This document shows, in pieces, positions 1 to 64,000 of a stretch of 64,000 nt of DNA. Position numbers and translations under genes: made by a program. The notes beneath the pieces are model-generated. The model saw only the letters and a list, made by a program, of their open reading frames with translations. It was not told the origin of the DNA and searched no databases. The DNA comes from an uncultured Pelagibacteraceae bacterium (GTDB lineage Bacteria; Pseudomonadota; Alphaproteobacteria; Pelagibacterales; Pelagibacteraceae), in contig CACKXF010000002.1 of the NCBI GenBank assembly GCA_902604065.1, positions 1-64,000 of the forward strand, in the 5' to 3' direction. How positions within the stretch are numbered: position 1 is the first letter of the stretch; every line of letters starts with the position of its first letter.

Positions 1-1
1 A

Positions 2-154
2 GAAGTTGAAAGACTTTGTGACAACGTAATAATGATGAAGAATGGAGTTATAGTAGATAAAGGAACTTGTGACTCGCTCATAAAAAAACATGGCAGAAAT
101 AATTTAGAAGATACTTTTTTAAAATTAGCGAGGAATAAAAATGAACTGGCATAA
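2..154 (+). CDS. ABC transporter ATP-binding protein, C-terminal end (5' truncated by window)
   Basis: This is the last 50 codons of an open frame that enters from the window edge and stops at TAA 152-154. The ORF track misses it because no start is present. The residues read like the end of an ABC ATPase after the H-loop: a stretch of the type DNVIMMKNGVIVDKG followed by a short helical tail. Its 3' end overlaps the start of the ABC-2 permease gene by 14 bp, the usual arrangement for a translationally coupled ATPase/permease pair. Walker A, signature and Walker B lie outside the window, so the family call rests on the tail and the context. Substrate is unknown; the glycan-related neighbours suggest export of a polysaccharide or lipid-linked product. 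Confidence 0.7.
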   Translation, partial: EVERLCDNVIMMKNGVIVDKGTCDSLIKKHGRNNLEDTFLKLARNKNELA

Positions 155-932
155 AGTTTACGGCCTTAGCCTAAGACATTTTTACTTAATTAGAAGTTCA
201 TTTCCAAGAATTTTAGATCTTATTTACTGGCCAAGTATTCAAATTTTTCTTTGGGGTTTTATATCTAAATTTTTTACTTTAAGTTCTTCATATTATAATA
301 ATACGATTGGAGTAATTTTATCTGCAGCTATCTTGTACGATTTTCTTTTTCGATCTAGTATTAGCTATAATATGATGTTTTTAGAAGAAATTTGGAGTAG
401 AAATTTTACTAATCTTTTTATATCTCCAATAAAAATCAAGGAAATAATTGCAGCTTTAACTTTAACTGCAATTGTGCGTACATTGATTGGAATGGTGCCA
501 GCTGCACTGCTTGCTATACCTTTGTTTGGAGTATCGATTTTCAAAATTGGGTTACCTTTAATTTCTTTGCTACTGAGTTTGTATATATTTGGTATCACTT
601 TAGGCTTACTAGTAACATCTGGATTAATAAGGTTTGGTCCATCATTTGAAAATATTGCCTGGGCAAGTCTTTTTTTCTTAGCTCCGTTAGGGTGCATATA
701 TTATCCAATCGAAATTTTACCAGACTGGCTTCAAATAATTGCAAAAATATTGCCTTTAGTGCATATATTTGAAGAGATGAGAAACATTTTAATTAACGAC
801 ATTATAAGTTATACTAGGATTTTAATATCAATAAGCATATCTTTTTTTTATTTTTTATTTGGGGTTTTTGTTTTTTATATCTCTTATAACGGAGCAAAAA
901 ATAGAGGCACATTGATTAATATTGGAGAGTAG
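141..932 (+). CDS. ABC-2 type transporter permease
   Basis: A 263-residue very hydrophobic protein with about six membrane spans, an N-terminal amphipathic stretch, and the general look of ABC-2 permeases (polysaccharide, drug or NodJ-type exporters). It would form the membrane channel for the ATPase whose 3' end overlaps it by 14 bp. The motif region around EEIWSRNFTNLFISP resembles the short cytoplasmic loop seen after the second span in ABC-2 permeases that contacts the ATPase. The stop (930-932) overlaps or abuts the start region of the next gene. Cargo cannot be read from the sequence; the following oxygenase and GT17 genes suggest a surface-glycan product. Family call is fairly sure, substrate unknown. 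Confidence 0.8.
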   Translation: MNWHKVYGLSLRHFYLIRSSFPRILDLIYWPSIQIFLWGFISKFFTLSSSYYNNTIGVILSAAILYDFLFRSSISYNMMFLEEIWSRNFTNLFISPIKIKEIIAALTLTAIVRTLIGMVPAALLAIPLFGVSIFKIGLPLISLLLSLYIFGITLGLLVTSGLIRFGPSFENIAWASLFFLAPLGCIYYPIEILPDWLQIIAKILPLVHIFEEMRNILINDIISYTRILISISISFFYFLFGVFVFYISYNGAKNRGTLINIGE

Positions 933-933
933 A

Positions 934-1641
934 ATGCATAAAAAAATTGAAGATATTAAAAAAAATGAAGGATCACCCAAAGTTATAAAAAATCTTTTTA
1001 ATAAAAAAGAGATAAATAAATTTTTAGATCTCTACAATTTACTTCCTACAACAGTTCATAATAAAAAACAAAATGTTATTAAAAAAAGATGGTTAATCGA
1101 TTATGGCAAAGAATTAGAGGAATTATTTTATGAAAAAGTAAAAAATGAAATCGGTGATTTTAAATATGATAATTTAAAGACTGATGAAGGTGAAATTATT
1201 TATGGTTTGTTTCAGGAAAGTTATAATCCTATTGGGTTGCATATAGATGGTGGCTTTAATTTAGATGATTTAATTTACAAACAAACTTTAATTCCTCTCA
1301 CTCCAGTAGGAAGTACTGTTATTTTTAAAAATAGGTTTTATGGAGAATCAACAAATTTTACAATCGATAGTGATGAATTATCAGTTAGAAAATTGAATTA
1401 TGGTCAAAATAAAAGGTCAAATAAACATATAGGTATGTTTGGAGATAAACCTTTTAGCTCAGATGATCATAAGAAATATTTAGGTCATGAAAAGCTTGAT
1501 AATCTTTTAGGTTTAGAAATAGATTTGGTTTATGAATGGGAACTGGGCTCTATGTTAATATTTGACAGGACTAATCTCCACTGCTCTTCTTCTAAAATAG
1601 ATGGAAAAAAGATTGGTTTAACAACTTTTACAAAAAAATAA
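934..1641 (+). CDS. 2OG-Fe(II) dioxygenase-like protein
   Basis: The ORF track starts at TTG 922, but ATG 934 lies 6 nt after a GGAG Shine-Dalgarno and just past the permease stop, so I choose 934 (235 aa). The protein shows the facial triad layout of 2-oxoglutarate/Fe(II) oxygenases: GLHIDGG (His about 103, Asp about 105) and a distal NLHCSS (His about 216), followed about 10 residues later by a basic residue in GKKIG that could bind 2-oxoglutarate. A beta-rich core lies between them. Such enzymes hydroxylate small molecules, sugars or peptides; the substrate here is unknown. It sits between an ABC-2 exporter and a glycosyltransferase, so modification of an exported glycan is a reasonable inference only. 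Confidence 0.6.
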   Translation: MHKKIEDIKKNEGSPKVIKNLFNKKEINKFLDLYNLLPTTVHNKKQNVIKKRWLIDYGKELEELFYEKVKNEIGDFKYDNLKTDEGEIIYGLFQESYNPIGLHIDGGFNLDDLIYKQTLIPLTPVGSTVIFKNRFYGESTNFTIDSDELSVRKLNYGQNKRSNKHIGMFGDKPFSSDDHKKYLGHEKLDNLLGLEIDLVYEWELGSMLIFDRTNLHCSSSKIDGKKIGLTTFTKK

Positions 1642-1644
1642 ATT

Positions 1645-2451
1645 ATGGCAATATATGATTGCTTTCAGTATTTTAATGAAGAACATATAGTTGATTTAAG
1701 GTTTAATATTTTAGATCAATCTATTGATTACTTTGTTGTTGTTGAGTCTACAGTAAACCATCAGGGCCAACCAAAAAAATTACAATTTGATATAAATAAA
1801 TATCCTAAATTTAAAGATAAAATAAAATATATTATTGTAGATGATACACCAGAAAACATTAAGAAGCCTCATAAAGGAGGTGAGTCTTTAGTAGAGCAGC
1901 ATCAAAGAAATTCTCTTATGAGAGTTTTGAGTAAAGCGCAAGACGAAGATATTATAATTTTGTCTGATGTTGATGAAATTCCAGATCTAAAAAAATTAAA
2001 ATTATTTGATAAAAAAAAATTAGCTGTCTTTTCTCAAAAAATGTTTATGTATAAACTTAATCTTTTAAATTTGGATGAAAGTGGATGGCATGGATCAAAA
2101 ATATGTTTAAAGAAAAATTTAAAATCTCCTCAATGGTTGAGAGATTTAAAATTCAAAAAATATCCCTTTTGGAGAATTGATAAACCGCAAAATATACAAA
2201 TAATACCTGATGGAGGTTGGCATTTTGCCTATTTACAGAGTCCAGAAAATATTTCAAAAAAAATAAAATCTTTTGCTCATGGAGAATTTAATAAAGATCA
2301 TTTAGTTGATGAAAAAAAAATAGCCTCCAAAATTGAAAAAGGTGAAGATGTTTTTGAGCGTGGATACAATATAAAAAAGATAGAGATAGATGAAACATTT
2401 CCACAATTTATTCAACTAAACAAAAAAGCTTTAAAAGATTGGATTGTTTAG
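1645..2451 (+). CDS. Glycosyltransferase family 17-like protein
   Basis: A 268-residue soluble protein with the hallmarks of GT17 (the family of eukaryotic beta-1,4-N-acetylglucosaminyltransferase III and many bacterial homologues). The N-terminus reads as IYDCFQYFNEE, then VVVESTVNHQG, then the acidic motif LSDVDEIPD at about residue 110 that should bind the metal and nucleotide sugar, and later a GGWHFAYL motif typical of the family. It follows the oxygenase gene by 3 bp, so the two are probably co-transcribed. The stop codon lies 2 bp from the 3' CCA of tRNA-Arg on the opposite strand. Donor and acceptor are unknown; a surface-glycan role is inferred from the linked exporter. Confidence 0.8.
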   Translation: MAIYDCFQYFNEEHIVDLRFNILDQSIDYFVVVESTVNHQGQPKKLQFDINKYPKFKDKIKYIIVDDTPENIKKPHKGGESLVEQHQRNSLMRVLSKAQDEDIIILSDVDEIPDLKKLKLFDKKKLAVFSQKMFMYKLNLLNLDESGWHGSKICLKKNLKSPQWLRDLKFKKYPFWRIDKPQNIQIIPDGGWHFAYLQSPENISKKIKSFAHGEFNKDHLVDEKKIASKIEKGEDVFERGYNIKKIEIDETFPQFIQLNKKALKDWIV

Positions 2452-2453
2452 TT

Positions 2454-2530
2454 TGGTGCGCCCGGAAGGATTTGAACCCTCAACCTTCTGATCCGAAGTC
2501 AGACGCTCTATCCAGTTGAGCTACGAACGC
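2454..2530 (-). tRNA. tRNA-Arg (anticodon TCG)
   Basis: The minus strand folds into a complete 77-nt cloverleaf: acceptor GCGTTCG/CGGGCGC with two G-U pairs, D-arm GCTC/GAGC, anticodon arm TCTGA-CTTCGGA-TCAGA with anticodon TCG, T-arm GAGGG-TTCAAAT-CCTTC, discriminator A and encoded CCA. It should decode CGN arginine codons. Its 3' end is 2 bp from the convergent GT17 stop, and its 5' end is only 21 bp from the divergent rluD start, so the promoters of the tRNA and rluD must overlap each other's transcribed regions. The accessory genes on its 3' side make it a candidate island boundary. Confidence 0.97.
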
Positions 2531-2551
2531 ATAAATAGTAATTTAGATCAA

Positions 2552-3535
2552 ATGAAAAATAAAACAATTAAAATTTCATCCAGTGATTTAGATATTGGGG
2601 AAAGACTTGATGTTTTTTTATCAAAAAAACTTAACGAATTTACTAGATCAAATATTAAAAAAATGATCAATTCAAAAAGGGTTAAGATCAATAATGTTTT
2701 AATAGTTTCTCAATCTAGAAAAATTAAAGCAGGAGATACAGTTAGTTTAACTTTTAAAATTGAAAAAAATGAAAAAATTCAACCTTCAAAAAAGAAGATA
2801 AAAATAATTTATGAAGATCAAGATTTAATTATTGTTAATAAACCACAAGGAATGGTAGTGCACCCTGGTGCTGGAAATAAAAATGATACTTTAGTTAATA
2901 TTTTGCTAGGAAGTTATGGTCAAAAACTTTCAAATATTGGCGATCCGGCCAGACCTGGGATAGTTCATAGAATTGATAAAGATACTAGCGGTTTATTAGT
3001 AATAGCCAAAAATAATTTAGCTCATGCATTTCTTAGCAAACAATTCAGTGACCATTCAATAGAAAGAAAATACACTGCTCTTGTTTGGGGTGTATTAAGA
3101 CCATTGAAAGGAAATATTGAAACCTTCATAACAAGGAGTAAAAAAAATAGACAATTAATGACAACAGATGACCATAGAGGAAAGAAAGCAATTACAAACT
3201 ATACTACCTTGAAGGTTTATAATAAAAAAAATGTGCCTAAAATAAGTTTAGTTGAATTTGAATTAAAAACAGGGAGAACTCATCAAATTAGAGTGCACAT
3301 GATTTTTAAAGGAACAAGCATATTGGGTGATAAAAAATATAAAAAAAGAAACAATAGATTTAAAAAAATAGATAAAAAATTTATCGAGATAATGAATTCT
3401 TTCGATGGACAAATTTTACACGCATCATCTTTAGGATTTATTCATCCAAGAAGCACAAAAAAATTAGAATTTAGCACTAAATTTCCTTCAAAATTCAAAA
3501 AAATAGTAGATTTTCTGGATAATTTACAGAATTGA
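2552..3535 (+). CDS. rluD: RluD/RluA-family 23S rRNA pseudouridine synthase
   Basis: The ORF track begins at TTG 2516 inside the tRNA gene; the first ATG outside the tRNA is 2552, which gives 328 aa. An N-terminal S4 RNA-binding domain (about residues 10-70, with GERLDVFLSKKL and RVKINN) precedes the catalytic domain. The catalytic motif HRIDKDTSGLL carries the conserved Asp, and the C-terminal TGRTHQIRVHM motif is typical of RluA-type enzymes. RluD makes pseudouridines in helix 69 of 23S rRNA. Specificity among RluA/RluC/RluD homologues cannot be settled from sequence alone, but S4 plus this length favours RluD. It is followed 31 bp later by rpoH, the order seen in many alphaproteobacteria. 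Confidence 0.88.
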   Translation: MKNKTIKISSSDLDIGERLDVFLSKKLNEFTRSNIKKMINSKRVKINNVLIVSQSRKIKAGDTVSLTFKIEKNEKIQPSKKKIKIIYEDQDLIIVNKPQGMVVHPGAGNKNDTLVNILLGSYGQKLSNIGDPARPGIVHRIDKDTSGLLVIAKNNLAHAFLSKQFSDHSIERKYTALVWGVLRPLKGNIETFITRSKKNRQLMTTDDHRGKKAITNYTTLKVYNKKNVPKISLVEFELKTGRTHQIRVHMIFKGTSILGDKKYKKRNNRFKKIDKKFIEIMNSFDGQILHASSLGFIHPRSTKKLEFSTKFPSKFKKIVDFLDNLQN

Positions 3536-3559
3536 AAAAAATCTATTAACATATAAATA
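3532..3559 (+). promoter_or_regulatory. Candidate promoter before rpoH
   Basis: TTGAAA at 3532-3537 and TAAATA at 3554-3559 are spaced by 16 bp. The -10-like box ends 7 bp before the rpoH ATG, so transcription from it would begin at or next to the start codon. In such AT-rich DNA a chance match is likely; only the favourable spacing supports it. Confidence 0.25.
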
Positions 3560-3566
3560 TTTACAT

Positions 3567-4463
3567 ATGAAAAAAAATAAAGAAATAACGAATTTACCAA
3601 CTCCTACATCAGGTGGCTTATCTTTATATCTTGCTCAAATCAAAAAGTTTCCAATGCTTGATGCAGAAGAAGAATATATGTTAGCTAAAAACTGGAAAGA
3701 TAGAGGTAATTTAAAGGCTGCCCATAAATTAGTCACTAGCCATTTAAGACTAGTAGCAAAAATAGCAATGGGATACAGAGGTTATGGTTTACCCGTAAAT
3801 GAATTGATATCTGAGGGAAATATCGGTTTAATGCAAGCAGTCAAAAAGTTTGATCCAGATAAAGGATTTAGATTAGCTACTTATGCAATGTGGTGGATTA
3901 AAGCCGCCATTCAAGAGTATGTTCTAAGGTCATGGAGTCTTGTAAAAATGGGTACTACGACTGCTCAGAAAAAACTTTTTTTTAATTTAAAAAAGATAAA
4001 AAATCAAATTGCTCCAGGACAAGAGGGAGATTTAAGGGACAATCAGGTCAAAGAAATATCTAAAAGATTAGATGTGGACTCTAATGAAGTAATAAATATG
4101 AATAGAAGAATGATGGGGCAAGAAAAATCATTAAATAGTCCTATCAAAGATGGAGAGAATGATGAGTGGCAAGATTGGCTGGTAGACGAAAACCTAGATC
4201 AAGAATTAGTTTTATCTCAACAACAAGAATACGAAGATAGAAAAGAACTGTTAACCAATTCTATGAATATTTTAAATGACAGAGAAAAAGAAATTATTAA
4301 AGCTAGAAGATTAAGTGAAAAACCAAAAACTTTAGATGAGTTAAGTATTAAATTTAGAATTAGTAGAGAGCGAGTAAGGCAAATTGAAACGAAAGCATTT
4401 GAAAAACTTCAAAAATCAATGATAAATTCAAGTAAATCTAAAAATTTACTTCCCAAAAATTAG
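3567..4463 (+). CDS. rpoH: RNA polymerase sigma-32 factor (heat shock)
   Basis: A 298-residue sigma-70-family protein of the RpoH group. Region 2 is clear (DPDKGFRLATYAMWWIKAAIQEY). It is followed by the RpoH-box-like segment AQKKLFFNLKK that distinguishes sigma-32 from housekeeping sigma factors, and a C-terminal region 4 helix-turn-helix (LSIKFRISRERVRQIETKA) recognises -35 elements. Region 1.1 is absent, as expected for RpoH. It directs RNA polymerase to chaperone and protease genes, probably including ftsH in this same window. The gene converges on purA with only 6 bp between stops and no visible terminator hairpin. No obvious Shine-Dalgarno precedes the ATG. Confidence 0.95.
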   Translation: MKKNKEITNLPTPTSGGLSLYLAQIKKFPMLDAEEEYMLAKNWKDRGNLKAAHKLVTSHLRLVAKIAMGYRGYGLPVNELISEGNIGLMQAVKKFDPDKGFRLATYAMWWIKAAIQEYVLRSWSLVKMGTTTAQKKLFFNLKKIKNQIAPGQEGDLRDNQVKEISKRLDVDSNEVINMNRRMMGQEKSLNSPIKDGENDEWQDWLVDENLDQELVLSQQQEYEDRKELLTNSMNILNDREKEIIKARRLSEKPKTLDELSIKFRISRERVRQIETKAFEKLQKSMINSSKSKNLLPKN

Positions 4464-4469
4464 CAAACA

Positions 4470-5756
4470 TCAAAAAGGATTTTCAATTAAAATTGTGTCT
4501 TTACGTTCCGGACTAGTAGAAATACTAGCTACTTTAGTTTCTATAAATTTTTCCAAACCTTTAATGTAATTTTGGGCATTTTTAGGTAATTTTTTAAATT
4601 TTTTGATGCCTTTAGTAGAGACTTGCCAGCCTTTAAAAGTTTTATAAATCGGTTTAACTTTCAATTGATCCTCTACCGCGGCTGGAAGATAGTCTATTTT
4701 CTTACCTTTTAACTTATACCCTATACACATTTTAATTTCATTTAACTCATCAAGAACATCTAATTTGGTAAGGGCAATACCGCTAATACCAGAAATCTTA
4801 ATTGTTTGTCTTACTAAAACTCCATCAAACCATCCACATCTTCTTTTTCTACTGGTAACAGTTCCAAATTCTTTACCTCTTGTTCCAAGAATTTCACCAA
4901 TATCATTTTTTAATTCAGTTGGAAAAGGCCCTTCGCCTACTCTAGTTGTATAAGCCTTTGTAATTCCTAAAACATAGTTAATTGTGTCTACACCACATCC
5001 TGTTCCAGTGGCTGCAGTAGAGGCTACAGTATTAGAAGATGTTACAAATGGATATGTTCCATGATCAACATCTAAAAGAATACCTTGAGCACCCTCAAAT
5101 AATATTTTTTTGCCTTTTTGTTTAAATTCATCAATCTTTTTCCAAACTGGTTGTGAAAATTTTAATATTTTTGGTGCTATTTTTAATAATTCTTTTTTCA
5201 ATTTATCTTTCTTAAAAGTTTTTTTTCCCAATCCTTTTCTAATAGCATTATGATGAATTAAAACTGTTTCTAATCTATGATCTAAATTACGTTCAGAAAT
5301 TAAATCCATTACTCTAATTGATCTTCTTCCAATTTTATCTTCATAAGCTGGTCCTATACCTCTTCTAGTGGTCCCAATTTTCGCCTTTCCTGCTGCATCT
5401 TCTCTTATTTCATCCATTTCTTTATGAAAAGGAAGAATGAGATTTGCAGACTCCGAGATAATTAAATTTTTTTTACTTACATTTACACCCTTAGATTTAA
5501 TCTCCTTAATTTCATCAAGTAATGCCCAAGGATCTATTACAACGCCATTACCTATTACTGAAATTTTATTTTTTCTAACTATTCCTGATGGTAACAACCT
5601 AAGTTTATAAGTTATTCCATCAATAACTAAAGTATGACCTGCATTATGACCGCCTTGAAAACGAACAACTACATCAGCTTCACTTGATAGCCAATCAACA
5701 ATCTTTCCTTTTCCTTCATCTCCCCATTGAGATCCCACTACTACTACATTTTTCAT
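4470..5756 (-). CDS. purA: Adenylosuccinate synthetase
   Basis: A 428-residue enzyme joining IMP and aspartate with GTP to make adenylosuccinate, the first committed step to AMP. The N-terminus has the signature [16 protein letters not shown] with the catalytic Asp, then [11 protein letters not shown] with the catalytic His. [14 protein letters not shown] (IMP-binding loop), [22 protein letters not shown] and a C-terminal TKLDVLD-type guanine specificity motif follow in order. Length matches the family. The start overlaps the thiD stop by one base, so it is the last gene of the thiD-purA end of the minus-strand run. Confidence 0.97.
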
Positions 5757-6568
5757 TACTTATATTTCCTGTTTATTTTAATAGAGCTTAGGTGATTAAT
5801 TGGTCCATGACCTTTTCCATATTTAAGATTAGTTTTTATAGAATGATTAACATATTTAATTCCAAGATCACAGGATTTAATTAAGTTTTTTCCACACGCA
5901 AAAAAAGTTGTTATGGCGCTAGATAAAGTACAGCCTGTGCCATGTGTATTGTTAGTTCTAATCTTTTTGTTTTTAAAAACTCTCATTTTTTGTTTGTTTA
6001 AAAAAACATCATTGATAAATTTTGATTTACTGTGACCGCCTTTAATTAATACATTTTTTACTCCTAAATTTAAAAGAATATTTGCAGCATTAATAGTATC
6101 TTCTAAACTTTTAATTTTTATTCCAGCTAAAACTTCAGCTTCAGGAATATTAGGAGTTATCATATAAACATTTTTTATTAATTTTTCTCTTAAAGTTTTA
6201 ATTGCTTTTTTATCAATAAGTTGAAATCCTCCTTTGGCAACCATGACTGGGTCTAAAATAATTTTTTTTACCTTTATTTTTTTAAGAGCACGAATTACTG
6301 CAAAAATTACCTCTGAAGAATTTAGCATACCAATCTTTACCGCATCCGGATTTATATCTTTTGATGTAAATAAAATTTGTTTTTCTACTTCTTTTGGATT
6401 TATAGACACAACAGAACTAACTCCAGTGGTGTTTTGAGATGTAACTGCAGTAATAGCGGTCATTGCATATCCGCCTAACGCTGTTACGGTTTTGATATCT
6501 GCTTGAATACCTGCGCCACCAGAAGAGTCCGAGCCAGCAATTATTAGGATTTTAGAAGTAGGTTTCAA
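5756..6568 (-). CDS. thiD: Hydroxymethylpyrimidine/phosphomethylpyrimidine kinase
   Basis: A 270-residue ribokinase-fold kinase that phosphorylates HMP and HMP-P in thiamine pyrimidine synthesis or salvage. It shows the N-terminal [17 protein letters not shown] motif, DPVMVAKGG in the middle, and the C-terminal anion-hole motif [12 protein letters not shown] with the catalytic Cys/Gly region. SAR11 cells need an HMP precursor, for which ThiD is the expected entry kinase; this is general knowledge of the group. It lies 1 bp after glmM and touches purA, so translation is likely coupled. No TPP riboswitch-like element is visible, since there is no intergenic space. Confidence 0.95.
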
Positions 6569-6569
6569 A

Positions 6570-7901
6570 TTATTTTATAGATTGCTTAATTATTTTTATA
6601 CATTTTTTTATTAAATCGCTGTCATATGACTCTGCCATAATCCTAATTTTAGGTTCTGTTCCAGATTTTCTAACAAGAATTCTTCCTTTTCGTGCTATTA
6701 TATAATTCGCTCTTTTAATTGCTTTTTTACATTTTAACGAATTTATAATATTTTTATCTTTAACACTTACATTTTCCAAAATTTGGGGTAATGGTTTGAA
6801 AACATTTAATAATTGACTAGCTTTTTTTCCTTTTCTCAAAGAAAACAGAACTTCCAGCGCTACTAGTAAACCATCGCCGGTAGTAGCAAATTTACCCAAA
6901 ATAATATGACCAGATTGTTCTCCTCCTAAATTAAAATTCAATTTTTTCATTTTTTCTTTTACGTATCTGTCTCCAACCTTAGATCTAAAAAACTTAATAT
7001 TTTTATTTTTCAAAAATCTCTCTAGACCATAATTAGACATTAAAGTTCCTATAACCCCACCTTTTAATATTCTTTTAATTTTCCATCTTTGGGCAAGCAT
7101 GGCTATGATTTGATCTCCATTTATAATTTTACCTTTTTCATCACACATTATTATTCTATCAGCATCGCCGTCAAAGGATATGCCAACATTAGCTTTAAAT
7201 CTTTTAACTGCTGATTTTATTTTAGAAGTGTAGGTAGAGCCGCATTTTTCGTTGATATTCAAGCCGTTAGGTTTAATGCCTATAGAAACTACCTTAGCCC
7301 CAAGTTCACTCAAAAGCTTTGGTGCAGCTTTATAACTAGCTCCATTAGCGCAGTCTAAAACTATCTTGGTGCCTTTAAGATTAAAATTTTTTGGAAAATT
7401 ATTTTTTAATATTTTAATGTAACGATCATTTCCGTCTTCTAATCTTTTTACCCGACCTAGTAATTTGGGATTTGTTAGCTGTTTTGTATTTTTAGTATCT
7501 ATTAATTTTTCTATTTTTTTTTCTATTTTATCTGAAAGTTTCATACCATCTGGTCCAAATAGTTTTAAACCGTTATCATAATAAGGATTATGTGAAGCTG
7601 TTATCATTATACCCATATTTGCCTTCATGGATTTAGTCAGCATAGCAAGTCCGTTAGTTGGTAATGGTCCCAAAGTAAAAACATGCATCCCTCCTGACAC
7701 CAAGCCAGATACGAGTGCTGGTTCTAACGTATATCCTGAAAGTCTTGTGTCCTTTGCAATAATTGCGACTTGTTTAGATTTTTTTTGATTTTTAAAATAC
7801 GTGCCAGAAGCTAAACCAAATTTAAAAAATTTCTCTCCGGTTATGTTTCCTTTATTAACTGTTCCTCTTATACCGTCAGTACCAAAATATTTATTTTTCA
7901 T
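6570..7901 (-). CDS. glmM: Phosphoglucosamine mutase
   Basis: A 443-residue alpha-D-phosphohexomutase converting glucosamine-6-P to glucosamine-1-P for UDP-GlcNAc, peptidoglycan and LPS synthesis. Motifs in order are FGTDGIRG at the N-terminus, the phosphoserine loop TASHNPYYDNG at about residue 100, the metal-binding DGDADR loop at about 240, the sugar loop GGEQSGH at about 325, and the phosphate-binding RKSGTEPKIRI near the C-terminus. GEQSGH favours GlmM over phosphomannomutase. The start overlaps the folP stop by 4 bp. The ftsH-folP-glmM order is conserved in many bacteria. The glycan island in this window is a heavy user of its product. Confidence 0.96.
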   Translation of the reverse strand: MKNKYFGTDGIRGTVNKGNITGEKFFKFGLASGTYFKNQKKSKQVAIIAKDTRLSGYTLEPALVSGLVSGGMHVFTLGPLPTNGLAMLTKSMKANMGIMITASHNPYYDNGLKLFGPDGMKLSDKIEKKIEKLIDTKNTKQLTNPKLLGRVKRLEDGNDRYIKILKNNFPKNFNLKGTKIVLDCANGASYKAAPKLLSELGAKVVSIGIKPNGLNINEKCGSTYTSKIKSAVKRFKANVGISFDGDADRIIMCDEKGKIINGDQIIAMLAQRWKIKRILKGGVIGTLMSNYGLERFLKNKNIKFFRSKVGDRYVKEKMKKLNFNLGGEQSGHIILGKFATTGDGLLVALEVLFSLRKGKKASQLLNVFKPLPQILENVSVKDKNIINSLKCKKAIKRANYIIARKGRILVRKSGTEPKIRIMAESYDSDLIKKCIKIIKQSIK

Positions 7902-8962
7902 TGATCTAATAATATTTTTTTATAAACTAATATTCCTTGTTTTACTTCATTAACATTGTGCACTCTAAAAATATTTACACCTTGAGATAATAAAAAAAGT
8001 ATTGATGCTAAAGTTCCACCTGTTCTATCTATACTATCATTGTTTCCTGAAATTTGATTAATAAATCTTTTTCTTGAAGTTCCAACCAAAATAGGTAAAC
8101 CTAGACTATGAAACAAAGATATTTTAGAAATTAAAGTCAAGTTATGTTTCAATTTTTTACCAAAACCTATTCCAGGATCTAAAATAATATTTCTATCTTT
8201 AAACCTATTATTAATATTATTTTCAAAAAAGTCATAGATATCCAGTAAAACATTTTTATATTTCGGGTTTTTTTGCATTGTTTTTGGTGTTCCTTGCATA
8301 TGATGAAGAACTTTTGAAATTTTATATTTATAAGTTTTTTTCAGAGAATTCTTATCGTAACTAAAACCCGATACATCATTTATTAGGTCTACTCCACATT
8401 TGATACTTTTAATCATTAGATCAGACTTTCTAGTATCTATTGATAAACAAGTTTTTTTATATTTTATTTTAAATTTTTCCATTACGTGTTTAACTCTTTT
8501 CCATTCAACTTCGGAATTTAAAGTTTTAGATCCCGGTCTTGTAGACTCGCCCCCTACATCAATAATATCTGCACCAAATTTTATCATATTTGAAATATGT
8601 TTGAATGATTTGTTGTTTTTATTAAATTTTCCCCCGTCAGAAAAACTATCTGGTGTTAAATTTAAAATTCCCATTATAGTTGGTTTTGAAAAATCTATAT
8701 TTTTAATAAAATTTTTTCGTTTCGTGATAATTTTTTTTAAATCTTTTTTGATCTTATTTCTTAGAGTTGGCCCTAGTGTTTTAATCTTCTTTAAATTTAT
8801 TATTTTTGATGATACTTTATTATTGTTTCTAGATATAATTTCAATTTCATCGAATGATATATTGCTATTACCACACAAAGGTAGCGCAGATTTTTTTTTT
8901 ATTAGTTTCTTTGCAATTGAACCGTATTTAAAATTACACGCCCTTGTGTAATATTTAATCAT
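7898..8962 (-). CDS. folP: Dihydropteroate synthase
   Basis: A 354-residue TIM-barrel enzyme condensing p-aminobenzoate with hydroxymethyl-dihydropterin pyrophosphate in folate synthesis. The catalytic core starts at about residue 90 with IMGILNLTPDSFSDGGKF, followed by DIIDVGGESTRPGS, SIDTRKS, NDVSGF, DPGIGFGKKLKHN, and GTSRKRFI. An N-terminal extension of about 90 residues precedes the core; this is longer than the E. coli enzyme but similar extensions occur in alphaproteobacterial homologues. It lies 3 bp after ftsH and overlaps glmM by 4 bp. The role of the extension is not clear from sequence. Confidence 0.95.
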   Translation of the reverse strand: MIKYYTRACNFKYGSIAKKLIKKKSALPLCGNSNISFDEIEIISRNNNKVSSKIINLKKIKTLGPTLRNKIKKDLKKIITKRKNFIKNIDFSKPTIMGILNLTPDSFSDGGKFNKNNKSFKHISNMIKFGADIIDVGGESTRPGSKTLNSEVEWKRVKHVMEKFKIKYKKTCLSIDTRKSDLMIKSIKCGVDLINDVSGFSYDKNSLKKTYKYKISKVLHHMQGTPKTMQKNPKYKNVLLDIYDFFENNINNRFKDRNIILDPGIGFGKKLKHNLTLISKISLFHSLGLPILVGTSRKRFINQISGNNDSIDRTGGTLASILFLLSQGVNIFRVHNVNEVKQGILVYKKILLDQ

Positions 8963-8965
8963 TTA

Positions 8966-10861
8966 TTATACAACTGGTTTAGGTTTTAAGCCTATTGTTC
9001 CTAACGCTGAAGTTTCTTTATTATTTTCTTTTACGTTGCTTTCAAATGATCTAGTTGGTTTTTTATCCTTTAAAATCAGATCTCTTATTTCATCTCCAGA
9101 CAAAGTTTCGTATATAAGTAATGCCTTTGCAATTTTATGTAAATCATCTATTTTTTCGGTTAAAACTTTTCTGGCTCTTTCATATCCTTTATCTACAATT
9201 TTTTTAACTTCTGAATCAACTTTTTTTGCTGTTTCTTCTGACATGTTTTGTTGTTTTGTCACTGATCTGCCTAGAAAAACTTCTTCCTCATTTTCTCCGT
9301 AAGCAATTGTGCCTAGTTCTTTACTCATTCCATATTTAGTAACCATATTTTTAGCCATCTTAGTGACCATGTCTATATCTGACGAAGCTCCTGATGTTAC
9401 CTTGTCATGACCAAATATAATTTCTTCAGCTATTCTTCCGCCCATCGCTACTGCTATATCTGAATGCATTTTTTCCCTTGTTACTGAAAGCTGATCTCGC
9501 TCTGGCAATCTCATAACCATTCCTAAAGCTCTCCCTCTTGGAATGATTGTTGCTTTATGAATAGGATCTGATGCTTTTTCATTTAAAGCAACTATCGCAT
9601 GACCGCCTTCATGGTAGGCGGTTAATTTTTTCTCATCTTCACTCATAACCATTGATCTTCTTTCAGCTCCCATCATTACCTTATCTTTAGCCTCTTCCAC
9701 ATCAGACATTGTAACTACTCTTTTATTTTTTCGGGCCGCAAGTAAAGCTGCTTCATTAACTAGATTTGCTAAATCTGCGCCTGAAAATCCAGGTGTACCT
9801 CTTGCTATAGTTCGTAATTTAACATCTGGACCGGTATTTATTTTTTTAATATGAACTTTTAAAATTGCTTCTCTACCGATTATATCTGGGTTGCCTACTA
9901 CAACTTGCCTATCAAATCTACCTGGTCTAAGTAAAGCTGGGTCAAGAACATCTGGTCTATTAGTAGCTGCAATTAAAATTATTCCTTCATTTGTGTCAAA
10001 ACCATCCATCTCAACTAGTAACTGATTTAAAGTTTGTTCACGTTCATCATTACCACCTCCAAGTCCTGCACCTCTACTTCGACCGACGGCATCTATCTCG
10101 TCTATAAAAATTATACAAGGTGAATTCTTTTTCCCTTGTTCAAACATATCTCTAACTCTTGAAGCACCAACTCCAACAAACATTTCGACAAAATCTGATC
10201 CTGAAATAGAAAAAAATGGAACATTAGCTTCACCCGCAATAGCCTTAGCTAATAAAGTTTTACCCGTACCTGGTGGACCAATTAATAGAGCACCTTTTGG
10301 AATTTTTCCACCTAATCTACTAAATTTTCTTGGATCTTTTAAAAATTCTACAATTTCTTCTACTTCTTCTTTAGCCTCTTCAACTCCAGCAACATCATTA
10401 AAAGTAACTTTACCTGTGGACTCATTTAAAAGTTTTGCTTTTGATCTTCCAAAACCCATTGCGCCACCTTTACCCCCTTGCATTTGTCTCATAAAAAATA
10501 TCCAAACACCAATTAACAACAACATTGGAAACCATGAGAGTAGAATACCAAGCAATGAAGGCATTTTATCTTCTTTAGGAGAGGCATTTATATTAACTCC
10601 TTTTTCAGACAATTTCTCCACTAAGTTTGGATAATTTGGTGAAAAAGTAGTAAAGTTATTACCATCCGATAGTATTCCACTAATGCTGTTACCTTGGATA
10701 TTAACTTCAACTACTCTACCGGATTCAACTTCATTTAAAAATTTTGAAAATGCTATTGGATTTTCTTTAAAACTGTTCTTATCTGGATTCTTAAATACAT
10801 TAAATAAGCCAACTGATAAAAAGATGATCAGCGCCCACATTAGTAAGTTTTTTAAATTCAT
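8966..10861 (-). CDS. ftsH: ATP-dependent zinc metalloprotease FtsH
   Basis: A 631-residue inner-membrane AAA protease. Two N-terminal membrane spans (about residues 5-22 and 105-124) flank a periplasmic domain. The AAA module follows with Walker A GPPGTGKT, Walker [12 protein letters not shown] and the second region of homology ending [18 protein letters not shown], then the zinc protease domain with HEGGH (HExxH). FtsH degrades misfolded membrane proteins and regulators such as sigma-32 and LpxC in model bacteria. The upstream gap of 95 bp to tilS is one of the larger ones here and likely carries its promoter, although I could not identify a convincing sigma-32 site. Confidence 0.98.
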
Positions 10862-10956
10862 AATTCTTAAATAAGTATTTTTTTACAATAAACAAGTATA
10901 TTTTAACACAAAGGTAGTTGTAAATAAGGCAAAATATCCCCTAAAAAAAAGAAATC

Positions 10957-11988
10957 TTAGCTTTTTACTACTTTTTTTATACTAATTGAATTTTCATTTT
11001 GACTAATGAGACACCCAGATAAATTATAGTTTAATTTTAGGCCTTGTGCATTTAAAGCAATAATTGCATTTTTAAGTTTTTTTGATCTAGGTGGATAATA
11101 TGTTTTTGTTAAACTCCTAATGGTCTTTCCCAAAATTTTCAGTCTAATTTCCTCGTTGAAAGAGTAAAAATCAGTTTTTTTTATTAAGTAAATATTCGAT
11201 TTTTTTGTAATAATAGTTTTGTAAATTTCGTCAAAATAAAATTTTATAGTATTACTAGTTGATTGTAAATTATCAATAGATTTTATGATCTGCTCTTCCT
11301 CAATGCCATATTTTCTTAAAATCGGAAGTAGCTTTCTAACTTTAACTCTTAAAAAATTATTATTTTTATTACTCGGGTCTTTTAAATAAGTGCCGAATAC
11401 CTTTTTTGATATTGTTTTAAGGTCGGATTTTTTTATATGTAAAAATGGTCTATAAATCTTTACAGATTTATTAAGTTTGGTTTCTGCGTTCATCGAGGAC
11501 AAGCCTTGTAATCCACTTCCTCTAGATAGTCGAATTAGAAATGTCTCTATTTGATCATCTCTGTGATGGGCAGTTAGAATGTATTTTATATTATTCTTTA
11601 AGCATTCTTTATATAATAAATCATATCTAATTTTCCTTGCATTATGTTGAATATTATTTTTAATAGTTTTTCTATTGTTTATTACTTTTAAATCAATTTT
11701 ATACTTTTTTAACATACTTTTGAGTTTAAGAGACTCATTAAAAGAATTTTTTCTAATTCCATGATTAATATTAATATAGAAAAAAATATGCTTATTTTTT
11801 TCATACTCTAGAGCTTTGCATAAAGCTGCAAGAGCAAGACTATCTGGACCTCCGGATGTAGCTATTAAAAAAGATTTGGTTTTTATAGACTCAATCTTTT
11901 TTTTAAAATTATTGTATAGTTCTGAAATTTGCTTAAATTTTTTAAAGCAATTTTTATGACTTAGAACAATTGAATTTTTTTTGTTCAT
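10957..11988 (-). CDS. tilS: tRNA(Ile)-lysidine synthase
   Basis: A 343-residue N-type ATP pyrophosphatase that converts C34 of the CAU tRNA-Ile to lysidine so that it reads AUA. The PP-loop ATSGGPDSLALAAL lies near residue 45, followed by HHRDDQIETFLIRLSRGSG and the HxxxRKIRY-like region typical of TilS. The C-terminal domain is short compared with E. coli TilS (432 aa), as in other compact genomes. Its start overlaps the 3' end of cpoB by 35 bp, an unusually long overlap that suggests coupled translation. The tolQRAB-pal-cpoB-tilS-ftsH order is typical of alphaproteobacteria. Confidence 0.93.
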   Translation of the reverse strand: MNKKNSIVLSHKNCFKKFKQISELYNNFKKKIESIKTKSFLIATSGGPDSLALAALCKALEYEKNKHIFFYININHGIRKNSFNESLKLKSMLKKYKIDLKVINNRKTIKNNIQHNARKIRYDLLYKECLKNNIKYILTAHHRDDQIETFLIRLSRGSGLQGLSSMNAETKLNKSVKIYRPFLHIKKSDLKTISKKVFGTYLKDPSNKNNNFLRVKVRKLLPILRKYGIEEEQIIKSIDNLQSTSNTIKFYFDEIYKTIITKKSNIYLIKKTDFYSFNEEIRLKILGKTIRSLTKTYYPPRSKKLKNAIIALNAQGLKLNYNLSGCLISQNENSISIKKVVKS

Positions 11989-12919
11989 ATTGTGCTTTTT
12001 GTAGCACAGACTTGCTTGCTTTTGGATATTGTTTTTTGATTCCTGTAATCATTGTACAACCCTGGTCTTTTTCTCCAAGTTGCACCATGGTGATACCAAG
12101 CTTTAATAAATTGTCTGGGGCTTTCTGGCTTTTTGGATAATTTTGATATCCATCTAAGTAAGCTGTTGCAGCATCTGAATATAATTGCCTAATTCGAAAT
12201 GTTTCTCCGTACCAGTACTGTGCATTTCCTGCAAGATCGTGATCTTTATTTTTATCAATAAATTCTTTTAACGCAAATTCAGCTGTCTCATAATCACCTA
12301 TTTTCATAAAGCTTATTGCAAAATCATATTGTTCATTTGGAGATTTATTTGGAAGTAATGACTCTGATCTACTAGTTTCAGTTGTGACTACTGCGGCCGT
12401 TGTTCCAACAGAATTTGTTTCTTGCTCCTTCGGTAACGAACTTGTTGAATAGCCTGGGTCTGCTCCAAAATCTTGGGGTTTACTTGTTCCAGGAAGTTTA
12501 GCTTTAGCTTTTTTTTTATTTTTATTTGGTTGAACTTGAGATGAATTTTCTAAATCTGAAAACCTTAATTGATTATCAGATTGTATTTTTGTTAATCTTG
12601 AAGAAAGCTTATCCATCTTAAAATTGATCTCTTCAAATTTATTAGTAAGTTTTCTAAATTGTTCTTCTATTTCATTTAAACGTAACAGATGCTTAGTGAG
12701 AACATCTTCATTAAGATTATTAGTTGAAGAATTAGAGTTTTCTACGATGCTTGATTTGGAGTAAATTACTTTTTCTAATGTTTTAAGATCTTGAGAAATT
12801 ATTTGGATTTGAGAAATAACACCTTCTAATTTTTCGTCTGATTTAGATATTCCTAAAAAAGAATAAGATAAAAACCACGACACTAAAAAAATCAGAAAAT
12901 TTTTTTTTAAAGCTCTCAT
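11954..12919 (-). CDS. cpoB: Tol-Pal system TPR protein CpoB (YbgF)
   Basis: A 321-residue periplasmic protein. It has an N-terminal signal-like segment (FLIFLVSWFLSYSFLG), a coiled-coil region (about residues 30-110, rich in heptads such as LEKVIYSK and RLNEIEEQFRKL), a low-complexity Ser/Thr/Pro linker, and C-terminal TPR units (YDFAISFMKIGDYETAEFALKEFI; AQYWYGETFRIRQLYSDAA). CpoB coordinates outer-membrane constriction with peptidoglycan synthesis through TolA and PBP1B in E. coli. It is the last member of the tol-pal cluster and overlaps tilS. A perfect hairpin lies between pal and this gene, so its expression may be partly attenuated. Confidence 0.9.
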   Translation of the reverse strand: MRALKKNFLIFLVSWFLSYSFLGISKSDEKLEGVISQIQIISQDLKTLEKVIYSKSSIVENSNSSTNNLNEDVLTKHLLRLNEIEEQFRKLTNKFEEINFKMDKLSSRLTKIQSDNQLRFSDLENSSQVQPNKNKKKAKAKLPGTSKPQDFGADPGYSTSSLPKEQETNSVGTTAAVVTTETSRSESLLPNKSPNEQYDFAISFMKIGDYETAEFALKEFIDKNKDHDLAGNAQYWYGETFRIRQLYSDAATAYLDGYQNYPKSQKAPDNLLKLGITMVQLGEKDQGCTMITGIKKQYPKASKSVLQKAQYEQKKFNCSKS

Positions 12920-12946
12920 AAAATTGATTTAAAGATATATAATGGC

Positions 12947-12979
12947 AAAAAAAAGACCCTTCATTTATGAAGGGTCTTT
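12947..12979 (-). terminator. Intrinsic terminator or attenuator between pal and cpoB
   Basis: Minus-strand transcripts would form a perfect 13-bp stem, AAAGACCCTTCAT with ATGAAGGGTCTTT around a 2-nt centre, followed directly by a run of eight U residues (plus-strand A-run 12947-12954, which overlaps the stem base). It lies 20 bp after the pal stop and 27 bp before the cpoB start. It is the strongest hairpin I found in the window. Confidence 0.85.
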
Positions 12980-12998
12980 AATTCGATTAAAATTTTAA

Positions 12999-13472
12999 TT
13001 ATTTTACTTTAACTGTAACTGATCTTCTATTTTGAGACCAAGCTAAAGGAGTAGATTCTGTATTTACAGGTCTCTCTTTACCATAACTAATCACAGACAT
13101 TCTTTTGCCTGAAATACCATAAGTCATTAAATAATCTTTTACAGCGTTAGCTCTTCTTTCGCCTAAAGCCAAGTTAAATTCTCTAGTTCCTCTTTCGTCA
13201 GCATGTCCTTCTATTGTAACATTTAATTTTTTATTTTTTCTTAAGTAAGTCGCTTGTTTTCTTAAAGTTTCTCTTGAAGCAGAAGTTAAAGATGATTTAT
13301 TAGTAGCAAAAAATACTCTATCTTTTACTCCACTAGCTAAATATTCAACTGTATCCGTTCCAGTGTAAACATCACCTGACGTTTGTGATTTTTTTGCAGT
13401 TGAACATGCGCTTAGTGCAAGTGTTGCAAAAAGAATTAAAAATAAATTTCTTAAATTTTTTATAAATTTCAT
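12999..13472 (-). CDS. pal: Peptidoglycan-associated lipoprotein Pal
   Basis: A 157-residue outer-membrane lipoprotein. The N-terminal signal ends in the lipobox LALSACST with the lipidated Cys at about residue 23, followed by a short linker and an OmpA-C domain: VFFATNKSSL, then the peptidoglycan-binding segment NVTIEGHADERGTREFNLALGERRA. Pal anchors the outer membrane to peptidoglycan and works with TolB. A good Shine-Dalgarno (AGGGGA) sits a few bases before the ATG, and a strong hairpin follows the stop, so pal can be the end of the tolQRAB-pal transcript. Confidence 0.96.
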   Translation of the reverse strand: MKFIKNLRNLFLILFATLALSACSTAKKSQTSGDVYTGTDTVEYLASGVKDRVFFATNKSSLTSASRETLRKQATYLRKNKKLNVTIEGHADERGTREFNLALGERRANAVKDYLMTYGISGKRMSVISYGKERPVNTESTPLAWSQNRRSVTVKVK

Positions 13473-13548
13473 TGTATCCCCTAGGTTGTTTAGATTAATA
13501 TTTCAAATTATATTAAAACATTCAAGCCTTAATTAAGCAATAAATACC

Positions 13549-14886
13549 TCACTTTGATAACAATGAAGACCAAGATGGGTCTGAAGCGTCTGTTTCAGTA
13601 GATATTTTTCTCTCATTATAGCCTGTAATATCAATTGACCATAATTTTGCTGTAAATCCTTTTCCTTTAGCTCCTGATTTTGTTTCTCTATAAAAAACTA
13701 AAACTCTTCCATTAGGTGACCATGAAGGAGCTTCTTGGTAAAAATTTTCTGTTAACAGTCTTTCTCCACTTCCATCGGTTCTCATAACACCTATATAAAA
13801 TTTCCCATTTCTAACTTTTGTAAAAGCAATTAAATCTCCTCTTGGTGACCAGACAGGAGTACCGTATATTCCTTTTCCAAAAGTAATCCTTTTGACGTTA
13901 CTACCATCACTTTTCATTACATAAATTTGTTGAAGACCACTTCTATCAGAATTAAAGCATATGTATTTTCCATCAGGTGAATATGATGGGGATGTATCAA
14001 TAGAGGAGTGTTCTGTTATTCTTTCAACTACTCGAGACTCTAAATCCATTGTAAAGATATCTGAGTTGCCATCTTTAGCAAAACTCATAATTATTTTTTT
14101 TCCATCAGGTGAAAATCTTGGTGCAAATGTCATGCCAGGAAAATTACCAACTACCTCTTGTTTACCAGTTTCAATATCAAGCAAATAAACTCTTGGTAGA
14201 TTTCTAAAATAAGACAAATAAGTAACCATTTGATTGCTAGGATTAAATCTTGGTGTCAAAACTAATTCATTTCCTAAAGTTAAATATTTAGTTCTAGCTC
14301 CATCTTGATCCATAATAGCAAGTTTTTTTATTCTTTGATCTTTAGGACCACTCTCCGCAACATAAATAATTCTTGTATCAAAATATCCTGACTCCCCTGT
14401 TAATCTCTCATAAATTTTATCTGAAATTATATGCGCTACTCTTCTCCAATTAGATGGGGTAGTAGTAAAAGCTAGAGCAACCATTTCCTTTGAAGCTGTT
14501 AAATCCCAAAGTCTAAATTCTACTTTTAATTTATTGTTCTTTACAGATAGTTTTCCTGTCACTAAGGCTTGAGCTTTTATTAATTTCCAGTCTTCGAACC
14601 TTGGCTTAAGGTGGGCAATATCAGGTTTTTGAACAAAAGCTTCCTTTTTAAGAGGGTTAAATAATCCAGTTGATCTAAAGTTGTTTTCTATAATTTTTGA
14701 AATTTGTGTGCCCAAATCTTTTATTTTTAAATCTTTAATTGACTCAGAAGCTTTCTCGACGTGAAGGGGTGAAACTGCAATCGGTAGTGGATCCAGATTA
14801 CCCCTTGTAATATCTATTTTAATTAAAGCAAATAAATTTGATATGGAAAATAAATATAGTATAGAGATTAATATAATTTTTTTCAT
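13549..14886 (-). CDS. tolB: Tol-Pal system beta-propeller protein TolB
   Basis: A 445-residue periplasmic protein with signal peptide [19 protein letters not shown], an N-terminal TolB domain (about 25-160), and a six-bladed propeller made of repeats of the type [35 protein letters not shown] and [10 protein letters not shown]. TolB links Pal with the TolQRA motor. The gene follows tolA by 2 bp; a 76-bp gap precedes pal. Length and repeat count match the family. Confidence 0.96.
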
Positions 14887-14888
14887 AT

Positions 14889-15698
14889 TTATCCTTTTAG
14901 CATTTCAGTAGGATCAAAGTTTAGTTGAATATTTTTCCATTTTTCGTATCCAGTTGGTGGGACTCTTAGAGGCTGACAAAGTCTTACAGCCCTTAGAGCA
15001 CTTTCTGCTAATATCTTATAAAATTTTTGTCCTGGCATATTCATTCTTTGATGGTCCATTATTTCTGATTTTAAAATAGTACCGTCTTTTTTTAATTCAA
15101 GCTTTAGTCTCACTAATAAATCTTTGTCATATGGCAAGCCAAGAGGAACACTCCAACATCCAAATATTTGTGCTCTTAAGGCATCTTCCTCAGAAAGTGT
15201 TAATCCAGTTGCAAAAGAATTTTTAACACTGCTTTGTGTCAATTTATTGTTTTCTTCATATTCTTGAACCGCCTGTTCTTCTTTTGCTTTATCTATTAAT
15301 GCTGCAATTTCATTTGTATTAATAAGTTCATCTTTTTCAAATTCTGATGATTGTCTTATTTGAGGTTTTATTTCTTCTGGATTTTGCTTCTTCTTAACTA
15401 ATTGTTTTTTTTCTTTTTTAACATCTGGAAGAGGTATTCTGTCTGGCTTTTCTTTTGCTTTAGCAGAAGGTGGGGCCTGTTCAGATACTACTCTTTTTTC
15501 ATCTTTTTTAACTTTATCAATAATCTTTCTAGCTTTAGGTGCAAAAGGAATTTGAGTTTTGTCTGAAATCTGAATAAGTTCCACTGAGACTATTGGAGGC
15601 AATGATATTGGCTCTCTAGTCATAAAAGGTAGTGACAAAGCAGTTACAATAATCATCATTATATGAAATGATATTGAAAATATTAAACCTTTTGTCAT
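14889..15698 (-). CDS. tolA: Tol-Pal system protein TolA (TonB-like)
   Basis: A 269-residue protein with one N-terminal membrane anchor ([22 protein letters not shown]), a charged Lys/Glu/Pro-rich middle (about 60-165) spanning the periplasm, and a C-terminal domain with the features of TolA/TonB C-domains ([26 protein letters not shown], then [11 protein letters not shown]). It transmits proton-motive force from TolQR to the outer membrane. It is shorter than E. coli TolA (421 aa) because the helical linker is reduced. Placement between tolR and tolB supports the call over TonB. Confidence 0.9.
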
Positions 15699-15705
15699 AA
15701 ATCAT

Positions 15706-16119
15706 TTAATTCTTATAAGGTTCTGAAATTAGAGCAACTTTTGAAAATCCTGCTCCAGAGAGAGTACCCATAACCTCTAATACTCGTCCATAATTAATTG
15801 TCTTATCTCCTCTAACATAAATTCTAGTATCAGTTCTATTTTTTGCAATTGCTAAAAGTTTTGGAACCATTTTGTTATAACTAACTTTATGTTCTTGAAT
15901 AAAAACTTCACCTTTAGAATTAATTGATAAAGTTAAAGGTTCTTGATCATCGGGAAGAGAGTCCGCAGCTGACTCTGGTAAATCTACTTGAACTCCTACA
16001 GTTAATAAAGGAGCTGTTACCATAAATATTATTAACAAAACCAACATTACATCTACAAAAGGTGTAACATTTATTTCGCTCATTGGTTCATTTTTTGAGC
16101 GTTTGAAATTAAAAGACAT
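15706..16119 (-). CDS. tolR: Tol-Pal/ExbD-family protein TolR
   Basis: A 137-residue ExbD/TolR protein with a short cytoplasmic N-terminus, one membrane span carrying the conserved Asp (INVTPFVDVMLVLLIIFMV), and a periplasmic domain ending in the typical YGRVLEVMGTLSGAGFSKVALIS segment. With TolQ it forms the proton-driven motor energising TolA. Spacing to tolQ is 4 bp and to tolA 7 bp, which indicates one operon. Confidence 0.95.
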   Translation of the reverse strand: MSFNFKRSKNEPMSEINVTPFVDVMLVLLIIFMVTAPLLTVGVQVDLPESAADSLPDDQEPLTLSINSKGEVFIQEHKVSYNKMVPKLLAIAKNRTDTRIYVRGDKTINYGRVLEVMGTLSGAGFSKVALISEPYKN

Positions 16120-16123
16120 AATT

Positions 16124-16804
16124 TTAAATTATTGAGAGAAACCTTTTACAAAAGTTATCGATTCTTGAAATATATCTTTTCATGTCACTATTAAATTTAT
16201 TATAAGCTATCACTGCGGGAATGGCTGCTAGCAATCCAAGAGCTGTTGCAAATAAAGCCTCTGCTATACCAGGAGCAACTATTGCTAAACTAGTGTTTCT
16301 AGAAATCGCTATAGATTGAAAAGAATTCATTATACCCCAAACTGTTCCGAATAACCCTATGAATGGAGCCGTAGCACCGACTGTTGCAAGGAAAGTAAAG
16401 TTTTTTTCAATTTTTTTAATTTGATTATCAGTATTAATTTCTAAAACTCTTTCAACTCTAGCTAGTTGAACGGCTGAGGACTTAGATCTGGTTTTTCTAA
16501 GTTCTGTCATAGCGGATCTAAAGATTAAAACTGCAGGATCTTCAGTTTTTACAGGTAAGTTGTTCTCAAAACTTTCTGCAGATTTAGCTTTCCAAAATTT
16601 ATTCTCGAAATCTGTTATAGAAATATTTATTTTCTTAAATAACTTATATTTATCAAAAATTAATGCCCATGAATAAACTGATGCTGCAATAAGAATTATA
16701 ATTACTGACTTGACTACAAAATCTGCTCTTAAAAATAAGCTCCATAATGAAAAATCAGTGCTGCCACCTAGACCTACTATTTGTGATGCTATTTCTTGTT
16801 CCAT
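16124..16804 (-). CDS. tolQ: Tol-Pal/ExbB-family proton channel TolQ
   Basis: A 226-residue MotA/TolQ/ExbB protein with three membrane spans: one near the N-terminus (FVVKSVIIILIAASVYSWALIF) and two in the C-terminal half, with the conserved core TVGATAPFIGLFGTVWGIMNSF and GIAEALFATALGLLAAIPAVIAYN. It is the first gene of tolQRAB-pal. The ybgC thioesterase that often precedes tolQ in other bacteria is absent; a 52-bp gap separates tolQ from the RuvC-like gene. Confidence 0.95.
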   Translation of the reverse strand: MEQEIASQIVGLGGSTDFSLWSLFLRADFVVKSVIIILIAASVYSWALIFDKYKLFKKINISITDFENKFWKAKSAESFENNLPVKTEDPAVLIFRSAMTELRKTRSKSSAVQLARVERVLEINTDNQIKKIEKNFTFLATVGATAPFIGLFGTVWGIMNSFQSIAISRNTSLAIVAPGIAEALFATALGLLAAIPAVIAYNKFNSDMKRYISRIDNFCKRFLSII

Positions 16805-16856
16805 TACAATTCATTACTTTTAGAATGTGTCATGAATTAGACTATGAATATATAAA

Positions 16857-17354
16857 CTAGGTATTATTTTGTCTTTTTAAATCAGTTTCGCTATAAAAAC
16901 GCGCTATTAAAATTGCATCAGACTTATTTACATCCTTTTTTTTACTTAATTTTTCAGCTAATGAAGGATACATTTCGATAGTTTTTGTCCTACTGGCATC
17001 TTTTGAGGATTTCAATAAATCAAAATGTTTTTTCCACTTAGAAGGTCTCACAAAAAAAATCGGTATCTTTAAAGCTGCACTAATACCTTTAATGGCTCCA
17101 AATGTTTGACCAAAATTAAACATACTAGTTACGCCTTGACCTGGCATTGCATTTACTTGTTCCACTACAACAACTGTATTATTTATATCTAGAGTATTTT
17201 TTTCAATATACTGAGCCAAATGTGCGCTATTCAATTGTCTTTTATTTTTCTTACCTTCTGACATAACAGGAATATCAATTATATCGATAACTTTATTTTC
17301 TTCTAAAATGGCTACAGCTCCGCTTAATCCAGGGTCTATTCCAAAAATTCTCAT
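16857..17354 (-). CDS. RuvC-like Holliday junction resolvase
   Basis: A 165-residue RNase H-fold protein in the position that ruvC occupies in other alphaproteobacteria (between yebC and tol genes). Visible acidic residues are Asp7 in GIDPGLSGA, Glu65 in VVVVEQV, and the C-terminal pair Asp141 and Asp146 in KKDVNKSDAILIA. The segment MPGQGVTSMFNFGQTFGAIKG and the RPSKWKK block look more like the resolvases of phages and some reduced genomes than E. coli RuvC, whose last two Asp are spaced D-x2-D. No ruvA or ruvB is adjacent. It probably resolves four-way junctions, but whether it works with RuvAB is unclear. Confidence 0.75.
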   Translation of the reverse strand: MRIFGIDPGLSGAVAILEENKVIDIIDIPVMSEGKKNKRQLNSAHLAQYIEKNTLDINNTVVVVEQVNAMPGQGVTSMFNFGQTFGAIKGISAALKIPIFFVRPSKWKKHFDLLKSSKDASRTKTIEMYPSLAEKLSKKKDVNKSDAILIARFYSETDLKRQNNT

Positions 17355-17366
17355 TTTATTTCTTTG

Positions 17367-18083
17367 TTAAAATTTACAATTAATAAATATATTTTGTATA
17401 TCATCTAATTCATCTAGGTCTTCAAGCATTACTAATGCTTTGGATTTGTTTTCCTTTGAAAGTTCAATAGTACTATGAGATCTCCATTCTATACCAGAGT
17501 ATATTAATTTGTTTACTTTTTCTTCAATTAAATTTTTAACTTTATAAAAGTCTTTCATTTCACTTATGATCTCATGAAAATTTGAATAGCTTATACAATC
17601 TTTTGCCCCTGAATTAATCGCCAATTCTAAAGCTTGATCGTCTTTTAAATATTTTTTTTCAAATTGAATTACACCACAATTGTAAAATAAATGAGCTGTG
17701 GATCCATTTTCACCTAATCTACCCCCATTTTTTTGCAAAATTGTCCTTATGCTAGAAGCTGTTCTATTTTTATTATCTGTTAATGTTTCTATAATCATCG
17801 CGGTATTTGAAACTCCATATCCTTCATATCTTAAATTTTCATAATTGCTATTGTTGTTAATTTTAGATTTATTTATTGCACGATTAATATTATCTTTTGG
17901 CATGTTGGCTTGTTTAGCTAGTTGAATTGCTGATCTTAATCTTGGATTAGAATCTGGATCAGGATCTCCAAGTTTAGCTGCTACAGTGATTTCCCTAGAT
18001 AATTTTGAAAAAAGTTTAGATCTCTCTTTGTCTTGTCTCCCTTTTTTGTGTTTAATTCCTGCCCAATGAGAATGACCTGCCAT
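17367..18083 (-). CDS. yebC: YebC/PmpR-family protein (TACO1-like)
   Basis: A 238-residue protein of the highly conserved YebC family. The N-terminus AGHSHWAGIKHKKGRQDKERSKLFSKLSREI is almost diagnostic, followed by DNINRAI and the middle domain YEGYGVSNTAMIIETLTDNKNRT. The family has been described as transcriptional regulators and, more recently, as ribosome-associated translation factors (TACO1/YebC) that relieve stalling at prolines. Its stop and start touch neighbours (1-bp overlap with the phosphoesterase gene). Confidence 0.95.
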   Translation of the reverse strand: MAGHSHWAGIKHKKGRQDKERSKLFSKLSREITVAAKLGDPDPDSNPRLRSAIQLAKQANMPKDNINRAINKSKINNNSNYENLRYEGYGVSNTAMIIETLTDNKNRTASSIRTILQKNGGRLGENGSTAHLFYNCGVIQFEKKYLKDDQALELAINSGAKDCISYSNFHEIISEMKDFYKVKNLIEEKVNKLIYSGIEWRSHSTIELSKENKSKALVMLEDLDELDDIQNIFINCKF

Positions 18084-18892
18084 TATTTTTTTTCTTGTAA
18101 CACTCCACCTAAAATAATTTGATTAACTTTTTTAGCTAAACCTGAGTTCTCATCAGCTTCAACAATAACTCCACAAATACTTGCTTTTCCAGTCGATGGA
18201 AAATGCTGTTTAGCAGATGGATCTTTTAAAAATCTTTTTAAAGAATTTTCTTTATTCATTCCAATTACAGAGTCATAATCCCCGCACATTCCTAGATCTG
18301 ACTGATAAGCAGTGCCTTTGTTTAATATTTTTGTATCAGATGTAGGTACGTGGGTGTGAGTACCAACTACACTTGTTACTTTACCATCTAAGAAATGTCC
18401 CATTGCCATTTTTTCACTTGTAATCTCCCCATGAAAGTCAACAATTATAAAATCAACGTTTTCCTTAAGCTTTATTTTTTTAATTAATTTTCTAGCAGAA
18501 ACAAAGACATCTTCACTTTTTTTCATAAACACATTTCCAATCAAATTAATTACAGCAATTTTTTTATTTTTGATTTTAAAAATTCCAAATCCATTTCCTG
18601 GTTGACCTTCAAATAAGTTAGATGGCCTTATTAATCTTTTTTCGTGATCAATGACATCTAAAATTTCTTTTTGATCCCAAATATGATTTCCACTAGTAAT
18701 GACATCTACACCTATATTTAATAAATCTTGAAGATTTTGTTTCGTAATTCCTTTACCGGTTTCTGCAGCATTCTCTCCATTAGCAATAGTGAAGTCTATA
18801 TTTTTATCTTTAATAATATTTTTTAAGTTTAATTTTAGAGCCTCCATACCCGATGTTCCACATACATCACCAAGAATTAATATTTTCATCAT
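18083..18892 (-). CDS. TIGR00282/YmdB-family metallophosphoesterase
   Basis: A 269-residue calcineurin-like phosphoesterase. Metal-binding motifs are visible: GDVCGTSG (N-terminal Asp), NGENAAETGKGI, SGNHIWDQKE, DFHGEITSEKMAMG, and GTHTHVPTSD. The best-known member, Bacillus YmdB, hydrolyses 2',3'- and 3',5'-cAMP. Adjacency to 5-formyl-THF cyclo-ligase and yebC is common in alphaproteobacteria. Two Met codons start the frame; either could be used. Confidence 0.88.
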   Translation of the reverse strand: MMKILILGDVCGTSGMEALKLNLKNIIKDKNIDFTIANGENAAETGKGITKQNLQDLLNIGVDVITSGNHIWDQKEILDVIDHEKRLIRPSNLFEGQPGNGFGIFKIKNKKIAVINLIGNVFMKKSEDVFVSARKLIKKIKLKENVDFIIVDFHGEITSEKMAMGHFLDGKVTSVVGTHTHVPTSDTKILNKGTAYQSDLGMCGDYDSVIGMNKENSLKRFLKDPSAKQHFPSTGKASICGVIVEADENSGLAKKVNQIILGGVLQEKK

Positions 18893-19446
18893 TTAAAGCC
18901 TTTCTCTGTAAATATTTTATCCAAACCAATATCATGCTTTTTGCTAGGTAATTTGTGATATTTTTGGAATGAAAAACCTATTCCTATTGTTTCAACTTCT
19001 TTGTTTTGTTTAATATATTTGCCAAGTAGTTTGTCATAGTACCCTTTGCCATAACCTAATCTAGATTTGAAATCATCGTAAGCAAGAAGAGGAACTAAAA
19101 TTATATCTGGTAAGAGTGATTTATTAGAACTAAGAGGTTCTAAAATACCAAATTTATTCATTTTTAAAATATCTTTATTTTTCCATTTTAAAAATTTCAT
19201 ATTATTTTTCTTTTTTATCACCGGTAAAAGAGTAATTATTTTACTGAATTTTATATTTTGAAATATCTTTAGAATATTAAACTCGTAGTTTACAGGATAA
19301 TATAAACATAAAATAATTTGATTTTTCTTTTTATATTTTTTTTTTATGTAATTTAAAAGAGGATTAAAAATATTGGGATTAACTTCAAAATACTTCTTTT
19401 TCCTTAAACGTGAAAATTTTTTTCTTAATTTATCTTTAGCAATCAT
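18889..19446 (-). CDS. 5-formyltetrahydrofolate cyclo-ligase
   Basis: A 185-residue ATP-dependent ligase turning 5-formyl-THF into 5,10-methenyl-THF. It shows the basic N-terminal KLRKKFSRLRKKK (family: R..R..), the Tyr of YYPVNYEFN, and the C-terminal signature DDFKSRLGYGKGYYDKLL (GxGxGYYD). It overlaps zapA by one base and the phosphoesterase by 4 bp. In E. coli the 6S RNA gene lies between zapA and this gene; here the genes overlap, so ssrS is not at this site. Confidence 0.92.
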   Translation of the reverse strand: MIAKDKLRKKFSRLRKKKYFEVNPNIFNPLLNYIKKKYKKKNQIILCLYYPVNYEFNILKIFQNIKFSKIITLLPVIKKKNNMKFLKWKNKDILKMNKFGILEPLSSNKSLLPDIILVPLLAYDDFKSRLGYGKGYYDKLLGKYIKQNKEVETIGIGFSFQKYHKLPSKKHDIGLDKIFTEKGFK

Positions 19447-19892
19447 TACTGAATTTTAGATGTAGATTCAGCATTTTTAATGATTTTTTCGAGTGATCTT
19501 GTAGTCTTATCAAGCATATTTTCGTAAGATGTACTTGTTTCCTCAATGCTTTTTCTAAAATTTTCTATTTCTTCATTTAAATTTTTAATTTCATCTTCTT
19601 TTGTGTCTTTGTAGTCATAAGCTAAAGATTTAAGTTCTTTAAATTTTTTTGAGAGGATTTCTAGTTTATTTTTTTGTTCACTTATTCTTTGCTTTAAATC
19701 AAAGTGTTCATCTATAAGTTTAATAGAGGTTATTAGTAAAAGTTTATTTTCTCCAATATTTCCTAGTTTAGATTTTAATTCTAAATATTTTTTATCTAAA
19801 AAAGAGGTTAATTTTTTTAAAGACTCCTCTTGCCCATCATCACATGATAGAAGATAGTCCTTTCCATTAAACTTAATGTTTACATTTGCCAT
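19446..19892 (-). CDS. zapA: Cell division protein ZapA
   Basis: A 148-residue protein with the ZapA head ([33 protein letters not shown]) followed by a long coiled-coil tail (about residues 60-145). ZapA bundles FtsZ protofilaments. The tail is longer than in E. coli ZapA (109 aa), as in many alphaproteobacteria. The gene overlaps the preceding coiled-coil gene by 13 bp, which suggests the two proteins act together at the division site. Confidence 0.88.
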   Translation of the reverse strand: MANVNIKFNGKDYLLSCDDGQEESLKKLTSFLDKKYLELKSKLGNIGENKLLLITSIKLIDEHFDLKQRISEQKNKLEILSKKFKELKSLAYDYKDTKEDEIKNLNEEIENFRKSIEETSTSYENMLDKTTRSLEKIIKNAESTSKIQ

Positions 19893-20200
19893 TTTTCTAT
19901 TTCCTCTACTAAGCTTTGTGTTTCTTGATTAAGGTCATTAATATCTTGATTGAATTTTTTTTCAAATTCAGATTTTTTTCTTAATTCATTTTGTAATTTA
20001 ACAATTTTTTCACTAAGATATTTATGCTCTTTTAATAAATCTTGATTTTTCTTTTCTATCTCTTTTTTTTCATTTAATAATATGTCTCTTTTAGCTTTTA
20101 AATCTGTTGCATTTTCAAGCTGTGAATAACTTGTTTGCAAATTGCTCACTTTATCAATCAGCTTAATTAAATTACTTTCTTTTTTTTCAAAATTTTTCAT
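19880..20200 (-). CDS. Small coiled-coil protein upstream of zapA (DUF4164/ZapB-like)
   Basis: A 106-residue protein that is almost entirely predicted coiled coil, with heptads rich in Lys/Glu and repeated Leu/Ile positions from about residue 10 to the end. It has no membrane span or signal. A comparable short coiled-coil gene (DUF4164) sits before zapA and opposite tkt in other alphaproteobacteria. A division-accessory role is inferred from position; sequence alone does not give a function. A TGATATAAT extended -10 lies 6 bp before the ATG, so the mRNA may be leaderless. Confidence 0.7.
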
Positions 20201-20206
20201 AAAAAT

Positions 20207-20215
20207 ATTATATCA
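20207..20215 (-). promoter_or_regulatory. Extended -10 promoter for the coiled-coil/zapA operon
   Basis: The minus strand reads TGATATAAT, a TGn extended -10 with a perfect TATAAT (20207-20212). The ATG of the coiled-coil gene begins 6 nt after it, so the start site is expected to coincide with the A of the ATG. No good -35 is visible, as is common with extended -10 promoters. Confidence 0.5.
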
Positions 20216-20258
20216 CATTATTGATATACTTATATTAACTCTATATAGGTATCTTGAA

Positions 20259-22241
20259 GTGAATATTAAACTTAGTGAATTATCAAACGCAATTAGATTT
20301 TTATCTATCGATGCTGTCCAAAAAGCCAATTCTGGTCACCCCGGTATGCCGATGGGAATGGCAGATGTTGCTACAGTATTATTTAAATACCACCTGAGGT
20401 TTAATCCCAAAAATCCTTCCTGGATTAATAGAGATAGATTTATTTTATCGGCAGGGCACGGATCCATGTTGTTGTACTCTTTGCTATATCTTACAGGTTA
20501 TGAGAGTGTAAAGTTAGATGATATTAAAAATTTTAGACAACTCAATTCAATTTGCGCAGGTCATCCAGAATATATTCTAAACTCAGGTATTGAAACTACC
20601 ACAGGTCCTTTGGGACAAGGATTGGCCAATTCTGTTGGTTTAGCAATCGCTTCGGAGATTTATAAAAAAAAATTCTCATCAAAAATTATAAACAATAAAA
20701 CCTATGTAATAGCTAGCGATGGAGATTTAATGGAAGGAATTAGTCATGAAGCTATGAGTTTAGCAGGTCATTTAAAGTTAAAAAATTTAATAGTTTTTTT
20801 TGACAATAATAAAATTTCAATTGATGGCTCAACATCGTTAAGTGTCTCAGATAATTATAAAAAAAGGTTCGAGTCTTACGGTTGGAATTTTGTCGAAATT
20901 AATGGACATAACGAAAAACAAATTAATAGCGCAATAAACAAAGCTAAAAAGTCTAACAAGCCAACATTAATTTCTTGTAAGACTGTAATAGGCTATGGAT
21001 CTCCTAATAAATCAGGAAAATCATCTTCACATGGCTCGCCGTTAGGTGAGGAAGAAATAAATTTAGTCAGAAAGAAATTGAAATGGCCTCATCCTCCATT
21101 TGAAATACCAGATAGTATATTAAAAGAATGGAGAAAAATTGGGGATCAAGGAGTAAATTTAGAAAAAAAATGGCTGAATGAACTTAATAAAGGCAAAGAA
21201 GAAATTAAAAAAAGATTTAATGATTTAAATAATAATATTTTAAAAGATAATTTAAACAACTTAATTGTTTCAGAAAAAGAAAAATATTTCAAAGATAAGC
21301 CTTCGATGGCAACTAGACAATGTTCTATGAATGTCATAGAAAATCTTAAAAGTCTAATGAACAATTTAATAGGAGGTTCTGCAGACTTAAGCGGTTCAAA
21401 CAATACAAAAGTTTCCAACTCTGTAATAATAAATTCTAAGAATTTCGAAGGCAATTATATTCACTACGGTGTTAGAGAACACGGCATGGCTGCAGCTATG
21501 AATGGTATTGCGCTTTATCACAATTTAATTCCATATGGAGGCACTTTTTTAATATTTTCTGATTATTGTAAACCTGCAATAAGACTATCAGCATTAATGG
21601 GTTTAAGAGTTATATACATATTTTCACATGACTCGATTGGCCTAGGAGAAGATGGGCCTACTCATCAACCTATTGAGCAATTAGCAGGTTTAAGAGCAAT
21701 TCCAAATTTAAATGTATTCAGACCTGCAGATATCAACGAAACTCTAGAATGCTGGCAAGCTTCTTTAGATAATAACAAAGGGCCTAGCGCAATAATATTA
21801 TCAAGGCAAAAATTAAATTATATAAGCAAACTTCCTTTAGAAAAAAATAAATGTTTACTTGGAGGATATGAAGTTAATGTTTCTTCCCATGATAATAAAG
21901 TTACAATTATTGCATCCGGCTCAGAAGTTGACTTAGCGCTTGAAACCCAGAAGGAACTTGTGGAATTAGGCATACACTCTAAGGTGGTTTCTATGCCTTG
22001 CCAAGAATTATTTGATAAGCAAAGTGATGTCTATAAAGATAAAATACTTGAAAAAGATAATCTAATTATTTCTATTGAAGCTGGAAGTGTCAGCTGTTGG
22101 TATAAATATTTAAAAAATAGTGATTTAGCTTTTGGAATTGATAAGTTTGGTAAAAGTGCTCCTTATAAAGAAATATTCGAGAATATGGATTTGAGCACAA
22201 ATAAGATTGTTTCAATAGTTCAAAAAAAAATTAGAAAATAA
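20259..22241 (+). CDS. tkt: Transketolase
   Basis: The ORF track extends to 20142, but that N-terminal stretch is hydrophobic, overlaps the divergent gene and does not belong to the family. GTG 20259 ([16 protein letters not shown]) gives 660 aa, the usual transketolase length. Motifs include [18 protein letters not shown], the ThDP site [13 protein letters not shown] with the GDG-type core, [11 protein letters not shown], the catalytic-Glu region [16 protein letters not shown], and [15 protein letters not shown]. It moves two-carbon units in the pentose phosphate pathway. It heads the tkt-pgk-fba block; the gap gene often found between tkt and pgk is absent. Confidence 0.96.
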
Positions 22242-22255
22242 ATAATTCTACTCTT

Positions 22256-23446
22256 ATGAACAAAATAAAAGAATTCAACAATGAGATTAATATAGAGAAC
22301 AAAAAAATTATTTTAAGGTCGGATTTTAATGTGCCTATAGTTGATCAAAATATTAAGGACAAAACCAGAATTGATTTGAGTATTCCCTTCATAAAAGAAC
22401 TTGTTGCGAGAAAAGCAAAAGTTTATTTAATATCACACCTTGGGAGGCCAAACAGCAAAATTGAAAAAAATTTATCATTAGAACCAATCTTCAGATATTT
22501 AAAAGAAAAAATAAAAAGTAATATTTATTTCTATTCTGAAAAGATTAACAACGAAACTGTAAATAAAACTTCATTTTTAAAAAATAGTGAAGTGATGTTA
22601 TTTGAAAATATAAGATTTAATAAGGGTGAAATAGATAATGACGAAGAGTTTGCTAAAAATTTATCTAATTTAGGTGATATTTATATTAATGATGCTTTTT
22701 CGTCTTCCCACAGAAAACAAGCCTCGATACACAAAATAACAGAATATTTGAAAAGTACTTATGCTGGACCGTTACTTATGAAAGAAATTAAAGCAATAAA
22801 TATGATCTTAAATAATAAAAAAAATCCTGTCACCTGTATAATTGGAGGAGCAAAAATTTCTACAAAAATTGGAGTAATTTTATCTTTAATACAAAAAGTC
22901 GATAATCTTATCATTGTAGGTGCTATGGCTAATAACTTCTTAAAATACAAAGGAAATAATATTGGAAATTCATTAATTGAAGAAAATACGGATAAAATCA
23001 TAAAAGAAATATATGATATGGCTAATCTTAAAAATTGTCAGATAATCACACCTATTGATTTTGGTGTTTCAAAAAAAATTAATGGAAATTCAATTATTAA
23101 AAATGAAAAAAATTTAAAAGATGATGAAATTATTTTGGATATAGGTCCTAAAACAATAGAAAAGATTAATAATATAATTGAAAAGTCAAAAACAGTTATG
23201 TGGAATGGTCCAGCAGGCTACTTTGAAAACAAAAACTTTTTGAAAGGTACTATTTCAATAGCTAGAAAAATTTCAGATAGAACAATTAAAGACTCCTTAA
23301 TATCAATTGTAGGTGGTGGGGACACTATCTCTGCAATCCAAAATAATATGTCTGAGCTAAATTTTACACACTTATCAACAGCAGGTGGTGCTTTTTTAGA
23401 ATACATAGAAGGAAAAAACTTGCCTGGAATAGAAGTTTTAAAATAA
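22256..23446 (+). CDS. pgk: Phosphoglycerate kinase
   Basis: A 396-residue two-domain kinase of the lower glycolytic/gluconeogenic pathway. Visible motifs are LRSDFNVPI, SHLGRPNSK, FENIRFNKGE, NDAFSSSHRKQAS, the hinge, GGAKISTKIGV, MWNGPAGYFE and the C-terminal GGGDTISAI and STAGGAFLEYIEG. Length and motif order match. It lies 14 bp after tkt and 10 bp before fba, so is co-transcribed. Confidence 0.97.
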   Translation: MNKIKEFNNEINIENKKIILRSDFNVPIVDQNIKDKTRIDLSIPFIKELVARKAKVYLISHLGRPNSKIEKNLSLEPIFRYLKEKIKSNIYFYSEKINNETVNKTSFLKNSEVMLFENIRFNKGEIDNDEEFAKNLSNLGDIYINDAFSSSHRKQASIHKITEYLKSTYAGPLLMKEIKAINMILNNKKNPVTCIIGGAKISTKIGVILSLIQKVDNLIIVGAMANNFLKYKGNNIGNSLIEENTDKIIKEIYDMANLKNCQIITPIDFGVSKKINGNSIIKNEKNLKDDEIILDIGPKTIEKINNIIEKSKTVMWNGPAGYFENKNFLKGTISIARKISDRTIKDSLISIVGGGDTISAIQNNMSELNFTHLSTAGGAFLEYIEGKNLPGIEVLK

Positions 23447-23456
23447 AAACTATCTT

Positions 23457-24473
23457 ATGGATATTCGAGAAATAGCAAAAAGAATGTGCGCAAAAGGTAA
23501 AGGAATTTTAGCTGCTGATGAAAGCACAGGAACAATAGCAAAAAGATTTAAGAGCATTAATGTAGAAAATTTAGAAAAAAATAGATTAATTTTCAGACAA
23601 ACATTATTCAATTCAAGTGGTATGAAAGATTATATAGGGGGCGTCATTCTTTTTGATGAAACAATCAAACAAAAAACAACTTTGGGCTTAACCATCCCAG
23701 AATTAATTAAACAGCATGGTTCTATACCAGGAATAAAAGTTGATAAAGGGGCAAAACCAATGGCTGGCTCAAATGAAGAAACTATTACTGAAGGTTTAGA
23801 TGGATTAAGAGAGAGGTTAAAAGAATATTATGATCTTGGTGCTAGATTTACCAAATGGAGAGCAGTTTATAAAATAAGTAATAAATATCCATCATTGCAA
23901 TCAATTAAATCAAATGCGCACGCTCTAGCAAGATATTCTGCTTTGGTACAAGAAGCTAAGATGGTTCCAATAGTTGAGCCTGAGGTTTTAATGGATGGAT
24001 CACACGATATAGATAAATGTTATAAAGTGACTACTGATGTTTTAAATGAATGTTATAATGAACTTGAAATACACAAGGTTGATCTGAAAGGAACTGTTTT
24101 AAAACCTAATATGATTATACCTGGATCTGAGTGTAAAAATAAATCGAGTTCACAAGAGATTGCTGAAAAAACATTAGATTGTCTTAAAAAAAATGTTCCT
24201 AGCGATGTTCCTGGTATAGCTTTTTTATCTGGTGGGCAGTCTGAAATTGAAGCTAGTAAAAATTTAAATGAAATTAACAAAATAAATAACTCAAATTTTT
24301 TGATAACTTTTTCTTATGGTAGAGGTTTACAAGCAAGCGCTTTAAAAGAATTTGGTAAAGATCAAGAAAATCTTAAAAATATTCAAATGGCTTTTAACCA
24401 TAGAGCTAAAATGAACGGTCTTTCTTCCAAAGGAGAGTGGTTAGAGGATTTAGAAAAAGGGTCAGCGGCTTAA
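23457..24473 (+). CDS. fba: Class I fructose-bisphosphate aldolase
   Basis: A 338-residue class I (Schiff-base) aldolase, recognisable by LAADESTGTIAKRF, GVILFDETI, PGIKVDKG, FTKWRAVYKI, the EPEVLMDG strand, and the catalytic-lysine strand GTVLKPNMIIPG. Class I enzymes need no metal, which differs from the class II enzyme of E. coli. In SAR11, which usually lacks a standard phosphofructokinase, it is expected to act mainly in gluconeogenesis; this is background knowledge, not seen here. The pgk-fba-thiE order is typical for alphaproteobacteria. Confidence 0.96.
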   Translation: MDIREIAKRMCAKGKGILAADESTGTIAKRFKSINVENLEKNRLIFRQTLFNSSGMKDYIGGVILFDETIKQKTTLGLTIPELIKQHGSIPGIKVDKGAKPMAGSNEETITEGLDGLRERLKEYYDLGARFTKWRAVYKISNKYPSLQSIKSNAHALARYSALVQEAKMVPIVEPEVLMDGSHDIDKCYKVTTDVLNECYNELEIHKVDLKGTVLKPNMIIPGSECKNKSSSQEIAEKTLDCLKKNVPSDVPGIAFLSGGQSEIEASKNLNEINKINNSNFLITFSYGRGLQASALKEFGKDQENLKNIQMAFNHRAKMNGLSSKGEWLEDLEKGSAA

Positions 24474-24477
24474 AAAT

Positions 24478-25083
24478 TTGAAGAGACTAGTATATTTAAT
24501 TTCTCCTGATAAAATCAATAAATATTTTTATAAAGATTTAGATGAGGTTTTATCTTATGGAAATACAAAATTTTTCCAATTAAGATTAAAAAACATTAAA
24601 AAAAATAATATTTTAAAAATAGGAAAAGCAATAAGAAAAGTTACAAATAAGCATAAAGTTTATTTTATTATTAATGATAAATATAACCTAGTCCCAAAAA
24701 TGAAGGCAGATGGTTGTCATATGGGACAACTTGATGGATCAACAAAAAAAGCTAGAAAGAAAATAAAACAAAAAATTTTAGGTATTACTTGTCATAACTC
24801 AAAAAGACTTGCGTTAAGAGCCTATAAAGATCAAGCAACTTATTTAGCTTTTGGCTCATTTTTTAAATCTAAGCTTAAGCCAAATGCAAGAAAAGCAAAT
24901 TTGAGTATTTTAAAATGGTCAAAAAAAAATATTAATATACCAATCGTAGCAATCGGTGGAATAAATAATTTAAATTATAAAAAATTGTTAAAATCAGGAG
25001 CTAAATATATTGCAATATCTAGTTTTATTTGGAATAACCCAAAATTAAAACCATTTGAAGCGATAAAAAAATTTAATTTATGA
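24478..25083 (+). CDS. Thiamine phosphate synthase-like protein (ThiE/TenI family)
   Basis: A 201-residue TIM-barrel protein of the ThiE/TenI superfamily. It shows FFQLRLKN (barrel strand), FIINDKYNLVPKMKADGCHMGQLDG (cf. NDxxdlA...aDGvHlGq.D), GITCHNSKRL, YLAFGSFFKSKLKPNA, and the phosphate-binding end PIVAIGGINNLN. The start is TTG at 24478; no ATG or GTG fits. The position after fba is conserved in alphaproteobacteria and often annotated thiE. Whether it still joins HMP-PP and THZ-P is uncertain, since SAR11 thiamine pathways are incomplete and some residues differ from ThiE. Its stop overlaps the efp start by 4 bp. Confidence 0.75.
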   Translation: MKRLVYLISPDKINKYFYKDLDEVLSYGNTKFFQLRLKNIKKNNILKIGKAIRKVTNKHKVYFIINDKYNLVPKMKADGCHMGQLDGSTKKARKKIKQKILGITCHNSKRLALRAYKDQATYLAFGSFFKSKLKPNARKANLSILKWSKKNINIPIVAIGGINNLNYKKLLKSGAKYIAISSFIWNNPKLKPFEAIKKFNL

Positions 25084-25643
25084 AGATTACTGCTAATGAG
25101 ATAAAGACTGGGATGCTAATCGAGCACAAAGATGATTTATGGACAGTCTTAAAAACTCAACATGTTAAACCAGGTAAAGGCGGTGCATTCAATCAGGTAG
25201 AACTTAAAAGTGTTATAAAAGGAACTAAACTTAATGAAAGATTTAGATCTAACGAAACTCTTGAAAAGGCAGAAGTTGAAGAAAAAAAATTTAATTTTCT
25301 CTACTCTGATGAACAAAATTGTTATTTTATGGACAATGTCTCTTTTGAGCAGGTTTCGATGGAAAAAAATTTAATAGAAGATAAAGAAAAATTGTTAAAG
25401 GAAAATCTCGAGGTTGTAATTTCACTTTTGAATGAAAAACCTATCTCGCTAGAATTACCAAAAAATATTGAGTGTACTGTTGAAAGTACGGACGGAGTTG
25501 TAAAAGGTCAAACTGCTGCATCTTCGTATAAACCAGCAAAATTAGATAATGGCATTATGATATCAGTCCCACCTTTTATTGAGAATGGAGATAAAATAAT
25601 AATTGACTCAAGAAATTTAGAATACGTAAAAAAAAATAATTGA
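25080..25643 (+). CDS. efp: Translation elongation factor P
   Basis: A 187-residue three-domain factor that helps ribosomes through polyproline. The N-terminal KOW-like domain carries KPGKGGAFNQ, whose Lys is the usual modification site; the middle domain has YMDNVSFEQV; and the C-terminal OB domain has GVVKGQTAASSYKPAKLDNG and VPPFIENGDKI. The position is the end of the tkt-pgk-fba-thiE block, before suhB. No epmA/epmB homologue is in the window, so whether the Lys is modified is unknown. Confidence 0.96.
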   Translation: MKITANEIKTGMLIEHKDDLWTVLKTQHVKPGKGGAFNQVELKSVIKGTKLNERFRSNETLEKAEVEEKKFNFLYSDEQNCYFMDNVSFEQVSMEKNLIEDKEKLLKENLEVVISLLNEKPISLELPKNIECTVESTDGVVKGQTAASSYKPAKLDNGIMISVPPFIENGDKIIIDSRNLEYVKKNN

Positions 25644-25644
25644 A

Positions 25645-26448
25645 ATGAGATTAAATTCACCAAAATTAAATCTAATTTATAAAGCCTGTATGAAAGCATC
25701 TAAATCTTTAATTAGAGATTTTGGAGAAGTAGAAAAACTTCAAGTTTCGTCTAAGGGGCCAGGAGATTTTGTTTCTTCAGCAGATAAAAGAACAGAAAAG
25801 ATAATAATTAATGAATTGCTAAATGCTCAACCTGACTATGGAATTTTGAGTGAAGAGGCAGGAGTAATTAATGAAAAAAATAAAAGCAATAGATGGATAA
25901 TAGATCCTATTGATGGGACAAGTAATTTTTTAAATGGAATTCCCCATTTTTCAATCTCAATTGGATATGAAGAAAATAATGAAATTAAATGTGGATTAAT
26001 ATTTGACCCAATAAAAAATGAACTTTTTTTTGCTGAAAAAGGTAATGGAGCGTTTATGAATAATTCTAGAATTAGAGTTTCAAAAAAAAAATCATTAAAA
26101 AATTCTATTCTAGCAACTGGTGGACCAAAGTTTAATAGCAAAAAAAAAAATTTAATTCTTGAGGAATATGTAGAAATATCAAAAAAAATTGATACTCCCA
26201 TAAGAAAGTTTGGTAGCGCATCATTAGATATTGTTAATGTTGCGTGTGGTAGATTTGATGGTTTTTGGCAAAGAGAATTAAATTATTGGGATATAGCTGC
26301 TGCTGAAATAATTTTAAAAGAATCCGGAGGTTACATTGAAAACTTTGAGCTTCAAGAAAAAGATTTAAATAAAAAGAATATAATTGCATCAAATTCACTA
26401 ATACACACAGATTTATTGAGTTTAATTACAAAAAAAAATATTGTGTAA
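25645..26448 (+). CDS. suhB: Inositol-1-monophosphatase family protein (SuhB-like)
   Basis: A 267-residue Mg-dependent, Li-sensitive phosphatase. Motifs are GILSEEAG (metal Glu), IIDPIDGTSNFLNGIPHFSISIG (catalytic Asp cluster) and YWDIAAAEIILKESGG (C-terminal Asp). In bacteria SuhB hydrolyses inositol-1-phosphate and in E. coli also joins rRNA antitermination complexes. It follows efp by 1 bp, the same order as in many alphaproteobacteria. The true substrate is not defined by sequence. Confidence 0.9.
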   Translation: MRLNSPKLNLIYKACMKASKSLIRDFGEVEKLQVSSKGPGDFVSSADKRTEKIIINELLNAQPDYGILSEEAGVINEKNKSNRWIIDPIDGTSNFLNGIPHFSISIGYEENNEIKCGLIFDPIKNELFFAEKGNGAFMNNSRIRVSKKKSLKNSILATGGPKFNSKKKNLILEEYVEISKKIDTPIRKFGSASLDIVNVACGRFDGFWQRELNYWDIAAAEIILKESGGYIENFELQEKDLNKKNIIASNSLIHTDLLSLITKKNIV

Positions 26449-26476
26449 TTTTAATTATTAATATATTAGTCGTTTC

Positions 26477-26698
26477 ATGAAAAAAAAAATACATCCTAAT
26501 TATCATAAAATTAAAGTTGTCATGACAGATGGCAGTGAATTTGAAACTAAATCTACTTGGGGCAAAGAGAATGATGTGCTTAAATTAGATATTGATCCAA
26601 AATCTCATTTTGCTTGGACAGGTGGATCTCAGAAAATTTTAGATAAAGGTAGAGTAAGTAAATATAATAAAAAATTTAGTAATTTAAGAAAAAAATAA
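26477..26698 (+). CDS. rpmE: 50S ribosomal protein L31
   Basis: A 73-residue bL31 with [22 protein letters not shown] and the C-terminal [20 protein letters not shown](N)KKF typical of the family. It has no cysteines at all, so it is the zinc-free (C-) form of the protein. It follows suhB by 28 bp and precedes trcR by 3 bp. Confidence 0.95.
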
Positions 26699-26701
26699 AA
26701 T

Positions 26702-27301
26702 ATGCAAGAATTTCCTTTCATGCCAAAAGCCACAGCTGTTTGGTTGGTAGAAAACACAAATTTAACGTTTAAACAAATTGCGAAGTTTTGTAATCTTCAT
26801 GAACTTGAAATTAAAGGAATAGCAGATGGAGATGTGGCAAAAGGAATAAAAGCTTACAACCCAATTTTAGCAGGCCAACTTTCTAGAGAAGAAATTGACG
26901 CTTGCTCCAAAGATCCTGAAAAAAATTTAAATTTAATAAAGAAAGAATCAAATATTCAAATTAAAGAGAGAAAAAAACCTAAGTATACACCTTTGTCAAA
27001 AAGACAAGATAGGCCAGATGCTATTTTATGGTTATGTAAAAATGCACCTGAACTTTCAGACGGTCAAATTTCAAAATTAGTCGGAAGCACTAAAGGAACT
27101 GTTTCTTTAATTAGAAAAAGAAGTTATTGGAACTTTTCTAATCTTAAGCCGAGGGATCCTGTAATACTCTCTTTATGTTCTCAAGAAATTTTTCAAAAAG
27201 CACTTGATAAAGCAAAACGAAGAGTAGAAAGAGAAAAAAAGAGATTATTAAGAGAGGAAAAAAAGCTTAAAAAAGAGAGTCAGCTTCAGCAAACAGATTA
27301 A
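26702..27301 (+). CDS. trcR: DUF1013 family transcriptional regulator (TrcR-like)
   Basis: A 199-residue protein of the alphaproteobacterial DUF1013 family: MPKATAVWLVENTNLTFKQIAKFCNLHELEIKGIADGDVAKGI near the N-terminus, and a second helix-turn-helix-like block (PDAILWLCKNAPELSDGQISKLVGSTKGTVSLIR) in the middle, ending in a Lys/Glu-rich coiled tail. In Caulobacter the homologue TrcR has been described as a cell-cycle transcriptional regulator. rpmE-DUF1013 adjacency is common in the class. Confidence 0.88.
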   Translation: MQEFPFMPKATAVWLVENTNLTFKQIAKFCNLHELEIKGIADGDVAKGIKAYNPILAGQLSREEIDACSKDPEKNLNLIKKESNIQIKERKKPKYTPLSKRQDRPDAILWLCKNAPELSDGQISKLVGSTKGTVSLIRKRSYWNFSNLKPRDPVILSLCSQEIFQKALDKAKRRVEREKKRLLREEKKLKKESQLQQTD

Positions 27302-27320
27302 TTATTCATAAAAATGAAGA

Positions 27321-27349
27321 TTTATTGCTATCATATAGACAATTGTAAT
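27321..27349 (+). promoter_or_regulatory. Candidate promoter before rpsU
   Basis: TTTATT (27321-27326) and TGTAAT (27344-27349) are separated by 17 bp, about 40 bp before the rpsU start. Both boxes are imperfect; in AT-rich sequence the match could be chance. It would give rpsU a short leader carrying the strong Shine-Dalgarno. Confidence 0.3.
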
Positions 27350-27377
27350 CTTAAATGTTAACTAGCAAAACAAAAAC

Positions 27378-27384
27378 AGGAGGT
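27378..27384 (+). promoter_or_regulatory. Strong Shine-Dalgarno deciding the rpsU ATT start
   Basis: AGGAGGT is a perfect complement to the 16S anti-Shine-Dalgarno core. It lies 4-5 nt before ATT 27389. It is far stronger than the ribosome-binding sites of nearby genes, most of which have weak or no visible SD. Confidence 0.85.
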
Positions 27385-27388
27385 TGTT

Positions 27389-27583
27389 ATTAAAATAGAC
27401 GTTAAAGACAATAATGTTGAGCAAGCAATAAGGGTTTTGAAAAGAAAACTTCAAAAAGAAGGTTTTTTTAAAGTGATGAAAATGAAAAGTACTTACGAAA
27501 AGCCGTCTGAAAAAAAGAAAAGAATAAAAACTGAAAATTTAAAAAGAATTAAAAAACAGCAAAAACTTAGAAATAGATATTAA
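27389..27583 (+). CDS. rpsU: 30S ribosomal protein S21, probable ATT start codon
   Basis: Absent from the ORF track. The frame encodes a clear bS21: DVKDNNVEQAIRVLKRKLQKEG, then KVMKMKSTYEKPSEKKKR and a basic tail, 64 aa. Upstream in frame, from the TAA at 27359 to the conserved residues, there is no ATG, GTG or TTG; the codons are CTA GCA AAA CAA AAA CAG GAG GTT GTT ATT AAA ATA. ATT at 27389 follows a perfect AGGAGGT by 4-5 nt, so translation would begin (M)KIDVKDNN, which fits the N-terminus of S21 proteins. AUU starts are known for infC, where IF3 uses it for autoregulation; a similar control here is an inference. bS21 helps mRNA-16S pairing during initiation. Confidence 0.92.
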   Translation: MKIDVKDNNVEQAIRVLKRKLQKEGFFKVMKMKSTYEKPSEKKKRIKTENLKRIKKQQKLRNRY

Positions 27584-27603
27584 TTTCAATTGAAGGATTA
27601 AAA

Positions 27604-27807
27604 ATGCCTAAAGGAAAAGTAAAGTGGTTCAGCTCAAAGAAAGGTTATGGTTTTATTAGAGAAGAGGAAAAAGATAGAGATATTTTTTTGCATGTTTCAG
27701 CTTTAGAAGAGTCGAAGCTTAGAGTTTTAAAGGAGGACCAAATTCTTAAATTTGACATAAAAGAAGATAAAGAGAAACTCCAAGCAATAAATCTTAAAAA
27801 AGTTTAA
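27604..27807 (+). CDS. Cold-shock domain protein
   Basis: A 67-residue CspA-like protein with RNP1 KKGYGFI and RNP2-like DIFLHVSAL, and a basic-aromatic N-terminus GKVKWFSS. It binds single-stranded nucleic acid and works as an RNA chaperone. A GAAGGA Shine-Dalgarno precedes the ATG. It follows rpsU by 20 bp and ends 4 bp before the initiator tRNA. Whether it is cold induced cannot be told; csp genes are often constitutive in marine oligotrophs. Confidence 0.93.
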   Translation: MPKGKVKWFSSKKGYGFIREEEKDRDIFLHVSALEESKLRVLKEDQILKFDIKEDKEKLQAINLKKV

Positions 27808-27811
27808 TTAT

Positions 27812-27888
<77 letters not shown>

Positions 27889-27895
27889 AAAAAAA

Positions 27896-29713
27896 ATGAC
27901 AAATACTATTAGAAATATAACAATAATTGCTCATGTAGACCACGGTAAGACTACTTTGATAGATAATCTAATGAAACAAAGTGGATTATTCAGAGAGAAT
28001 GAAGTTGTAGAGGAGAGGGTTATGGACTCCGGGGAACTTGAAAAGGAAAGAGGTATCACAATTTTAGCAAAACCAACTTCAATTAATTGGAAAAATTCAA
28101 GAATAAATATCATAGATACCCCAGGTCATAGAGATTTCGCTGCTGAAGTAGAAAGAGTATTGCATATGGCTGACGGAGCTTTATTGTTAATTGACTCTGC
28201 AGAAGGGGTGATGCCTCAAACTAAATTTGTTTTATCTAAAGCACTCAAACAAGGTCTTAAACCAATAGTTATTATAAATAAATTAGATAAAGCTGATCAA
28301 AGAGCAAATGAAGTATTAAATGAAACATTTGATTTATTTGTCAGCCTAGATGCAAATGAAGAGCAATTGGATTTTCCAGTACTTTATGCTAGTGGAAGAT
28401 CTGGTTGGGCTGATAAAGAGATAAGTGGACCTAGAAAAAATTTAAATCCTTTATTGGACTTAATTATTGAAAAAGTTAAGCCCGCAGATTTAGATAATAA
28501 TAAGCCTTTTGCAATGTTATCAACTTTACTTTATGCAGACAGTTTTTTAGGTAGAAGCTTAATAGGTAAAATTTCTCAAGGAACAGCTAAGGCAAATCAA
28601 AAAATTAAGGCTATTAATTTAAAAGGTGAAAAAGTAGATGAAGGAAGATTAACAAAAATATTTAGATACGAAGGAACAAAAAAAGTACCTATTCAAACAG
28701 GTGTTGCGGGAGATATTGTTATAATAGCGGGCTTAGAAAAAGCAAACGTAGCTGACACTATTTGTGACATAGAAATAGATAAACCTATTGATGCAACTCC
28801 CATAGATCCTCCAACAATGTCTATTACTATTACAGTTAATAGTTCACCTTTAGCTGGAACTGAAGGTAAAAAATTAACTAGCACTCAAATAAGAGAGAGA
28901 TTAATTTTAGAGGCCGAAAATAATGTGGGTATTTCTTTTAGTGAGAACGAGAATAAGGATGCCTTTATAATAAGTGGGCGGGGTGAATTAATGTTAGAAA
29001 TATTACTTACTCAAATGAGAAGAGAGGGTTTCGAGATGACTGTAAGCCCTCCAAAAGTACTTTTTAAAAAAGATGAAAATCAAAAAAAATTAGAACCAAT
29101 AGAAGAAATTACAATGGATTTAGATGAGGAGTTTTCATCTAAAATAATAGATTCTATGAATATGAGGAAAGGAAAACTAATTGAACTTAGAGATACTGGA
29201 AAAAATAAAAAAAGATTAATTTTCCATGCTCCAACAAGAGGATTAATGGGTTACACAAGTAGATTTTTAACATTAACAAAAGGAACTGGCGTAATTAACA
29301 GAATTTTTCATTCCTACGGTAAATATACAGGTGATTTGGAGGGAAGAAGGAATGGAGCTTTAATTTCTATAGAAAATGGCAAGGCAGTTGCATTTGCAAT
29401 TTTTAATCTCCAAGCTCGTGGAGAAATGTTTGTTACTCATAACGATCCTGTTTATGAAGGAATGATAGTAGGATTAGCATCTAAGAGCGGAGACCTAGAA
29501 ATTAATGTTATGAAAGGAAAAAAACTAACTAATATGAGAACTCAGGGAACAGATGAAAATGTTGTATTAACACCGGTAAGGAAAATGGCGATAGCTGAGC
29601 AATTAAGTATACTGAATACAGACGAAGCTCTAGAAATAACACCAAAATCTTGCAGACTTAGAAAATTGGTTTTGAACCCTCATGAAAGAAAAAGACAATC
29701 TAGAGCATCTTAA
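27896..29713 (+). CDS. typA: Translational GTPase TypA/BipA
   Basis: A 605-residue ribosome-associated GTPase. G1 AHVDHGKTTL, the switch region with ERGITILAKPTS, G3 DTPGHRDF, G4 NKLDKAD and a G5-like SGRSGW are visible, followed by domain II, and EF-G-like domains (GRGELMLEILLTQMRREGFEMTVS) and the BipA-specific C-terminus ending in NPHERKRQ. BipA acts in 50S assembly and stress adaptation. The ATG follows the tRNA-fMet CCA by seven A residues with no Shine-Dalgarno, so after tRNA processing the message would be nearly leaderless. Its 3' end overlaps the convergent FemAB-like gene by 14 bp. Confidence 0.96.
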   Translation: MTNTIRNITIIAHVDHGKTTLIDNLMKQSGLFRENEVVEERVMDSGELEKERGITILAKPTSINWKNSRINIIDTPGHRDFAAEVERVLHMADGALLLIDSAEGVMPQTKFVLSKALKQGLKPIVIINKLDKADQRANEVLNETFDLFVSLDANEEQLDFPVLYASGRSGWADKEISGPRKNLNPLLDLIIEKVKPADLDNNKPFAMLSTLLYADSFLGRSLIGKISQGTAKANQKIKAINLKGEKVDEGRLTKIFRYEGTKKVPIQTGVAGDIVIIAGLEKANVADTICDIEIDKPIDATPIDPPTMSITITVNSSPLAGTEGKKLTSTQIRERLILEAENNVGISFSENENKDAFIISGRGELMLEILLTQMRREGFEMTVSPPKVLFKKDENQKKLEPIEEITMDLDEEFSSKIIDSMNMRKGKLIELRDTGKNKKRLIFHAPTRGLMGYTSRFLTLTKGTGVINRIFHSYGKYTGDLEGRRNGALISIENGKAVAFAIFNLQARGEMFVTHNDPVYEGMIVGLASKSGDLEINVMKGKKLTNMRTQGTDENVVLTPVRKMAIAEQLSILNTDEALEITPKSCRLRKLVLNPHERKRQSRAS

Positions 29714-30746
29714 TAAAAATAAAAGTTTTTAATAACAACAGTAATATTAGACCTTTAAATCCTTTATGATCAAAATGTCTAAATAGATTTATTTTATAAT
29801 TACTCCAATATTTTTTATAGTCTTCATCTCCAAGTCCAAAATCAAAAATTTTTATTTTATTTTTTATACACCATTGAATTAAATAATATATCAGTACTTT
29901 CCCAGGGGAATACTTTCTATATTTGTCAGAAAATATAGTTGGCATATAATAGTAAAAAGTATTTTGATAAACAAAGCCTAAATTTGCAGCAATAATTTCT
30001 TTATCTATCTCTAAAACACTTAAGTTAAAAATTTCTTTTTTTCTTTTTTTTAATTCTACAAAATAGTTTATAAATTTTTCGTCAAGATTATGCTTGATTT
30101 TTTTTGTATTCAAAGAAGCTGCTTTATTAACTATTAGACTCCTTATATTAATTAATTCATCATTTTCTAAGATTTTGAAGTTTACGGTATTTTCTTGGTT
30201 AAGTTTTTTTGTAGTTCTTTGAAGCTCGTAAAAAAATTTTTTATCTGAAAATTTCTCAATATATTCTTCATTAGAATTAGGTAATTGTATAAGATATACT
30301 TTGCTCAAATAAGTGTTTTTTAAATATTTCACAAAAGGATTTTCAAAGCTCTGAATTTTTTCTGGTTGTTTATCAAAATAAATTAAATCATATCCATTTA
30401 TTGACTTTAATATTTTTTTCCATGTTTCATTAAATATCGTCTCATCAATATGACTAGCTAAATTTGAAATTATAGGCGAGCAATAATCAAATTCTTTAGT
30501 TCCAACATATTGCAAGATCTTAACACCAAATATTTTTTTTATTTCAAGTGGTATTAAAATTGATAATTTTTCTTCAAAATATATTGCAACGAAAAAAAAC
30601 TTTAATTTATTTTTTTTAACATATTCTTTAATAAAACTAATTTGTTGAAAAACGTGGGAAATATAGTCTTTATCTATGGTTTTCAATTTCTGCTCTAAAT
30701 CAATATCTAGCTTATTAAAGATTTTAAATGTAATTTTATTTTTCAT
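29700..30746 (-). CDS. FemAB/GNAT-fold acyltransferase-like protein (BioF2/CelD-like)
   Basis: A 348-residue protein with two GNAT-like halves. The C-terminal half has ALNLG-type strand (IIAANLGFVYQNTFYYYMPTI), then SPGKVLIYYLIQWCIKNKIKIFDFGLGDEDYKKYWS, the pattern of the Acetyltransf_6 (FemAB/BioF2-like) family. It ends in a hydrophobic segment that may associate with membrane. These proteins transfer acyl or aminoacyl groups to sugars, peptidoglycan precursors or exopolysaccharide. It overlaps typA by 14 bp at its 3' end and the adjacent GNAT gene by 11 bp. Substrate unknown. Confidence 0.65.
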   Translation of the reverse strand: MKNKITFKIFNKLDIDLEQKLKTIDKDYISHVFQQISFIKEYVKKNKLKFFFVAIYFEEKLSILIPLEIKKIFGVKILQYVGTKEFDYCSPIISNLASHIDETIFNETWKKILKSINGYDLIYFDKQPEKIQSFENPFVKYLKNTYLSKVYLIQLPNSNEEYIEKFSDKKFFYELQRTTKKLNQENTVNFKILENDELINIRSLIVNKAASLNTKKIKHNLDEKFINYFVELKKRKKEIFNLSVLEIDKEIIAANLGFVYQNTFYYYMPTIFSDKYRKYSPGKVLIYYLIQWCIKNKIKIFDFGLGDEDYKKYWSNYKINLFRHFDHKGFKGLILLLLLKTFIFIKML

Positions 30747-31257
30747 TTTTAAAATTAAATCGATTAATATTTCTTTTAAATATAAAACCTGCTTTTTCTA
30801 TAGCTTTAATACTAGCTCGATTTGAAGATAGCGAATAAATTAACAGTTTTTTTTTGCAAAATTTTTTTAAAATCATTTTTAGTAATTTAGTATAGTAACC
30901 TCTAGATCTCATTGAAACTGGTGTGTAAAAATCAAACAATACTATTGAATTATTTATTTTAATTTTTAAATCTAATTCAGTAATATTCCAAATATTGGGT
31001 TTTACCATCCAGCCACTACAAGCTAATTGTTTTTTATATGTTAAAATAAAAAGACTCTGCCCCTTTAATAATCTTTTTCGTTTGTTACTAAATAATTTAA
31101 AATATTTAGTTATATTTTTATTTTTGAAAACTTTATTTGACCGTTTTATAATATAAAAATTAAAGTCTATATTTTTTGAATTAACGGATGAGTTATTAGA
31201 CTCATATAATATAACGTTTCTAAAATAAGTTAAAAATTTATTAACTAATATTTTCAT
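30736..31257 (-). CDS. GNAT family N-acetyltransferase-like protein
   Basis: A 173-residue protein with a recognisable acetyl-CoA binding motif (SMRSRGYYTKLLKMIL, corresponding to R/QxxGxG/A) and the following NRASIKAIEKAGFIFKR segment that ends typical GNAT domains. The N-terminal third is divergent. It overlaps the FemAB-like gene by 11 bp, so the two are one unit. Its target is unknown; the pair resembles acyltransferase partners seen in surface-carbohydrate loci. Confidence 0.6.
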   Translation of the reverse strand: MKILVNKFLTYFRNVILYESNNSSVNSKNIDFNFYIIKRSNKVFKNKNITKYFKLFSNKRKRLLKGQSLFILTYKKQLACSGWMVKPNIWNITELDLKIKINNSIVLFDFYTPVSMRSRGYYTKLLKMILKKFCKKKLLIYSLSSNRASIKAIEKAGFIFKRNINRFNFKNEK

Positions 31258-31299
31258 TTAATTTATACATTATTAATTATTTTTAATTCCTATATCAAT

Positions 31300-31328
31300 T
31301 TAATAAATCAGAATTATTATGGTATAAT
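31300..31328 (+). promoter_or_regulatory. Promoter for the DUF2334 gene (possible leaderless mRNA)
   Basis: TTAATA (31300-31305) and TATAAT (31323-31328) are spaced by 17 bp, and TGG directly before TATAAT makes it an extended -10. The ATG starts 7 nt after the -10, so the transcript is expected to begin at or next to the start codon. This is one of the best promoter matches in the window. Confidence 0.55.
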
Positions 31329-31335
31329 TTAATTT

Positions 31336-32085
31336 ATGATTTTCACTAAAAACTCTTCTGGGTTAATAATCAGGTTTGATGATATTTCTGAAAATATGAA
31401 GTGGGAATTTATGGAAAGATGTGAATCTTTGTTTGATAAATATAAGATTAAACCTGTATTAGGAGTCATACCAAATAACCAGGATATTGAATTAAAAAAA
31501 TATCCAAAAAAAGAAAATTTTTGGGAAAAAGTAAAAAGTTGGGAGAACAAAGGTTGGACTATTGCAATGCATGGTTATAGCCATGTTTATGATAATGAGA
31601 CCGATAAAAAAGATTTTTTTGGTTATGGTGGAAAGTCTGAATTTTTTGGACACTCACTTGAAGAGCAAAAAAGAAGATTAGGAAAAGGAATAAAAATTTT
31701 TAAAAAAAATAATATAAATATTAAAACGTTTTTTGCTCCCAATCACACTTATGATGAAACTACATTTACTGCTTTGAAACAATCTGGAATCAATGAAGTT
31801 ATTGATGGATATGGCCTTTTGCCATATACCTATAAAGAGATAAAATTTATACCTCAATTATTTTATAAAACTGTTATGCTTCCGATAGGAATACAAAGTA
31901 CACAATTACATATAAATTACTGGAATGAAAAAGATTTTAAAAAATTTGAAAAATTTATAGTAAATAACCATAAAAAAATTTATTCCTACAACGAAGTAAT
32001 TAAATTTGTAAATGATAATTATGTATTTAAAATTATAAATATAATAATAGAAAAAATTTTAAAATTGAAAAGGATATTTACTTAA
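31336..32085 (+). CDS. DUF2334 polysaccharide deacetylase-like protein
   Basis: A 249-residue NodB-fold protein. The N-terminal strand IIRFDDISENMKWE supplies the metal-binding Asp pair of the DUF2334 family; WTIAMHGYSHVYDN has the HxxxH metal site; and FFAPNHTYDETTFTALKQSG is the following catalytic strand. No signal peptide is visible, so it acts in the cytoplasm or on a cytoplasmic-side substrate. It is the only plus-strand gene of this accessory patch and has its own promoter. Its stop overlaps the convergent transaldolase stop by 4 bp. Substrate not known; N-deacetylation of a sugar is the family expectation. Confidence 0.75.
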   Translation: MIFTKNSSGLIIRFDDISENMKWEFMERCESLFDKYKIKPVLGVIPNNQDIELKKYPKKENFWEKVKSWENKGWTIAMHGYSHVYDNETDKKDFFGYGGKSEFFGHSLEEQKRRLGKGIKIFKKNNINIKTFFAPNHTYDETTFTALKQSGINEVIDGYGLLPYTYKEIKFIPQLFYKTVMLPIGIQSTQLHINYWNEKDFKKFEKFIVNNHKKIYSYNEVIKFVNDNYVFKIINIIIEKILKLKRIFT

Positions 32086-32780
32086 ATTTTAAATTTTGAT
32101 TTTTTACTATCTTTTAAAAAACCTTTTACAGTTTCTAAAGTTAAAGCTTTGAAAGATTTTCCAAATGATCCCACTTTTTCGATAATTTTTGGTGGCATTG
32201 TGATAATATTACAATTAAGTTGTTTGGCTTGAATAAAATTATAGGCCTCTCTGGTGCTTGCCCACAAAACTTCAATATTTTTAAATTTTTTACACAATAA
32301 AATACTTTTTTTAAATATTGGAACAGGGTCTTTACCTTTATCAGCCATTCTACCAGCGAAAATTGATATTATGGACTTTGATTTTTTGTTTAATGATTTT
32401 AAAATTTTTTTTGTCTGATTTACCGTATATACAGAAGTAATATTAAGTTTAATGTTTTTTGAACTCAATTCTTTTATTACTGAGCCCATAAATTTTCCTT
32501 TAGAATTTACTACAGGAATTTTTACATATACATTTTTTCCCCATGAATTAATCTTATAGGCTTGTTTCAACATTTCCTTAGGATTGTCTGCAAACACTTC
32601 AAAAGAAATAGGTTTTTTTTTACAAAATTTTAATATTTTAAGAGAGTAATCTTTATAATTTTTTGCTCCAGATAATCTCATCAAACTAGGGTTGGTGGTG
32701 AAACCATCTACGACAGATTTATTATTATAGAATTTTATAGTCTTTAAATCAGCTATATCACAAAATATTTTTGTTTTCAT
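32082..32780 (-). CDS. tal: Transaldolase (small, TalC/F6P-aldolase-like)
   Basis: A 232-residue TIM-barrel protein of the short transaldolase subfamily: FCDIADLKTI with the first Asp, DGFTTNPSLM, VYVKIPVVNS with the Schiff-base Lys, KLNITSVYTVNQTK, SIFAGRMADKG and EVLWASTREAYNF near the end. It exchanges dihydroxyacetone units in the pentose phosphate pathway, complementing the tkt encoded elsewhere in the window. Sequence cannot separate transaldolase from fructose-6-phosphate aldolase activity with certainty. Its start touches the pntB stop, which puts it at the end of the 5S-rpmJ-pnt gene run. Confidence 0.85.
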   Translation of the reverse strand: MKTKIFCDIADLKTIKFYNNKSVVDGFTTNPSLMRLSGAKNYKDYSLKILKFCKKKPISFEVFADNPKEMLKQAYKINSWGKNVYVKIPVVNSKGKFMGSVIKELSSKNIKLNITSVYTVNQTKKILKSLNKKSKSIISIFAGRMADKGKDPVPIFKKSILLCKKFKNIEVLWASTREAYNFIQAKQLNCNIITMPPKIIEKVGSFGKSFKALTLETVKGFLKDSKKSKFKI

Positions 32781-34180
32781 TAATCTAAGTTTTTAACTAT
32801 ATCTTCTGTCATTTTCTTTGCGTCAGCAAATAACATTAAAGTGTTGTCTCTATAAAATAACTCATTATCTATACCGGCATAACCTGGAGATAAACTTCTT
32901 TTAACAAACAAAACTGATTTACATTTTTCCACATCTAAAACTGGCATCCCAAATATAGGACTTTTAGGATCGGTTTTTGCAATTGGATTGGTCACGTCAT
33001 TTGCACCTATAACAAAAGCAACATCTGAATTGGCAAAGTCATTATTTATATCTTCAAGCTCAAATACCTCATCGTAGGGAACATTTGCTTCTGCTAAAAG
33101 AACATTCATATGACCTGGCATTCTTCCGGCAACTGGGTGAATAGCATAAGTAACTTTAATGTCATTTTTTTTTAATTTATCTACCATTTCTCTAAGTGCA
33201 TGTTGAGCTTGTGCTACGGCCATACCATAGCCTGGTACTATTATAACAGAAGAAGCATTCTTCATTAAAAATGCTGCGTCCTCAGCGTTACCACTTTTGA
33301 CTGGTTTCTGATCTTTCTTTTCATTTTTGTTTATCGAATTGTCAGCTCCAAAACCACCAAGTATAACGCTAATGAATGATCTGTTCATAGCCTTACACAT
33401 TATATAAGAAAGAATAGCCCCTGAAGATCCGACTAAGGCACCTGTTATAATTAAAGCTGTATTTTCTAAAGTAAAACCTATTCCAGCTGCAGCCCAACCT
33501 GAATAAGAGTTAAGCATTGATATAACTACTGGCATATCTGCCCCACCAATTGGTATTATCAACAAAATTCCAACTAAAAAAGAAATTGTAATAACAATCC
33601 AAAAAATATTTTCTGATTGAGTTTTACATAAATAATAAATTAATACAAAAATCCCTATACCTAGAACTAGGTTTAAATAATGTTGTCCTAAAAAAGTAAC
33701 GGGCGAACCCGACATAATACCTCTGAGCTTTAGGAAAGCTATTATTGAGCCGGAAAAAGTTATTGCTCCAACAGCAGCCCCTATAGACATTTCAATTAAA
33801 CTAGCTAATTTAATATTTCCAATGCTTCCTAGATTAAAAGCAGCAGGATTTAAGAAAGCAGCGATGGCAACAAAAACTGCTGCTAAGCCTACAAGACTAT
33901 GAAAACCTGCAACCAATTCTGGCATTGCAGTCATTGGTATTTTAAAAGCAATATATGCTCCAATAGCTCCTCCGATAAGTAAAAAAATGATTACATAAAT
34001 TAAAGATGAAGAAAAATTTCCTACAGATAAAAATGTAACAACGATTGCAATTATCATTCCTGCAATTCCAAAGTAATTACCTTGTCTTGATGTGTCTGGT
34101 GAAGATAGTCCTCTTAGTGCAAGAATAAATAAGATTCCTGATACTAAATAAAATATTGCAGAAAGATTTGGAGATATCAT
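32780..34180 (-). CDS. pntB: NAD(P) transhydrogenase subunit beta
   Basis: A 466-residue membrane protein with about nine hydrophobic spans in the first 270 residues (domain II) and the cytoplasmic NADP-binding domain III after about residue 290, including VPGYGMAVAQAQHALREM, HPVAGRMPGHMNVLLAEA, VIGANDVTNPIA and KRSLSPGYAGIDNELF. It transfers hydride from NADH to NADP using the proton-motive force. The start overlaps pntAB by 4 bp. NADPH supply fits a cell with heavy biosynthetic demand. Confidence 0.97.
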   Translation of the reverse strand: MISPNLSAIFYLVSGILFILALRGLSSPDTSRQGNYFGIAGMIIAIVVTFLSVGNFSSSLIYVIIFLLIGGAIGAYIAFKIPMTAMPELVAGFHSLVGLAAVFVAIAAFLNPAAFNLGSIGNIKLASLIEMSIGAAVGAITFSGSIIAFLKLRGIMSGSPVTFLGQHYLNLVLGIGIFVLIYYLCKTQSENIFWIVITISFLVGILLIIPIGGADMPVVISMLNSYSGWAAAGIGFTLENTALIITGALVGSSGAILSYIMCKAMNRSFISVILGGFGADNSINKNEKKDQKPVKSGNAEDAAFLMKNASSVIIVPGYGMAVAQAQHALREMVDKLKKNDIKVTYAIHPVAGRMPGHMNVLLAEANVPYDEVFELEDINNDFANSDVAFVIGANDVTNPIAKTDPKSPIFGMPVLDVEKCKSVLFVKRSLSPGYAGIDNELFYRDNTLMLFADAKKMTEDIVKNLD

Positions 34181-34488
34181 TTTTTCTTATCTTTCTTTTT
34201 TTTATACATTTGGAGCATTCTTTGAGTAACCAAAAAACCTCCAAAAATATTAATTGCGGCTAAAATAATTGCAATAAAACCAAAAGAACTTGAAATAGTA
34301 AATATATTTTCTGAAGAGCCAGCCAAAGCTGCTATTATTGCACCAACAATTATTACTGAAGAAATTGCATTAGTTACAGACATTAAAGGAGTATGCAAAG
34401 ATGGCGTAACGCTCCAAACTACATAATAACCAATAAAAATTGATAGAATAAATATACTTAGTCTAAATATAAATGGATCTATTTCCAT
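34177..34488 (-). CDS. pntAB: NAD(P) transhydrogenase subunit alpha part 2
   Basis: A 103-residue membrane protein with three or four spans (FILSIFIGYYVVWSV, LMSVTNAISSVIIVGAIIAAL, GFIAIILAAINIFGGFLV) corresponding to the C-terminal membrane part of PntA, split off as a separate gene as in many alphaproteobacteria. It sits between pntAA (2 bp) and pntB (4-bp overlap). Confidence 0.95.
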   Translation of the reverse strand: MEIDPFIFRLSIFILSIFIGYYVVWSVTPSLHTPLMSVTNAISSVIIVGAIIAALAGSSENIFTISSSFGFIAIILAAINIFGGFLVTQRMLQMYKKKKDKKK

Positions 34489-34490
34489 AG

Positions 34491-35585
34491 CTAAACTTCC
34501 TTAATTAATGTTTTACTTATAATTTCATCTTCTAAATTGATATTGAAATCTTTTTTTTCTTTACTAAATAAATTACGTATAAAACTAAATAAATTTTTTG
34601 CATATAAACTTGATGCCGTTAGAGGCAGTCTATTCATTAGATTTTTAACTCCTATTATTTTTACGCCTTCAACTACATTAATTTTTCCAACTTCAGAAAA
34701 AGCAGAATTTCCACCTTGTTCAGCTGCAAGATCATAAACAATAGAACCGGGTTTCATTAATTTTACTAAATCCTCGCTTAAAATTCTCGGCGCTGGTTTA
34801 CCAGGAATTAACGCTGTACAAATTACTATATCGTTTTTTTTTAAAGCTTGATGCATCATCTCTGCTTGTTTTTTTTTGTAATCATCACTTGCCTCCTTGG
34901 CGTATCCTCCTTCAGTTTCCATATTTTCCGTTTGTTCAACGGTTAAAAATTTTCCACCAAGACTTTCTACTTGTTCCTTTGATGCCGACCTTACATCAGT
35001 AGCACTAACTATCGCTCCTAGTCTCTTTGCTGTAGCTATAGCTTGCAAACCTGCAACACCTGCTCCAATAACTAAAACTTTTGCTGCGGGGACAGTTCCT
35101 GCGGCTGTCATCATCATAGGTATAGCTTTATCAAATTCAAATATAGAATCAATTACTGCTCTATAGCCTGCTAAATTTGATTGGGAAGATAATACGTCCA
35201 TTGATTGTGCTCTAGTAATACGAGGTAACAATTCTAATGAAAAGGTGCTTACCTTTTTTTTTATAATTTCATTTACCTTTTTTTTATTTTTCGAAAGATC
35301 CAGCATTCCTATCAAAATAGTTTTTTCTCTCAAACTTTTAATTTCATTTTCTGAGGGACAATTAACTTTAATTAACATGTTACATGAGCTTAAAACTTCA
35401 TTTGAAGAAGATTTGATTTCAACCCCAATATTTGTATAGTCCTTATCTTGAATTCCCAGGTGACTTGCATAATCTTTTTCTATAAATACTTTTAATCCAA
35501 GACCTATGATATTTTTAGCAGTTTCAGGTGTAAGCGAAACTCTTTTTTCTAGTGTTAAATCTTCTTTAGTTGAACCAACAATCAT
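34491..35585 (-). CDS. pntAA: NAD(P) transhydrogenase subunit alpha part 1
   Basis: A 364-residue soluble NAD-binding domain I protein of the AlaDH/PNT family. It begins IVGSTKEDLTLEKRVSLTPETA, and shows the nucleotide-binding AAKVLVIGAGVAGLQAIATAKRLGAIVSATDVR, SLGGKFL, and YAKEASDDYKKKQAEM motifs typical of PntA, then PGKPAPRILSEDLVKLMKPGS. It starts 15 bp after the small aa3-subunit-IV-like gene on the same strand. Confidence 0.96.
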   Translation of the reverse strand: MIVGSTKEDLTLEKRVSLTPETAKNIIGLGLKVFIEKDYASHLGIQDKDYTNIGVEIKSSSNEVLSSCNMLIKVNCPSENEIKSLREKTILIGMLDLSKNKKKVNEIIKKKVSTFSLELLPRITRAQSMDVLSSQSNLAGYRAVIDSIFEFDKAIPMMMTAAGTVPAAKVLVIGAGVAGLQAIATAKRLGAIVSATDVRSASKEQVESLGGKFLTVEQTENMETEGGYAKEASDDYKKKQAEMMHQALKKNDIVICTALIPGKPAPRILSEDLVKLMKPGSIVYDLAAEQGGNSAFSEVGKINVVEGVKIIGVKNLMNRLPLTASSLYAKNLFSFIRNLFSKEKKDFNINLEDEIISKTLIKEV

Positions 35586-35600
35586 AAAAAATTTAATAGT

Positions 35601-35711
35601 TTATAGTAATGTTATAGCAAGAATTACCAGAATAGCTATTACGGCAATTGTTCCCCAAAGAACAAATTTGGTAAAACCTTCCCAGGTGCTTTTATGGTTT
35701 TTTTCATCCAT
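35601..35711 (-). CDS. aa3-type cytochrome c oxidase subunit IV-like small protein
   Basis: Too short for the ORF track: 36 aa from ATG 35711 to TAA 35601. The sequence has the pattern STWEGFTKFVLWG followed by one hydrophobic helix TIAVIAILVILAITLL. This matches the short single-span aa3 oxidase subunit IV family of alphaproteobacteria (as recalled: H..TWEGF.K...WGT). It lies 7 bp after rpmJ and 15 bp before pntAA on the same strand. The other cox genes are not in the window, so the assignment rests on the motif. Confidence 0.7.
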   Translation of the reverse strand: MDEKNHKSTWEGFTKFVLWGTIAVIAILVILAITLL

Positions 35712-35718
35712 ATTCTAT

Positions 35719-35844
35719 CTAACCTTGTCTGGCTTTAAATTTAGGATTTTTTTTATTTATAATATACACTTTCCCTCTTCTCTTAACCAATTTGGAATTA
35801 AGATCTCTTTTTTTTAGGGATTTTAGTGAACTAGCTACTTTCAT
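35719..35844 (-). CDS. rpmJ: 50S ribosomal protein L36
   Basis: Too short for the ORF track: 41 aa, [17 protein letters not shown] then [22 protein letters not shown], the alphaproteobacterial bL36 form. It lacks the CxxC...H zinc site, so it is the zinc-free (C-) type. The ATG begins 9 nt after the 3' end of mature 5S rRNA with no Shine-Dalgarno and no terminator between, so it should be co-transcribed with 5S and freed by 5S processing. Confidence 0.92.
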
Positions 35845-35853
35845 AATTTATTA

Positions 35854-35970
35854 GCCTGGCAACGTCCTACTCTCCCGTGCCTTAAGACAAAGTACCATCG
35901 GCGCTGAAGGACTTAACTTCCGAGTTCGGAATGGAATCGGGTATTGCCCCTTCGCAATAATTACCAGGCA
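35854..35970 (-). rRNA. rrf: 5S ribosomal RNA
   Basis: The minus strand reads TGCCTGGTAATTATTGCGAA at the 5' end, the conserved CCGAACTCGGAAGTTAAG loop in the middle, GCGCCGATGGTACT, and a closing GTTGCCAGGC that pairs with TGCCTGGT. About 117 nt. No 16S or 23S gene is within 28 kb on its upstream side or elsewhere in the window, so this 5S gene is unlinked. SAR11 genomes are known for 5S split from 16S-23S by hypervariable region 2. End positions are set by the terminal stem and may be off by one or two bases. Confidence 0.95.
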
Positions 35971-35974
35971 AGAT

Positions 35975-36003
35975 CTTATATTATTTTATAAATTAGATGT
36001 CTA
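35975..36003 (-). promoter_or_regulatory. Candidate promoter for the 5S rRNA-rpmJ-pnt run
   Basis: On the minus strand TAGACA (35998-36003) and TATAAG (35975-35980) are spaced by 17 bp; a second -10-like TATAAA lies further upstream. The distal -10 is only 4 nt before the mature 5S 5' end, so either the second box is used or the primary transcript starts almost at the mature end. An independent promoter is expected because the 5S gene is not linked to 16S-23S. Confidence 0.35.
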
Positions 36004-36028
36004 TAAGAAAAATCAGCCTATAAAAGAG

Positions 36029-37438
36029 TTATAATTGCTTATTTAATAGTTTAATTTTAATTTCATGCAACCCGGTAGCAATACCTAAAATAAAAAATGT
36101 ATAGGCCGAATTAAAAGTTGAGAAAAAACTTCCAGAACTTTTAAATGGGAAAAATTGGATTAAAATTGCCAGAATTAACGAAAAAGTTATCCAGCTTGAA
36201 ATTTTATCTTTCTCAAGTAAATTTAACTTATAAGATTTATAATTGCTTAGTAATATTCTACAGACTGGAATAAGTAGTAAAAGTAAACCAGTAATACCTA
36301 AATCGTTAAGTATATCTAAATAAAAATTATGTGGGTGATTTTCACAGACTCGATTTGGTAGATATATTTTATCTACACAATAATTTCTAAAAGACTTAAT
36401 GCCTCCTCCCAATAAAGGTTTATCAAGAAAAAGTTCTATTGACGTTATAAATATAACTACATGACCAGTATAAAATGGTAATAAATCATATTCTTGTTTA
36501 AGTGTTTTATCTTCATACTTTTCTTTTATTTTTAATTCTGGAATTTGATGAAACTGAATTCCACTATTTTTATATTTTTCAAGTTCTGGATAATCTTTAT
36601 TGATTTCATCAAGAACAACAACTGGATTAGGGATTCCAATATAAAAATTTCTAAATTTTTTGTAAATCAACTCAGATTTCAACGCGATAGAAACAAAGAT
36701 AATTAAACTTAATACTACTGAAGAAATAATAAAGAATTTATTTCTCTTATTTTTATATAATAAACCAGACAACAAAAGAAAAAACATAAATAAGATTGTT
36801 GGCATTCTATTGCCCGCTAAAACTAAAGAACATAAAATTAATGACGCAATAGTTAATATAATTAAAAATAAAACTGATTTTTTTTGATTTTCAAAAAATA
36901 AAGGAATAGAAAAAAAACTTAAAGTCGCAAAAATCATTATATAACCACCTGCAATAAGTTCATTTTTAAAAACACTTGTATAATAAGTTGAAAAAGAATC
37001 TACGTAAACTGGTTCGAATCCAACCAAATTTTTCCCCAAAAAAAATTGTATAATTATATCAATTGAAATTACACTGACAATTCCCAATAAAAATGTTAAA
37101 TATTTTCTTAGATTAATATCTTTATTTAAAATAACTGTCTTTATCACCACAAAAAAAAGCAAATAACGTAAAAAGAGAACAGATTTGAATGCATCTGCAT
37201 TTGCTTTAAAGAAAAAGTAATTCAAATAAGAGCTAAAAAGTATTAATAAGAAAAAAAAAATAATAAAATTTAGCGTGATTTTATCATTCCAAATAAAAAT
37301 TTTTTTTCTGTAAAGTAAAATTCCTAGAATAGAAATAAATAATATAAAAAAATTTATTATAAGATTTCCAAAAATAAAACTAAATGGAAATAAATATATT
37401 AGAAATTGTAATGAACGTAATAATGAATTTTGTATCAT
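36029..37438 (-). CDS. O-antigen ligase/polymerase family membrane protein (Wzy/WaaL-like)
   Basis: A 469-residue protein with about ten to twelve membrane spans and a large periplasmic loop (about residues 265-360). The loop has the ligase-type motif CENHPHNFYLDILNDLGITG, matching the Wzy_C/O-antigen ligase pattern HxHNxxL. Such proteins join O-antigen to lipid A core or polymerise repeat units. It is the first island gene next to the 5S gene and has its own divergent neighbour, a family 2 glycosyltransferase. Ligase versus polymerase cannot be decided from sequence. Confidence 0.8.
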   Translation of the reverse strand: MIQNSLLRSLQFLIYLFPFSFIFGNLIINFFILFISILGILLYRKKIFIWNDKITLNFIIFFFLLILFSSYLNYFFFKANADAFKSVLFLRYLLFFVVIKTVILNKDINLRKYLTFLLGIVSVISIDIIIQFFLGKNLVGFEPVYVDSFSTYYTSVFKNELIAGGYIMIFATLSFFSIPLFFENQKKSVLFLIILTIASLILCSLVLAGNRMPTILFMFFLLLSGLLYKNKRNKFFIISSVVLSLIIFVSIALKSELIYKKFRNFYIGIPNPVVVLDEINKDYPELEKYKNSGIQFHQIPELKIKEKYEDKTLKQEYDLLPFYTGHVVIFITSIELFLDKPLLGGGIKSFRNYCVDKIYLPNRVCENHPHNFYLDILNDLGITGLLLLLIPVCRILLSNYKSYKLNLLEKDKISSWITFSLILAILIQFFPFKSSGSFFSTFNSAYTFFILGIATGLHEIKIKLLNKQL

Positions 37439-37537
37439 ATTAATATTTAATACTTTTATTATTAATTTTTTACTAGAAAGTCTATAAATATTCTTTATTA
37501 TTAATTTTTGGGATTTTTAAAGAAAAAAATATTAAAA

Positions 37538-38251
37538 ATGAAAACAATCGGGATCGTAATACCTACATATAATGAGCAAGAGAATATATTAAGATTAATT
37601 AAAGGAATTAGAAAATATCTTAATTGTGTAATTTTGATCGTTGATGACTCTAATGATGCAAGTATAAAAAAAATACTATTAAAAAGTAGAATAAGGCATT
37701 TAAAATATTATAATAGGGGAAAAAAATCTGGGAGAGGATCTGCAGTTATATTTGGATTTAAAAAACTTATCAAAAAAAAAAAGATTTCTTGTTTTATTGA
37801 AATGGACGCAGATTTATCACACAATCCAACTGAATTAAAAAGAAATATAACTTTTTTTTATAAAAATTCTTTAGATCTTTTAATTGGAAGTAGATATCTC
37901 AAAGATAGTAAGATTATTAATTGGCCTTTATCAAGAAGAATCTTATCCAGATTATCCAATATTTTGGCTAGAACATTATTAGGGGTTCCAGTTAAAGATT
38001 ATACAAATGGTTATCGTTTTTATTCTAGAGAGGCAATTAAAACAGTTATAACTAAATGTAACAAAACAGGAGGTGGATTTATAATTTTATCTGAAATTAT
38101 TTTAGTCCTTTGGGGTAAGGGCTTTAAAATATCAGAAATAAAATCAATTTTTAAAAATAGGATAAGAGGAGAAAGTTCAGTTAATTTAAGACTAATTTTT
38201 GAGTCTTTAGCCGGTTTGTTTAAACTGTTTTTATTGAAAAAATCTTTTTAA
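37538..38251 (+). CDS. Family 2 glycosyltransferase (dolichyl-phosphate mannosyltransferase-like)
   Basis: The ORF track starts at TTG 37508; ATG 37538 begins MKTIGIVIPTYNEQEN directly at the GT2 first strand, so I choose it (237 aa). Motifs are VIPTYNEQENI, LIVDDSNDAS, EMDADLSHNPTEL (the DxD-like catalytic region), LIGSRYL and TNGYRFYSREAI, the pattern of DPM1-like or undecaprenyl-phosphate sugar transferases. It has no C-terminal membrane pair, so it is the soluble form. It is the only plus-strand gene in the island and converges with an epimerase gene with a 21-bp overlap. Confidence 0.85.
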   Translation: MKTIGIVIPTYNEQENILRLIKGIRKYLNCVILIVDDSNDASIKKILLKSRIRHLKYYNRGKKSGRGSAVIFGFKKLIKKKKISCFIEMDADLSHNPTELKRNITFFYKNSLDLLIGSRYLKDSKIINWPLSRRILSRLSNILARTLLGVPVKDYTNGYRFYSREAIKTVITKCNKTGGGFIILSEIILVLWGKGFKISEIKSIFKNRIRGESSVNLRLIFESLAGLFKLFLLKKSF

Positions 38252-39034
38252 TTTAAGTCTTTGAGGCTTATAGCCAATTTTTAATAATTTTTTTATATCA
38301 GCCACTTGGTAAGTTGGTTTGTTATAGCGAAACTTTATCTTTTTACTCATTTGAGAAGCTATTTTTTTTATAATAAATTGAATATTTGTCTTTTTACCGC
38401 TGGCAATATTTATTATTCCAGAAAATTTTTTGCTATATAAACAAAGAATTATTTCAGAGATTTGTTTTGTATCTAAAAAATCTCTATAATGATTGAGATT
38501 ATTTAAAACAATTATTTTCGACTTGTTTTCTAATTTTTTTTGGATACCTGGTATTACAAAATCTTTATCTTTGTTATCTAAAACACTGAATATTCTACCT
38601 ATGCAAAACTTTTTATTTTTAAGTTTTTTTTTTATATAATTTTCAGCTACTAGCTTAGTTTTTCCGTATTTTGAGATGGGATTTGTTTTAAAATTTTCTT
38701 TTATCTTTTTTTTATTGAATGGATATACATGAGAAGTGGATGCGAAAAAGAACCATTTAATATTTTTTCCATTATTTATAATTGAGTTTGTTAAATTTTT
38801 AGTGCCAGTTAAATTTACTTTTAATGCTTTTCTATAATTATTTTTTACTTTTTTGGTTGAAACTATTGCTGCCAAGTGAATTATAATGTCAAAACTATTT
38901 CTTTTGATCCATATGTCTACAAGTTTTTTTTTTGTAATATCTCCTTTAAATTTTATGAAATGAAATTTATTATTTTTTTTTAGTAAAGATTTTCCTAAAT
39001 TGCCTGTAGAGCCTGTTATACCACATCTTATCAT
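38231..39034 (-). CDS. NAD-dependent sugar epimerase/dehydratase (SDR)
   Basis: A 267-residue extended SDR with a Rossmann GITGSTGNLGKSLL motif, an NxxGT..L pattern, an active-site-like STSHVYPF and YGKTKLVAENYI (YxxxK), and a short C-terminal substrate domain. It could be a reductase or epimerase acting on a nucleotide sugar. It touches the ColD-like gene (1-bp overlap), so it may reduce or epimerise its product, as ColC follows ColD in colitose synthesis; this pairing is an inference. Confidence 0.75.
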   Translation of the reverse strand: MIRCGITGSTGNLGKSLLKKNNKFHFIKFKGDITKKKLVDIWIKRNSFDIIIHLAAIVSTKKVKNNYRKALKVNLTGTKNLTNSIINNGKNIKWFFFASTSHVYPFNKKKIKENFKTNPISKYGKTKLVAENYIKKKLKNKKFCIGRIFSVLDNKDKDFVIPGIQKKLENKSKIIVLNNLNHYRDFLDTKQISEIILCLYSKKFSGIINIASGKKTNIQFIIKKIASQMSKKIKFRYNKPTYQVADIKKLLKIGYKPQRLKLKRFFQ

Positions 39035-40275
39035 TAATAATTTGCTATTTTTAGTAACTTGTCAGTTAAAAAATTGAGTGTGCTTACACTCATGTCCTTG
39101 GTTGGCAAACCAATAAAAAAGCCTCTATCCTCAATTTCTTGTGAAACTTTAAAGTCTTCTTTTTTATATTTAAATTTATATAATTTACAACTTGGCTGAT
39201 TTAAAAAGTTTCCACTTAATATTGGCCTAGTTTCTACTCCATTTCCATTTAAATATTTTAAAAATTTTTCTTTTTGGTTTAAATATTTTTGATTAATTAA
39301 TAAAGGCAAACCAAACCAGCTTGGATCTAAATTCTCATTTTGTTCAAAAAAAGTATACTGATTATTCCAATTCTTATGGTTTTTAATATTATTTACAATT
39401 AATTTCCTATTTTTTGATCTTGATATTATCATTTTATTTAGCCTTTTAAGCTGGCTTAAGCCTATCGCTGCTGTGACATCCATTGGTCTTAGATTAAAAC
39501 CAGAATTTATGAAGTTGAAGTTATTTTTCTTATTTGATTTTTTTAAGCCTCTATCCCAGCCATGAGCTCGCATAGTGTGTAATAGATCATAATCTTCTTT
39601 TGTTTTACAAACTATCATTCCACCCTCGCCTGAAGTTATTTGATGAGAGTAATAAAATGAATAAGTACCAAAATCTCCGAATGTTCCTAAATATTTTGAC
39701 TTGAACTTTGAACCTAGAGCCTCACAAGTGTCTTCGATTAAATACATTTGATTTGATTTTATAAACTTTAAAAGTTTATCCATATTTGCAGAGTTTCCCA
39801 AAATATGAATATTCATGATCGCTTTTGTTCTGTTCTCTTTTTTCAAAAGATTTTCATCTATACAAAAGTTATTAATATTAACATCTACAAATTGAGGTTT
39901 TAAACCACATTGAACTAATGGCCATAAAGAAGTCGACCAACATACTGCGGGAATAATAAATTTATCACCAACTTTTAATCTATTTTTTTTTTTTGGATTC
40001 ACCAAAGCAAATGCGACAAGAAGATTTGCAGATGAACCTGAGTTAACCATTAATGAATATTTTGATCCTACAAATTTTGAAAAATAATTTTCAAATTTTC
40101 GTGTGATATCTGACATTGTAATCTTGCCACTTAGCAAAACTTCAATTCCACTCATGATATCCTCATTACTAAAACCTTTTTCTAAAAGTGGATAATTATT
40201 TGAACTTTTAAGACTATTTTTGTTTAGTTTGGTTATTATAGCTTCTAAAAATTTTGCATCTTTTTTCGAAATCAT
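39034..40275 (-). CDS. ColD-like PLP-dependent nucleotide-sugar 3-dehydratase
   Basis: A 413-residue DegT/DnrJ/EryC1/StrS-fold protein. The usual PLP-binding lysine is replaced by His in YSFYYSHQITSGEGG, the hallmark of ColD (GDP-4-keto-6-deoxymannose 3-dehydratase) and of E1/RfbH. The CxC iron-sulfur motif of E1/RfbH is missing, and MRAHGWDRGL, GFNLRPMDVTAAIG and GVETRPILSGNF match my recollection of ColD. It therefore probably removes the 3-hydroxyl to give a 3,6-dideoxysugar rather than transaminating. Whether the carrier is GDP or CDP is open: rfbF/rfbG for CDP-sugars lie 7 kb away and no gmd-like gene is recognised in the window. Confidence 0.85.
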   Translation of the reverse strand: MISKKDAKFLEAIITKLNKNSLKSSNNYPLLEKGFSNEDIMSGIEVLLSGKITMSDITRKFENYFSKFVGSKYSLMVNSGSSANLLVAFALVNPKKKNRLKVGDKFIIPAVCWSTSLWPLVQCGLKPQFVDVNINNFCIDENLLKKENRTKAIMNIHILGNSANMDKLLKFIKSNQMYLIEDTCEALGSKFKSKYLGTFGDFGTYSFYYSHQITSGEGGMIVCKTKEDYDLLHTMRAHGWDRGLKKSNKKNNFNFINSGFNLRPMDVTAAIGLSQLKRLNKMIISRSKNRKLIVNNIKNHKNWNNQYTFFEQNENLDPSWFGLPLLINQKYLNQKEKFLKYLNGNGVETRPILSGNFLNQPSCKLYKFKYKKEDFKVSQEIEDRGFFIGLPTKDMSVSTLNFLTDKLLKIANY

Positions 40276-40361
40276 AAAATTTTCATGAATTTTTATATTT
40301 AAATTCTCTTTAGATTAATACTCGTGAAACTTAACATAAAATTTTAATATTACTAATTATT

Positions 40362-41618
40362 TTAGGTCAGTATTTTAGATGAAAGTTGAAAATAATCATT
40401 AAAAACTGCTGATGCTAAATATAAAATTATATAAGTATAATATAAAATCATATTTTTCTCTTTTTCTAAAAAGTTGCCAGTTAATTTAGTGTTAATTAGT
40501 AAAAAAAGAATAAACAAAAACATAGGTTCAAAATTTTTTTGATAAATTATATACCCACTAAAACACAACAGTAATATTAAGAAAATAATTATATTTTTTT
40601 TATCTTCTTTGCAGATTATTAAGATAATAAAAAAACCAATTAACGAAGTTAAAAAGAAAAAGTACGGACTTTTGAAAAACAAATAAGATAATTTTAATAA
40701 GAAACCGCCACCAGCACCATTATTAAAATCAAAATAATTAAAGCCAACTAAAACAGGAATTAACGTTATTATAAACGCTAAAAATAAATTATGAAGAATA
40801 CTTCTTTTAATAATTTTAAAGTTATTTTTTGATAAACAAAACATAAAGAAAAATGGAATAAGGTAAAAACTCATTATAGAAGAATTTATTAATAGGGTAT
40901 TGTGATATCTTAAAGTAAAAAAAGCATTTTTGATTAATAAAGGATACTCATAAATAAGATAAAATCCAGGCAAGCTTAAAATGAATATAACAAGACATAT
41001 TTTAATTAACTCTTTGGTGTAAAGTTTTAAAACGAAAAAATATAAATAATAAAAAAATATAAAAGCATAATATTGTCGGGTATAAATCGCTGCTGCAAGG
41101 AAAATTGTGCTCAAAATAATAGGAAGTTTAATTACCTTAGTAGAACTTTTTTTCCAGATTAAAAAATAATAGGTCGAAAGTAAAAAAAATATAATTGCAG
41201 TGATGTGTGAATTTGCCCATAAGGCGGAATACCTATACGAAGGATATAAAAAAATAGATGCTGCTAAAGTTATTAAAACACTTTTTTTTAGATTAGGAAA
41301 TTTAACTTTGAGATTATAATAAAATAAAATTGGAACTGAGACTGAAATAATACTCATGACAAATCTGACTGCTTCTTGATTATTTAATAATTTATTTAAA
41401 TTGAATAAAATTAAATAATGTAAAGGGGTGTGCACTGTCCAAGTTGTTGGATCAGTAAAAATATCATTCTCTAGGGCTAGCACATAGTTCCAAGTAAAAT
41501 AAAAATCTTTCTTCGCTCCGGCTCCTGATATGGATTCTTCATTTAAAAAACCTATAAATAACGAAATTATAAATAAAAGGAAAATTGAATAAGATATAAT
41601 TGATTGTTTTATTTTCAT
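40362..41618 (-). CDS. GT-C-type membrane glycosyltransferase-like protein
   Basis: A 418-residue protein with about ten membrane spans and an early periplasmic loop carrying TWNYVLALENDIFTDPTTWTVHTPLHY. This resembles GT-C (PMT/ArnT-like) enzymes, which have an acidic residue in the first loop and a following HxPLHY-type motif. It would use a lipid-phosphate sugar donor on the periplasmic face. Acceptor unknown. An 86-bp gap to the ColD-like gene shows nothing recognisable. Confidence 0.6.
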   Translation of the reverse strand: MKIKQSIISYSIFLLFIISLFIGFLNEESISGAGAKKDFYFTWNYVLALENDIFTDPTTWTVHTPLHYLILFNLNKLLNNQEAVRFVMSIISVSVPILFYYNLKVKFPNLKKSVLITLAASIFLYPSYRYSALWANSHITAIIFFLLSTYYFLIWKKSSTKVIKLPIILSTIFLAAAIYTRQYYAFIFFYYLYFFVLKLYTKELIKICLVIFILSLPGFYLIYEYPLLIKNAFFTLRYHNTLLINSSIMSFYLIPFFFMFCLSKNNFKIIKRSILHNLFLAFIITLIPVLVGFNYFDFNNGAGGGFLLKLSYLFFKSPYFFFLTSLIGFFIILIICKEDKKNIIIFLILLLCFSGYIIYQKNFEPMFLFILFLLINTKLTGNFLEKEKNMILYYTYIILYLASAVFNDYFQLSSKILT

Positions 41619-41622
41619 CTTT

Positions 41623-41718
41623 AGGCTTGTAGGTAAATTTATATTTGAAATACTTCTTAATGCAAGTGGAGAGAATTTAATAGAATTGGGAATAAATCAA
41701 GGAAGGAAAGATTTTTAA
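41623..41718 (+). pseudogene. Possible gene remnant (C-terminal fragment, UxaA-like?)
   Basis: In the 96-bp gap between two minus-strand genes, the plus strand holds a 31-codon open stretch without a start, ending in TAA 41716-41718: RLVGKFIFEILLNASGEN then LIELGINQGRKDF. The composition (Gly, Glu, Ala, Asn) is unlike random AT-rich DNA and resembles the ends of altronate/galactarate dehydratase-family proteins (IFdlil.vASGe). That similarity is from memory and weak. It may be debris from an earlier island gene. Confidence 0.3.
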
Positions 41719-42515
41719 ATCCTAAACATATTGATGAATTTTTTTAAAAGGTTTTTTATATTTAATAAAAAATAATACCTTTTTATTTTAGAAAAATTAA
41801 AAGATTTAAAATTATAATTTTCGTTTTTTTTGATCCAATGAGATAGTTCATTTACATATAAATATGATTTTTTACTCGAAAAATTATCACTATGTTGTCT
41901 ATAGTTTGCTAAAGATTTTTGGAAACAACAGAATTTATATTTTTTACTCAATTTCAAAAAAAAATCAAAATCCCCTATTATCTGATATTTTGGGTTAAAC
42001 TTATTCTTTATAAATACGCTTTTATGGACCATGACTGTAATGATGCCTATCTTATAATTATCTAAAAGTTGTTGTGTTACAAATCCTGAATATAATTTTT
42101 TAAAATAATCTTTTTTTATACTTTTATTTTTATCTTTAAATATATTTAAATTGGTATAAGAAACTGAGCAATTTTTAGAATTGAAATGTTTTAACTGTAT
42201 TTTTAATTTATCTTTATGCCAAAAATCATCAGTATCTAAAAAGGTAATTATATTCCCTTTTGCTTTTTTAACAGCTAAATTTCTTGCCATATATAGGGTT
42301 GAGTGTTCTTTAGCTTTGAAATACCTTAATCTTTTATCTTTAAAATGTTTAAAAACCTTTTTACTTCCATCAATTGACAAATTATCCCAGAATATTACCT
42401 CCCAATTTTTATAACTTTGATTAATAATGCTTTGAATACATTCTTTTAAATATTTCTCTCCATTAAAGCAATTAACAATAATTGAAATCAGAGGTTTTTT
42501 ATTTTTTATTTTCAC
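41715..42515 (-). CDS. Family 2 glycosyltransferase
   Basis: A 266-residue GT-A enzyme: ISIIVNCFNGEKYLKECIQSIINQSYKNWEVIFWDNLS at the N-terminus, then FLDTDDFWHKDKL with the metal-binding DxD-type motif at about residue 95, and a C-terminal basic region likely to sit on the inner membrane face. It overlaps the following epimerase gene by 17 bp. Donor and acceptor unknown. Confidence 0.88.
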   Translation of the reverse strand: MKIKNKKPLISIIVNCFNGEKYLKECIQSIINQSYKNWEVIFWDNLSIDGSKKVFKHFKDKRLRYFKAKEHSTLYMARNLAVKKAKGNIITFLDTDDFWHKDKLKIQLKHFNSKNCSVSYTNLNIFKDKNKSIKKDYFKKLYSGFVTQQLLDNYKIGIITVMVHKSVFIKNKFNPKYQIIGDFDFFLKLSKKYKFCCFQKSLANYRQHSDNFSSKKSYLYVNELSHWIKKNENYNFKSFNFSKIKRYYFLLNIKNLLKKFINMFRI

Positions 42516-43410
42516 TAAATGATTTTATTGTCGAAATTAATCCACGATTTAAATTTACTTTTGGTTTCCATTTAAGTAATTTTTTTGCCTTTGTTATTGA
42601 TGGGAAAATTTTCAAAGACTCTTCTTTTCTTAATTTAATTTTTCCATATTGAGGATTCCCACCCTTAGTTAGTTTAACAATTTTTTTAATAAGTCTTTTA
42701 ATATTGAAGGCCTTACCTGATCCTATGTTTATTATCTGTCCTCTTGATTTTGACTTAGTCAAAGATTTAAAAATTGCATTGATGACATCTGATACATGAA
42801 TAAAATCTCTATACTGCTTTCCCTCAGAACATGGAAATTTCTTTTTATTTAAACAACTATTTATAACAATGGGTATTAATCTATTTAGTTCTTGTCCAGG
42901 TCCATATGCTTGGTAAAGTCTTAAAATTGTCACCGGAAATTTATTTTTTTTATAAATTGATAATAAATATTTTGTAGAAAAATATTTTGATTGAGCATAA
43001 ACAGATATGGGTTTGCTTTTTTGATTTTCATTTTGTGGTGAATTTACTTTTCCATATTCAAGACTACTTCCAATTTGAACAAATGATATTGGTTTTAGTT
43101 TTAAAAAAATTTTAGCTATATTTTTACATCCGATATAATGGCTTTGATAAGTTTTTTTCTTATTTGAATGGTCGACATATCCAGATAAGTTGACCACATA
43201 CGAGAATTTCTTTTTTATAAGATTTTTTAATTTTTTGTTGTTACTAACATCACATCTCAAATATTTTACTTTAGCTAATCGTCTTGATTTTTTGGGTTTA
43301 TTAGATGAAACAGATGTAACAGTCCAACCTTTATGCAAACTTTTCTTTGCTAGGTGATAACCTATAAAACCAGTGCCACCAAATATTATTAGACTTCTAT
43401 TTTTAGTCAA
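42499..43410 (-). CDS. NAD-dependent nucleotide-sugar epimerase/dehydratase
   Basis: A 303-residue extended SDR with FGGTGFIGYHLAKK, NLSGYVDH, GSSLEYG and YAQSKYFSTKYLL (catalytic Tyr and Lys), RLYQAYGPGQ, and GKQYRDFIHVSDV, a typical substrate-site sequence of RfbG/GalE-like enzymes. It could act on the CDP- or GDP-linked intermediates made by the neighbours. It overlaps both neighbours by 8-17 bp. Confidence 0.82.
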   Translation of the reverse strand: MTKNRSLIIFGGTGFIGYHLAKKSLHKGWTVTSVSSNKPKKSRRLAKVKYLRCDVSNNKKLKNLIKKKFSYVVNLSGYVDHSNKKKTYQSHYIGCKNIAKIFLKLKPISFVQIGSSLEYGKVNSPQNENQKSKPISVYAQSKYFSTKYLLSIYKKNKFPVTILRLYQAYGPGQELNRLIPIVINSCLNKKKFPCSEGKQYRDFIHVSDVINAIFKSLTKSKSRGQIINIGSGKAFNIKRLIKKIVKLTKGGNPQYGKIKLRKEESLKIFPSITKAKKLLKWKPKVNLNRGLISTIKSFSENKK

Positions 43411-45397
43411 TATTTAACCAATTTGATTGGAGAATTTTTTGTCCCATAAATTTGGCACCTTTAACTGTTACATGGCCAGCATTATCAGAGTGAAGAATAT
43501 TTTTGTTCGATGTTGATGCTGTACACGTTTTTCTTTTGGTATCGCAGATTAAGTCTAAATGATTTAAGAAATGTACATTAAGTTTTTTAGCTATATTCTC
43601 TAAGAATTCATTATTTTCTAAAATATCTTTTTTTAATAAAAGAAAATACTTTTTTTCAATTTCTTTTAATTCTTCTTTATTAGGAAATCTATCGTATTCA
43701 AGAATAAATCTTTCTAAAGGAAAACTTTCCCTAAAAAATATTTTTTGGGGTATGTTTTTATTGAATTTTAATGGAGCAATTTTTTCTTCAGGTAATCTAA
43801 ATACGGAAAAATCGGATACAATTACAATCTTTTTATTATATTCTTTTAAAAAATTAATTGTGTCCTCAATATTAGCAAGACTTTTTGGATACCATCTAGT
43901 CTTTAAAATAATTATATCAGACTCTAATAAATTTTTAATCCCTGTTCTCATTTTTTTTTTATCTCTATTAAATGTTCTTTCACACAGATCGTTATCTTTT
44001 ATTATGATATCTTCAAGGCAGTGTGTTTGAGCAAAGAAAAATTTAATATTTAAATTTTCTTTTAACTTTTCATTAGAAGTTAGAGATTTATAAAAATCAT
44101 ACCCATGCGAATTTCCAACTATCAAAACATTTTTATTTTTATTATTTTTTATAAAATTTTTATTTTGCTCAAAATTTGATAGAGAATATGCTTCGATATT
44201 CATTATCTCTTTTTGAAATTCAGATAAATTTAGTCTATTTCCATAACCATCATTTTTTATTATTAGCCAGTTTGGGACTAGTATTAAAATTATAATACAC
44301 ACTAAAATACTTTTCACTTTAGGGAATTTTAAATTTGGGCTTCTGAATCTTTTTTCAATAAAATAAAATGTGAATATTGATAATAATATAGAAGTAAAAA
44401 TAATTAATATTTTAAAAATAATCATTTTTTCAAAAGACGAGCCATAAATATGTCTAGCAAATGAAAATAATGGGTAATGCCATAGATATAGCGAGTAAGA
44501 AATTAGTCCGATGCCTATTAAGATTTTTGAAGATAAGATTTTAGTTACATAACTGTGTTTATCGCTAAATAAGATAATAATGCAGACTGATAAAATTAAA
44601 AGTAATGAATAAAGTGAAGGATGAGAAAGGCTAGAGTCAAATAAAAAAATATATACGGTAATTGTTAAAAGACTTACAAAAGATAAAAAGTTTCTAATTG
44701 AAGAATTTATAAAATTTAAATTTTTTTTGATATTGAAAACTTCATGATATGCTATAAGGGAACCAGCTAATAATTCCCATCCTCTAAAAGGTAACATATA
44801 AAATGTTAAAGATTTATAAATAGGAGAAAAATAATTTGCTAAGATTAAGGATAGTACTAGTCCAGTTATAATTAGAATGTTTAAATATTTTTTTAAAAAT
44901 CTGTAAATTAAAAATAATATTATTGGAACAATTAAATAAAATTGTTCCTCAACTGACAAAGACCAAGTATGAAGAAAAGGAAGTAGAAGAGCGTTTTCTG
45001 ACATATACCCAAAATGGTAATATGACCAAAAATAAAAATTTGAGATAAACCCAAGTTGATAAATTATTGATTGAGATAATTCTTTAAAGCTGTATGGCAA
45101 CAAAAGTATATAGCCTAATATTGCAGTAATTATCGTTATAAAAAAAAGAGCTGGTAAAATTCGCCTTATTCTCCTTTGATAAAATTTGGAAAAAGAAAAT
45201 TTGTTAGTAGATTTTAATTCAAGAAAAATTAATTTTGTAATTAAATATCCGGATATCACAAAAAAAATGTCTACTCCTAAAAAACCACCAGTAAACAAGT
45301 TTTCTCCCATGAAAGAAAATTTTGCATGATATAAGACCACGCTCAATACCGCTATCGCTCTTAAACCATCAATCTCTGGCCTATAACTTAATTTCAT
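43403..45397 (-). CDS. OafA/YrhL-type O-acyltransferase with C-terminal SGNH domain
   Basis: A 664-residue fusion. The N-terminal half (about 1-370) is an Acyl_transf_3 membrane domain with about ten spans, beginning YRPEIDGLRAIAVLSVVLYHA (conserved His) and containing FFVISGYLIT, RRIRRILPALF, and HTWSLSVEEQFYL. The C-terminal half is a periplasmic SGNH domain with VLIVGNSHGYD (catalytic Ser) and HSDNAGHVTVKGA (catalytic Asp-His). It probably acetylates a hydroxyl of surface polysaccharide. It follows the cytidylyltransferase gene with a 4-bp overlap. Confidence 0.92.
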   Translation of the reverse strand: MKLSYRPEIDGLRAIAVLSVVLYHAKFSFMGENLFTGGFLGVDIFFVISGYLITKLIFLELKSTNKFSFSKFYQRRIRRILPALFFITIITAILGYILLLPYSFKELSQSIIYQLGFISNFYFWSYYHFGYMSENALLLPFLHTWSLSVEEQFYLIVPIILFLIYRFLKKYLNILIITGLVLSLILANYFSPIYKSLTFYMLPFRGWELLAGSLIAYHEVFNIKKNLNFINSSIRNFLSFVSLLTITVYIFLFDSSLSHPSLYSLLLILSVCIIILFSDKHSYVTKILSSKILIGIGLISYSLYLWHYPLFSFARHIYGSSFEKMIIFKILIIFTSILLSIFTFYFIEKRFRSPNLKFPKVKSILVCIIILILVPNWLIIKNDGYGNRLNLSEFQKEIMNIEAYSLSNFEQNKNFIKNNKNKNVLIVGNSHGYDFYKSLTSNEKLKENLNIKFFFAQTHCLEDIIIKDNDLCERTFNRDKKKMRTGIKNLLESDIIILKTRWYPKSLANIEDTINFLKEYNKKIVIVSDFSVFRLPEEKIAPLKFNKNIPQKIFFRESFPLERFILEYDRFPNKEELKEIEKKYFLLLKKDILENNEFLENIAKKLNVHFLNHLDLICDTKRKTCTASTSNKNILHSDNAGHVTVKGAKFMGQKILQSNWLNID

Positions 45398-46086
45398 TTA
45401 AGCTGTTTCCTTTTTTTAAAAATTTGCTCGAGGTTTTCTTTGTCTCTCTTAGTATCCATACATTGCCAAAAACCGTAATGTTTGAAAGCCGATAGTTGTT
45501 TTTTTTTACATAAATTCTCTAGAGGCTCTCTCTCCAAATAGGTTTTATCATTTTTGATAAATTTAAAAAAAGTAGGATCGATTACAAAAAAGCCACCGTT
45601 GATCCAACCTTCGTCCATTTTAGATTTTTCTTTAAAATATTTAACTTTATTGTTTTGTATTTTAAGTGCTCCAAATCGAGCTGGTGGTCTTACTGCTGTT
45701 AAAGTTACCGTTTTATTTTGTTTTTTGTGAAATTTAATTAATTCATTTATATTTACATTGCTTACTCCATCTCCATATGTCATTAAAAATGTATTATCTG
45801 CTAAATGTTTGTTTAATCTTTTTAATCTTCCTCCCGTCATTGTTTTTTTTCCTGTTTCAATTAAATTAATTTTCCAATTAGGAAATCTATTTTTAAAAAA
45901 TTTTTTTATAACATTTCCTTTATACCCTAGAGCTATGTAAAAATCTTTATGACCATATTTAGCAAATTGCTCCATTATATAAACTATAATAGGTTTTCCA
46001 TTTATTTTTACCATTGGCTTAGGAATAGTTCGTGTTAACTCTGACAATCTAGTTCCAAATCCACCAGCTAAAATTACAACTTTCAT
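45394..46086 (-). CDS. rfbF: Glucose-1-phosphate cytidylyltransferase
   Basis: A 230-residue nucleotidyltransferase with KVVILAGGFGTRLSELTRTIPKPMVKINGKPI, FLMTYGDGVSNVNI, VRPPARFGAL, WINGGFFVIDP, and ending HYGFWQCMDTKRDKENLE. YGDGVSxxNI and GFWxxMDTxRD are typical of RfbF rather than GalU or RmlA. It makes CDP-glucose from CTP and glucose-1-phosphate. It is a little shorter than enteric RfbF (257 aa). Its start overlaps the rfbG stop by 4 bp, so the two form the start of a CDP-deoxysugar branch. Confidence 0.93.
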   Translation of the reverse strand: MKVVILAGGFGTRLSELTRTIPKPMVKINGKPIIVYIMEQFAKYGHKDFYIALGYKGNVIKKFFKNRFPNWKINLIETGKKTMTGGRLKRLNKHLADNTFLMTYGDGVSNVNINELIKFHKKQNKTVTLTAVRPPARFGALKIQNNKVKYFKEKSKMDEGWINGGFFVIDPTFFKFIKNDKTYLEREPLENLCKKKQLSAFKHYGFWQCMDTKRDKENLEQIFKKRKQLK

Positions 46087-47159
46087 ATCTTTAAATTATT
46101 TTGATAATATTTGATTTGTTCTATAGAAATATTTAACATTTTTTTTGATTTTAAAAAATATTCTTTATACCAATTAGCGGTCATAAGAATAGTTTCTTTA
46201 AATTGTAATCTTGTTTTCCAACCAAGAATTTTCTCTGCTTTTTTTGAATTTAATTTTAATAAATTTGATTCATGTAATAAATTTTTAGAATTTTGATTTT
46301 TCCATTTAAATCCTTCCCAATTTTTTTCAAGTATGTCTATTAATTCTTTTACTTTATAATTTTTTTTGGTGTTAGGTCCAAAATTAAAAGCTTCACCATG
46401 TAATTTTGAGTTTTTTTTGAGTTTAATTGCTAGAACTAAATAACCATATACTGCTTCTAATACATGCTGCCATGGTCTTGTGGAATTAGGGTTTCTAATT
46501 ATAGCTTTTTTGTTTTTTGACCATGACTTATAACAATCAGGTATAATTCGATTATCTGACCAATCTCCTCCTCCAATCACATTGCCTGCCCTTGCAATGG
46601 ATATTTTGATATTTTTGTTTTTATTAAAAAAGGAATTAACATAAGATTGAATAGCAAGTTCAGCTGAAGCTTTGGATGCACTATATGGATCGTGACCACC
46701 TAGTAAATCATTTTCGTTATAACCACGTTTAATTTCTAAATTTTTATAACTTTTATCACTTGTAATCATTACTACAATACATTTTTTTTTAATTTCTTTA
46801 AGAGACTCTAAAATATTAATTGAGCCTAAAGTATTTGAGCTCCAAGTGAGTAAAGGATCTTTATAAGAACTTTTGACTAGAGATTGAGCTGCCAAATGAA
46901 ATATAAAATCCGGTTGAATTTTTTTTATAGTATTACTAAAATTCTTAAAGTTTCTAATATCTAAAATTTTATGATTAATTTTTTTTTTTATATTCATTAC
47001 ATTAAAGTGAGATGGTAAAGTAGGAGATCCTAGTGAAATACCAGTAACTTTAGCACCAAGTAAACTCAACCATAAAGTAAGCCAAGAACCTTTGAAACCT
47101 GTATGACCAGTAATTAAAATTTTCTTATTTTTAAATGTCTTTTTTAATTCATTTTTCAT
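46083..47159 (-). CDS. rfbG: CDP-glucose 4,6-dehydratase
   Basis: A 358-residue extended SDR: ILITGHTGFKGSWLTLWLSLLGAKVTGISL at the N-terminus (HTGFKGSWL is characteristic of RfbG), FHLAAQSLVKSSYKDPLLTW, ITSDKSYKN, and the catalytic YSASKASAELAIQSY. It oxidises, dehydrates and reduces CDP-glucose to CDP-4-keto-6-deoxyglucose, the common precursor of CDP-3,6-dideoxysugars. It is paired with rfbF. An rfbH (E1) with the Fe-S motif is not seen; the ColD-like gene might fill the next step. Confidence 0.95.
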   Translation of the reverse strand: MKNELKKTFKNKKILITGHTGFKGSWLTLWLSLLGAKVTGISLGSPTLPSHFNVMNIKKKINHKILDIRNFKNFSNTIKKIQPDFIFHLAAQSLVKSSYKDPLLTWSSNTLGSINILESLKEIKKKCIVVMITSDKSYKNLEIKRGYNENDLLGGHDPYSASKASAELAIQSYVNSFFNKNKNIKISIARAGNVIGGGDWSDNRIIPDCYKSWSKNKKAIIRNPNSTRPWQHVLEAVYGYLVLAIKLKKNSKLHGEAFNFGPNTKKNYKVKELIDILEKNWEGFKWKNQNSKNLLHESNLLKLNSKKAEKILGWKTRLQFKETILMTANWYKEYFLKSKKMLNISIEQIKYYQNNLKI

Positions 47160-47168
47160 TTTTTAACT

Positions 47169-47954
47169 TTAGTTTAAAAAAAAGGGGTTTTTAAGTAAGG
47201 ACAAATCAAAATCTTTTGAGTTAAGATCAATTTTTTTACAAAAATATTCATTAACTGCCTGATCTGTGAAATCTACTTTTTTGGTATATCTAATTTCTTT
47301 AGTCTTATCTTGAGCCAAAGGTTCAATTTCAAAAAGAGATCTGTCTTTAATTCTATCTTTTAGTGAGTGGAAAGCTGATTTTACTGTCGACATAGTATAT
47401 TCAAAAGGATTATCATAAATTTTTTTTGACAACGAATGATACAAAATTGGTCCATTATCTAAACCCTTTGTTAATAAATGTATTGTTGAACCCACTAAAT
47501 GTGGATTATTATCTTTCAATGCCCAAAAATTACAATCATTTCCTCTATAATAGGGGGAGATCCCCATATGAATATTGACAGCTTTTTGCTTAATTAAAAA
47601 ATCAGCTAATTTTCCCTTAATATAGCTACTTCCAAATACAAGATAAAAATCACTTCTTAAAAAATCTTTAAAAAAATTAATTTCACAATCATTGAGATCA
47701 CCAGATCTCATCGGAATTATATTAATATTTTTGGTTTTTTTGATGAAAGTAGAGTCAAATATTTTTCTTTGAGCTTCTCTGACTTTTACGAAATATTTTT
47801 CCATAGCCTCACTTGCTTTATAATGCCCAGGAACCATACCAGGAAAAATAGTATTATTTTCTTGCACTACGTACAACTCATCAGATATTGAGCTCATCAA
47901 ATTTATTAGATAGTTATGCCTACTGTTATTGGAGGTAAAAATTGTAATTTTCAT
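47169..47954 (-). CDS. Formyltransferase-fold protein (sugar N-formyltransferase-like)
   Basis: A 261-residue protein with a formyltransferase core: VNIHMGISPYYRGNDCNFWAL (NxH motif with catalytic His) and GSTIHLLTKGLDNGPILYHS (catalytic Asp). The N-terminal 70 residues do not match purN or fmt closely. Such proteins in O-antigen islands formylate amino groups of amino-deoxysugars using 10-formyl-THF. It follows the deacetylase gene with a 4-bp overlap, a plausible pair: deacetylate, then formylate. The true acceptor is unknown. Confidence 0.75.
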   Translation of the reverse strand: MKITIFTSNNSRHNYLINLMSSISDELYVVQENNTIFPGMVPGHYKASEAMEKYFVKVREAQRKIFDSTFIKKTKNINIIPMRSGDLNDCEINFFKDFLRSDFYLVFGSSYIKGKLADFLIKQKAVNIHMGISPYYRGNDCNFWALKDNNPHLVGSTIHLLTKGLDNGPILYHSLSKKIYDNPFEYTMSTVKSAFHSLKDRIKDRSLFEIEPLAQDKTKEIRYTKKVDFTDQAVNEYFCKKIDLNSKDFDLSLLKNPFFLN

Positions 47955-48916
47955 CTTTTTAATTTTTTCATTATAAGAGAATGATCCTCTCGCGCGATTT
48001 CCAAGTTAGAATTATTTATACTTTTCATTTTATGATTAACAGACATGTTATCTCTAAACCCTAAAGAGACATTCAATGATCTGAGAATTTCAAGACTTGA
48101 CTCGTTATAACTTCCAAGTGGATGGGACATACTATTAATCTTTTTAGAAGGTTTGTTTAAGATATTAGATAAGTTTTTTTGATTATTTACATATTCCATT
48201 TTCTGCAACTTAAAAGGAAGGCGCTCAATAAACTTTACGTGACTATGTGAATGTAGTCCTATTTTGTGCCCTAAAGAATCTAAACTTGTTAAGTCTGATT
48301 TAGAAAAAAAAAGTTTTGGAACAACTTCATTAACTACATAATTTTTTTCATTGAACATTAGAGTTATTGTATTTGTATACTCTTGCTCATTTAAAAATCG
48401 ATCTCTTATTAATCTAAACTCTATATCTCTTTTTGTATAAAACGGATAAACTTTGATTTTATCTTTAATAATTTGTTTATTTTTTTTTAAGAAATCATTA
48501 TAGTCTTTGTCTAAGACTTCAAAGAATAAATCATAAAATTTCTCGGAACTATCAAAATAGTTTATTTTAAAATATCTTGTTATTTCAAAAAAATCTGGTT
48601 TATTCTCAAAATTAGAAGTGCTTACAAAAAAAAATGACTTTAAATTTAAATCTTCCAAAACTTGCAAAGCAACTTCAATTTGACATTTTAAACCATCATC
48701 AAAAGTAAGACACACATCATTTTTTTTAAGTTTATTTTCAATTTTTTTTTGAAAAAAAGTTTCTGCATCCAATATATTATTTTTTCCAACAAAATTAATT
48801 AAATCATGAAAGTCGTCTTTTGAAAGCGATCCTTCACCTGACTTATAAAATTTTTTATCATGGAATTGGTGAAACATAATACCATGAGGAAAATTATTGT
48901 TTTTTGAGAAATACAT
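47951..48916 (-). CDS. Polysaccharide deacetylase family protein
   Basis: A 321-residue NodB-fold protein with DVCLTFDDGLKCQIEVAL (metal-binding TFDDG) and IGLHSHSHVKF (His motif), and a MSHPLGSYNESSLEIL segment as in other family members. No signal peptide is visible, so it is probably cytoplasmic and acts on nucleotide-linked or lipid-linked sugars. It overlaps the formyltransferase-like gene by 4 bp. Confidence 0.85.
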   Translation of the reverse strand: MYFSKNNNFPHGIMFHQFHDKKFYKSGEGSLSKDDFHDLINFVGKNNILDAETFFQKKIENKLKKNDVCLTFDDGLKCQIEVALQVLEDLNLKSFFFVSTSNFENKPDFFEITRYFKINYFDSSEKFYDLFFEVLDKDYNDFLKKNKQIIKDKIKVYPFYTKRDIEFRLIRDRFLNEQEYTNTITLMFNEKNYVVNEVVPKLFFSKSDLTSLDSLGHKIGLHSHSHVKFIERLPFKLQKMEYVNNQKNLSNILNKPSKKINSMSHPLGSYNESSLEILRSLNVSLGFRDNMSVNHKMKSINNSNLEIAREDHSLIMKKLKR

Positions 48917-48929
48917 AAAGTATTTTAGA

Positions 48930-49619
48930 TTAAAATACCTCTAACCACATTTGATTTTGAATGAACATTAAACCGTTTGTAGAATATCTTTTCTTTCCAA
49001 CCTTAATTGTCCAACTTCTTATAAGATCATCTTTATTTTTTTTTAAATCAAATCCAATATTAAAATAATGTTTTTTAATTTTTTTTCTACCAAAATGCTT
49101 TTTCATAGTTTTGATACTCCATATATTCCACCCAGTTTGAAAGATTTTTTTTTTCATGTTTAAATCTACATACCTCATTTTTATATCATAAGGATAATCA
49201 TTATAACCTCCGAAGAAGTAAAATTTTGTATTTTTTTTCTTGATTTTATTTACGTTATTAAAAAAAACTTTTAAGTCATCAAATATACTGATTACTCCAG
49301 AACAAATTATTATATCGAATTTTTTAAATGATTTTATTTTTGAATTAAAGTTCATTTTTTTTAAATTTATATCTTGTGGTAAATTTTTTTTTGCTTTTTT
49401 TATCAAATCTGATCTTATGTCTACGCCTGTAAGATTAAAATTTTTGTTATTTTTCTTTAAAAAATATAATAATTCTCCATTAGCACAACCGATATCAATC
49501 ACATCATATTTTTTTTTTCTGGAAAGTTTTTTATTTAAAATTTTCTGTAAAAATTTAAAATTTTCTTTTGGTTTTTTATATAAATTTGACTTCAAATAAA
49601 TTTTATCATGTAATCTCAT
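48930..49619 (-). CDS. Class I SAM-dependent methyltransferase
   Basis: The ORF track start (49676) overlaps the upstream amidotransferase by 55 bp. ATG 49619 begins MRLHDKIYLKSNLY, has GGAGG 7 nt upstream and lies 2 bp after the upstream stop, so it is the better start (229 aa). Motif I is YDVIDIGCANGELLYFL, followed by an acidic LTGVDIRSDL and FDIIICSGVISIFDDL. Substrate is unknown; a sugar or lipid-linked glycan methylase is expected from context. Confidence 0.8.
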   Translation of the reverse strand: MRLHDKIYLKSNLYKKPKENFKFLQKILNKKLSRKKKYDVIDIGCANGELLYFLKKNNKNFNLTGVDIRSDLIKKAKKNLPQDINLKKMNFNSKIKSFKKFDIIICSGVISIFDDLKVFFNNVNKIKKKNTKFYFFGGYNDYPYDIKMRYVDLNMKKKIFQTGWNIWSIKTMKKHFGRKKIKKHYFNIGFDLKKNKDDLIRSWTIKVGKKRYSTNGLMFIQNQMWLEVF

Positions 49620-49621
49620 AC

Positions 49622-50812
49622 CTAGGCCTCCCATATAGGTTTTTTTAAAGACCAAGCCCCATTTTCTTTTTTCCATAAATGCTTTGGTCTAAAACTGTCT
49701 ATTATATTTTCAAATTCTTTCATATCTAAATTGAGGTACTTTAAAATATCATTGATATATGTTTTTGGAAATTCACCATCATATTTTTTTACTAGTGAAA
49801 TGCCCTCTTCTCTTGTTATAATTTTATTTCTAATTTCTAAGCAAGCATCTTCTGTACATCTTCCTCGACCGGTTTTTATAAACCATGTGTAATGATGCAA
49901 ATCATCCATTTTATCGTCAATACTTGAATATTTTGAATATGTGCCGTCTGTTCTTTGAGAATTAGTTTGAAAATTTGTTTTTTCTTTTGCAAGGTAAAAA
50001 TTATCCTGCGGATTGTACTTCATATAATAAGGTAAAACAGCTGTATGTATCTCAAATTTTTTAAATTCATTTTTTTGTATAGGAAGGTATGGTTTAATAT
50101 CATATTTAGATATCCCGTGTTTTCCTAAGTCATTGTAATTAACACCTCCAAAAAATAAATCTTCTAATTTATCATAAGTAAATATTTTTGGATTCAAACT
50201 GGCTCCCTCATTCCACAAGTTATCATCTCCACATTTTTCTGCTTGGGCATCTCCATAAATAATAAATTTAATTTTTTTTTCTAAAGCGATTTGAACCGGA
50301 AGATAAGTTTGACCCATTGCAAAAGGCTGGAAAGGATGTAGCAAATTTTTAAATGCTAATCTGGTCAAAATTCTGTGCACTTTAGGGTTTGGTGTTAATA
50401 GGTAATTATCAAAACCGCTGTCGACCCAGCTTTTGTAATTCTTCCATCCGATATCGGTATACATGTGCGGTGCCCAGGTTATGGTTAGGGGATTCATATT
50501 ATATTTATTTTTCATTATGTGTGAAACCCAAACACTATCTTTACCACCGCTGCCTGGTATTAAAATATCATATGACCCATCTTTACTTCTAAATTTGTCA
50601 CAAAGTTTGCCTAAATCCTCTTCTCTCTTTTTCCAATTTATCTTAATTTTTTTTTCATAGTACCTGCATGCAAAACATTTATTTTCGTTATTGATACTTG
50701 TTGTGGATCTTTTTTTATTTTTTGAGTCTTCATGAGAAATTGAACTAACAAATCTTTGATTAGATTCTACGCAACTAGTGCAAAAAATTATATCTGAATT
50801 TTTGTTTTTCAT
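49622..50812 (-). CDS. WbpG/PseA-like N-acetyl sugar amidotransferase (paralogue 1)
   Basis: A 396-residue ATP-pyrophosphatase-type amidotransferase. Two N-terminal Cys pairs (FCTSCVES, KCFACRYYE) look like a zinc site; the PP-loop is ILIPGSGGKDSVWVSH; downstream are PLTITWAPHMYTDIGW, GDAQAEKCGDDN, GTYSKYSSIDDKMDDLHHYTWFIKTGRGR, and the conserved tail FRPKHLWKKENGAW. Enzymes of this family turn the acetamido group of a sugar into an acetamidino group with ammonia from HisH/HisF. The ATG lies only 8 nt after the CCA of tRNA-Val. The methyltransferase follows 2 bp later. Confidence 0.9.
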   Translation of the reverse strand: MKNKNSDIIFCTSCVESNQRFVSSISHEDSKNKKRSTTSINNENKCFACRYYEKKIKINWKKREEDLGKLCDKFRSKDGSYDILIPGSGGKDSVWVSHIMKNKYNMNPLTITWAPHMYTDIGWKNYKSWVDSGFDNYLLTPNPKVHRILTRLAFKNLLHPFQPFAMGQTYLPVQIALEKKIKFIIYGDAQAEKCGDDNLWNEGASLNPKIFTYDKLEDLFFGGVNYNDLGKHGISKYDIKPYLPIQKNEFKKFEIHTAVLPYYMKYNPQDNFYLAKEKTNFQTNSQRTDGTYSKYSSIDDKMDDLHHYTWFIKTGRGRCTEDACLEIRNKIITREEGISLVKKYDGEFPKTYINDILKYLNLDMKEFENIIDSFRPKHLWKKENGAWSLKKPIWEA

Positions 50813-50820
50813 AGTTTATA

Positions 50821-50895
50821 TGGTGGGTGTGATAAGAATTGAACTTATGACCTCTACGATGTCAACGTAGCGTTCTACCACTGAACTACACACCC
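50821..50895 (-). tRNA. tRNA-Val (anticodon GAC)
   Basis: The minus strand gives a 75-nt cloverleaf: acceptor GGGTGTG/CACACCC, D-arm GTTC/GAAC, anticodon arm CTACG-TTGACAT-CGTAG with anticodon GAC, T-arm ATAAG-TTCAATT-CTTAT, discriminator A and encoded CCA. It reads GUC/GUU. It lies within the glycan island: 18 bp after the stop of the CapD-like gene and 8 bp before the ATG of an amidotransferase, on the same strand as both. Confidence 0.97.
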
Positions 50896-50913
50896 AATTA
50901 GAAGTACCTATAA

Positions 50914-52068
50914 TCATATGTTTTTACTAATCTTTAAATTAGATTTTAATGGTTTATAGCTTGAAATATTTTTTTTAAAAAAATTTTTAATTTCACTTAT
51001 ACTTTTAAATTTTTCTATTTTAAATATTTTTTTCAAATTTATATTGTTCTTAAGTTTGATTTTATATACCGAATTATCTTTCTCGAGAAAACTAATTGAC
51101 TCATTTTTTTCATACAATAGTTCGAAAGACTTTTGGCCAACAATTTTCCTTTTTTCAAGATAAATAAAAAAATTATTCATATGAATTTTTTTTCCTATAA
51201 TTTTAAATTTTAGTTTTAAATTTTTGATAATTTTTATACACAAATCATAGATAGACTTCCCCTTCCCTAAAATATGGTGTTTAGGCACTATGATATGACC
51301 GTCACATTCTTTAAGTAATGATTTTAAACACAAACTAGAAGCTTCTTTATGAGTTATAAAAAATCTATTTATATTAAGAGGAATTCCAAAATCCTTTTTT
51401 GATATCAAATTATCAATTATTAACTTTAAGATACTTCCATTTGAAAAACTCACATTAGCAAATCTGGTGGTCGATACAAAAAGTTTTGAATTTTTTTTCT
51501 TTATCTCATAAAGTTTTTCTTCCATAATTTTTTTAGACACTCCTAATAGACTTGAGGGGTGAACTGCCTTATCTGTGGATATTGAAAAGATCTTTTTTAA
51601 ATTGTTTATTTTAGTTGTTTTTGGAAGAAAATTTTTTGAGTTTGTCATCAACATGTAATGAATAGAATGTAGATTTTCCTCACTTCTCACGTGTTTTACG
51701 GCTGCAAAGTTTAAATAATGTGAAATTTTATTCTTAATAAAAAACTCATCAAGGTTAAAGATGTTTAAATCAGCGCAGATAAAATTTATTTTTTTTATTT
51801 TTTTTCTGTGGTCTCTTACAAGTTCTCTATTTAAATCTGTTAATTGGTTCTCATCTTTATCCATTAGATAAAGCTCTCGAAAATCAAAATCCATCATCCT
51901 AAAGGTAAATTCTTTTCCAATTGAACCAGCCGCTCCAATTATTATAGTTTTTGATTTTTTAAAATCTTTTTTAATTTCATTATATTGGCTATTAGATAGG
52001 CTGAATCTATCATAAGAAGATATGATTTTTTTTTCATGTAATTTGTAATTTTTTAAATCTTTTGTCAT
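50914..52068 (-). CDS. CapD/FlaA1-like nucleotide-sugar 4,6-dehydratase
   Basis: The ORF track start (52119) overlaps the upstream gene by 40 bp; ATG 52068 lies 11 bp after that stop and gives 384 aa. Neither has a clear Shine-Dalgarno. The SDR core reads TIIIGAAGSIGKEFTF, YLNFAAVKHVR, and STDKAVHPSSLLGVSKKIMEE, the pattern STDKA..P.n..G.SK of CapD/PglF/PseB-type UDP-GlcNAc 4,6-dehydratases. There is no N-terminal membrane domain. It may supply the 4-keto-6-deoxy intermediate for the nonulosonic or diamino-sugar branch, as no separate legB is seen. Confidence 0.8.
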   Translation of the reverse strand: MTKDLKNYKLHEKKIISSYDRFSLSNSQYNEIKKDFKKSKTIIIGAAGSIGKEFTFRMMDFDFRELYLMDKDENQLTDLNRELVRDHRKKIKKINFICADLNIFNLDEFFIKNKISHYLNFAAVKHVRSEENLHSIHYMLMTNSKNFLPKTTKINNLKKIFSISTDKAVHPSSLLGVSKKIMEEKLYEIKKKNSKLFVSTTRFANVSFSNGSILKLIIDNLISKKDFGIPLNINRFFITHKEASSLCLKSLLKECDGHIIVPKHHILGKGKSIYDLCIKIIKNLKLKFKIIGKKIHMNNFFIYLEKRKIVGQKSFELLYEKNESISFLEKDNSVYKIKLKNNINLKKIFKIEKFKSISEIKNFFKKNISSYKPLKSNLKISKNI

Positions 52069-52079
52069 TATTGACTTTG

Positions 52080-53270
52080 TTAATTTATTTTTTTTAATTT
52101 GGAAACCATCGTACGCCAACCGTCTAGATCGCTTTTATTCGCATATTTGTTTTTTATATAATTATTTTTAAAATTTTCATATTTATTTTTATCTATATTT
52201 AATATTTTATGAAAAAAATTATTTTTTATTTTAAAGTTATAATTTAAATCTATTTTGATCATTTTTAAATTAAGTTCTTTTTTGTACCATTCAAATTCAT
52301 CATCATTTGTTACATCAAGATAATTAAAATTTTCAAAATTTACTAAAATAAGAGGTTTGTTAAATAACACTGACCAAAGAGCAGTAGTGGAATTATGAGC
52401 TATCACTATTTTCGCATCCTTAATGAGGTTAGGAGTTTGATCAAAATAAAATTTTCTATTTATTGGCTTGCTTTTAATGCTTCTTCTAAAATGACCTGCT
52501 ATTTTAAATTTTTTTTTATATTTTTTTTCAAATAATAAAAAAATATTATACATTGTATTCCAATATTTTTTTTTATCAAAATATTTTCTATCTAATTTCA
52601 AAACTTGTGACTCGTAACTATTTTCTATTTCAGAATCTATAAAAATTAAATCTTTTTTTTTATTTAATTTTTTATTTATTCTTAAATATTCTGAATAATC
52701 AAATGAATTTATAAAAAAAGCTTTTTTCTTTTCTTTATTAGATAAATTCTCTAATTGATAATTACTTTCTAAAAAAATATAATTTGGTTTTACAGTCAAA
52801 ATATTTCTCAAAATATTGATTGGAAAATTAATAATGGAACTTAATAACTTTGAAAAAAAAAACTTTAAATCTATAATTATAATATTTTTTATTGTTCTTA
52901 ATTTATTAGTTTTAAACGGTATATGTGAAAAAAATCTCGAAATTTTAATGCCACCTTTCGATTTTAGAGTTAATTCAAGTAATAAGTTAAATTTAAAAAT
53001 TGTTGACCAGTTTAAGAAATAAAATCCCTTTTTTAAATTTTTTATTTTTTTGAATAAATCAAAATAAGAATTTATAACCTTTATATTTCTGTGATTTATT
53101 GATCTATATTCTTTTGCTTTATATCGTTGGCTCAGTTTGAAGTTAATCAATGGTAATAAATACCAAAATTCTTTTACGAAATTTTTTGAATTAGAATTTA
53201 GACCAAACCTTCTTGAATTAAATCTTGTAAGTGGTTGACTAAGTAAAATAATTAATTTTGTATTCTTCAT
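52080..53270 (-). CDS. Uncharacterised protein, possibly GT-B-type glycosyltransferase
   Basis: A 396-residue Lys/Asn/Ile-rich protein I do not recognise. A hydrophobic patch lies near residues 130-160. The best-conserved-looking part is AKIVIAHNSTTALWSVLFNKPLILVNFENF (about 290-320), which resembles the nucleotide-sugar-binding region of GT-B or capsule-type transferases (H.ST....a...gkP.i). It sits between the CapD-like dehydratase and an amidotransferase, so assembly of the same glycan is likely. No function is assigned with confidence. Confidence 0.5.
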   Translation of the reverse strand: MKNTKLIILLSQPLTRFNSRRFGLNSNSKNFVKEFWYLLPLINFKLSQRYKAKEYRSINHRNIKVINSYFDLFKKIKNLKKGFYFLNWSTIFKFNLLLELTLKSKGGIKISRFFSHIPFKTNKLRTIKNIIIIDLKFFFSKLLSSIINFPINILRNILTVKPNYIFLESNYQLENLSNKEKKKAFFINSFDYSEYLRINKKLNKKKDLIFIDSEIENSYESQVLKLDRKYFDKKKYWNTMYNIFLLFEKKYKKKFKIAGHFRRSIKSKPINRKFYFDQTPNLIKDAKIVIAHNSTTALWSVLFNKPLILVNFENFNYLDVTNDDEFEWYKKELNLKMIKIDLNYNFKIKNNFFHKILNIDKNKYENFKNNYIKNKYANKSDLDGWRTMVSKLKKIN

Positions 53271-53281
53271 TATTTATTTCA

Positions 53282-53347
53282 CTATTTAACGGGAAATTTC
53301 TTTACCCAGTCATTTCCTTTTTTTGTCCACAAATTAGAATTTCTCCA
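53282..53347 (-). pseudogene. Out-of-frame C-terminal tail of amidotransferase paralogue 2
   Basis: In the frame obtained by dropping one A from the A6 run (53348-53353), translation continues WRNSNLWTKKGNDWVKKFPVK and stops at TAG 53282-53284. This aligns with the tail of paralogue 1 (FRPKHLWKKENGAWSLKK), so the annotated ORF ends early. Either a real frameshift, programmed or transcriptional slippage, or a homopolymer sequencing error. Confidence 0.8.
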
Positions 53348-54431
53348 TTTTTTCAGCTATATCCCAAAACTCATCTTCATTTATGTCTATAAATTCTAAG
53401 AATTCTTTAAAGTATAGCTTTGGAAATTCTGTATCATATTTGTGCACTAATGCTATTGCCTCTTCTCTAGTTATATATCCCTCTCTAACTTCCCTAGCGG
53501 CATTAGATGTACAACGTCCATGACCAAATTTAATAAGTGCGAACCAGTGATGGAATGTATCCATTTTATCATCAATAGAAGAATACTTTGTATAGGTTCC
53601 CTCTGTTCGTCTATTATTTGGTTTAAATCCAGTGTTTTTACTAGCGTAATAGAAATTGCTGTGATTTGACCAGTTCCTAAAATATCCATAAAAATAAGAG
53701 TCACATTTTTTATCTTTAAATTCTTCCATTGCAGGAGGATAAAAAAATCTAAGTTCTTTTTTTGTGAAACCTTTTTTTAACCAGAAATCAAGTGAGTAAT
53801 TAGAAAACCAAATTTTTTTAAACTCTTCCATTGGCAGAGATTTTTTATTCCAGCTTTTCGATGAGCCGCCGTACTCAGCCTCTGCATTTTCACCCCTAAA
53901 AATTAATTTAATTCCAAATTTAAGTGCAATCGTTACTGGAAACAATACTTGACCATATATGAATCCCTGAAAAGGATCACCCATTTCTATCAAAGCTTGC
54001 TTACTTAATCTTCTTTTAATATCCCCTTGTGGCATGCCCATAATCACATCAAATCCACTGTCATTAAAATTTACAAGATTATCCCAGCCAATATCAGTGT
54101 ATTTGAGAGGAGACCAAGTTACTGTTAAAGGATTCATGCCAAATTTGTGTTTAAGCTCATGAGCAACATATGCTGAATCTTTACCTCCTGAAGACGGGAC
54201 CACACAATCATAATTTTCATTATTGCTTCTATACTTATCTAAAAGAGTTTTTAATTCTTCTTCTCTTTTTTTCCAATCTATTGTTTTTTTATAATCAAAA
54301 TATCTACAAGCACTGCAAATTTGCTCTGCATCAAAAGTTATTCTTGGCCTTTGATTAGAAATTACACATCTCTTACAAAATTTAACCTCATTTGGTAAAT
54401 TGTATTTTTTTGGTATGTCAATTTTATCCAT
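53334..54431 (-). CDS. WbpG/PseA-like N-acetyl sugar amidotransferase (paralogue 2, frameshifted tail)
   Basis: A 365-residue ORF of the same family as the gene at 49622-50812: N-terminal FCKRCVISNQRP and ICSACRYF Cys pairs, PP-loop VVPSSGGKDSAYVAHEL, PLTVTWSPLKYTDIGW, RGENAEAEYGG, and GTYTKYSSIDDKMDTFHHWFALIKFGHGRC. Key catalytic motifs are intact. The frame stops in an A6 run before the conserved C-terminal LW tail, which continues in another frame down to 53282. It lies 6 bp after a methyltransferase gene and in the same run as hisH and hisF, which would supply ammonia. The 15-20 lost residues may or may not be essential. Confidence 0.88.
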   Translation of the reverse strand: MDKIDIPKKYNLPNEVKFCKRCVISNQRPRITFDAEQICSACRYFDYKKTIDWKKREEELKTLLDKYRSNNENYDCVVPSSGGKDSAYVAHELKHKFGMNPLTVTWSPLKYTDIGWDNLVNFNDSGFDVIMGMPQGDIKRRLSKQALIEMGDPFQGFIYGQVLFPVTIALKFGIKLIFRGENAEAEYGGSSKSWNKKSLPMEEFKKIWFSNYSLDFWLKKGFTKKELRFFYPPAMEEFKDKKCDSYFYGYFRNWSNHSNFYYASKNTGFKPNNRRTEGTYTKYSSIDDKMDTFHHWFALIKFGHGRCTSNAAREVREGYITREEAIALVHKYDTEFPKLYFKEFLEFIDINEDEFWDIAEKMEKF

Positions 54432-54437
54432 AACTAT

Positions 54438-55103
54438 TTATTTTTTTGTTGCAGATACAATTATTTCTTTTTCAAATGTACTAAAAACTTTAAAACTTGA
54501 TAAACCCACATCATTAATTACAAAACCACTTGATTTAATCATATTAACAAATTCTTTCTTTTTTGGAAAAAACATTTTCAAACGGTAATTATTTTTAGGG
54601 TTGGTCGTGAATAAATTTTTTTTTTTATTTATAGATTTATAATTATGGCTACCGTATAAATTACTATCAATTATTATTTTGCCCCTTTTTTTAAGAATTT
54701 GATTAAAATAACCCAAGTATTCCTTGGCTGTTTTTTTATCTTGAAAATTATTCATTACTGAAAAACATATTATAAAATCAAATTTATTTCTATTTTTTGA
54801 AAAAAAATTTTTATTCTTGAGCAAGTTTAAAATTTTAAATTTTTTTTTAATTTTAAGTTTTTTGATTTTTCTTGTTACTTTTTTTAAAGCAAATTCTGAG
54901 ATGTCACAAAACGTTAAATTATAACCTTTTTTCAACAAGTGAATTCCATTAGTACCTGGTCCACATCCAAAATCTAAAACAGATCCTTTTTTTTTAAAAA
55001 ATATTTTTTCAATTCTAACTAATTCAAGACTAGGATAACTTTTATCGTATCCAGATTTATAAGTTGAGTCATATGACTTAATTGTATCTAATAAAATTTC
55101 CAT
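54438..55103 (-). CDS. Class I SAM-dependent methyltransferase
   Basis: A 221-residue protein with motif I SVLDFGCGPGTNGIHLLKKG, the acidic loop LTFCDISEFAL, and FDFIICFSVMNNFQD typical of Methyltransf_11/25. It lies between an amidotransferase and a 2-hydroxyacid dehydrogenase, touching the latter by one base. Substrate unknown; a sugar O- or N-methylation in the nonulosonate branch is a guess. Confidence 0.82.
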   Translation of the reverse strand: MEILLDTIKSYDSTYKSGYDKSYPSLELVRIEKIFFKKKGSVLDFGCGPGTNGIHLLKKGYNLTFCDISEFALKKVTRKIKKLKIKKKFKILNLLKNKNFFSKNRNKFDFIICFSVMNNFQDKKTAKEYLGYFNQILKKRGKIIIDSNLYGSHNYKSINKKKNLFTTNPKNNYRLKMFFPKKKEFVNMIKSSGFVINDVGLSSFKVFSTFEKEIIVSATKK

Positions 55104-56059
55104 CAGTAGCCTTTAGTTTTTGAGACTTCATAATTTACTTTTTTTCCACTTATATAAGCTTTAATATTATCAAAAACTAACTTAATTCTTCTATTGTTAT
55201 CAGTTGTGACGCCTGCTAAATGGTCAGTTAATAAAAAATTATTTTTTTTATCATATATAATCTTTTTTTTCATTCTGAAGGATCCAGTGTTATCTATTGC
55301 AACACCTAGAAATTTTCTCTTTTTCACAAAATATTTTAAATCTTTAATGTTTATAGTTTGATCTCTAGACACGCTAACAAATATTGAGTTTTTTTTCATA
55401 TTTTTAAATATCTTTTTATTAAAAATTTTTTTTGTTTTATTGGTAAGGGGTAAAGCATTTATAAGTATATCGTAATTTTTTATAATTTTTGGGACTTGTT
55501 TTAAATTATAGTTTCTAATTATATATTTTTTTGAGCTGAAAGAGTGATCAACTGAGCTTATCAAAGAGCTAAAATTACTCAATTTTTTTGCAATTGAGTT
55601 GCCTATCCCACCTAATCCAGCTATGATAATTTTTTTGCCGTTGATTTCCGTTGGCCTGAAAGAATATTTTTTTTCTCGATATTGATCAAACAAACCTCTT
55701 GTAATTGCTAATAATAAAGAAACGCAATGTTCAGATACATTAGGTCCTTGTATTTTCTTTCCCGCAGTAAACTTAAATTTATAACTTTTCATGAATGGTT
55801 CACATTCATCAACTCCAGCTCTAGTTAAATGGAGCCAGTTAAGATATTTGAATTCTTTATGTTTATTTTTAAGAAATTTAGATAGATTAATTTTTACAGG
55901 ATATTCATATAGTACAATTAATGCATTAATTTTTAAGGTCTTTTTGTGAAAAAAGTTATCGTCCCTAACATCAATAAATTCCACTTTTGCATATTTTTTA
56001 TTTAAAGAAAATATTTGATATTTATTTAGTCCAACAATTCCAATTATCTTTTTAGGCAT
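55103..56059 (-). CDS. D-isomer-specific 2-hydroxyacid dehydrogenase-like protein
   Basis: A 318-residue protein with the NAD-binding GKKIIIAGLGGIGNSIAKKL, the catalytic-Arg strand NSIFVSVSRDQTI, and the His strand FLLTDHLAGVTTDNNRR. The segment where the catalytic Glu normally sits (DVFexEPL) reads AIDNTGSFRMKKK, with no Glu in the expected spot, so its chemistry may differ from the standard family. It overlaps hisH by 8 bp. Such dehydrogenases in nonulosonate loci are rare; its role is unknown. Confidence 0.78.
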   Translation of the reverse strand: MPKKIIGIVGLNKYQIFSLNKKYAKVEFIDVRDDNFFHKKTLKINALIVLYEYPVKINLSKFLKNKHKEFKYLNWLHLTRAGVDECEPFMKSYKFKFTAGKKIQGPNVSEHCVSLLLAITRGLFDQYREKKYSFRPTEINGKKIIIAGLGGIGNSIAKKLSNFSSLISSVDHSFSSKKYIIRNYNLKQVPKIIKNYDILINALPLTNKTKKIFNKKIFKNMKKNSIFVSVSRDQTINIKDLKYFVKKRKFLGVAIDNTGSFRMKKKIIYDKKNNFLLTDHLAGVTTDNNRRIKLVFDNIKAYISGKKVNYEVSKTKGY

Positions 56060-56690
56060 AAGCTTCTTCTATAGTATTTTTTAATATTTCCAATCCATTT
56101 TTACCACTTTTCTCAGGATGAAACTGAAAGCCAATAATATTATCAGATTTAACTATAGCTGGAACATCAATGTCATAGTATCTGCAATACGCAATTAGAT
56201 CTATTTCATTTTTTGGATAAGCCATATATGAATGTACAAAATAGAAACTTCTGCCACTCAAATTCTTATTGAAATTAAATTTAGAGTTTTTATTTATAAA
56301 AAACAAATTACTCCAATTTATATGTGGTATTTTTATTTTTTTATTTTTTAAATGTTTATCAATTTTGTCTACTTTTCCCTCAATAAAATTAAGTCCGGTA
56401 TGAGATCCCATCTCATATCCCTTGGAAAATAATATTTGCATACCTAGGCATATTCCAAGAAGTGGTTTTTTAAGTGCTACATAATCTTTTATGGTTTTTG
56501 TGAGTTTGTATTTATTTAATAATTCAATCGCATTTTGAAAAGCCCCTACTCCCGGTAAGATTACAAAATCTGCGCTCATTATGTCATCATTTTTATTGCT
56601 TAAAGAACTTTCATATCCGATTTCTTTTAAAGCTCTTTTTAAACTTAAGATATTTCCACATCCATAATTTATAATAACAATCTTTTTCAT
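56052..56690 (-). CDS. hisH: HisH-type glutamine amidotransferase (amidine-module paralogue)
   Basis: A 212-residue class I glutaminase: IINYGCGNILSLKRALKEIG, GVGAFQNAIELL, GICLGMQILFSKG (nucleophile Cys), and the HxE end IIGFQFHPEKSGKNG. It hydrolyses glutamine and feeds ammonia to its HisF partner. It sits beside hisF but no other his genes; with the WbpG-like genes nearby it belongs to the sugar amidination set rather than histidine synthesis (as with HisH2/HisF2 and WbpG of Pseudomonas O-antigen). Confidence 0.92.
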   Translation of the reverse strand: MKKIVIINYGCGNILSLKRALKEIGYESSLSNKNDDIMSADFVILPGVGAFQNAIELLNKYKLTKTIKDYVALKKPLLGICLGMQILFSKGYEMGSHTGLNFIEGKVDKIDKHLKNKKIKIPHINWSNLFFINKNSKFNFNKNLSGRSFYFVHSYMAYPKNEIDLIAYCRYYDIDVPAIVKSDNIIGFQFHPEKSGKNGLEILKNTIEEAYA

Positions 56691-57445
56691 TGATTAAATT
56701 TTCTTACGTCAAGATTTAATTCTATAGCTTTATTTCTTATATCTCTTAAAGATATTTTTTCATAATGTAAGACATGGGCTATTGCAACAGCATCGGCTCC
56801 CCCGATCTTAACTGCTTTTTCAAGGTCATCTAATTTACCAAACCCCCCGCTAGCAATAACAGGCACATCAACAACATTAGTTACAGATTTTATTAAATCA
56901 ACATCAAACCCCTCAGTTGTACCTTCCTGATCTACTGAAGTTAGTAAAATCTCACCAATACCTAAATCTTGAGCTTGCTTAACCCAATCAATAACATCTA
57001 AATCAGTTTTTTCTCGACCAGACTCAACGTAAACGTCCCATTTTTCTTTTTGTTTTTTTTTAGCTTCTACCGATAAAACAATTGCTTGAGATCCAAATCG
57101 TTTTGATAAAATAGACAATATGTTAGGATTTTGAACAGCGTTGGTATTTAATGATATTTTATCTGCACCTGAGTCAAATATTTTCAGTGCATCATCTAGC
57201 GATCTAATGCCTCCTCCTACTGTAAATGGTATGAAAATATCTTCACAAGCTAATTTAATTATCTCATGGAGACTGTTACGATTGTATAAACTTGCAACAA
57301 GATCCATAAAAATTAATTCATCAGCACCGTCTCTATAATATTTTTTTGCAAAATCATTTGGATTTCCCATTACCCGCAATCCCTCTAGATTTATACTTTT
57401 AATCAAATTCGGGCCTTTAACGTCAAGTCTAGCGATTATTCTCAT
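56687..57445 (-). CDS. hisF: HisF-type synthase subunit (amidine-module paralogue)
   Basis: A 252-residue TIM barrel. The N-terminus ARLDVKGPNLIKSINLEGLRVMGNP has the form seen in O-antigen-locus HisF paralogues, which differs from housekeeping HisF (CLDVKDGRVVKG). Other motifs are FTVGGGIRSLDDALKIFDSGADKISLNT, LTSVDQEGTTEGFDVDLI, and VPVIASGGFGKLDDL. It likely channels ammonia from HisH to the WbpG/PseA-like amidotransferases. It overlaps hisH by 4 bp and neuA by 17 bp. Confidence 0.92.
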   Translation of the reverse strand: MRIIARLDVKGPNLIKSINLEGLRVMGNPNDFAKKYYRDGADELIFMDLVASLYNRNSLHEIIKLACEDIFIPFTVGGGIRSLDDALKIFDSGADKISLNTNAVQNPNILSILSKRFGSQAIVLSVEAKKKQKEKWDVYVESGREKTDLDVIDWVKQAQDLGIGEILLTSVDQEGTTEGFDVDLIKSVTNVVDVPVIASGGFGKLDDLEKAVKIGGADAVAIAHVLHYEKISLRDIRNKAIELNLDVRKFNQ

Positions 57446-58016
57446 ATTTACTTAATTTTTTAAAATCTTTCAGCGTATCAATATCTATTGATCTTTTCGG
57501 GGGCATGTTAAATTTATAAGTATTTTTGTAATAGAAAAATTTTTTTTTTATAAAATAGTTTATTTTTTGAATATATATAGCTCCATTAATCTTTTGATTA
57601 GATTTATTGACTGAAACAAGGCTCTTTAAATTTTTTTTTATGGTTATTTTTATTGAATTATCAATGTCCTTAACACTCCGTAAAGGAGAGGTGGGTTGAA
57701 GCAAAATAAAATAATCATATTTTTTCTTGGTTTTTTTTATAACATCAAAAACAACATCTTTTGTCATTGACTTAGATCCAGAGAGTTTTTTTTGCCTTAA
57801 CTTTTCTGTTTTAAAACCATTTTTTTTGGCAATTTTATTAATTTTTTTACTGTCGGTTGACAAAAAGATTTCATCTATGAATCGAGATTTTCTTGCGCTT
57901 AGCATTGATAATAAGAAAAGTGGTTTTTTTTTAAATATTTTTAAGTTTTTAAACTTTAATCTCTTGCTTCCAATTCTTGCTGGAATGATAGCAATAATCT
58001 TTTTTTTTAAGTACAT
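57429..58016 (-). CDS. CMP-nonulosonate cytidylyltransferase (NeuA/LegF/PseF-like)
   Basis: A 195-residue nucleotidyltransferase with IIAIIPARIGSKRLKFKNLK (CTP-binding motif), DEIFLSTDSKKI, FILLQPTSPLRSVKDID, INGAIYI and PPKRSIDIDTLKDF. It activates a nonulosonic acid with CTP to make the CMP-sugar donor. It is shorter than E. coli NeuA and typical of LegF/PseF-size proteins (about 200-230 aa). It overlaps hisF by 17 bp and lies 8 bp after the CBS-nucleotidyltransferase gene. Confidence 0.88.
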   Translation of the reverse strand: MYLKKKIIAIIPARIGSKRLKFKNLKIFKKKPLFLLSMLSARKSRFIDEIFLSTDSKKINKIAKKNGFKTEKLRQKKLSGSKSMTKDVVFDVIKKTKKKYDYFILLQPTSPLRSVKDIDNSIKITIKKNLKSLVSVNKSNQKINGAIYIQKINYFIKKKFFYYKNTYKFNMPPKRSIDIDTLKDFKKLSKYENNR

Positions 58017-58024
58017 TTAAAACT

Positions 58025-59080
58025 TTATTCACTAGATGGCCAATTTGAAAGATCTTGCCACTCATTTTCATTTATTGGAAAAACTCCAACTTTGAGTTTC
58101 TTTTTAAAAAGTTTTTCTATTAATTCGTTCATATCTAAAGGCTTACTTTTAGAAATTAAATTAAGAACTTTAGGATGAATAACGTAAAAGCCAGTATTAG
58201 CCAAAAAATCTACTTTAGGTTTCTCGTCTATATTTAAGAGTTGACCCTTCTTATTTGTTTTGCAAACACCGTATGGTATCTGGTTTTTCTTTTTCGATAC
58301 TACAACTGTTAACGCAAATTTATTATCTTCATGATACTGATACAAAGAGATAAAATCACAAAAAATCAAAGAGTCACAATTTATAACAAAAAAACTAGTT
58401 TTGAGTTTATCTTTTATTAATCGCAAAGAACCTGCTGTTCCCATTGAAAATTTTTCTTGTACCAGTTTTATATTATATTTTTTATCAAAATTTGAAAAAT
58501 ATGATTTCAATAATTCACTTTTATAGTTAATTGTAATATAAAATTTATTCAGGTTATAAGATTTAAACGTACTTATAACATTTTCAATCATTGATTTTCC
58601 TCTTATAGGTAATAATGGCTTAGGTATAACGCTTGTGTGTGGAAGTAATCTTTTCCCTAATCCACCTGCCATAATTACAGTGCTAATGTTTTTTAATTGA
58701 ATACCCTTTTTGTTAAAATATTTTTTAAAAATTTTATTATCTTCAGGAGTGATTACATCTCTTAGCACTCTACTATTATCTATAACTGGAATGATTTTGT
58801 AATCCCTCTTTGCTATTCTTGAAATTTGAAAATTTTTTTTTTTTTTATATTTTAAATAATATGGTTTCTTATTAACAAATTTAAATATTCTGTCATCAAA
58901 TTCAGCTCCATTTAAAATAGCTCTTCTCACATCTCCATCGGTTAATGTGCCGATTAACTTCATTTTATTGTCTAAAACAATTAAACATTTATTTTTATTT
59001 TTATTTAAAAAAAATAGAGCTTTATTAAGTGTATTGTTTTTATCAATAAATTGATAATTTTTATCGTCTGAAATGATCAT
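58025..59080 (-). CDS. CBS-domain nucleotidyltransferase (PtmE-like GlcN-1-P guanylyltransferase)
   Basis: A 351-residue fusion: two N-terminal CBS motifs (CLIVLDNKMKLIGTLTDGDVRRAIL; IIPVIDNSRVLRDVIT) and a C-terminal nucleotidyltransferase starting STVIMAGGLGKRLLPHTSVIPKPLLPI, with FFVINCDSLIFCDF. This architecture matches PtmE of Campylobacter, which makes GDP-glucosamine for the legionaminic acid route. The CBS pair may sense a nucleotide. The start overlaps the LegG-like gene by 20 bp. Activity on GlcN-1-P is inferred from domain architecture and context. Confidence 0.85.
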   Translation of the reverse strand: MIISDDKNYQFIDKNNTLNKALFFLNKNKNKCLIVLDNKMKLIGTLTDGDVRRAILNGAEFDDRIFKFVNKKPYYLKYKKKKNFQISRIAKRDYKIIPVIDNSRVLRDVITPEDNKIFKKYFNKKGIQLKNISTVIMAGGLGKRLLPHTSVIPKPLLPIRGKSMIENVISTFKSYNLNKFYITINYKSELLKSYFSNFDKKYNIKLVQEKFSMGTAGSLRLIKDKLKTSFFVINCDSLIFCDFISLYQYHEDNKFALTVVVSKKKNQIPYGVCKTNKKGQLLNIDEKPKVDFLANTGFYVIHPKVLNLISKSKPLDMNELIEKLFKKKLKVGVFPINENEWQDLSNWPSSE

Positions 59081-60239
59081 AAAATTTTTTATTTAAAAAT
59101 GTTTTTTTCTTACTCATATTGAAAACCTGATTTAAAACTTTTGTTAAATTTATTTTTTTATCATAAGGGTTTTTGATATTTGAGATTTTACGATTAAACT
59201 TTTTGGATAAAGCGAAATTTAATGCTTGGTTAATTGATAATTCATTAAATTTACAATCAATAACATTGTCTGGTTTTACTTTCCCCTCTTGTCTGTTACC
59301 AATATTGATTACTGGTAATTTAAAAGAAGTCGCCTCTACAATCCCACTTGAGGAATTGCCGAGCATTAAACTACAATGCATCATAAGATTTGTGTAAAGT
59401 TTTAACCCTGCATTTTTAATAATTTTAATGTTTTTTAATTTTTGATTTAAAAACTTATATTCCCTAACAATTTCTTTGAATCCTGAGTCTGAATTGGGAT
59501 AAGTTAAAATTGCTTGCATATTTGTTTTTTTTAATACGTTGGATAAAATTTTTATATGTTTTTTTATTAACTTTGGTTCTTTAGTTACTGGATGAAACGT
59601 TACTAACATTGTTTTTTTACTAAAATCTAGACCCGTAATTTTACTTATTTCATATTTACTCATTTTTTTTTGCTTCTTCATTAAATTTATTTCAGGGATA
59701 CCTATGTTAACAATACGCCAATTTTCCTCCCCTAATTGATTAATCCTTTTTTTGTACTCTGAATGCGCTACTAAATGAAAATGAGATAATTTAGTTATAG
59801 AGTGTCTAATCGAGTCATCTATTGCTCCCTCTGTTATAGCTCCGCCATATAAGTGTATGACTGGAATATTAAATGGTAAAGCTGCAATAGGCGCTGATAT
59901 CATTTCAAATCTATCGCCTAAAATAAAAATTAAATCTGGTCTTTTTTTTTTTAATATATCAGATATTTTCTTTATTTCAGAACTAACCATAGATGCTAGA
60001 TACTTGGGGTTATCTTGTAAATTAAAGGAAGTGTTTTTATAATTAGGCGATGATACTACCGAAAATTTTTTTTTTATATTTTGTATGGTAGAACCAAAAA
60101 AGCTTAAGTAGTGGATATATGAAGGAACAATTTCCAATTTAACGTTTTTTTTTCCTTTTAAAATATTTAAAATTGGTAAAAACCTCTCAAAATCAGACCT
60201 TCCAACAGTGTATGCTATGACTTTTAATTTATTTTTCAT
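59061..60239 (-). CDS. NDP-N-acetyl sugar 2-epimerase (hydrolysing; NeuC/LegG-like)
   Basis: A 392-residue GT-B-fold hydrolysing epimerase: IAYTVGRSDFERFLPIL, DLIFILGDRFEMISAPIAALPFNIPVIHLYGGAITEGAIDDSIRHSITKLSHFHLVA, and MLGNSSSGIVEATSFKLPVINIGNRQEGK near the C-terminus. It produces a free 2-epimerised sugar, such as 2,4-diacetamido-2,4,6-trideoxymannose, for condensation by NeuB. It overlaps the LegC gene by 11 bp. GDP- versus UDP-substrate is not decided by sequence; the PtmE-like neighbour suggests GDP. Confidence 0.9.
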   Translation of the reverse strand: MKNKLKVIAYTVGRSDFERFLPILNILKGKKNVKLEIVPSYIHYLSFFGSTIQNIKKKFSVVSSPNYKNTSFNLQDNPKYLASMVSSEIKKISDILKKKRPDLIFILGDRFEMISAPIAALPFNIPVIHLYGGAITEGAIDDSIRHSITKLSHFHLVAHSEYKKRINQLGEENWRIVNIGIPEINLMKKQKKMSKYEISKITGLDFSKKTMLVTFHPVTKEPKLIKKHIKILSNVLKKTNMQAILTYPNSDSGFKEIVREYKFLNQKLKNIKIIKNAGLKLYTNLMMHCSLMLGNSSSGIVEATSFKLPVINIGNRQEGKVKPDNVIDCKFNELSINQALNFALSKKFNRKISNIKNPYDKKINLTKVLNQVFNMSKKKTFLNKKFYDHFRR

Positions 60240-61389
60240 AGTTGATAATTGGGCTGCTTGGAAAGTTTACAGCTTTATTAAAAAATATATTTGCATTATT
60301 AATTTTATCTCTTGGGCATGATTTAAAAATTTTAAGGGTATGGAGTGGTCTCCATGTAGATCGAAAACCAAAGCCTTTACTTTTATAATAATTAATGATT
60401 TTTTTTTTAAATTTATTATTTTTGACCAAACCAATTATTAGCCAATAATTTGTCTTTGATTGTTTAGGTTCCTTTAATATCGAAATTTCTTTATTTTCTT
60501 GTAAAATTTTTTCATAAGTTTCATAATTTTTTCTTTTTGCTTTTAAAATTTTTTTCAAATTTTCCATTTGTGCACATCCGACCGCTGCTGATAAATTTGT
60601 CATTCTGTAATTGAAACCAATTTCATCGTGGACATGATCATCAGAACCACTTTTTTTTGCGTGTACTGAAAGATGTTTAAGTTTTTTAGCCATCTTTTTA
60701 TCATTAGTTATAATTGCTCCTCCGCCACCACAAGTAATAGTTTTATTGCCATTAAAACTTAAAATACCTGCATCACTAAAAGTGCCTAAGTGTTTTTTAC
60801 GATAAAAAGAACCTAGGGCCTCTGCAGCATCTTCTATTATTTTAATATTGTATATTCGGCATATTTTTTTAATTTCTAAAATTTTACTGGGAAAACCGTA
60901 TAAGTGAACTACAATTAAAGCTTTAATTTTTTTTCCGGTTTTTTTATTATAAGAATATTTTCCTTTTTTTTTAGAAATACGATCTAAATATAATCTTAAT
61001 TTTTTCGGACAAATTCCAAGATTTTCATTTTCTATATCCACAAAATTTGGAGTTGCATTACAGTAGATTACAGAAGAGGCTGTAGCGACATAAGTTGATG
61101 TGGGCATTAAAATTTCATCGTTTTTTCCAACTTCAAGATACTTCATAATTAAATGAAGAGCAGATGTTCCTGAAGAAGTTGCTACAGCATATTTGCTTTT
61201 AGTATATTTGGCCAATTTATTTTCAAAAGACGATACATAATTTCCAACATAGGAAACAAAACTTGATTCGATACAGTTTGTTAAATATTTTTTTTCATTC
61301 CCTTTAAATAATGGATCATGAAGCCTAGCTGACTTATTATTAAAAACTTTTTTAAGTGAGTTTAATAAATTTCTTTGAGATTTAATCAT
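60229..61389 (-). CDS. LegC-like nucleotide-sugar aminotransferase (DegT/DnrJ/EryC1)
   Basis: A 386-residue PLP aminotransferase with AVATSSGTSALHLIMKYLEVG, EDAAEALGSFY, and the catalytic lysine in LSFNGNKTITCGGGGAI, then HDEIGFNYRMTNLSAAVGCAQ. Unlike the ColD-like protein, Lys is retained. It would aminate C4 of a 4-keto-6-deoxy GlcNAc nucleotide. It overlaps the neuB-like gene by 4 bp. LegC is the best name given the LegG, LegI and PtmE-like neighbours. Confidence 0.88.
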   Translation of the reverse strand: MIKSQRNLLNSLKKVFNNKSARLHDPLFKGNEKKYLTNCIESSFVSYVGNYVSSFENKLAKYTKSKYAVATSSGTSALHLIMKYLEVGKNDEILMPTSTYVATASSVIYCNATPNFVDIENENLGICPKKLRLYLDRISKKKGKYSYNKKTGKKIKALIVVHLYGFPSKILEIKKICRIYNIKIIEDAAEALGSFYRKKHLGTFSDAGILSFNGNKTITCGGGGAIITNDKKMAKKLKHLSVHAKKSGSDDHVHDEIGFNYRMTNLSAAVGCAQMENLKKILKAKRKNYETYEKILQENKEISILKEPKQSKTNYWLIIGLVKNNKFKKKIINYYKSKGFGFRSTWRPLHTLKIFKSCPRDKINNANIFFNKAVNFPSSPIINYEK

Positions 61390-62393
61390 ATATGTTTTTT
61401 TGAAATGACTCTATTAGAGCCAATTTGTTTTTTTACTTTTTTACCTAAAACTTTATTTAATTCAATAGGTGAAAAACCAGTTCCAGGCCTTTTAAAACAT
61501 AAATCTCTTTTTTTTAAAATTTCACCTTTAGAAATTTGTCTTTTTGATACTATACTTTTTCTAGCCATGAGTTTAATTTTATTTTCTTCCTTTGAAATAA
61601 CCTTCTTTGAATTGCCTAATATAATTTCAAATTCTCTTATTTTTTTAACAAATCTTGTAAAATCCTTAATATTGTAAGATGCTTTGTGATCTGGACCAAT
61701 CATATTATTGTTTAAAGTCACATGTTTTTCAATAATAGTAGCTCCCTTTGCTATAGCTCCAATACTAGCCTCGTCAGTTAAAGAATGATCAGAATAACCT
61801 ATGGGCGTTTTAAAAATTTTTTTTATTTGATCTAGTACATTTAAATTTATTTGTTTTTTATGAACTGGATATAAACTAGTACAATGAAGTAAAGTTATTT
61901 TTTTTTTTTTATTTCTGTTTAAGATCTTTATAGATTTTTTAATTTCATCAAATGAAGACATACCGGTAGATAGTATTATTTCTTTTGATTGTTTTGATAA
62001 AAATTTCAACATATCGTAGGATAATATCTCTCCAGATGATATCTTGATTAAAGGAACTTTAATACTGTTAATTAGGTATTTGAGACTATCTAGGTCAAAG
62101 GCAGTGCAAATATATTTTTTCTTAAATTTATTGCAATAATTTTTTAAGTTTTGATGATTCTTTTTAGATAATTGTAATTTTCTGCTCATATTTATAACTG
62201 ATTTTTCCTTATCATTTTTCTTTTGGTAGTTAGCTTTAAATGCATCTAAACTATAAACATCTTCAGGTTTAGCTAATTGAAATTTGATAAAATCAATATC
62301 AAGCTTAGAAAGTTTTTTAATAATTTTTTTTGCCAAATAGATGGAGCCATTATGATTGACACCGACCTCAGCAATTATTCTAACTTTTTTCAT
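61386..62393 (-). CDS. Nonulosonic acid synthase (NeuB/LegI-like)
   Basis: A 335-residue enzyme condensing phosphoenolpyruvate with a 6-deoxy-diamino-mannose-type sugar or ManNAc. The TIM barrel has RIIAEVGVNHNGSIYLAK, IDFIKFQLAKPEDVY, ICTAFDLDSLKYL, KISSGEI, LSTGMSSFDEIKKSI, LLHCTSLYP, and GYSDHSLTDEASIGAIAKGATIIEKHVTL; a C-terminal SAF (antifreeze-like) domain ends it (VSKRQISKGEILKKRDLCFKRPGTGFSP). It starts 4 bp inside the ATP-grasp gene. Sugar specificity (legionaminic, pseudaminic or neuraminic) is not resolved. Confidence 0.92.
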   Translation of the reverse strand: MKKVRIIAEVGVNHNGSIYLAKKIIKKLSKLDIDFIKFQLAKPEDVYSLDAFKANYQKKNDKEKSVINMSRKLQLSKKNHQNLKNYCNKFKKKYICTAFDLDSLKYLINSIKVPLIKISSGEILSYDMLKFLSKQSKEIILSTGMSSFDEIKKSIKILNRNKKKKITLLHCTSLYPVHKKQINLNVLDQIKKIFKTPIGYSDHSLTDEASIGAIAKGATIIEKHVTLNNNMIGPDHKASYNIKDFTRFVKKIREFEIILGNSKKVISKEENKIKLMARKSIVSKRQISKGEILKKRDLCFKRPGTGFSPIELNKVLGKKVKKQIGSNRVISKKHI

Positions 62394-63331
62394 CTTTTGA
62401 TTCTTGATTTAATTTCTAAACCTTTCATACCAATTAAGTACTTTGGATTTTTTTTAATAAACATTTTTTTGTTTTTATAATTTTTTATAAGAGCTTCTAA
62501 ATAGTTTAGTCCTGAAATATGGGTAAAAGGATAACCACCTCCAAATCTTGGGTTTACATCAACTAAAAATAATTCATTGTTTTTTGAAACTATTATATCG
62601 CAGTCTAAATTTCCTATATGTTTGAAAGTTTTTGATATTTTCATAGCAAATTTTTCTAAATTTTTATTTTTGACTATTTCACATTTATCTGTTTCACCAC
62701 TTCTCATTAAGTATTTTTTTTTTATACAACATGATAAAAAATTGCCGGTATTATCATTAAAAATATCAACATTATATTCTGTTCCTTTTATAAATTTTTG
62801 AATAATAAATTTTTTATCTTTTTTAAAATTAAATTTTTTATCTTTGTAAATTTTCAAGTTTTTAGATCCACTACCATTTTTTTCCTTTATTACTATAGGG
62901 TATCTCTTTATTAGATTTTTTTTGGAATATATTTCTGGATAGCCAATATCATTTTTTTTACAAAAATAAAAAAGTTTTTTTTTATCATTACAAATTTTAA
63001 TAATACTATAATTAGAAACAGCTACCCTGCATTTATTTTTTTCAAAACGTATTTTGTTTTTTGAAAGAATTTCTAAATCTAAATCTGATAAAGGTATAAT
63101 TAAACTAATTTTGGATTTTTTTACCAAATTTAAAATTGAACTTAAATATTTCTTTTCATTTCTTATTACTTTTGGTGTCAAATGAACTTTTTTTTTTACA
63201 TTTGTATAAAATGCTGCAGAATTTTTATCCGAGTCGGCAACATGAATTACTAATTTTTCTCTTTTCTTAATTTCAGATAAAAAATCTATAAAATAAGTTC
63301 TCCTACCGGCATTAGTTAATAAAATATTCAT
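62390..63331 (-). CDS. ATP-grasp protein (CarB/PylC-like)
   Basis: A 313-residue ATP-grasp ligase-type protein: N-terminal pre-ATP-grasp strand NILLTNAGRRTYFI, VADSDKNSAAF, an ATP-binding region IVIKEKNGSGSKNL, and the metal-binding VDVNPRFGGGYPFTHISGLN. Such proteins join a carboxylate to an amine or phosphate. It lies 12 bp after the radical-SAM gene and overlaps the NeuB-like gene by 4 bp. In nonulosonate loci a role in tailoring the sugar with an amino-acid-like group can be proposed; this is an inference. Confidence 0.8.
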   Translation of the reverse strand: MNILLTNAGRRTYFIDFLSEIKKREKLVIHVADSDKNSAAFYTNVKKKVHLTPKVIRNEKKYLSSILNLVKKSKISLIIPLSDLDLEILSKNKIRFEKNKCRVAVSNYSIIKICNDKKKLFYFCKKNDIGYPEIYSKKNLIKRYPIVIKEKNGSGSKNLKIYKDKKFNFKKDKKFIIQKFIKGTEYNVDIFNDNTGNFLSCCIKKKYLMRSGETDKCEIVKNKNLEKFAMKISKTFKHIGNLDCDIIVSKNNELFLVDVNPRFGGGYPFTHISGLNYLEALIKNYKNKKMFIKKNPKYLIGMKGLEIKSRIKR

Positions 63332-63343
63332 TTAATGAAAAAA

Positions 63344-64000
63344 TTAGTAAATCTTATTCCACTTTTCTGCATGATTTTTACCCAACAAAGTTCCCTCTGC
63401 GTTACATGATTTGCAAGGTGAGTCACATCTTTTACCGTTAAGTAAATTTTTTCTGTATTTTGTCATTATTTTTCCATTCCAAATATTAAATAAACTATCT
63501 TGCATCATGTTTCCCATTGTCACCCTTCTCTGCCAATCTTGAGGACATAAGAATATGTCTCCGTTCCAATCTACAAGGAACTGATAAGTTGGATAAAAAC
63601 AAGTAGAGTAAGTCTCTGGACTTTTTTGATTTCCCGTTTTGATAGTTCCAGCCCTATTAGTTAATTTTAAACCAAATTCGCTGTCAGCGTTATACCATCT
63701 GTCTCTCAATATCATAAGGTCTTCTGGAACATTTGCTTGTTTAGCCATTTTGTTAAATTTATCAATTTGATGAGGTCCATCATACATACTAACTAAAACT
63801 TTATTGACTTTATTTAGATATAAATCTTGTAATTGCTTGCTATTTAAAGTGTCTCCGTTTGTGATGATTTCTACTGGAGCAACATTTGAAAGTTTTTTGA
63901 CAATATAATTTATATCTTTATGGAGCAAAGGTTCGCCATAACCAGCAAGTGCAATAGCTCCTTTATAATTTATAGCCTTTAAGTCATCATGTAGTTTATC
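63344..64000 (-). CDS. Radical SAM/SPASM domain protein (N-terminus beyond window)
   Basis: The frame is open to base 64000; the ORF track start (63928) is an internal TTG. The visible 218 residues start AINYKGAIALAGYGEPLLHKDINYI, the GGEP-like motif of radical SAM enzymes, then VEIITNGDTL, and end in a SPASM region: CFYPTYQFLVDWNGDIFLCPQDW and CDSPCKSCNAEG with several Cys for auxiliary Fe-S clusters. The CxxxCxxC motif must lie off-window. Possibly peptide or sugar tailoring in the nonulosonate cluster. Confidence 0.85.
   Translation of the reverse strand, partial: DKLHDDLKAINYKGAIALAGYGEPLLHKDINYIVKKLSNVAPVEIITNGDTLNSKQLQDLYLNKVNKVLVSMYDGPHQIDKFNKMAKQANVPEDLMILRDRWYNADSEFGLKLTNRAGTIKTGNQKSPETYSTCFYPTYQFLVDWNGDIFLCPQDWQRRVTMGNMMQDSLFNIWNGKIMTKYRKNLLNGKRCDSPCKSCNAEGTLLGKNHAEKWNKIY

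Follow-up and report, generated by a model that had tools for sequence, protein, structure and literature searches.

The gene for ribosomal protein S21 avoids an AUG start in SAR11 and other Alphaproteobacteria

Where does translation of the ribosomal protein S21 gene (rpsU) begin in a SAR11 genome that offers no conventional start codon, and what might the answer say about how S21 synthesis is controlled? The question was raised by a 64,000-nucleotide stretch of DNA (hereafter, the window) from an uncultured Pelagibacteraceae bacterium (assembly GCA_902604065.1, contig CACKXF010000002.1, positions 1 to 64,000). A preliminary description of this sequence proposed that rpsU starts at AUU behind a perfect Shine-Dalgarno (SD) sequence, that gene callers miss the gene, and that the weak codon could provide autoregulation analogous to that of infC, where it allows IF3 to sense its own level. 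We find that the observation is correct and, if anything, understated. In SAR11, rpsU almost always starts at AUU (or AUA) behind an unusually strong ribosome-binding site, and the same gene avoids AUG across Alphaproteobacteria. This suggests that S21 synthesis is deliberately throttled at the moment of translation initiation. The proposed interpretation is only partly supported.

The rpsU start codon

The window has one rpsU (27389..27583, + strand; stop codon at 27581-27583), encoding the 64-aa protein bS21. It is the only rpsU in the 872-kb assembly. The reading frame is closed by an in-frame TAA (27359-27361), 10 codons upstream of ATT (27389..27391). After the stop, the frame reads CTA GCA AAA CAA AAA CAG GAG GTT GTT ATT AAA ATA GAC GTT AAA GAC. 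There is no in-frame ATG, GTG, or TTG before a TTG at 27437. The SD sequence AGGAGGT (27378..27384) lies 4-5 nt before ATT. Read from ATT, the protein matches the Ribosomal_S21 domain (Pfam PF01165, E = 2.8e-16, 59.4 bits over positions 2-54/55), while initiation at TTG 27437 would delete residues 1-16 of the domain and reduce the score to 32.4 bits. A list of open reading frames (ORFs) restricted to ATG, GTG, and TTG starts yields only a truncated 48-aa ORF here. This list was the only basis on which the claim that gene callers miss rpsU was tested.

The SD is exceptional relative to the rest of the window. Of 65 window ORFs of at least 100 aa, 62 have at most 4 SD-like bases before the first ATG, and the maximum is 6, whereas rpsU has 7. 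A search of the assembly for the 16S anti-SD returned no match.

Conservation and exceptions in SAR11

We examined 45 further species-level genomes of the same genus, which have ATT (42), ATC (2), or ATA (1) at this codon and never ATG, GTG, or TTG, mostly with an in-frame stop only four codons upstream. Including the window, the start is thus ATT, ATC, or ATA (collectively, ATH) in 46 of 46 loci of the genus. At least five SD bases precede 95% of the ATT starts of the genus. In a second family of the order (f2), the codon is ATA in 35 loci and ATC in 1, with AAGGAGG 7 nt upstream. The codon is also conserved in all ten examined ATT loci of four other SAR11 genera (g5-g8). In g5 and g8, the in-frame stop lies one codon upstream (TAG GTT ATT), so that only GTT or ATT could be the start. 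In g7, the sequence is TAA GCA AAT ATT. An order-wide pattern search matched 251 of 297 genomes. Among the rows inspected, every rpsU row shows ATT or, occasionally, ATC or ATA, while a few rows are unrelated chance matches. Conservation in about 100 loci from separate genomes rules out both chance and assembly error. Several SAR11 genomes of 90-99% estimated completeness have no S21 hit, and rpsU may be missing from these assemblies or lost.

The presence of ATG at this codon in related genomes had been named beforehand as a result that would point to an assembly error. A direct search for ATG found it in 11 of 397 genomes of the order, all in one genus. The search pattern fits the reading frame of the family designated f1. 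Family f2 (53 of the 397 genomes) has a different N terminus, and its ATA/ATC start was read directly. All 11 genomes have also lost the SD (e.g., ...TTTAGAAATAAAT ATG) and share the S21 variant NNIEQ, so they mark a lineage switch and not an assembly error. One genome with ATT has NNIEQ with the SD intact, and two genomes with a weakened SD (TTGGGGGTATTT) still have ATT. Thus, the SD and the weak codon behave largely as one unit. Two of the 11 genomes appear to correspond to the model strains Ca. P. ubique HTCC1062 and HTCC7211, which may explain why the unusual start went unnoticed. Our searches of the open-access literature on rpsU with SAR11, its start codon, or its N-terminal peptide found no report of it.

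AUG avoidance across Alphaproteobacteria

In a family-spread sample of 124 other Alphaproteobacteria (excluding eleven loci that could not be parsed), rpsU starts with GTG (57), ATG (22), TTG (19), ATC (12), ATA (7), CTG (5), or ATT (2). ATG therefore accounts for only 18% of starts. SD strength in these taxa is only moderate (mean 5.0 nt for GTG starts). Two registers occur: a start four codons before the V-[KR]-D-N-N motif, or five codons before it, followed by a Val codon. When codon -4 is not ATG, GTG, or TTG, codon -5 is one of ATC, ATA, TTG, CTG, ATG, GTG, or ATT in 39 of 41 loci and never another Leu, Val, or Ile codon. In contrast, the neighboring hydrophobic codon -2 shows the usual mix of GTT, GTA, GTC, and ATT. 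This is the signature of a start codon and not of an internal residue.

Control genes use ATG. Alphaproteobacterial rpsR has a plausible ATG in all 27 parsed genomes, against 22 of 124 for rpsU (Fisher test, P = 9e-17), although an SD-based picker preferred a TTG in two of these. Beta- and gammaproteobacterial rpsU starts with ATG in 21 of 22 cases and TTG in 1 (P = 2e-12). S21 genes in pelagiphages and viral contigs have ATG or TTG wherever a start could be read, and never ATH, so a viral S21 would not carry the start-codon brake of its host.

A promoter-like element and a short predicted leader

We find a conserved promoter-like pair upstream of rpsU. In the window, it comprises a -35-like TAGACA (27336..27341, + strand) and an extended -10-like TGtTAACTA, with its hexamer at 27359..27364. 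TAGACA or TGGACA, a spacer of exactly 17 nt, and TG-N-TAnnnn occur in 44 of 46 loci of the genus, predicting a leader of 16-18 nt in all of those, which begins just before the SD. In the window, the predicted transcription start is at about 27371, and the leader is about 18 nt. A generic consensus scan did not call this promoter, so its identification is a comparative inference only.

Such a leader leaves little room for a structured operator that mimics an rRNA site, as in autoregulation of the S15/L20 type. No Rfam family was detected at the site. A single fold of the 60-nt start region, made without shuffled controls, gave -6.9 kcal/mol. We also considered coupling to an upstream ORF, as many loci have an ATG about 30 nt upstream (aatgATAAC). 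This was rejected because the ATG lies inside the -10-like element and upstream of the predicted transcription start, and its frame varies between loci.

Possible mechanisms

A strong SD combined with the weakest class of start codon, with little space for a leader operator, indicates that control, if any, acts on the initiation event itself. We favor, with moderate confidence, a feedback device in which the strong SD and a start codon other than AUG are a selected pair, ancient in Alphaproteobacteria. In this view, mature 30S subunits carrying bS21 would handle the mRNA badly, because bS21 lies where the SD-antiSD helix must go and IF3 rejects AUU. Subunits still lacking bS21 could form the full helix and hold the mRNA long enough to initiate at the weak codon, so that bS21 would be made when 30S subunits lack it, with IF3 proofreading as the brake. 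Published evidence fits this model. In Flavobacterium johnsoniae, ribosomes lacking bS21 translate strong-SD rpsU better and autoregulate it, and their 30S complexes on rpsU are IF3-independent (PMC9976891). In Escherichia coli, bS21 would clash with the SD helix, and IF3 discriminates against noncanonical codons and too-extended SDs (PMC4611024). Our sequence comparisons establish the start codon, its conservation, the class-wide avoidance of AUG, the joint loss of SD and AUU, and a conserved promoter-like element predicting a short leader. The feedback loop itself is inferred, as are better initiation on rpsU by bS21-less subunits, any response of output to IF3, and the effects of bS21 on alphaproteobacterial 30S subunits. 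Several features fit less well: most Alphaproteobacteria outside SAR11 use GUG or UUG, which IF3 does not reject, some have AUG with a strong SD, and the HTCC1062-type lineage does without the device.

The main alternative is static tuning, whereby the weak codon simply lowers yield, the strong SD partly compensates, and nothing is sensed, as proposed for E. coli pcnB with AUU (PMC1780047). This remains possible, although we consider it less likely than feedback. Compensation predicts that AUG appears exactly where the SD is lost, as in 11 of 11 genomes, and noncanonical starts with extended SDs give roughly 10% of AUG output in Staphylococcus aureus (PMC13009471). However, a conserved promoter-like element, an exceptional SD, and the strongest brake, kept across an order, would be an odd way to set a constant level. 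Furthermore, S21 genes in viral contigs do not use ATH, and bS21 autoregulation through the SD is established in Bacteroidota (PMC9976891). Sensing of IF3 alone, with output following the IF3:30S ratio and bS21 playing no part, seems unlikely. AUU, AUA, AUC, and CUG are IF3-discriminated (PMC4611024), and the GTC start of sigR in Streptomyces shows IF3 control of a gene other than infC (PMC5472188). In addition, infC starts with ATA in most other Alphaproteobacteria and in SAR11 family f2, and apparently with ATA or ATT in genera g7 and g8. Yet infC starts with GTG in SAR11 genera g1 and g6, including this genome and others of its genus, so the classic IF3 loop is not visible here. Moreover, 76 of 124 (61%) non-SAR11 Alphaproteobacteria use GTG or TTG for rpsU.

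The infC-style analogy of the preliminary description is thus only partly supported, and autoregulation is plausible but inferred. The joint occurrence of AUG and SD loss, together with the F. johnsoniae evidence, points at least as much to bS21 sensing its own absence on the 30S subunit as to IF3 level. Initiation elsewhere, at TTG 27437 or at an upstream codon, with ATT as an internal Ile codon, is very unlikely. TTG 27437 is the only canonical in-frame start before the C-terminal half, but its use would cost almost half of the domain score. The stop lies 1-4 codons upstream of ATT in most relatives, and no other near-cognate codon is shared. A homologous ATG sits exactly at this codon in 11 genomes, and the third base is T in 57 of 60 loci, while the neighboring Ile codon 3 is ATA in 55 of 60.

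The rpsU start shares features with several known systems. Like infC of E. coli and others, it is a conserved noncanonical AUH start at a gene involved in translation initiation. It has an IF3-discriminated codon and a good SD, but its product is a structural 30S protein and not the fidelity factor, and GUG, UUG, and CUG are also used in relatives. The F. johnsoniae system involves the same gene, with an exceptionally strong SD compared with other genes of the genome (here, compared with 65 window ORFs only). We found no start-codon element described for that system, whereas a weak codon is added here, and Bacteroidia generally block SD pairing, which SAR11 is not known to do. Streptomyces sigR also combines an extended SD (AGGAGGTG) with a noncanonical codon, but encodes a sigma factor balanced with an anti-sigma factor and involves a single GTC codon (PMC5472188). 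In S. aureus, cvfC1 (AUU) and ccpN (AUA) have conserved noncanonical starts, extended SDs, and lower yield, but are neither ribosomal proteins nor homologous (PMC13009471).

Non-AUG, IF3-rejected starts are known for very few bacterial genes. Here, one is kept in a core ribosomal protein across hundreds of species of one of the most abundant bacterial groups in the ocean, with a class-wide bias away from AUG. This provides a directly testable link between bS21, SD pairing, and start-codon proofreading. It is also a reason to correct annotations, as gene callers that allow only ATG, GTG, and TTG will truncate or miss rpsU. A broader, more tentative reading is that Alphaproteobacteria as a class control bS21 by a start-codon checkpoint. 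Under this reading, rpsU is kept off AUG so that only 30S subunits lacking bS21 (or poorly proofread by IF3) translate it efficiently, making the start codon a sensor of 30S completeness. A SAR11 lineage that includes model strains would then have lost both halves of the device, and viral S21 genes would not carry it. As S21 is the ribosomal protein most often carried by phages (PMC9976891), the finding also bears on how pelagiphages may bypass host control.

Genomic context

Upstream of rpsU, a gene at 26702-27301 encodes a TrcR-family protein (PF06242, 192 bits), annotated as transcriptional cell cycle regulator. Directly downstream lies a cold-shock-domain protein (csp) gene (27604..27807, + strand; PF00313, 75.5 bits), followed by an initiator tRNA-fMet gene (27812..27888, + strand; CAT anticodon, C1:A72, anticodon stem AU/GC/GC) identified with ARAGORN. 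In SAR11 family f1, the initiator tRNA gene follows rpsU in genera g1, g5, g6, and g8. It lies 2-23 nt after the stop in g5, g6, and g8 (sometimes only 2-5 nt), and about 227 nt after it in g1, where a csp gene lies between them. This arrangement suggests a possible rpsU-tRNAfMet transcript. AU/GC/GC initiator tRNAs accompany non-AUG starts in some mycoplasmas, although any relevance to rpsU would be conjectural. In all 66 alphaproteobacterial genomes matched in the class sample, and in the SAR11 loci seen, the anticodon stem of the initiator tRNA is AU/GC/GC (TCAGG...CCTGA), with A29-U41 in place of the first of the three G-C pairs.
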